IMG/VR virus record: IMGVR_UViG_3300038441_000167
Location: 1-20,120 of that record
Length of the DNA: 20,120 nt
From: a virus
Strand: one strand, 5' to 3'
Shown here: positions 1-20,120 of the stretch, piece after piece
Numbering within the stretch: the stretch's first letter is position 1
Layout of the letters: every line of letters begins with the position of its first letter
Made by a program: the position numbers and the translations under genes
Notes under the pieces: model-generated
The model's input: the letters and a program-made list of their open reading frames with translations, nothing else
Told to the model about the DNA's origin: nothing
Databases searched by the model: none

Positions 1-2
1 GG

Positions 3-221
3 CTGATCACGTTCGGCGGGCGCGTGTTGTTCGTTGAGCTGAAAGCGACCGGCAAAAAGCCTACCGAAGCTCAGGTGCGCGACCATGAACGTCGCCGTGC
101 TGCGGGTGCCGAAGTGGTGTGGCTGGATAGCTATGAAGCGGTCGACCGTATGGTCCTTGATCTTTGCTCAAACTTACGCGTACTAGTTAGCAATCAAGGA
201 AGGGTGCTAGATGGCAACTGA
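3..221 (+). CDS. VRR-NUC domain nuclease, C-terminal part (5' end outside window)
   Basis: The reading frame is open from the left edge and ends at 221, giving about 72 C-terminal residues; the start codon lies upstream of the window. The visible part opens with a GGRVLFVELKATG segment, which fits the core of the VRR-NUC branch of PD-(D/E)XK nucleases: a strand carrying the E-x-K catalytic pair, followed by a Q-containing helix (AQVRDHERRR) and a final strand (AEVVWLDS). Phage VRR-NUC proteins are small stand-alone nucleases, often next to an SNF2-type helicase and thought to act in DNA replication or recombination. Here the stop overlaps the helicase start by 11 bases, so the two are translationally coupled. 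Family assignment is by pattern only. The N-terminal catalytic residues cannot be checked. Confidence 0.8.
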   Translation: MITFGGRVLFVELKATGKKPTEAQVRDHERRRAAGAEVVWLDSYEAVDRMVLDLCSNLRVLVSNQGRVLDGN

Positions 222-1611
222 CTTCATTCCTCGCAAATACCAGGAGTTGATCGTCGACCATATCATCGCGACCAAGCGTTGCGCGGTGTGGTCTTCCCCT
301 GGTACCGGGAAGACATCTGCGACTCTCGTAGCGCTGGAAGACATCGCGCTCTTGGAAGACGTCTATCCTGTGCTTGTCGTCGCGCCGCTTCGCGTAGCCC
401 GCACCACCTGGCCGAACGAAGTGCAGAAGTGGAACCACTTGAAGCACCTGCGCGTCGTGCCGATCATCGGTTCGCTGAAAGAACGTCAGGCGGCGCTGCG
501 CATCAAAGCGCCGATCTATACCACTAACTTCGAGCAATTGCCCTGGCTGGTCGAATTCTACGGCGACAAGTGGCCCTTCAAGACGCTAGTAGCGGATGAG
601 GCAACCAAGCTCAAAGGCTTCCGTCTGCGTCAGGGTACGCAGCGTGCGAAAGCCCTGGCACGGGTCGCCCATACCAAGATCAAGCGCTTTATCGAGTTGA
701 CTGGTACGCCAAGCCCAAACGGGCTGCAGGATCTGTGGGGGCAAGCGTGGTTCATCGACAAGGGCGATCGCCTCGGTCGGACCTTCGACGCGTTCAAGCA
801 ACGCTGGTTCAGGGCTTCGCGTACGGGCTTCGGTGTTGAGGCGACAGAGCAAGCCCAAGAGCAGATCCAGGCTGCGTTGAAAGACGTGTGTATCACAATC
901 GACGCCGCAGACTGGTTCCCGCTGGAAGAGCCAATCGTGAACAAGATTTACGTCGAAATGCCGCCCGCGGCCAAGGTCATGTACAAGCAGATGGAGAAGC
1001 AATTCTTCATGGAGCTGGAGAGCGGACAGCAGATCGAGGCCCTGAACGCCGCAGCCAAGTCGATGAAGCTCCTGCAGGTCGCGTCTGGCGCGGCTTATAC
1101 CGAGGGCTCTACCGACCAGTGGGAAGTCCTGCACGACGAGAAGCTAGACGCGCTTGAGGAGATCGTAGAGGAAGCTAGCGGTATGCCTATCTTGTGCCTT
1201 TATAATTTCAAGTCGGACTTGGCGCGGCTCAAGAAGCGTTTCCCGGATGGCATAGACCTGTCAGCCAAAGGCGGGTTGGAGCGAGCACAGAACGGGGAAG
1301 GCAGTATTTGGTTCGGCCATCCAGCTTCAATGGGACATGGTGTGGACGGACTGCAGTACCACACGAACATCATGGCGTTCTTCGGCTACTCGTGGTCGCT
1401 GGAGAACTACCTGCAGGCTATTGAACGTATCGGCCCAACCCGCCAGTTGCAGGCTGGCTTTAAGCGCCCGGTGTTCATGCACCTAATCATGGCGGCGGAC
1501 ACTATCGATGAACTGGTAATCGAGCGTCTGCACAGCAAACGAGAGGTGCAGGACATTCTCATGGAAGCGATGAAGCATCGCGGTTACGAACTGAAGGAGG
1601 ATGCAGCATGA
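211..1611 (+). CDS. SNF2-type DEAD-box helicase
   Basis: This 466-residue protein carries the two RecA-like domains of a superfamily 2 helicase/translocase. The Walker A motif SSPGTGKT is at residues 28-35, motif Ia (VVAPLRVARTTW) follows, the Walker B/DEAD-type box DEAT is at about 129-132, and motif III (LTGTP) is at about 163-167. The second domain ends with a motif VI-like stretch, QAIERIGPTRQ, at about 402-412. This last motif departs from the usual Q-x-x-x-R-x-x-R-x-G-Q pattern of SNF2 proteins. Phage versions of this family are compact, lack the accessory domains of chromatin remodellers, and are presumed to act in phage DNA replication or recombination. The start is an ATG preceded by GGAAGGG and overlapping the nuclease gene. 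The stop overlaps the next small gene (ATGA at 1608). Confidence 0.9.
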   Translation: MATDFIPRKYQELIVDHIIATKRCAVWSSPGTGKTSATLVALEDIALLEDVYPVLVVAPLRVARTTWPNEVQKWNHLKHLRVVPIIGSLKERQAALRIKAPIYTTNFEQLPWLVEFYGDKWPFKTLVADEATKLKGFRLRQGTQRAKALARVAHTKIKRFIELTGTPSPNGLQDLWGQAWFIDKGDRLGRTFDAFKQRWFRASRTGFGVEATEQAQEQIQAALKDVCITIDAADWFPLEEPIVNKIYVEMPPAAKVMYKQMEKQFFMELESGQQIEALNAAAKSMKLLQVASGAAYTEGSTDQWEVLHDEKLDALEEIVEEASGMPILCLYNFKSDLARLKKRFPDGIDLSAKGGLERAQNGEGSIWFGHPASMGHGVDGLQYHTNIMAFFGYSWSLENYLQAIERIGPTRQLQAGFKRPVFMHLIMAADTIDELVIERLHSKREVQDILMEAMKHRGYELKEDAA

Positions 1612-1760
1612 AAATCCTAACCATGCTTTACGTTCTGCACTGCCCGATCTGCCAACCGGAACCCGTCGCCGCGTATTTCACGCGAGACGCCATGACCATC
1701 TGCCAGGCGACAGCCGCGGCGCAAAATGCAACTGAGGAAGGGGAGTATTACTGTGAATGA
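1608..1760 (+). CDS. Small cysteine-containing phage protein (50 aa)
   Basis: A 50-residue frame begins with an ATG that overlaps the helicase stop (ATGA) and has a GGAGG ribosome binding site inside the helicase 3' end at about 1595. It ends at 1760, overlapping the next start. The N-terminus (MKILTMLYVL) is short and hydrophobic. The remainder has a CPIC pair, a further Cys (TICQ) and a GEYYCE tail. That layout resembles tiny phage proteins of unknown function with spaced cysteines and a C-terminal Tyr-Cys, some of which look secreted. No function can be assigned. The coupling on both sides and the good ribosome binding site are the main reasons to believe it. Confidence 0.65.
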   Translation: MKILTMLYVLHCPICQPEPVAAYFTRDAMTICQATAAAQNATEEGEYYCE

Positions 1761-2172
1761 ATTCGATGATTGGCTAGGCTCACAGGCTTCTCATGGCGTC
1801 TGTATGGGCGGCTACACCTATGAGGAAGAGGAGATAGCTCGGGCCGCGTGGATAGCGTCTAGGTCTTTGCTAAAGCCGAATGGAAACGTCGAAGTAGACC
1901 TAGACGAACTGTCAGTCCTAGCTGCTGCCGCTTCTAAAGGGGATTGGATAGCCGAGGACTACGGCTCTTACGACGGGAAGTCCTCGCACTGGTTTGTAAA
2001 TACTAATGCGGGGCATAGCGTGGCCTTTGACGATTCAGGTGACCCTGCGCCTAATCATTGGGAGTCACGGGGTGAACACGACATGAAGTTTATAGCCGCG
2101 GCTAACCCGGAGGTTGTTCTAGCGCTTATAGCTGAAATCCAAAAACTAAGGCAGGAGGGAAAGCGAGAATGA
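1753..2172 (+). CDS. Ead/Ea22-like small phage protein
   Basis: This 139-residue protein is read from a GTG at 1753, which overlaps the previous stop (GTGAATGA) and sits about nine bases after a purine-rich AGGAAGGGGAG. An in-frame ATG at 1726 exists but lies inside the upstream gene without a better ribosome binding site. The C-terminal segment, DMKFIAAANPEVVLALIAEIQKLR, matches the hallmark end of Ead/Ea22-type phage proteins (helix with an AAANP turn). The middle contains a region rich in Asp, Ser and Trp. Members of this family are non-essential early-region proteins of unknown role in lambdoid and other phages. The gene is more AT-rich than the tail genes, as is its downstream neighbour. 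The C-terminal family call is good; the N-terminal half is not recognised. Confidence 0.75.
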   Translation: MNEFDDWLGSQASHGVCMGGYTYEEEEIARAAWIASRSLLKPNGNVEVDLDELSVLAAAASKGDWIAEDYGSYDGKSSHWFVNTNAGHSVAFDDSGDPAPNHWESRGEHDMKFIAAANPEVVLALIAEIQKLRQEGKRE

Positions 2173-2387
2173 GGATGTACCCGAGCAATTGCTTAATAGC
2201 CGCCTTGGCGGCGTTTATCTCATCTCCTGCTAAGACGCGTATTCGGTTTAGCAGAAACGTTTCAGGCAGATGGCATTGCACTTGGACGAAAAACGGTTGC
2301 GAGTACGAATTTTACGCGAAAGGCCGAAGTCAAAAGTCATATCTGCAAAACATCGTTTACATAGGCAGAGTGCGAAAAATCACTTAG
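2169..2387 (+). CDS. Conserved small basic phage protein (72 aa)
   Basis: A 72-residue basic protein starts at an ATGA overlap with the previous gene, 12 bases after a strong AGGAGG-like site (GGCAGGAGGG). An N-terminal hydrophobic stretch (CLIAALAAF) is followed by a compact segment with aromatic and basic residues (RIRFSRNVSGRWHCTWTKNG, then EYEFYAKGRS). The pattern suggests a small beta-rich fold, and I have an impression of similar short proteins in other phages of Gram-negative hosts, but no characterised function. It is the last gene of the rightward operon. Its stop runs 8 bases into the convergent Rz gene. Confidence 0.65.
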   Translation: MRMYPSNCLIAALAAFISSPAKTRIRFSRNVSGRWHCTWTKNGCEYEFYAKGRSQKSYLQNIVYIGRVRKIT

Positions 2388-2841
2388 CTGACCGCTTCCT
2401 CAATTCCGACCGGCAGAACTGTAACTCTCCGTACTGCCGGTCGGCTTCTCGTCTAAGGGCGAAATAATCCGATCGAGCAGCGTGTTCAAGTTCTGCGGTT
2501 CCCTCTCCAGCTCCGCCGGGAACGGTTCCGGGGGCGGACACTGCTGGGGTGCAGGTTGCTTTGACCCGCAGCCGCTTAATGCCGTCAGCAACATCCCGCT
2601 CAAGAGCAGACGTTTCATTCTCTTTACCCGTTTTGTAATCGAAGAAGACTTTGCGGATCTCTTCCGTCTGTGCGCGAGACACGATTAGCTGTTGGTTCAC
2701 CGCGTCGACGTTTACGATCAGGGCTTGATCGGCGTCGTGCCGGATCGCCGCAACGTCCGATTCCCAGCGCAACCCCTGGACGTACCACGCAGCGCCAAAC
2801 CCGATCAGCGCCACTGTGATGTAGCCGTATCCTTGCGTCAC
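2380..2841 (-). CDS. Rz: Rz, inner-membrane spanin (i-spanin)
   Basis: This 153-residue protein has one N-terminal membrane segment (about residues 6-23, GYITVALIGFGAAWYVQGL) followed by a long, charged, helix-rich periplasmic part. That is the build of an i-spanin, which spans to the outer-membrane partner Rz1 and fuses the two membranes in the last step of Gram-negative lysis. The identification rests on topology, on the position right after the endolysin gene, and on the overlapping lipoprotein frame inside it. The start overlaps the endolysin stop (ATGA). The 3' end crosses the stop of the converging small gene and contains the 2406-2444 hairpin. The sequence is not close enough to lambda Rz to recognise directly. 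Confidence 0.85.
   Translation of the reverse strand: MTQGYGYITVALIGFGAAWYVQGLRWESDVAAIRHDADQALIVNVDAVNQQLIVSRAQTEEIRKVFFDYKTGKENETSALERDVADGIKRLRVKATCTPAVSAPGTVPGGAGEGTAELEHAARSDYFALRREADRQYGELQFCRSELRKRSAK
2400..2618 (-). CDS. Rz1: Rz1, outer-membrane lipoprotein spanin (o-spanin), embedded in Rz
   Basis: The 72-residue frame lies entirely inside Rz in another reading frame. It starts MKRLLLSGMLLTALSGC: a short basic start, a hydrophobic stretch and a lipobox (LSGC) with the lipidated cysteine at residue 17. A proline-rich segment (PAPQQCPPPEPFP) follows, typical of o-spanins. After signal peptidase II cleavage the mature lipoprotein would be about 56 residues. It would pair with Rz across the periplasm. 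An AAGAGA-type weak ribosome binding site precedes the ATG. Nested Rz/Rz1 organisation is a known arrangement in lambda-like phages, and it strongly supports both calls. Confidence 0.88.
   Translation of the reverse strand: MKRLLLSGMLLTALSGCGSKQPAPQQCPPPEPFPAELEREPQNLNTLLDRIISPLDEKPTGSTESYSSAGRN
2406..2444. terminator. Long perfect hairpin at the convergence point
   Basis: An 11-bp perfect inverted repeat (CCGACCGGCAG at 2406-2416, CTGCCGGTCGG at 2434-2444) encloses a 17-base loop just beyond the end of the rightward operon. It lies inside the coding 3' ends of both Rz and Rz1, read in the opposite direction. Being symmetrical, it would form in transcripts from either strand and could stop the two converging operons. 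Neither side has a clear run of T, so it is not a textbook intrinsic terminator. It may act as a transcript-end stabiliser, or the coding may simply tolerate it. Confidence 0.5.
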
Positions 2842-3368
2842 GAGAGCACCTTCAGCGCTTGCCGGTAGCGGAGTTTGCGATCCTCGATGCCATTCGTACC
2901 GCCGTTGATCCGCTTGGTCAGATCGGTGAACCGGTCAACATCGGCCAGTGCATTCAGGTTGCGCGACGACCAGAACCAAACTGCCGATTCCGCTGCCCAT
3001 TCCGGCTGCTCCAGCAACTCCGGCGTCTTAAGCAAACGGTCATCCCCGAAAAGGGCTTTACTTGCCGCAAGATAGTTGGCGCGGCCGGTGACTTGGATAA
3101 GCCCGCGACCGAAGAACTTCGGACCGTCCCCGGGTGCAGTGTTGCCGAGATCCTTACGGCCTTCGTATTTGGCGAAATATGAAGAGCCGCCCAATTCTCG
3201 CACCCAAAGTAAACCATTCGTCTCGTGGCCGACTTGCGCCAAGAATGCAGCGGTTCGTAACCGTGTATTGATCTGCCCGCCGGCCATAGCCTTAGCAAGA
3301 GGTTCCGCCCATTTACGCGCCCGTACCAGCGGGATGCCCATCGCTTCGGACAGTAGCTGTGGAGTCAT
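2838..3368 (-). CDS. Endolysin, glycoside hydrolase family 19 (chitinase-like muramidase)
   Basis: This 176-residue single-domain enzyme should cleave the glycan strands of peptidoglycan at the end of infection. GH19 features visible are FLAQVGHETNG with the likely general acid Glu49, a second acidic site at VREL (Glu58), and the signature GDGPKFFGRGLIQVTGRANY at about residues 80-100. A tryptophan-rich segment (AVWFWSSRNLN) and the RINGG motif near the C-terminus also fit. There is no signal peptide or membrane anchor, so release depends on a holin. The ATG overlaps the stop of the upstream membrane protein (ATGA), and the stop overlaps the Rz start. Length and domain content are normal for phage GH19 lysozymes. 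Confidence 0.93.
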   Translation of the reverse strand: MTPQLLSEAMGIPLVRARKWAEPLAKAMAGGQINTRLRTAAFLAQVGHETNGLLWVRELGGSSYFAKYEGRKDLGNTAPGDGPKFFGRGLIQVTGRANYLAASKALFGDDRLLKTPELLEQPEWAAESAVWFWSSRNLNALADVDRFTDLTKRINGGTNGIEDRKLRYRQALKVLS

Positions 3369-3643
3369 GGATGCTTACCTTGGAAGAAATGCTGAATGGA
3401 CCTTTTAACATGCTTCCAGATGCTTTTCATCCACCAGTGGCGAACGCCAATCGCGAAGAAGCTGACGTTCAGCAGCATCTGCGAATTGTGTGATGGATGG
3501 CTCAGGTAGGAAAAAGCAGCGAGCGAGAGCAACAGGTAAAGCAGCTTCCCGATGATCCCGTCGCTTACGCGCCGGCAAAGTAGACACCAGACCGCATGGA
3601 CAACAATACCGGCTACCGCTAAATCACCGAATGTCTCGATCAC
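3365..3643 (-). CDS. Small membrane protein, putative second holin or antiholin
   Basis: The 92-residue product starts at a GTG that overlaps the preceding holin stop (GTGA), nine bases after a strong GGAGGAG site. Three hydrophobic stretches are visible (about residues 8-24, 34-48 and 57-68), followed by a basic, tryptophan-containing tail (RHWWMKSIWKHVKRS). Its place between a holin-like gene and the endolysin, and its size, suggest a role in timing membrane permeabilisation. I recognise no specific holin family, so holin, antiholin or other lysis modulator are all possible. Confidence 0.7.
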   Translation of the reverse strand: MIETFGDLAVAGIVVHAVWCLLCRRVSDGIIGKLLYLLLSLAAFSYLSHPSHNSQMLLNVSFFAIGVRHWWMKSIWKHVKRSIQHFFQGKHP

Positions 3644-3957
3644 TTTGGATCTCCTCCGCTTATGCGGCTTTTGAGTATCTCAAGAAGATCCAGGTTCCCA
3701 ATCGCTTTAAACGCGGCTGTCATGATGCCGCCGCCGAAAGCTCCCAGAAGGAACCCGACCGCGCCTGTTAGCCCTTCTTTGATTGAGTATAAGTCGATGA
3801 TGAGCGGTGTGACATAGTAGCCAATTGCCAGTCCGCTACCGATGAACACGAGGCGCTGCTGCCAGGTGATTATTTCTTTCTGTGCGAAAACCCCGACTAA
3901 AGCGCCCACCAATCCGGCGGCGATCAAGCCGAGGTCATCGAATACCATGTTAATCAT
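3640..3957 (-). CDS. Putative class I-type holin
   Basis: A 105-residue protein with three hydrophobic, glycine-rich segments (LIAAGLVGALVGVFA, LVFIGSGLAIGYYVTPLI, GAVGFLLGAFGGGIMTAAF) and a charged C-terminus fits a three-helix holin that opens the inner membrane for the endolysin. The start is placed at 3957, directly after GGGGAGGTGAGGCGC. An upstream in-frame ATG at 3993 overlaps the previous stop but lacks as good a site. A further Met lies three codons after the chosen start (MINM), so two products differing by a few residues are possible, as in dual-start holin genes. It is the first gene of the lysis cassette proper. Confidence 0.75.
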   Translation of the reverse strand: MINMVFDDLGLIAAGLVGALVGVFAQKEIITWQQRLVFIGSGLAIGYYVTPLIIDLYSIKEGLTGAVGFLLGAFGGGIMTAAFKAIGNLDLLEILKSRISGGDPK

Positions 3958-3989
3958 GCGCCTCACCTCCCCAGGTTTGGCGCAGTGTA

Positions 3990-4184
3990 TCATTTACCCC
4001 CGTTTTTCAGGAACTGTTGCAGATCGAAGGTGTTCAACTCGCCTTTGGCATTGCGCTTGCACGCGCCGCAATGCGCTATGGCTAGCAGCCCGGGGTTCAC
4101 GGGATTGAAAGCATAAGTCAAGTTCTGGCAATGCTCGCACACGATAGTGGTTTTGCCGTCTTGGTCTACGTTCACAACTTGCAT
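3990..4184 (-). CDS. Small zinc-ribbon-like protein
   Basis: A 64-residue protein begins at 4184 (MQVVNV), six bases after GGAGGGG, and overlaps the tailspike stop in a TAATG arrangement. An alternative ATG five codons upstream has no comparable site. Two knuckles are visible: C16-E-H-C19 and H38-C39-G-A-C42, spaced by about twenty residues. This is typical of a small zinc ribbon that binds one metal. The tail (NTFDLQQFLKNGG) is short and unstructured-looking. The gene sits between the tailspike and the holin. No function is known to me; a DNA- or protein-binding host-interaction factor is only a guess. Confidence 0.7.
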   Translation of the reverse strand: MQVVNVDQDGKTTIVCEHCQNLTYAFNPVNPGLLAIAHCGACKRNAKGELNTFDLQQFLKNGGK

Positions 4185-6070
4185 TACTGGCCCCTCCATA
4201 CTCTGAACGCCAGAGCGCCACTGCCGGCGAATTTAATATCTTCCCCGTTCATAACGGAGATCCGCGGCATAGGATAAGGGATGGTTGCGACATCCGCACC
4301 CGCTCCAACGCTGACGTTGCTGATAGTGCCGCCAGTACCCTGTACCAGCACGGTATCCCCGGTGGTATTCGTCCAGGTGAAGATACCTCCAGGGAACGAC
4401 ACCACCGGGGCGAATACCGTCCGCGGCGCGTTCTGGTATTTCTTGGTCGTCATGTTGTAGTTGGCGGTGTGCCGAGTATCGGTCCCGTTGTCGGTTATAT
4501 CCGAACTGGATAGGCCGCGGCTAAACGACGTAAGGGCGATATGCGTACCGATCACACCGGAGTTGACCAGGATGGTATCCACTAGGCAAGAGACCGCCTT
4601 GCATCCTTCCGACCCGGTGACAAAAACCATGCTTACGCAATGTGCATTCAGGAATACCAAGCCATTGCCGAGGCAGTTAATGTCGGTGGGGTTAACCTCG
4701 AAGTTCATCCCCGTGATCTTGTCCTTAAGCGCGTTGACCGTGGTCAACAAACCGAAGACCGAAGAGTATTCCGAATCCCCGTGTTCAAGGTTGTTCCCCA
4801 ACGTGCTATCCAAGTAGATACCAACCTGGCAGGCATTGGTAACGAGGTTCGGGAACCAGCAATACGAAGTCTGCTCACCCGAAAGGCGCTGGCTCAGCGA
4901 GATCCCTGCAGCAGGTTGGCCCCCCTGGTACCAGGCTTCAGCGCCGGTGCTCAAGTCACCTGGGGTGACGTTCAGGTGGAACTCGCAGAGCACGCACCAT
5001 TCACTACGGAACGCCGCCGAGCTGGTGCCGCAGCCGTAGACGTTGGCATACACCTTGACGTCCTTGCCGACCAGGGCGCGGGCGTAGATGCCACCGCCTT
5101 TGGTTGCACCGCCCCGGAAAGTGAACGGCCTTTCAGGTGAACCGATCGACACACCATCCATGCGCATGCCGGCCAGCGCGCCGCCATCCAGTACGAAGTT
5201 GTAGCCGGTACCTGTGTTAGTGAAGATCACCTCGCCCAAGGCTTCCATGCGGAAACCTCGGTAAGCGCAGTTAGGCCAAGTGGACGCAGTGTATTCGCCA
5301 GCCTCAACTTGGAAGGTGACGTGCTTGCCGATGGCGCCAAGGGAACCCACATATGTCATCAGGTCAGCGAATTTGGTGGTGATGTCGTCACCGTTACCGA
5401 CCCAACCCCAATCACTGGAACGCAGCGTGACTACCTCGACCTGCTTCCACCGGCCATTGGTCACCCCGGTTGCCTGGACGATCAGAGGGATTTGCTCGGT
5501 TTGCGTACTGGCTGCATCCCAGTAGTAGTGCCGGAACCCGCGGCCCGGAGTAGTAGCTTCGTTGCTCAGCAGTGCAACTTGATCTTTGTCATAACGGCCC
5601 ACTCGGGCCTTGAGAGCGGCCAGGGTCAGCACCTGCGGGGTCGCCCCGGTCACAAGATCGACGCCGTCTGCGCCTGCCAATTCCTGTCGTAGCGCTGCAT
5701 CCGCCACGTCTACCAGTAGGTTTTGGTCTGTCGCCCAGGTGCCCGTGAGCATTACAGGGAAGCTGGACGGAAGCTTGACGCGGTAAGAGATCCCCGCGCG
5801 GTCTATAAGCTGTGTCGGGCGATCGACTTGCAGCGGCACGCCGTCGACGTAGACGAGATGCACGGGTTCATATCCGCTGTTCGCCAGGAACTGGAGCCAC
5901 ATCTGCTCCGCGCCCCAGAGCGTCAAGCGGTTCCGGTTGAACGGAGGCCGGTCAGTCCAGGAGTTCTGCTGACTGTTGATCGCGAGGTCGAAGTTCCCGG
6001 CGTTGTTATACAAGACCTTCGGGGCGGTTGAACCTAGCGGCTCGCCGCTCGTGTCGTAGGTGTTGGCCAT
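4184..6070 (-). CDS. Tailspike / receptor-binding protein with predicted beta-helix
   Basis: This 628-residue protein starts APKVLYNNAGNFDLAINS after a short leader, a particle-binding N-terminus seen in many phage tail fibres and spikes (residues about 1-150, including the TDRPPFNRNRLTLWGAEQMW stretch). The middle, about 240-520, is rich in short strands with Gly, Asn and Val repeats, and reads like a right-handed parallel beta-helix (phrases such as GMRMDGVSIGS and GVIGTHIALTS). Such spikes bind and sometimes cut surface polysaccharide; no catalytic residues can be picked out. The last about 70 residues form a separate beta-rich end. The start lies three bases after the J-like gene stop, with GGAG eight bases upstream. 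Host specificity is expected to map here. Confidence 0.82.
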   Translation of the reverse strand: MANTYDTSGEPLGSTAPKVLYNNAGNFDLAINSQQNSWTDRPPFNRNRLTLWGAEQMWLQFLANSGYEPVHLVYVDGVPLQVDRPTQLIDRAGISYRVKLPSSFPVMLTGTWATDQNLLVDVADAALRQELAGADGVDLVTGATPQVLTLAALKARVGRYDKDQVALLSNEATTPGRGFRHYYWDAASTQTEQIPLIVQATGVTNGRWKQVEVVTLRSSDWGWVGNGDDITTKFADLMTYVGSLGAIGKHVTFQVEAGEYTASTWPNCAYRGFRMEALGEVIFTNTGTGYNFVLDGGALAGMRMDGVSIGSPERPFTFRGGATKGGGIYARALVGKDVKVYANVYGCGTSSAAFRSEWCVLCEFHLNVTPGDLSTGAEAWYQGGQPAAGISLSQRLSGEQTSYCWFPNLVTNACQVGIYLDSTLGNNLEHGDSEYSSVFGLLTTVNALKDKITGMNFEVNPTDINCLGNGLVFLNAHCVSMVFVTGSEGCKAVSCLVDTILVNSGVIGTHIALTSFSRGLSSSDITDNGTDTRHTANYNMTTKKYQNAPRTVFAPVVSFPGGIFTWTNTTGDTVLVQGTGGTISNVSVGAGADVATIPYPMPRISVMNGEDIKFAGSGALAFRVWRGQ

Positions 6071-6073
6071 GCG

Positions 6074-8797
6074 TTAAGCTCCGGCAGGCGGGAAGTTGTT
6101 GTCGTCAGCGTACATCCTAACATCATAGTTAACCGCTTTCATTGAGCAGGTTCGGGTACCCTTCGGGTTGACCTCGGTGATCAAAGCGGGGTAGACCCAC
6201 CTCGATTCGTGTCCGAACTGGATGATCGGGGGCTGCGCAGCGGTGTTTAGGACGGGTTCGAAGTCCAGCGAAGGGATGGTAAACGTCCGGTCATCTATCC
6301 GCGTAGCGGTATAAGGGCCCGAGGCGCTGCCATCTCGGCGACGCACCAAGACCTTGTATACGCCTCCCTGCGACCAGTCGAGCGCGATGGAGGAAACCAA
6401 GGTTACGGGCGTCCCGGCAACATATCCGATGATCTCGGCGTTCTGCCCATAGCTTGGTGTCGAGTCGCCCAGGCCAGCATACGAGAAGTAGCTGCTATTC
6501 AGGCCGGCTAGTTCCGTCTCGAACTCATACGATCCTTGACGGTAGAGGAAGCTGCGGCGAACGCGCATACCGTATCGCCAAGCTCTGGTGCGATCTCCAA
6601 CCCCCTCCAACCGTTCTTTTTTCACCTTGACGCCAGGTTCGTAAACGCCCGGCGCGATCTGCAGCCGGCACTCAACGACTTCGTCCTGCTTGGTCAGATG
6701 GTCGTAGTACTCTACGTCCACGCCGTCGAACTGGTCGGGTAACTGCGGGCCTGTGAAGTTCCGGGACAAGGGCGCCAACATCACGCGAGGGTTATAGACG
6801 TGGTCGAACGTCTCCCCGCGTGGCTCATCGCGGACAGCGGTGATCACGCCGCGATCAATCGTAAGCTCGGACATACCCGGGATTAGCGCTTCGATCAGGT
6901 AGCCCTTCACCGTATCCTGATCCGTTACGATCTTGTCGTAGTATTCGCCCCTCGGCGTCCAGCGGGTTCGCTCCAAGCGTTCCAAAGTCGCGATGTCGAG
7001 GTCTTCGGTGTCCGAGTATCCCGAATCCCGGCAGATGTACCCAATGGTCGCGGAGATTTCGCGAGTGGGCTGCATAGGCAGCCACATCCCGTTGCGCAAG
7101 ACCGGTAGCTTACGGGTGCACTCCAGCGATATGAGGTTCTCAGCGCGGGTACTCAGGCGATCGCCGCCCCGGATATCGGCGGTGAGCATGGTCATACCCT
7201 CGTAAGACGTAGGGGACTGGGTGAACATTCGGCCGTATAGGCTGTACCACTGAGAGTCGTCCTGCGCTTCATCGTTTCGACCACTGGACCCTTGAGGGGG
7301 CAGGCGGCGGATCCGACATTCAGGGCGCATGGGGTACGGGAGTATTTCGCGGAAGGTAAACCCGACCACGTCCATAGAATTACCGGACACCGACTTGGTG
7401 AGCGTGGTCCAAGCTCCTCCGACAGCCATGTCGCGGTACTCGAACACATGACCGCTGGAGATCGCGTACTCCTGCCCTTCCCGACCGATACCGATCAGCG
7501 TCGTGTAGAGTAAGCTCCATTCGATCATGTCGACCACTTCGTTTTCCGGGCACGCCGGGAACGCGCCACGGTAGCCGCCGGTGTAGTTCGAGGTGTCCAA
7601 CCGGATCTGCCCTTGGCTGGTGGTTCGCAGAGACCAACCGGTCCACACACCGTCGACAGAGCCATCCTCAAGCAATCGATCAACGGACATTAGCTGCGCG
7701 GAAATGGCAGTGATCTTGAACCGCAGCCCTGGGTATCCGAAAGCCATGACGACATCGCCGAGCACCAGCCCCGTGGCCGGAACGCCGCCCAAATAGTCCA
7801 GCTCCAACGTCGTGGCGGTCTGCGCGTGGACGACGTAGGTTCCTGCGTTAACCCCGGCGATCTCGATAGTCGCCCCGTTCGGGAAACCCAAGGCCGCGAT
7901 ATCGCCGTTGATCACGTCGCGGCCGGCGGAACCCCCGTCGACCACGGTGTAGTTATACGGCGCGGCGATGCGGATCAGCAGTCCGGGCGTCCAGTCCGCA
8001 GGGAAGGACCCGGCGCCCACGGCGATAGCTACCGTTTTAGCGTCGAACGTCATCGCCGTGGCGGTTACGGATTCAGTCAGGGTCGTGGAAACCGTAAGTT
8101 CGAGGCCGGGCGAACCACTGGAGCTTGGTCCGACTTCGGGCGCTGGGTACCAGTTGTAATGGGCTGCATCAGCTGCGAGGGATTGACCTGGCTCGTAAAG
8201 TGCGAAGCGAGCATCGTCGCCCAGTGTGGTTAACGGGGTTTCGCCCACCTTCACACGGCTTACGGGTATCTCGTAGTATCCCACACCGACAAACAGGCAG
8301 AGCTCCACGCGCTGCTCCCGTGGCGCGGCGAAGTACCGGCGACCGGGGGTAGCGAAGTCTGGATACCGTTGCGGGTTGCGCCCGAATATCTCGGTTCGAA
8401 TCGAATTCAGCTTTACTTTGTTGCCTTTGGCGTTCGCCTCGTCCAGCCCTTCACCGGATCGACCTCCACCGGCAGAAGACTGGGTCGGGAGCTTTGGCAT
8501 AAGCGCCGCGAGCGCCGCTTTAGCACCGAAGATCAGCGCGAAGGTGATCGAGAAGGGGTCTGTACCTTTCGGCTCCCGGTAGATCTCTACGTAGTCGCAC
8601 GGCGAGATCTCAAGCTTTTCCCAAGCGCACGGCAATTGATGGATGCCGTTTACGTGAACACTGATCGGCAGCGACTGTAAATCGCGATCCGCTTCGATCC
8701 CATGGTCGTACAGCCACTGCAAAACAGTAGTCTTGCCGCTCAGCTGGTACTGCTCTTTGGCGGCATCCGGGAAGCGGCTGGCGAAGACTTCGATCAT
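6074..8797 (-). CDS. J-like tail tip protein (central fibre / host-specificity hub)
   Basis: The start is placed at 8797, where ATGA overlaps the NlpC/P60 stop, giving 907 residues; a longer frame from 8851 has no supporting ribosome binding site. The first about 90 residues look like the small ubiquitin-like tip-assembly module that precedes J in lambda (protein I). A hydrophobic alanine-rich stretch (FALIFGAKAALAALMPKLP) comes next. The following part, with NSIRTEIFGRNPQRYPDFATPGRRYFAA, is typical of J-family tip proteins. The C-terminal third has repeated beta domains. It should form the tail tip hub through which DNA leaves, carrying the spike encoded next. Position after NlpC/P60 and before the tailspike matches lambda order. 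Confidence 0.85.
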   Translation of the reverse strand: MIEVFASRFPDAAKEQYQLSGKTTVLQWLYDHGIEADRDLQSLPISVHVNGIHQLPCAWEKLEISPCDYVEIYREPKGTDPFSITFALIFGAKAALAALMPKLPTQSSAGGGRSGEGLDEANAKGNKVKLNSIRTEIFGRNPQRYPDFATPGRRYFAAPREQRVELCLFVGVGYYEIPVSRVKVGETPLTTLGDDARFALYEPGQSLAADAAHYNWYPAPEVGPSSSGSPGLELTVSTTLTESVTATAMTFDAKTVAIAVGAGSFPADWTPGLLIRIAAPYNYTVVDGGSAGRDVINGDIAALGFPNGATIEIAGVNAGTYVVHAQTATTLELDYLGGVPATGLVLGDVVMAFGYPGLRFKITAISAQLMSVDRLLEDGSVDGVWTGWSLRTTSQGQIRLDTSNYTGGYRGAFPACPENEVVDMIEWSLLYTTLIGIGREGQEYAISSGHVFEYRDMAVGGAWTTLTKSVSGNSMDVVGFTFREILPYPMRPECRIRRLPPQGSSGRNDEAQDDSQWYSLYGRMFTQSPTSYEGMTMLTADIRGGDRLSTRAENLISLECTRKLPVLRNGMWLPMQPTREISATIGYICRDSGYSDTEDLDIATLERLERTRWTPRGEYYDKIVTDQDTVKGYLIEALIPGMSELTIDRGVITAVRDEPRGETFDHVYNPRVMLAPLSRNFTGPQLPDQFDGVDVEYYDHLTKQDEVVECRLQIAPGVYEPGVKVKKERLEGVGDRTRAWRYGMRVRRSFLYRQGSYEFETELAGLNSSYFSYAGLGDSTPSYGQNAEIIGYVAGTPVTLVSSIALDWSQGGVYKVLVRRRDGSASGPYTATRIDDRTFTIPSLDFEPVLNTAAQPPIIQFGHESRWVYPALITEVNPKGTRTCSMKAVNYDVRMYADDNNFPPAGA

Positions 8798-9195
8798 TCT
8801 GTGCGATCCGTGTGAAAGGTTACTCGGCCATGGCTCTTCAGCCACTCGCAAAGCCTAACACGACGGGCGCTTTTGTCGGGATTGATTTCCAGGATGAACA
8901 GTTCGCCGTCAAAGTCGAGAACAACGGCGACGTGCGTACAAATCTCGCCAATCATCACCGCAGCGATGGCGCCGTGCTCTGGCTCGCAGGGGCGCAGCTT
9001 GGCGGACTCATCCCGGTATGCCCGGGTGAACATCTTCGGCTTATCGTTTCGCAGGTCGCCATACGAAGGCAATTCAGAAAGCCCCAAGTGCTTAGCGCGA
9101 ACCTCCCGTACAAGACCCCAGCAATCATATTCGAAGGGCCCCCGCCCGCCGTCCACGTATACAGCTTCCGTCAGATAGTGATTCACCCAGTTCAT
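8794..9195 (-). CDS. NlpC/P60-family tail tip peptidase
   Basis: A 133-residue NlpC/P60 cysteine peptidase domain. The catalytic cysteine is in YDCWGLV (Cys25), the histidine in CTHVAVV (His88), and a polar third residue lies near LEINP (about 103-105). In lambda-like phages the equivalent protein (K) sits at the tail tip and may cut peptidoglycan peptides during DNA entry. The start is taken at 9195, which overlaps the DUF1833 stop (ATGA) and has GAGGT eight bases upstream. A longer frame from 9279 would add 28 residues inside the previous gene. Unlike lambda K, there is no N-terminal JAMM domain. Confidence 0.88.
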   Translation of the reverse strand: MNWVNHYLTEAVYVDGGRGPFEYDCWGLVREVRAKHLGLSELPSYGDLRNDKPKMFTRAYRDESAKLRPCEPEHGAIAAVMIGEICTHVAVVLDFDGELFILEINPDKSARRVRLCEWLKSHGRVTFHTDRTE

Positions 9196-9680
9196 GTCAA
9201 GTACCTCAATCCCGGGGCGTAGTCTGCAGTCAGGTAGCGACGCGGCCAGGAAGTTCCGATCACGTTGAAATACCCGCATTGGAGCTGAGCGATAATGCCT
9301 CGCAGCTCGCCGCCGAGGATCGTCAAGCGGTAGGGCCTCTCTTGAGGCGCGCTCTTGTTACTGGACAAGTAGGTACGGTAAATGACCGTGGCACGGGCAT
9401 TAGCTTCGATGGCCGTATCGACGTACCTAGAGACTTCACCCGTCGTATTATCCACAGCGAAGGCCAGGGACTGGTTACCCTTGTTGTCCTTCTTCGGCAG
9501 TGTGATCGACATGTTAACGCCACGGAAGGTAAGCGTTCGGCTATCCTCCGTTACGCAGACCTGATCCCGGAACCCGGTGGACAACAGAATAGGCGTCGGC
9601 CATGCGTCGCTGGTTATCTCCAGCGTGCGGATGATCACGTCGTCTCCGCCGCTGGCGTTTACTTCCTCGAGGATAGTCAC
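9192..9680 (-). CDS. DUF1833-type tail protein
   Basis: The GTG at 9680 overlaps the previous stop (GTGA) and follows a GGAG at nine bases, giving 162 residues; a frame from an earlier ATG (9734) is longer but runs through the neighbouring gene. The sequence has the build of DUF1833 proteins, which occur beside NlpC/P60 and J-like genes in siphovirus tail-tip clusters. It has an N-terminal EVNASGGDDVIIRTLEITSDAWPTP-like segment, then a beta-rich core with RTLTFRGVNMSITLP, and a C-terminal YFNVIGTSWPRRYLTADYAPGLRYL. It occupies the place of lambda L, so a role in tip assembly is likely. Family assignment is by pattern, not by search. Confidence 0.75.
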   Translation of the reverse strand: MTILEEVNASGGDDVIIRTLEITSDAWPTPILLSTGFRDQVCVTEDSRTLTFRGVNMSITLPKKDNKGNQSLAFAVDNTTGEVSRYVDTAIEANARATVIYRTYLSSNKSAPQERPYRLTILGGELRGIIAQLQCGYFNVIGTSWPRRYLTADYAPGLRYLT

Positions 9681-9913
9681 GCGAACACTCTCCAAGGCGA
9701 ATGGAGGTTCAATGACACTACGCCAGGGGGCCAAGCAATCGGCGTATTGCTTCGAACGTTCGCGTGGTATCCCGGAACAGCCTCGACGCTTTCACCGTCG
9801 TCAAGCACTCTGTACATCACCCCTATGGCGTCAATGGTCACGTCGCTCGGCAAGGTGTCCAGGGCGCTCTGTAGGACTTCGGCGGTATCTGCTCGCAGGT
9901 AGTAGTCAATCAT
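9677..9913 (-). CDS. Small tail-cluster protein of unknown function
   Basis: A 78-residue frame coupled on both sides (ATGA with the fibre gene, GTGA with DUF1833). It opens MIDYYLRADTAEVLQSALDTL and contains a GVMYRVLDDGESVEAVPGYHANVRSN segment and a tryptophan-containing end. It is neither hydrophobic nor cysteine-rich, and no motif points to a function. The tight coupling and continuous use of the DNA argue that it is real and made together with the tail-tip proteins. A structural or assembly role is an inference from context. Confidence 0.7.
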   Translation of the reverse strand: MIDYYLRADTAEVLQSALDTLPSDVTIDAIGVMYRVLDDGESVEAVPGYHANVRSNTPIAWPPGVVSLNLHSPWRVFA

Positions 9914-11079
9914 GTCGTCAGGGCCTGCAGCTGAATGGCGGTGAGCCGGTATGGGAAGTATTTGATTCGGCGAATGTAGCCGTGCATGTGCTGCGCGCTC
10001 ACGCCCCGGGCACCCAGCACGATGCGGTCAATGGTCGGCAATTCTACCGCACCGCTCACCGCGCCTAGCGAGCCTTGCGAAGAGAATTGCGCGCCGGCTG
10101 GCAGGTACGCCACGGCCTGTTTCAAGATAGTGTCCGTGGGGATCGCGGCGCCCAAATTCTGCGCGAATTGCGATACACCCGCATCGTTCACGATCTCAGC
10201 GCGGGACAGCTTGACGTTGCTGAGGGCTGCGCTTATGCGGCCAGTTCCGACAGAGGTGCCCAGGTGCGCCAGGACAAGCGAAGTCGAGTTGTTCCCGTTC
10301 TGCGTCTCGACGAATAGCGTTCCCTCATCGGCATTCAGCCAGGTCGACGCGGCTACATAGGCAAGATCTGCAGCACGGGTGACCTGCGCGGCTACTGTCG
10401 GGATGATGGAACTTGGACCGTCACCGGCTTCGAACTGTGCGCCCCATGCGTACATTCCCGCCGTACCGTTGCCGGTGTAGGAGGCGCCAGTTGCGTCCGC
10501 CATCTGCACATCGAAGGACAATGCGGGTGGCGCGGCTACGGTGGTTGCCACGATCCAGCAGCGATACCATCCGTTCGGCCAGGGTTCCATACCCACAGCG
10601 TCAAGCGTTACTGTGGATGCCTCAATCACCCCGCTGTCAAGGTTGAAGCGCGCAGATCCTGGGTTTGCCCAGTTGCCGAAAATGTCCGTTTCAAGGTAAA
10701 GCCGGCGCCCGCTGCCGTCTGCTTTGGCGAAAACAGACCGGCAATACTTCGTTGCACCTGTCGCGGTGATACCGCCCTGGCTGACGCGGTGAACCCCGGT
10801 ACTGGTGTCTTCGGTAAACTTTGTGGCCGTCGTCCCGTCAGGTGCGAGAATGCCAGGTGCTGCGGCGACAGCAAGCCCACCTTTGGCCCAAACTGCGTTA
10901 GTGAAGTCGTTAGAGCGCAACGCCATGTTGACCCGCTGCTGCTCAAATAACAGCCCTTTGCTTTCCAGGCGCGGGGCGTTGATCGCGGCGGTTGCGATCA
11001 GGCTAGTCGCAGGATTCAGGAACGTTCCCGTGGTCGAGCGCGTGAACGTGATCAGCTCGGAAAAGCTCTTATCCTGCAT
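9910..11079 (-). CDS. Lectin-like (concanavalin/LamG-type) fibre or decoration protein
   Basis: This 389-residue protein begins with a segment found in many phage fibre and spike proteins: FTRSTTGTFLN, followed by NAPRLESKGLLFEQQRVNMALRSNDF. The remainder is beta-rich with spaced Trp, Gly and Thr, and ends LGARGVSAQHMHGYIRRIKYFPYRLTAIQLQAL, the typical last strand of a concanavalin-like lectin fold. Two such domains are probable (about residues 45-240 and 240-389). Proteins of this type bind carbohydrate on the cell surface or on the virion. The gene sits between the tape-measure-proximal genes and the tail tip, an uncommon place for a fibre. Start overlaps the previous gene by 11 bases. Confidence 0.75.
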   Translation of the reverse strand: MQDKSFSELITFTRSTTGTFLNPATSLIATAAINAPRLESKGLLFEQQRVNMALRSNDFTNAVWAKGGLAVAAAPGILAPDGTTATKFTEDTSTGVHRVSQGGITATGATKYCRSVFAKADGSGRRLYLETDIFGNWANPGSARFNLDSGVIEASTVTLDAVGMEPWPNGWYRCWIVATTVAAPPALSFDVQMADATGASYTGNGTAGMYAWGAQFEAGDGPSSIIPTVAAQVTRAADLAYVAASTWLNADEGTLFVETQNGNNSTSLVLAHLGTSVGTGRISAALSNVKLSRAEIVNDAGVSQFAQNLGAAIPTDTILKQAVAYLPAGAQFSSQGSLGAVSGAVELPTIDRIVLGARGVSAQHMHGYIRRIKYFPYRLTAIQLQALTT

Positions 11080-11743
11080 AGGTCACCACCAGTACCAAAT
11101 TGTCTTCGCCACTGCCGACACCGTAGGTTTGCGAGATGAAGTCCAGCGACAACGACGGACTGTCGGCGCGTGCTACCTCGTAGTACGAGTGCCTTCCGTC
11201 TTGTGTTTCGTCAACCTCAACGCTCCACCGGGAACCATCCCGCAAGTTGCGGATATCCGCCAAGAGCGCGGCGAAGGTTGGATAGTCGAAGAAATACAGC
11301 GGCCACTCGCGATTCATCGCGATATCAAAAATGTCCGCTTCGAGAATGTAATCCGGCAGCAGCTCTGCCCAACCTGGCGGTAGCATGGGCTCGAATTCGA
11401 TTTCGCAAAGCGCGTTGTATTCCCAAATGAATTTCCCCAAGAGCTGCTGGCCCTTGGGCGATTCGGTGAATCGCACTTTGACTTCTTCAAAGCCCATCGG
11501 GGTCAGCAACGTGGCTGTCCACCAACCGGACTTCGCGACCTGCGTCGCCCACGCCACGAACAAACGCGCCTGAGCTTCGCTGAAGCGCCAAGTGAGCTGA
11601 GGCATTACCGGAATATCTTCGAACTCCAGGCGCTGCATGGCGCGCCCTACATCCATGTCTGTACGGCGGATCTGATTCACCCGCTCAAGCGCGTAGTTGG
11701 ATCGCTGCGGAAGCGGTAGGCCCGCCGGGTATGCCGGAATCAT
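11069..11743 (-). CDS. Distal tail-type protein following the tape measure
   Basis: A 224-residue protein whose start overlaps the tape measure stop (ATGA). Its opening, MIPAYPAGLPLPQRSNYALERV, and the following FEDIPVMPQLTWRFSEAQARLFVAWATQ and ALCEIEFEPMLPPGW segments recur in phage minor tail proteins found directly after the tape measure gene. In lambda the equivalent position is taken by M, a tip/distal protein. The protein has no signal sequence, transmembrane segment or catalytic motif. A role connecting the tail tube end to the tip is likely by position. The name is not certain. Confidence 0.72.
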   Translation of the reverse strand: MIPAYPAGLPLPQRSNYALERVNQIRRTDMDVGRAMQRLEFEDIPVMPQLTWRFSEAQARLFVAWATQVAKSGWWTATLLTPMGFEEVKVRFTESPKGQQLLGKFIWEYNALCEIEFEPMLPPGWAELLPDYILEADIFDIAMNREWPLYFFDYPTFAALLADIRNLRDGSRWSVEVDETQDGRHSYYEVARADSPSLSLDFISQTYGVGSGEDNLVLVVTYAG

Positions 11744-14613
11744 TGGCCCTGACCTCTCAACCCTGTTTTACGGTTTAGCGCTTCCATCACGTCGTCATCG
11801 GAATAGAGTTTGGCAATCCACACATCGATGACCTCTTGAATGCCGTCTTCGTCCAGGCGAGTCCTCGTTTGGCCAGCCTTCGAAGCGTCTTCGATCAAGT
11901 TTACCGTAGTGCTGCCTTTATTGCTCGGTACGCCGTTCGCCACGCTGTCGAGTGTCTTGTCCAGTTTGGCACTGGTCTCGGCGGTGGTAACGCGCTCGCC
12001 TTTCTGCAGGAGCCATGTGCCGGTCTCCGGCACCGAATCGATACCGTCGTGCGCCATACCTGCCAAGGCGCTGGACGCCACGCCGGCGACGAGCGGGGCA
12101 GCGAAGGATGCAGCCGCAGCCGCAGCGCCAGGGGCGAGAACCGGGCCGACGATCGGAATGGCTGCTGTGGAAGCGAACGCGGCAAGCGATGCCTGGAACG
12201 CAGTAGCCTGCGCGTTGGCGATCAGCGTTGTGGCAGCACTGGCTTGCGTAGTCTTACCCGCCAGTAGGGTTACGGCTTGATATACAAGCCACTGCGCAGC
12301 CATCTCGACCAAGGCGCCGACGATCGATTTCACCATCTGCTCGCCAAGTGCTTGGAAGGCTTCGCCGACACTGGCCGTACCGTCGAGGATCGACATGAAG
12401 CTGTCGGCCAACCCGCTGGACAGGGTATCGAGCGTGCCGGTTACGAATTCGCTGGCCTGCGCGCTGTAGTTCTCAGCGTCCGCCGCCCAGTTCGCCCAGC
12501 CTTCCGAGGCGCCAAGGAAGAAACTTTGCTGCGCTTCGTCAACTTGGTTGTAGTAATCCTGTTGCATTACCAGGCGAGACGCCAAGTTCTCTTCAAGAAT
12601 CGCTGTCTCTTGCTCGTACAGATCCTTAGAGATGTCGCCACTGTTGAACTGCTTGCTCAGGCGGTCGACTTCCGCTTGGTACTCTTTGCGGATCTGCAAG
12701 TCTTCCTTCAGACGTTCGCGAAGTTTCTCGCCCTGTCCAAGTCCGGTTAGGGATGAATTCAGGCCTTCCTGCGCGGTGTTCAGCTTGGATTGCTGCGCTT
12801 CGGTGAACGCGGCCAGCTTCTCGGCTTCGGCGGTAGCTTGCTTGCGTGCTGCGATCTCCTGTTCGAGAGCGACGTTGCGTTTGAGCTGAGCACGCAACAG
12901 GTCTTCGCTGGCCAGGAGAGATTGCTGATCGGCGGTGCGCTGATCCTTCGACTTGATATCGGCGATTTGCTGCTCGAAGCGCGCCAGAGCTTGGGCCTGC
13001 GCACCTAACTTCTCGTTCGTCGTAGCTTGCAGCTGCAATGCAGCCGCCTGCTGCCGCAAGCTGTCGAGCATCTGCTGCCCGGCGTCTTCCCGAACCGGCT
13101 TCGCTGGTGACTCTTTGAACTGGGCTTCAGCGGCTTTGCGCAATTGCTGAATCTGGGCTTCGCTGTACTGCACGCCGCGTTTAGCGGCTGCGGCAACTTG
13201 CTTGTCGATCTCGGCAAAACGCTTGGCGAGCTGCGCTGACTTCGATTCGCTTTGCTCAAGCCCTTTGTTCAACGCTTCGACTGCCGCAATACCAGCGCGG
13301 TCTTCGGCCACGGTTTTGGCAGTAGCCGCGGCTCGCTTACGGCTTTCTTCCTGCTGGACTAGCAGGTCGGTAATCTCTTTCTCTGTTTGCTCCCGGCGGA
13401 AATCATCCGCGGGGGCGAGGTTCCCGATTCCATCAGCGGAATTCAGCCGATCAGCGTTTTGGATATCCTGTAAACGTTGGTTCAGCGTCTTAAGCTTGCT
13501 TTCGAGCGTCCCCTCCCGCCCAATATCAAGGAAGGCATCCCACGCGCTCTTAGCCGCTTCCTTAACGATCTTCCAGGCGCCTTCCACGTAGCCCAAGTTC
13601 TCTACGATCTTGTTCGCACGCGTCGTCAGAGCCTCGCTGTAAGTCTGCTCAGCCAGGTTTGCCGCGCCCTGTGCATCGCCTTGGCGTTGTAGCGCTTCGA
13701 TTTGCGCGTATGTCGACGTGGTCAGGAAGTTCATCGAGTCGTTCAACTCGCGGATACCCTTGACCGGATCCTTCGCGATCTTCTCGAAGTCCTTGACGGT
13801 CTCCTCCGCGGCTTTACCTGTTGCCTCCTCCATCTTGATAGCCGCGATGGCGATCGAATCAAACGACGCTACAGGTATTCGGCTTGACGAAGCGAGCTGC
13901 GCTAATACCGAAGCGGCTTTGCCGACTGTACCAACGGATTGGCTTACGTTCTCCGCCACGGCGGCCAGTTGGTCAGCAGAAGTACCGGCAGCGTTGCCAC
14001 TCAGGATAAGCGCATTTTGAAACGCGGTCGCCTCATCGCTGCCTTGCTTGTAGGCCAGGGCGAGAACAGCAACGCTAGCCGCAGCAACGGTCAACGGGTT
14101 AACCAACCCGAGGACGTAACCGCCGAGCGCTCTCGCAGCTTCCCCCGCACCCCCGAACATGTCCTTGAGCTGACCGCCTTGCTGCAGGAATACGGTTAGA
14201 GGGTTCTGCCCGCCTTGGAGTGATACCGCGATGTCGGAGAATTGCGCCGGCACGCCGCGCAATGCGGCCGCCGTTTGCTTGGCCGTCATGCCCGTTTTGG
14301 AAAGCGCGATATCCGCTTGCCCTAACGCAGCCCGGGCGGCGTCGATCTGTCCCTTGTAGACTTTGTAGTCCGATTCGTCCAGGCGATTGGCTTTGCGGTG
14401 GGCAGCGAGTTGCTGCTCCATTTTGTCCAGTCGGGAATACGCGGCGACGGTAGGGTCGATTTGCCCAATCAAGCGATCGAGGGCGTCGCCTTGGCGCTTG
14501 GCCTCTTTGGTGGCGGAGGCCAAAGCGCGTTCGGCTTGATCCATACCGCGCTCGAAGCCTGCGGTATTCGCTACGAGGTCAACCGTTAACTGGCCAAGTG
14601 ACTGAACTGCCAA
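11740..14613 (-). CDS. Tail length tape measure protein
   Basis: At 957 residues this is the longest gene. It is mostly helical with long coiled-coil stretches, for example about residues 370-700, rich in Ala, Gln, Glu, Lys and Arg. The N-terminus has the tape-measure opening LGQLTVDLVANTAGFERGMDQAERALASAT. The next part carries AALRGVPAQFSDIAVSLQGGQNPLTVFLQQGGQLKDMFGG, typical of prophage tape measures, and a hydrophobic segment (about 150-185). The C-terminal part (ALGEQMVKSIVGALVEMAAQWLVYQAV) matches the lambda H-type end. It sets tail length and reaches the host membrane on infection. It starts with TTG, with AGGGGAAAAGCC just upstream. With about 0.15 nm per residue, the tail would be around 140 nm. 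Confidence 0.95.
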   Translation of the reverse strand: MAVQSLGQLTVDLVANTAGFERGMDQAERALASATKEAKRQGDALDRLIGQIDPTVAAYSRLDKMEQQLAAHRKANRLDESDYKVYKGQIDAARAALGQADIALSKTGMTAKQTAAALRGVPAQFSDIAVSLQGGQNPLTVFLQQGGQLKDMFGGAGEAARALGGYVLGLVNPLTVAAASVAVLALAYKQGSDEATAFQNALILSGNAAGTSADQLAAVAENVSQSVGTVGKAASVLAQLASSSRIPVASFDSIAIAAIKMEEATGKAAEETVKDFEKIAKDPVKGIRELNDSMNFLTTSTYAQIEALQRQGDAQGAANLAEQTYSEALTTRANKIVENLGYVEGAWKIVKEAAKSAWDAFLDIGREGTLESKLKTLNQRLQDIQNADRLNSADGIGNLAPADDFRREQTEKEITDLLVQQEESRKRAAATAKTVAEDRAGIAAVEALNKGLEQSESKSAQLAKRFAEIDKQVAAAAKRGVQYSEAQIQQLRKAAEAQFKESPAKPVREDAGQQMLDSLRQQAAALQLQATTNEKLGAQAQALARFEQQIADIKSKDQRTADQQSLLASEDLLRAQLKRNVALEQEIAARKQATAEAEKLAAFTEAQQSKLNTAQEGLNSSLTGLGQGEKLRERLKEDLQIRKEYQAEVDRLSKQFNSGDISKDLYEQETAILEENLASRLVMQQDYYNQVDEAQQSFFLGASEGWANWAADAENYSAQASEFVTGTLDTLSSGLADSFMSILDGTASVGEAFQALGEQMVKSIVGALVEMAAQWLVYQAVTLLAGKTTQASAATTLIANAQATAFQASLAAFASTAAIPIVGPVLAPGAAAAAASFAAPLVAGVASSALAGMAHDGIDSVPETGTWLLQKGERVTTAETSAKLDKTLDSVANGVPSNKGSTTVNLIEDASKAGQTRTRLDEDGIQEVIDVWIAKLYSDDDVMEALNRKTGLRGQGQ

Positions 14614-14623
14614 GGCTTTTCCC

Positions 14624-15312
14624 CTATCGTTGGGCTTTGAAGACGTCTAGAGATCGCTTGGAACCCTGCAACACCTTTAGGAAATCTTGAGGCGTAGCAT
14701 ACCGCAATTCGTCGTCTTCGCCTGCAGTACGGTTAGGAATGAAATCAGAAATTTTCGTGTTCTTGTTGCCCATCAGCCGTGCGCCGGTGGAGCAAATTAA
14801 AGCGGCGGCCTGCTCTACCCGTTCGGCGATATTCAAGCCCCCGCGGCGCCGGATGTAATCCGCCCATTGGCGCGCCTCTACCATCGACATGTTCTGCTGG
14901 GCTTCGGCGATCGTTCGACCGCCGATCCCATTCATAACTAGTTCGAACCAGAGGTCGTCGGGGGCTTCGGCTTTCCCGAGTTGACTTCGTTTACCGCGGT
15001 GATCAGCGCCAGGAACAGCGTATCGCACATCGGACCTTGACCCGGGGTCGAAGTACCGAGCACGTCACCCGCGTTGAAGATCGGCGCACCCTTCTCATCG
15101 CAAACCATGGTCGCAATACGCGCGGCCAGGTGCTCTTGGTGACCTTCAGCGGCGCGCCAAGTGTTGGTGATCGTGTGGTACGAAGCGCGACGGACCCAGA
15201 TCTCGGCCTTCTGCTCTTCACCTTCGGTGTTGTGCCAAGTGATTTCGCGTTTGACCAGGGGGTCTTTAACGAAAGCCCCCTGATTCACCATGTCTTTTAG
15301 GCTAAGGGTCAT
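14624..15312 (-). CDS. GT-type tail assembly chaperone (product of -1 frameshift)
   Basis: This is the fusion product of two overlapping frames: the G frame (from 15312) and the downstream frame ending at 14624. They are joined by a -1 slip at GGGAAAG (14977-14971). The expected product is 229 residues: 114 from G followed by about 115 from the T frame, which opens AEAPDDLWFELVMNGIGG and contains WADYIRRRGGLNIAERVEQAAALI. In lambda, G and GT are non-virion chaperones that bind the tape measure and recruit tail tube subunits. The downstream frame has no credible start of its own in the overlap, so fusion is the best reading. It lies directly before the tape measure gene, as expected. Confidence 0.85.
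14938..15312 (-). CDS. G-type tail assembly chaperone
   Basis: The 124-residue protein is read from the ATG at 15312, close to the tail tube gene stop, and ends at TAG 14938. It has an ordered core (MTLSLKDMVNQGAFVKDPLVKREITWHN, then a DTLFLALITAVNEVNSGK end) and a short disordered tail (PKPPTTSGSN) translated only when no frameshift occurs. The tail lies after the slippery site. The gene sits between tail tube and tape measure, as G does in lambda. It should act with GT in tape-measure-directed tube assembly. The ribosome binding site is weak. Confidence 0.82.
   Translation of the reverse strand: MTLSLKDMVNQGAFVKDPLVKREITWHNTEGEEQKAEIWVRRASYHTITNTWRAAEGHQEHLAARIATMVCDEKGAPIFNAGDVLGTSTPGQGPMCDTLFLALITAVNEVNSGKPKPPTTSGSN
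14971..14977 (-). promoter_or_regulatory. Programmed -1 frameshift slippery site GGGAAAG
   Basis: Read on the - strand, the heptamer G-GGA-AAG fits X-XXY-YYZ in the frame of G. It is the same heptamer used by lambda G/GT. A slip back one base joins the G frame to the frame encoding the T part, which is open through to 14624. A weak downstream hairpin (CGAAgCC pairing with GGTTCG, about 14968 to 14945) may help, but I cannot judge its stability. Confidence 0.9.
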
Positions 15313-15315
15313 GGG

Positions 15316-15798
15316 TTAGCTCGACGATTTAGGAACGACGATCGGTTCACCCGATACCTGGATGCCCACGGTCGAGGTGACCATGGTGTTAAGGCCGAAG
15401 GTGAACGGATAGCTGTTCATGTAGCCTTCGAAGGTGATCCAGCTACGAGTTGGAGGCAGAACGAATTCATCGTCGCCCGAACTGTCGGTGCCGACGGTCG
15501 GCGATGCGGTGCCGTCAGAGAAGCCAACCGCCCACTGCAGAGTGGTGCCGGCGGTCTTCAGTTGGTGCAGACGGATATGCGCAGGATCGGACGGGTCGAA
15601 CTGCAGGCCGAAGGTAGCGGCGCCTGGAGTAGCGAGACCGGCCTCGTAAGTACGGGTCAGATCGTTCAGACAGGTGGTTTCGATCTGGTCGATAGCGGTG
15701 TCGATACCGTCCAGGGAGGTAATGCAACCTACGTCGATCAAGCTGCCGTCGGCAGGATCGATCGCAAACAGGTCCGTACCTTGCGACTTGATGGTCAT
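15316..15798 (-). CDS. Major tail tube protein
   Basis: This 160-residue protein has the tail tube opening MTIKSQGTDLFAI and DVGCITSLDGIDTAIDQIETTCLNDLTRTYEAGLATPG. That is a typical stretch in which the tube fold pairs a long loop with a beta-sandwich. GLQFDPSDPAHIRLHQL and the WAVGFSDG segment are also characteristic. Location between the tail terminator and the G chaperone matches lambda V and relatives. The protein is compact, with no extra C-terminal immunoglobulin-like domain as seen in lambda V. The ATG is preceded by GAGG at nine bases. Subunits should polymerise around the tape measure to form the tail tube. Confidence 0.88.
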   Translation of the reverse strand: MTIKSQGTDLFAIDPADGSLIDVGCITSLDGIDTAIDQIETTCLNDLTRTYEAGLATPGAATFGLQFDPSDPAHIRLHQLKTAGTTLQWAVGFSDGTASPTVGTDSSGDDEFVLPPTRSWITFEGYMNSYPFTFGLNTMVTSTVGIQVSGEPIVVPKSSS

Positions 15799-15810
15799 TA
15801 GTGAAGCCTC

Positions 15811-16179
15811 TTAAGTTCGGTTGACAAGCCAGTCCAAATCGAAACTGGTTCGGTACAGCTTGGTTTCTTCGTCACGCATGTTACCCCGATAGCCAGTAAT
15901 GTAGCAATCGGTCTCCACAGCGTAGCGTATAGCTTTCGCCGCGTCGGTACTGGATTTGGTCGTTAGTCCGTATACGTCCACTTGGAGGCTTGAGCGATCA
16001 GCGTCCGGGCGGCAGTTCAGCATGTTGAACGGGTCGCCGCCGATCCACTGATAGACAGCGTAGGGCTTAGCTACGTCTTGTGGCGCTTGGCCGAACGGAT
16101 AAATGCGCGGTTCCGGGCCTCCGAGCAACGCTTGCACGGTCGGGTCGGCTTTGCACACGATGTAGAAAGGTACGTCCAT
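15811..16179 (-). CDS. DUF3168-type tail terminator / completion protein
   Basis: The 122-residue product opens with PFYIVCKADPTVQALLG and has YAVYQWIGGDPFNMLNC, then LQVDVYGLTTKSSTDAAKAIRYAVE. It ends with DEETKLYRTSFDLDWLVNR. These are recognisable elements of DUF3168 proteins, which in phages sit at the end of the tail tube and interact with the neck. It precedes the tail tube gene, the expected place. The start overlaps the HNH gene stop as TAATG, and GAGG lies shortly upstream inside the HNH gene. The HNH gene therefore abuts this gene exactly, and coupling to the tail operon is kept. Confidence 0.87.
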   Translation of the reverse strand: MDVPFYIVCKADPTVQALLGGPEPRIYPFGQAPQDVAKPYAVYQWIGGDPFNMLNCRPDADRSSLQVDVYGLTTKSSTDAAKAIRYAVETDCYITGYRGNMRDEETKLYRTSFDLDWLVNRT

Positions 16180-16958
16180 TATGCTGCCTCTTCGGGCATA
16201 CGAGCGCCCTTAGCGAAATTATCAGCGGCCCACAGGGGCTGTAGGTTAGTGTAATGGAAAAGAGCTTTTAGGTCCTCCGGGGTCTTGGCGGAGCTAAGCG
16301 GGGTTTTATGGTCAATGTGCCATAGCTCTCGGTTATGCCAGCCCATCCCCTCAGTAAAAAGACTCTCCAAGTGAGTCTTAAGCTCCGAAAAAGAACATCC
16401 TATAAGTTCGTAGGTCTTCGCAGGCTTGCCGAACCCGCTCTTGTTAAAGAAAACTCCGAGTCGCCCGCGCATACGACTGGCTACCAAGAATACCGGGTCT
16501 TCAGCTTTCCGCCGTTTAGCGTAGGCGTTCTGGTAAGCGTTGCGTGCCTCTCGCGTTCTGTTGAAATACTCTTTCTGCCGAACGTTATTGCGCGCCCGAT
16601 TAGCCTCTCTGTAGGCTCTCTGATACGCCGCTATGGACTCTTTATTCTTAGCGGTGTTGGCTTTCACCTTGGCCAGGTGGGTTTCGCGGTTCTCTAGGTA
16701 CCTAGCCGCCTTCTTGGCTTTTATCTCATCCGCGTTTTCTGTCCGGTATACCTTAAGCTTTTCTCGGATCTCGTCCCTGTTTTTAGCGACGTACGCTTTC
16801 CTACTGGATACAACTTTATCCGGATTCGCCTGTCGCCAGTTTTTATTCGCCAGCCTAAGGCATACCTTGCAGTAGTGAGTCAATCCATCCGCGGCTTTCG
16901 CCCGTCGGTTGAACTCCCCTAGTCCTTTGATTTCCTTGCACTTAGTGCATTTTTTCAA
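16179..16958 (-). CDS. Free-standing HNH endonuclease (putative homing endonuclease)
   Basis: The 259-residue protein has an N-terminal zinc-binding pair (C4-x2-C7 and a second CKVC at about residues 30-33), a long basic middle (about 45-155) with repeated N/Y/K/R-rich units, and a C-terminal HNH-type module. That module reads LWHIDHKTPLSSAKTPEDLKAL, then HYTNLQPLWAADNFAKGA, where the HxDH and NLQPLW-N-K elements make up the beta-beta-alpha metal core. Such genes cut DNA at intron-less target sites and spread themselves. It separates two genes that are normally neighbours (HK97gp10-like and DUF3168) and is AT-richer than its surroundings, both signs of insertion. It starts with TTG, eight bases after GGAGGG. 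The TTG has a better site than the first internal Met codons. Confidence 0.9.
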   Translation of the reverse strand: MKKCTKCKEIKGLGEFNRRAKAADGLTHYCKVCLRLANKNWRQANPDKVVSSRKAYVAKNRDEIREKLKVYRTENADEIKAKKAARYLENRETHLAKVKANTAKNKESIAAYQRAYREANRARNNVRQKEYFNRTREARNAYQNAYAKRRKAEDPVFLVASRMRGRLGVFFNKSGFGKPAKTYELIGCSFSELKTHLESLFTEGMGWHNRELWHIDHKTPLSSAKTPEDLKALFHYTNLQPLWAADNFAKGARMPEEAA

Positions 16959-16990
16959 GGTCTACGCCCTCCATACTGGAAGGCAGCTTA

Positions 16991-17437
16991 TCAATTAAGA
17001 CCCAGCCGAATCAACTGGAATTTAGCGCTGGACAAGAATTCCTGGAAGACGGCCTGACGGTTCTGCGCGAGCGCGTTACGCATGAAAGGAAAGGCTCGGC
17101 TTCGAGAGGTGCCTAGCTCCAAGAACAGGGCGGCGTAGTATGTGTTCCCTCCGCCCTGCCCGCGCTTGCGTTTTCGCACCCCGACAGAAATTTTCGTAGA
17201 ACCGGTTTCCTCGAAGAATTTCCTATCTTCGATCATGTCGAGGTTTCGGGGGATGTAGTTCGGCGTTTCTGGGCGATCGAGCCTAGCGGCGTTATCTTTC
17301 GCTGCGTTAAGTACGATATCCATCGCATCTTTCGCCGCCGGTACGACAACCTGGCGCTGCAGCTCCTGCGGCAGGTTGCGGAAAACGCGAGAAAGTTCGT
17401 CAGCGCCTTTCAGCTTGTAGGTGATCCAATCGGCCAT
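16991..17437 (-). CDS. HK97gp10-family head-tail connector / tail completion protein
   Basis: This 148-residue protein has the HK97gp10 layout: WITYKLKGADELSRVFRNLPQELQRQVVVPAAKDAMDIVLNAAKDNA at the start, a variable middle, and a NTYYAALFLELGTSRSRAFPFMRNAL signature near residues 95-125. In HK97-like phages this protein joins the tail end to the head connector. It is the first tail-side gene after the modification island. The start ATG follows GAGGG by about eight bases. A terminator-like hairpin lies only about 40 bases upstream, so expression may need its own promoter or read-through (a TATACT hexamer on the - strand at 17468-17463 is a candidate -10 box, but no convincing -35 box is seen). 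Confidence 0.88.
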   Translation of the reverse strand: MADWITYKLKGADELSRVFRNLPQELQRQVVVPAAKDAMDIVLNAAKDNAARLDRPETPNYIPRNLDMIEDRKFFEETGSTKISVGVRKRKRGQGGGNTYYAALFLELGTSRSRAFPFMRNALAQNRQAVFQEFLSSAKFQLIRLGLN

Positions 17438-17477
17438 GGTCGAGCCCTCGCTAGATGGGCTGAGTATACCGCAAAAG

Positions 17478-17499
17478 AAAACCCGCCGAAGCGGGTTTT
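17478..17499 (-). terminator. Intrinsic terminator downstream of the methyltransferase gene
   Basis: A perfect 9-bp stem (AAAACCCGC at 17478-17486 with GCGGGTTTT at 17491-17499) has a four-base loop. Read on the - strand the stem is followed by further T residues (GGGTTTTCTTTTG), which is a good intrinsic terminator. It lies between the modification genes and the first tail gene. Because the stem itself is flanked by A and T on both sides, it may also work on the + strand. The 207-base gap 17438-17644 also holds small hairpins (17507-17525, 17567-17581) but no convincing gene. Confidence 0.8.
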
Positions 17500-17644
17500 G
17501 TCCGAGCCCGGTGCCTATTCCCGGGTAGAGCTGTATCGTGGTCTTCTTGTAGCGGCTCGATCAGGTACGGAACCAGTCCGTTTGCTCATCCGTCGCGCGC
17601 CCTTCCCACAATACCTACTGGCGTAGCAATCTCGAAAGACAATA

Positions 17645-18259
17645 CTAGCCCGCAACCCGCTTAAACGCAAACGACATGATGCCTTCGCGGCCAAGGTCGC
17701 TCTCTACGCGGTTCATCTCAACGCATTCGAAGCCTTGCTCGGCGCACCAGTTGATGAAGCCTGTGGACGAGAAATACCAGAGGTGTTCGCCCGGCTTGTA
17801 GTGCTTCGAGCTAAGCACATCGTCGGCGTCTTCGAAGACTGGGAGCGACACGAACAGCCATTCGCGAACTTGGGCTAGCAGAGCGCGGGGGTCTGGGATG
17901 TGCTCCAGGGAGTCCCAGCAAGTGATGAAGGGTACCGTGGTCTTGTAGGGGTCCAAGTAGTTCTGCCCGAGCCACTTCACCGCATCCCGGCATACGTCGT
18001 ACCCCCAACACCCGGTCTCATCTACATACCGGCCGCCCCCGATGCCGATGTCAACCCCGTAGCAAGCCCGGGCGTATTTCTCGACTAAGTCTTTTCGAGC
18101 GTTGGTCAGGAGCCGCGCCATGGGCGTCTCATCAAGCTTTCTGTAATGGGCGAAGTAATCGCCGCTGTAGAGCATGGCCGGACGGGAATGCCAGCCGTAA
18201 CCCTTTTCAGGACTCCAGAGGAGGCAGTCCGTCAAACCAACTGGCAAGCTTTGCGTCAT
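17645..18259 (-). CDS. Class I SAM-dependent methyltransferase
   Basis: The 204-residue protein carries motif I of SAM methyltransferases, GVDIGIGGGRYVD (about residues 68-80, with the D70-x-G-x-G-G-G stretch that binds SAM). An acidic residue at the end of strand 2 follows (GYDV, Asp88), then a Methyltransf_23-like CWDSLEHIPDP (about 114-124). Small-molecule, sugar-type methyltransferases have this build, and there are no DNA-methylase motifs (no NPPY or DPPY). The ATG overlaps the glycosyltransferase gene by 53 bases and is preceded by AAGGGGA. It probably methylates a product of its neighbours, such as a glycan on the virion or the cell surface; this is an inference. It is the last gene before the intrinsic terminator. 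Confidence 0.83.
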   Translation of the reverse strand: MTQSLPVGLTDCLLWSPEKGYGWHSRPAMLYSGDYFAHYRKLDETPMARLLTNARKDLVEKYARACYGVDIGIGGGRYVDETGCWGYDVCRDAVKWLGQNYLDPYKTTVPFITCWDSLEHIPDPRALLAQVREWLFVSLPVFEDADDVLSSKHYKPGEHLWYFSSTGFINWCAEQGFECVEMNRVESDLGREGIMSFAFKRVAG

Positions 18260-19043
18260 AATTCGAAATCCCCTTATCGCAGTTATGCTGTTTCAATTTA
18301 CACCTGCAGAACCGGTCTGGAACCGCAAAGGTAATGTTCGTTTGGCCTTTCGGCGTGATGAGTTCCGGCGCATTGTAACCGCCCTGGCCGCCGCATACGA
18401 TCCATGCAGGAACTTTAGCGCACAGAGCGGCCGGCACGAGCCAGCCGATACCGCCGATCACCGCTGCGGCGCCTTTGACCAGGGCCAGCAGCTGCTCGAC
18501 TGGCAGTTCGCCTTTCAGGTAGTAAACGTCCGCCGGTGGCGGATGCTCTCCGACTAGCCATTCTTGGCCGTCCTGCAAATCAGCTACAACGACGACTTTA
18601 TACCCACGATCCATAGCTGCTATTGCAGCTAAAGCTATGTACGACGGCAGTGGATTCCGTGTATCCGCCCGCCACTCGCTACGCACGGTAACTGGGCGTA
18701 CCACGACGTAGCGGCCGTCTACTGGCGAAGGTGGAAGCCGGGGTAGGTCAAACTCGGCCGGTGCCACGCCGAAGCACGCAGTCATGCCCGGGATAATGCC
18801 TTCGGCGCCGTAACGAATTTGTCTGGTAGGTTGTCGGCCAGGGGGCAAAATCCAGTTCGTGTGCCGGGCGATGTTCTTTGCCTGAGTGCGCAGCGTGGTT
18901 TGCGGGCGGATGAAGTGGACGCCGGGGATATCTTGGTAAATTTCCGGCCAGGGGGTATCGAGGTAAACGGGTTTCGGCAGCGCTTTGACGAAGGCGCGTT
19001 GATAGCAGTTATCTCCGAGACCTTTCATAGAATGAATAATCAT
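18207..19043 (-). CDS. Glycosyltransferase, family 9 (heptosyltransferase-like)
   Basis: This 278-residue protein has the layout of family-9 GT-B glycosyltransferases. The N-terminus, MIIHSMKGLGDNCYQRAFVKAL, contains the G-x-G-D turn followed by a helix. The C-terminal half has AAVIGGIGWLVPAALCAKVPAWIVCGG, matching the nucleotide-sugar binding part of ADP-heptose transferases. A cysteine-rich C-terminus (FCRCKLKQHNCDKG) is an additional feature, possibly metal binding. Sugar donor and acceptor are unknown. The ATG has GGAG five bases upstream, and an intrinsic terminator hairpin precedes it by about 20 bases. Together with the next methyltransferase and the MptE-like gene it suggests a sugar-modification module carried by the phage. 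Confidence 0.78.
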   Translation of the reverse strand: MIIHSMKGLGDNCYQRAFVKALPKPVYLDTPWPEIYQDIPGVHFIRPQTTLRTQAKNIARHTNWILPPGRQPTRQIRYGAEGIIPGMTACFGVAPAEFDLPRLPPSPVDGRYVVVRPVTVRSEWRADTRNPLPSYIALAAIAAMDRGYKVVVVADLQDGQEWLVGEHPPPADVYYLKGELPVEQLLALVKGAAAVIGGIGWLVPAALCAKVPAWIVCGGQGGYNAPELITPKGQTNITFAVPDRFCRCKLKQHNCDKGISNYDAKLASWFDGLPPLES

Positions 19044-19063
19044 AAGGCTCCGGGCAAAAAGAA

Positions 19064-19079
19064 CCCGCCATAAGGCGGG
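19064..19079 (-). terminator. Intrinsic terminator between the tRNA-like gene and the glycosyltransferase
   Basis: A six-base perfect stem (CCCGCC at 19064-19069, GGCGGG at 19074-19079) with loop ATAA, read on the - strand as GCCCGCC TTAT GGCGGG, is followed by TTCTTTTTG. This is a good intrinsic terminator for transcripts coming from the tRNA-like gene. Only about 20 bases separate it from the glycosyltransferase start, leaving no room for a normal promoter, so it may be partly read through or act as an attenuator. Confidence 0.8.
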
Positions 19080-19107
19080 CGCAAGTGAGGGTCTGACGGA
19101 GTTTAAA

Positions 19108-19205
19108 GGCGCAATTGTGAGGGAGTTGAACCCCCGACCTCGCAGGACGTATTCCGCTGTAAGTACAGCAACCCGCGCGCTCTAACCAACTGAGCTACCA
19201 ATTGC
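19108..19205 (-). tRNA. tRNA-like gene with a 27-base anticodon loop (anticodon not assignable)
   Basis: Read on the - strand from 19205, the parts are: acceptor GCAATTGG; TA; D stem GCTC with loop AGTTGGTTA and GAGC; anticodon stem CGCGG (19177-19173) pairing with CTGCG (19145-19141, one G-U); variable loop AGGTC; T stem GGGGG with loop TTCAACT and CCCTC; and acceptor 3' strand ACAATTGC. The D, variable and T parts are canonical. Two things are odd. Between the two anticodon-stem strands there are 27 bases rather than 7, with a nested GCTGT-ACTT-ACAGC hairpin, so no anticodon can be read with confidence. The acceptor has G-1 opposite C73, as in tRNA-His, but position 7-66 is a G-A mismatch and the 3' end reads GCC-T, not CCA. 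A long-variable-arm (Ser/Leu/Tyr) fold fits worse. It is probably a degenerate or unusual tRNA. Confidence 0.6.
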
Positions 19206-19300
19206 ACCACAGGATCTATCTACGCAACCCGATGCGCTAACCCCGGATACCACACGCTTTCGTAAAAGAATTCGATGCGCGGATAGATCCTGTGGTGCAA
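19202..19300. repeat. Perfect 19-bp inverted repeat around a 61-base spacer
   Basis: TTGCACCACAGGATCTATC (19202-19220) is repeated exactly as its reverse complement at 19282-19300. The left arm includes the last four bases matching the start of the tRNA-like gene (19202-19205), so pairing of the arms in a - strand transcript would compete with the tRNA acceptor stem. The upstream arm reads TTGCACCA on the - strand, resembling a tRNA 3' CCA end. No obvious target-site duplication flanks it. A copy of GATGCGC occurs near both ends inside the spacer. Origin could be a tRNA-fragment duplication and inversion or a miniature inverted-repeat element. Confidence 0.85.
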
Positions 19301-19458
19301 CTCCCGCATCTGCGGGCACTTGGCGTTGGTTGAATTCGGGCAGAAGGTGTAGGGTTCCAGCCTACACACCGAGAGAGCTAACCTCAGCAGGGCACCTAAG
19401 TGCGCTCAGTAAAACGCCTGTGTGGGTCATTTCCCCACCGCTTCTGCTGAAACGAACT
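19301..19458 (-). other. Non-coding stretch with several hairpins, possible structured RNA
   Basis: No convincing coding frame covers this stretch between the MptE-like gene and the inverted repeat. Hairpins seen (top-strand positions): CCCGC 19303-19307 with GCGGG 19312-19316; GTGTAGG 19347-19353 with CCTACAC 19361-19367, loop of seven; TCAGCAG 19384-19390 with CTGCTGA 19444-19450 enclosing two more hairpins; and GTGGG 19422-19426 with CCCAC 19434-19438. The stem at 19396-19400/19405-19409 is complete with a G-U pair only on the - strand transcript. The - strand version of the GTGTAGG hairpin has a tRNA-Ser(GGA)-like loop (CTGGAAC), but no acceptor or T arm fits. A structured leader or remnants of tRNAs are possible. 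Confidence 0.4.
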
Positions 19459-20016
19459 CTAGCCGCGTGAATCACAAGTGTCAACAACCTTTTGCAATTC
19501 TTTTTCCAACAACCCTAACGCATAGCATTCCAACGACGTGGCGCGACTGCAGTTCACGACCTGAGCCCGTTGCGGTAACCTAGCGTGCTGCCTCACCCAT
19601 TCGCGGCAGCGCGAGGCGTCGGGGTTCTTCGTGTCTTGGTGATCGCCGTGCCAGTGGGTACCTGCCTCAACGTTGCAGTCATACCCGAGCAGGAGAACGC
19701 GCTCCGCGCCCAAGTCGAACGCTAACTCTATCGCGCGCAAACCGGAGTTATAACCCCCATATTTGGTATGAAGGTTGAGGCCATACTTCGCCGACGCCTG
19801 CCGGGTACACGTCCAGCGTTTCGGACCTTCTGGGACCGACGAATGGTTGGCGCCCCACCACGCGAGATCTCCCGCGTAAAGGTGATCGCACCACGGGGCG
19901 AGCTGCCAGGAGTTGTTAACGGCGATGGTTGGTAAGCCTGACGCGCGGACCAGTTCGCAGTCTTGCGCGGTCAGGCTTGGGCCGGAAGCGATGCAGACGA
20001 AGGTTTTACTGCCCAT
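19459..20016 (-). CDS. MptE/DUF115-like Rossmann-fold protein
   Basis: The 185-residue protein begins KTFVCIASGPSLTAQDCELV, where the ASGPSL loop (residues 10-15) is the hallmark of the DUF115/MptE-like group. Further matches are TIAVNNSW, CDHLYAGDLAWW, an AIELAFDLGAERVLLLGYDCN strand-turn-strand, and a THWHGDHQ segment with likely active-site histidines. Members include archaeal 6-hydroxymethylpterin diphosphokinase and bacterial flagellin-modifying (Maf-type) transferases. Phage versions often sit beside sugar-related genes. Here it precedes a glycosyltransferase and a methyltransferase, so a transferase role in sugar or nucleotide-linked modification is likely, but the substrate is unknown. 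Its start overlaps the tail of the upstream gene by 11 bases. Confidence 0.78.
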   Translation of the reverse strand: MGSKTFVCIASGPSLTAQDCELVRASGLPTIAVNNSWQLAPWCDHLYAGDLAWWGANHSSVPEGPKRWTCTRQASAKYGLNLHTKYGGYNSGLRAIELAFDLGAERVLLLGYDCNVEAGTHWHGDHQDTKNPDASRCREWVRQHARLPQRAQVVNCSRATSLECYALGLLEKELQKVVDTCDSRG

Positions 20017-20119
20017 CGTTCACGCCGAGCGACACTGGAGCGCTGACGTAGTCTTTCCCGCTATCAGGGACACGCAACCATGCGTGGGCGTTGTAAACGC
20101 CTAAGATCTCGTTTCCGCT
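20006..20119 (-). CDS. C-terminal fragment of an unidentified gene (5' end outside window)
   Basis: At the right edge one - strand frame stays open to a TAA at 20008-20006 and overlaps the MptE-like start, in line with the tight packing of this operon. The 37 visible residues (ending PVSLGVNDGQ) have a Val/Tyr/Trp-rich, beta-type composition. The other two - strand frames are closed by stops here. Context suggests a structural or head-region protein, but nothing can be recognised from this fragment. Confidence 0.6.
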   Translation of the reverse strand, partial: SGNEILGVYNAHAWLRVPDSGKDYVSAPVSLGVNDGQ

Positions 20120-20120
20120 T

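Follow-up and report, generated by a model that had tools for sequence, protein, structure and literature searches.

How is a tRNA-like element to be understood when it has the arms of a tRNA and an anticodon loop that is far too long? Such an element lies between two genes on the minus strand of a viral DNA of 20,120 nucleotides (IMG/VR record IMGVR_UViG_3300038441_000167, positions 1 to 20,120), referred to here as the window. A sequence-only reading had offered three possibilities, namely a degenerate tRNA, a tRNA with a small removable insert, or a decoy for the anticodon-loop nucleases of phage defence. The view that is well supported by the comparisons below is that the tRNA-like element occupies, as a plug-in, one of the sockets of a non-coding RNA that is modular and hypervariable. 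Equally well supported is the view that related phages retain the promoter, sockets, and terminator of this RNA and swap its modules, which include tRNAs, tRNA-like elements, pseudoknots, hammerheads, and unnamed folds. The interval from promoter to terminator, termed the array, is laid out with its neighbours as follows (window coordinates).

19459..20016, minus strand: upstream gene, 185 aa, MptE/sialyltransferase-like (phrog_4603)
19456..19484, minus strand: sigma-70-type promoter, TTGACA-N17-TAGAGT (10/12 matches), overlapping the upstream gene at its end
19340..19447, minus strand: module 1, a four-arm junction RNA (folded) with a 7-bp closing stem, GCAGAAG/CTTCTGC
19302..19333, minus strand: linker CAACCAACGCC and hairpin GCCCGCAGATGCGGG, recurring after tRNAs or modules in Pseudomonas phages
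19294..19300, minus strand: socket arm 1, TTGCACC, which starts the 5' strand of a helix of about 20 bp with arm 2
19209..19293, minus strand: socket 2 module, enclosed by the arm1:arm2 helix
19199..19208, minus strand: socket arm 2, GGTGCAATTG, with arm 1 or arm 3 as alternative partners
19118..19198, minus strand: non-decoding tRNA-like body in socket 3 (D arm, anticodon stem, 27-nt loop, T arm)
19154..19171, minus strand: hairpin within the anticodon loop, TTGCTGT-ACTT-ACAGCGG, from folding (counterpart in locus L010, CGCTGT-TTTT-ACAGCG)
19108..19117, minus strand: socket arm 3, CAATTGCGCC
19063..19080, minus strand: intrinsic terminator GCCCGCC-TTAT-GGCGGGT, then TCTTTTT, at the same location in related arrays
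18207..19043, minus strand: downstream gene, 278 aa, phrog_6804, with a glycosyltransferase family 9-like annotation in relatives

Anatomy and relatives of the tRNA-like element

ARAGORN reports 19108-19205 on the minus strand as 'tRNA-???', and cmscan against Rfam matches the tRNA model (RF00005) with a score of 38.8 bits, the cut-off being 29 (window E value 3.8e-5). On that strand the element has a D stem (GCTC/GAGC), an anticodon stem of 5 bp (CGCGG 19177-19173 with CTGCG 19145-19141), a 5-nt variable loop (AGGTC), and a T arm (GGGGG-TTCAACT-CCCTC, 19135-19119), and the core bases are all there (T8, A14, G15-C48, G18G19, T54T55C56, and A58). The arms described by the sequence-only reading are thus borne out by ARAGORN, Rfam, and folding alike, as is the 20-nt excess with its nested GCTGT/ACAGC hairpin in the anticodon loop (27 nt at 19172-19146, minus strand, against 7 expected), which recurs in L010. 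In the predicted fold, the hairpin is stacked above the anticodon stem with a one-sided unpaired bulge of 7-8 nt on the 3' side.

The acceptor end is of a different nature. The G-1:C73 pair that had hinted at a histidine tRNA is present, but it is not a lone extra pair, for the acceptor-side helix has 10 pairs (GGTGCAATTG 19208-19199 with CAATTGCGCC 19117-19108, minus strand), two of them past G-1, and is followed on its 3' side by TTTAAA with no CCA. The same 10-bp stem is also found with non-tRNA modules; the supposed acceptor stem is therefore the socket's own stem, the histidine clue is spurious, and tRNA-His was rejected on both counts. A canonical bacterial tRNA was rejected as well, since a score above the cut-off is accompanied by an abnormal loop, a helix of 10 bp against 7 bp, and no free CCA 3' end; a class II tRNA was rejected on the 5-nt variable loop. 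Neither ARAGORN nor Rfam finds a tmRNA in the window, and in the arrays no GOLLD, ROOL, or other Rfam phage RNA reaches the gathering score (Rfam 15), tRNAs alone being matched. The element is a tRNA-like structure without decoding capacity.

A search with the neighbouring 278-aa gene recovered 80 viral loci, among them L010, which comes from a separate metagenome and carries the same tRNA-like element at the same position (loop of 26 nt, hairpin included), and L044, in which a third copy is cut by the contig end to its 3' half. An assembly error is ruled out because the L010 homologue has the same insert. A homologue with a normal loop, which would have spoken against the sequence-only reading, was not found among related phages in this search, the nearest relative being L010 itself. 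Beyond these copies, a search with the 5' pattern gave L010 as its sole true match (L132-L135 being unrelated coding matches), and one with the 3' pattern gave L010 and the L044 contig and no others. Named phages, compared by DNA, hold no relative of the whole element, just a generic 26-nt tRNA-Met stretch; a search for a host tRNA origin gave as its sole match a generic 22-nt D-arm stretch in a Pseudomonas genome, and plasmids gave no match.

When 31 pairs are aligned across the window, L010, and the 3' half in L044, all 66 of 66 scored cells pair, as against 36-59% of cells in a control with the partner strand slid. The T-stem pair 52:62 is G-C, U-A, and A-U in the three phages, and columns that differ among the copies are only somewhat rarer where paired (8/62) than where unpaired (10/39). 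The covariation score is reached by 93/500 shuffles in this small sample, and covariation rests on few changes because the family is so thin (the window, L010, and the L044 3' fragment). A degenerate tRNA is disfavoured, as stems and tertiary-core bases are kept in divergent phages and the changes preserve pairing.

The intact anticodon stem and tRNA core would also suit a functional tRNA from which a short intron is removed, and ARAGORN does return an intron solution. The solutions conflict, however, giving Ser(GCT) for the window and Val(TAC) for L010; there is no bulge-helix-bulge, the size is far below that of a group I intron, CCA is absent, and the helix runs past position 73. An intron-containing tRNA was rejected on the discordant isotypes and the lack of either intron signature; an intron within the anticodon loop is unlikely, and the removable insert of a functional tRNA is hardly credible.

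The transcription unit and its sockets

About 36 contigs have the motif TTGTTGACACTTGTGA..TARAGTT conserved in front of their arrays. The promoter is kept in 30+ related phages, and bacterial genomes contain no match to the exact promoter pattern. In the window, the interval from promoter to terminator is predicted to yield a non-coding transcript of about 390 nt. It holds no convincing open reading frame, and a protein-coding explanation was rejected since only short GTG/TTG frames occur on either strand. Elsewhere in the window, among the head-tail genes, an ORF of 259 aa (16179-16958, minus strand) has an N-terminal CxxC pattern and an HNH-like C-terminal part; it resembles a free-standing homing endonuclease and has no Pfam match.

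Many arrays share a common plan in which the linker CAACCAACGCC, the hairpin CCCGCACATGCGG, and the arms TTGCACC, GGTGCAATTG, and CAATTGCACC form two nested sockets. The helix between arms 1 and 2 extends into sequence that is phage-specific yet complementary, with a mean of 7.4 bp for a phage's own ends and 1.8 bp when ends are swapped between phages. In two arrays with one or both sockets empty, each on the minus strand near a linker, the arms of socket 3 have collapsed into the palindrome GGTGCAATTGCACC (L141) or the sole remnant is GTTGCACCAAC (L138), which suggests that modules are inserted at the palindrome centre. A second scaffold, GATGCAGATG/CATCTGCATC, has the same three-arm plan in unrelated letters (L086, L089, and phage Touem01), and sockets are missing entirely in some phages.

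Upstream of the linker, module 1 has a D-arm-like hairpin (GTGGG/CCCAC) and a T-arm-like hairpin (GTGTAGG-CTGGAAC-CCTACAC). Its homologue in L047 shows a compensatory change (GCGTAGG/CCTACGC) and the T-arm-like loop TTAGAAC in place of CTGGAAC. The topology of this module, with a 7-bp closing stem, a 2-nt spacer, and D-arm-like and T-arm-like hairpins, is itself tRNA-like.

Arm 2 can pair with either neighbour, the two pairings being mutually exclusive. The energy model favours arm 1 (-164.4 versus -155.3 kcal/mol, tertiary contributions aside), a pairing that would separate the upper pairs of the tRNA-like stem. Because of this thermodynamic preference, the tRNA form may be one of two states of the RNA. 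The three arms might then act as a strand-exchange, riboswitch-like control of the glycosyltransferase-like gene, with the modules as sensors, an arrangement consistent with the recurrence of the three-arm design in the second scaffold and with the position of the terminator between array and downstream gene. Similar arrays, however, are found in other phages after genes that resemble RusA or terminase (names read from sequence context), so that the arrays are not tied to the glycosyltransferase-like gene; the socketless phages also speak against such control, which is distinctly improbable.

Arrays occur in or near the isolates Psp6, HU1, PfAn1, Touem01, and Medea1, where they are unannotated except for tRNAs. 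In D3-type relatives, whose version of the gene is about 60% identical, the 278-aa gene follows directly on its predecessor, leaving no room for an array, and the array is therefore a unit added in one branch. In bacterial genomes, the linker pattern finds mostly matches in unrelated taxa and one Pseudomonas region, L148 (chromosome of Pseudomonas sp. T1-3-2), a prophage-like stretch that has no array but has the linker CAACCAACGCCAAGTGCCCGCACATGCGG after a tRNA-Asn.

Module repertoire and exchange

T-arm motifs number 19 in 14 kb of arrays, all on the sense strand and 0 antisense, against 1 on flanking strands totalling 592 kb. Some of them lie in ordinary tRNAs (Trp CCA, Gln, Gly, and Ser), the sole array content that Rfam recognises, and others form the T arms of non-decoding tRNA-like elements. 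The tRNA-Trp(CCA) of L011, L020, L024, L025, and L032 keeps an acceptor mismatch at 4:69 (C-C or C-U) while neighbouring pairs covary. Among the tRNA-like elements, abnormal anticodon loops range from 3 to 27 nt. A second non-decoding type, in L024 and L108, has a 5-nt loop (CGAAA) and a covarying anticodon stem; less certain, being drawn by eye with single-sequence folding, are those of L006 (loop of about 18 nt), L119 (GAAA tetraloop and weaker T arm), and L028 (very small loop). The arrays of L017, L018, and L046 hold two T-arm-like hairpins inside a single closing stem, those of L017 being TCAGG-TGCGAGC-CCTGA and GAGGG-TTCGATA-CCCTC.

Other modules have no relation to tRNA. H-type pseudoknots with an A-rich third loop (e.g., GAGGACTCGGAGCCTCGATAAAAATTCCGAGG), in which both stems covary, occur at loci that include the array regions of L011, L014, L015, L018, L019, L020, L024, L047, L088, and L091; they are preQ1-like or antitoxin-like in shape only. 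A 170-nt module of Pseudomonas, Enterobacter, and Pectobacterium phages opens with a hammerhead ribozyme, followed by a conserved structured RNA of about 120 nt, and is placed as follows.

L058, 3521-3692, plus strand: hammerhead module
L018, 3607-3778, plus strand: hammerhead module
L092, 5051-5221, minus strand: hammerhead module
L154, 1477-1646, plus strand: hammerhead module
L155, 1500-1669, plus strand: hammerhead module

The core CUGANGA..GAAA..UH has 4 strict matches and 0 in reversed sequence, and across the module 98.4% of cells are paired, three stems covary, and 0/500 shuffles reach the covariation score. Judged by its core and covarying stems, the module in these five loci is a hammerhead ribozyme, with all copies below the Rfam cut-offs. 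In phage Pappous, it is overlapped by an annotated hypothetical protein.

The contents of the arrays turn over almost completely between close relatives. Over 528 phage pairs, median identity is 77% in the upstream coding sequence and 42% in the array interior, the latter being about the level that unrelated sequences would give in a forced global alignment; the window and L006, for example, are 88% identical in the upstream coding stretch and 38% in the array. Length from promoter to terminator varies from <200 to almost 700 nt. The contents of socket 2 fall into 15 types among 20 phages and those of socket 3 into 14 types among 19 phages, and no two of the 19 distinct phages in which both sockets could be assigned are alike in both. 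L010 has its socket 3 type in common with the window and its socket 2 type in common with L026. By these sequence types, the arrays are mosaics whose socket contents reassort independently of one another. The mean folding z is -1.55 for arrays (-3.41 for the window) and 0.12 for upstream coding sequence, with many array folds individually not unusually stable (z near 0).

Phage tRNA genes turn over, and an accumulation of functionless, decaying tRNA genes and other RNAs between two genes would produce part of this picture, particularly as several tRNA-like elements resemble broken tRNAs and normal tRNAs (Trp CCA, Gly, Gln, and Ser) occupy the same intervals. Such debris would not be expected to keep a strong promoter and a terminator, to change in ways that preserve pairing in tRNA-like elements, pseudoknots, and socket stems, or to carry all its T arms on the sense strand. 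The same modules also turn up elsewhere in genomes and in phages that infect other hosts. Decay is thus improbable as an account of the arrays.

Proposed role and known parallels

The best overall explanation, to which we assign about an even chance, is a modular RNA in which the tRNA-like element is a non-decoding scaffold or mimic directed against host factors. The array RNA would be transcribed during infection and would fold into a set of stable domains. The tRNA-like element would be a tRNA-shaped scaffold or mimic, resistant to nucleases, with its hairpin displayed at the position of the anticodon loop. Its target, to be bound or saturated, would be an RNA-binding factor of the host, and defence or toxin proteins that act on RNA, one or several, are the likeliest candidates. 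Module swapping would then be the mark of an arms race. An RNA-based counter-defence repertoire is the leading guess, drawn by analogy; it is favoured because of the rapid turnover and because phage RNA is known to mimic defence RNA (PMC3475682), its basis being these two points rather than a linked defence. Of the earlier suggestion of a decoy, the general form is possible. The anticodon-nuclease form is the weakest, because the loop that such a nuclease would target is precisely what has been replaced; a better fit is mimicry of the elbow or acceptor of tRNA, or a scaffold that displays the hairpin.

The tRNA-like element and the other modules might instead merely protect the transcript or steer its processing. 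A helix of about 20 bp is a suitable substrate for RNase III, as the arm1:arm2 helix would be, and the hammerhead modules are self-cleaving motifs. The anatomy also matches that of an engineered tRNA scaffold, which keeps the acceptor, D, and T arms, carries another hairpin in place of the anticodon loop, and shields the RNA by its tRNA fold (PMC3753655). The natural element differs in lying inside a longer helix and a multi-module transcript. A plain stabiliser would give no reason for unrelated folds to replace one another in almost every phage, and a purely protective or processing role is rather unlikely.

Several known systems share features with the non-decoding scaffold or mimic proposed here. 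Phage tRNA gene clusters likewise place multiple tRNAs or tRNA-like elements in one intergenic unit, whereas the arrays consist mostly of non-tRNA modules, include anticodon-less tRNA-like elements and nested sockets, and show near-complete turnover among close relatives. The pseudo-ToxI of phage phiTE is a structured, non-coding phage RNA that counters a host system by mimicking defence RNA and evolves by expansion and recombination (PMC3475682); it consists of repeats of one antitoxin mimic, in contrast to many unrelated, swapped folds, and the likeness is by analogy. The tRNA-like domain of tmRNA is also non-decoding, but the window element has its D arm and anticodon stem in full and lacks both a tag reading frame and a CCA end. 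GOLLD and ROOL are structured phage RNAs of obscure role, some near tRNAs, yet each is a single conserved fold, unlike the swapped modules. Phage hammerhead ribozymes (PMC3088659) have the consensus core seen in the five array or phage loci, where it is used as one module ahead of its conserved companion RNA.

The kinds of component are thus already known (tRNA, hammerhead, pseudoknot, and phage RNA mimic). No description of a socketed rack that takes interchangeable RNA folds was found in the open-access papers searched or in Rfam, although one may exist elsewhere, and the locus type seems undescribed. It is proposed tentatively, at somewhat less than even probability, that the arrays represent a new class of locus in phages that infect Pseudomonas and other Proteobacteria. 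This would be a nested-socket RNA 'rack', running from promoter to terminator, in which unrelated RNA folds (non-decoding tRNA-like elements, pseudoknots, and ribozymes) are exchanged; it would form an RNA-only counter-defence repertoire and evolve in an antigen-like manner.

Hypervariable protein loci are well known in phages, but no precedent was found for a hypervariable locus of interchangeable RNA folds. Here, tRNA bodies would serve as natural scaffolds without decoding, and non-decoding modules of this kind explain odd phage 'tRNAs' with impossible anticodon loops in the output of tRNA finders. If the modules bind host proteins, the arrays would offer natural RNA inhibitors in the form of an existing library and would point to RNA-targeting defences that await discovery.
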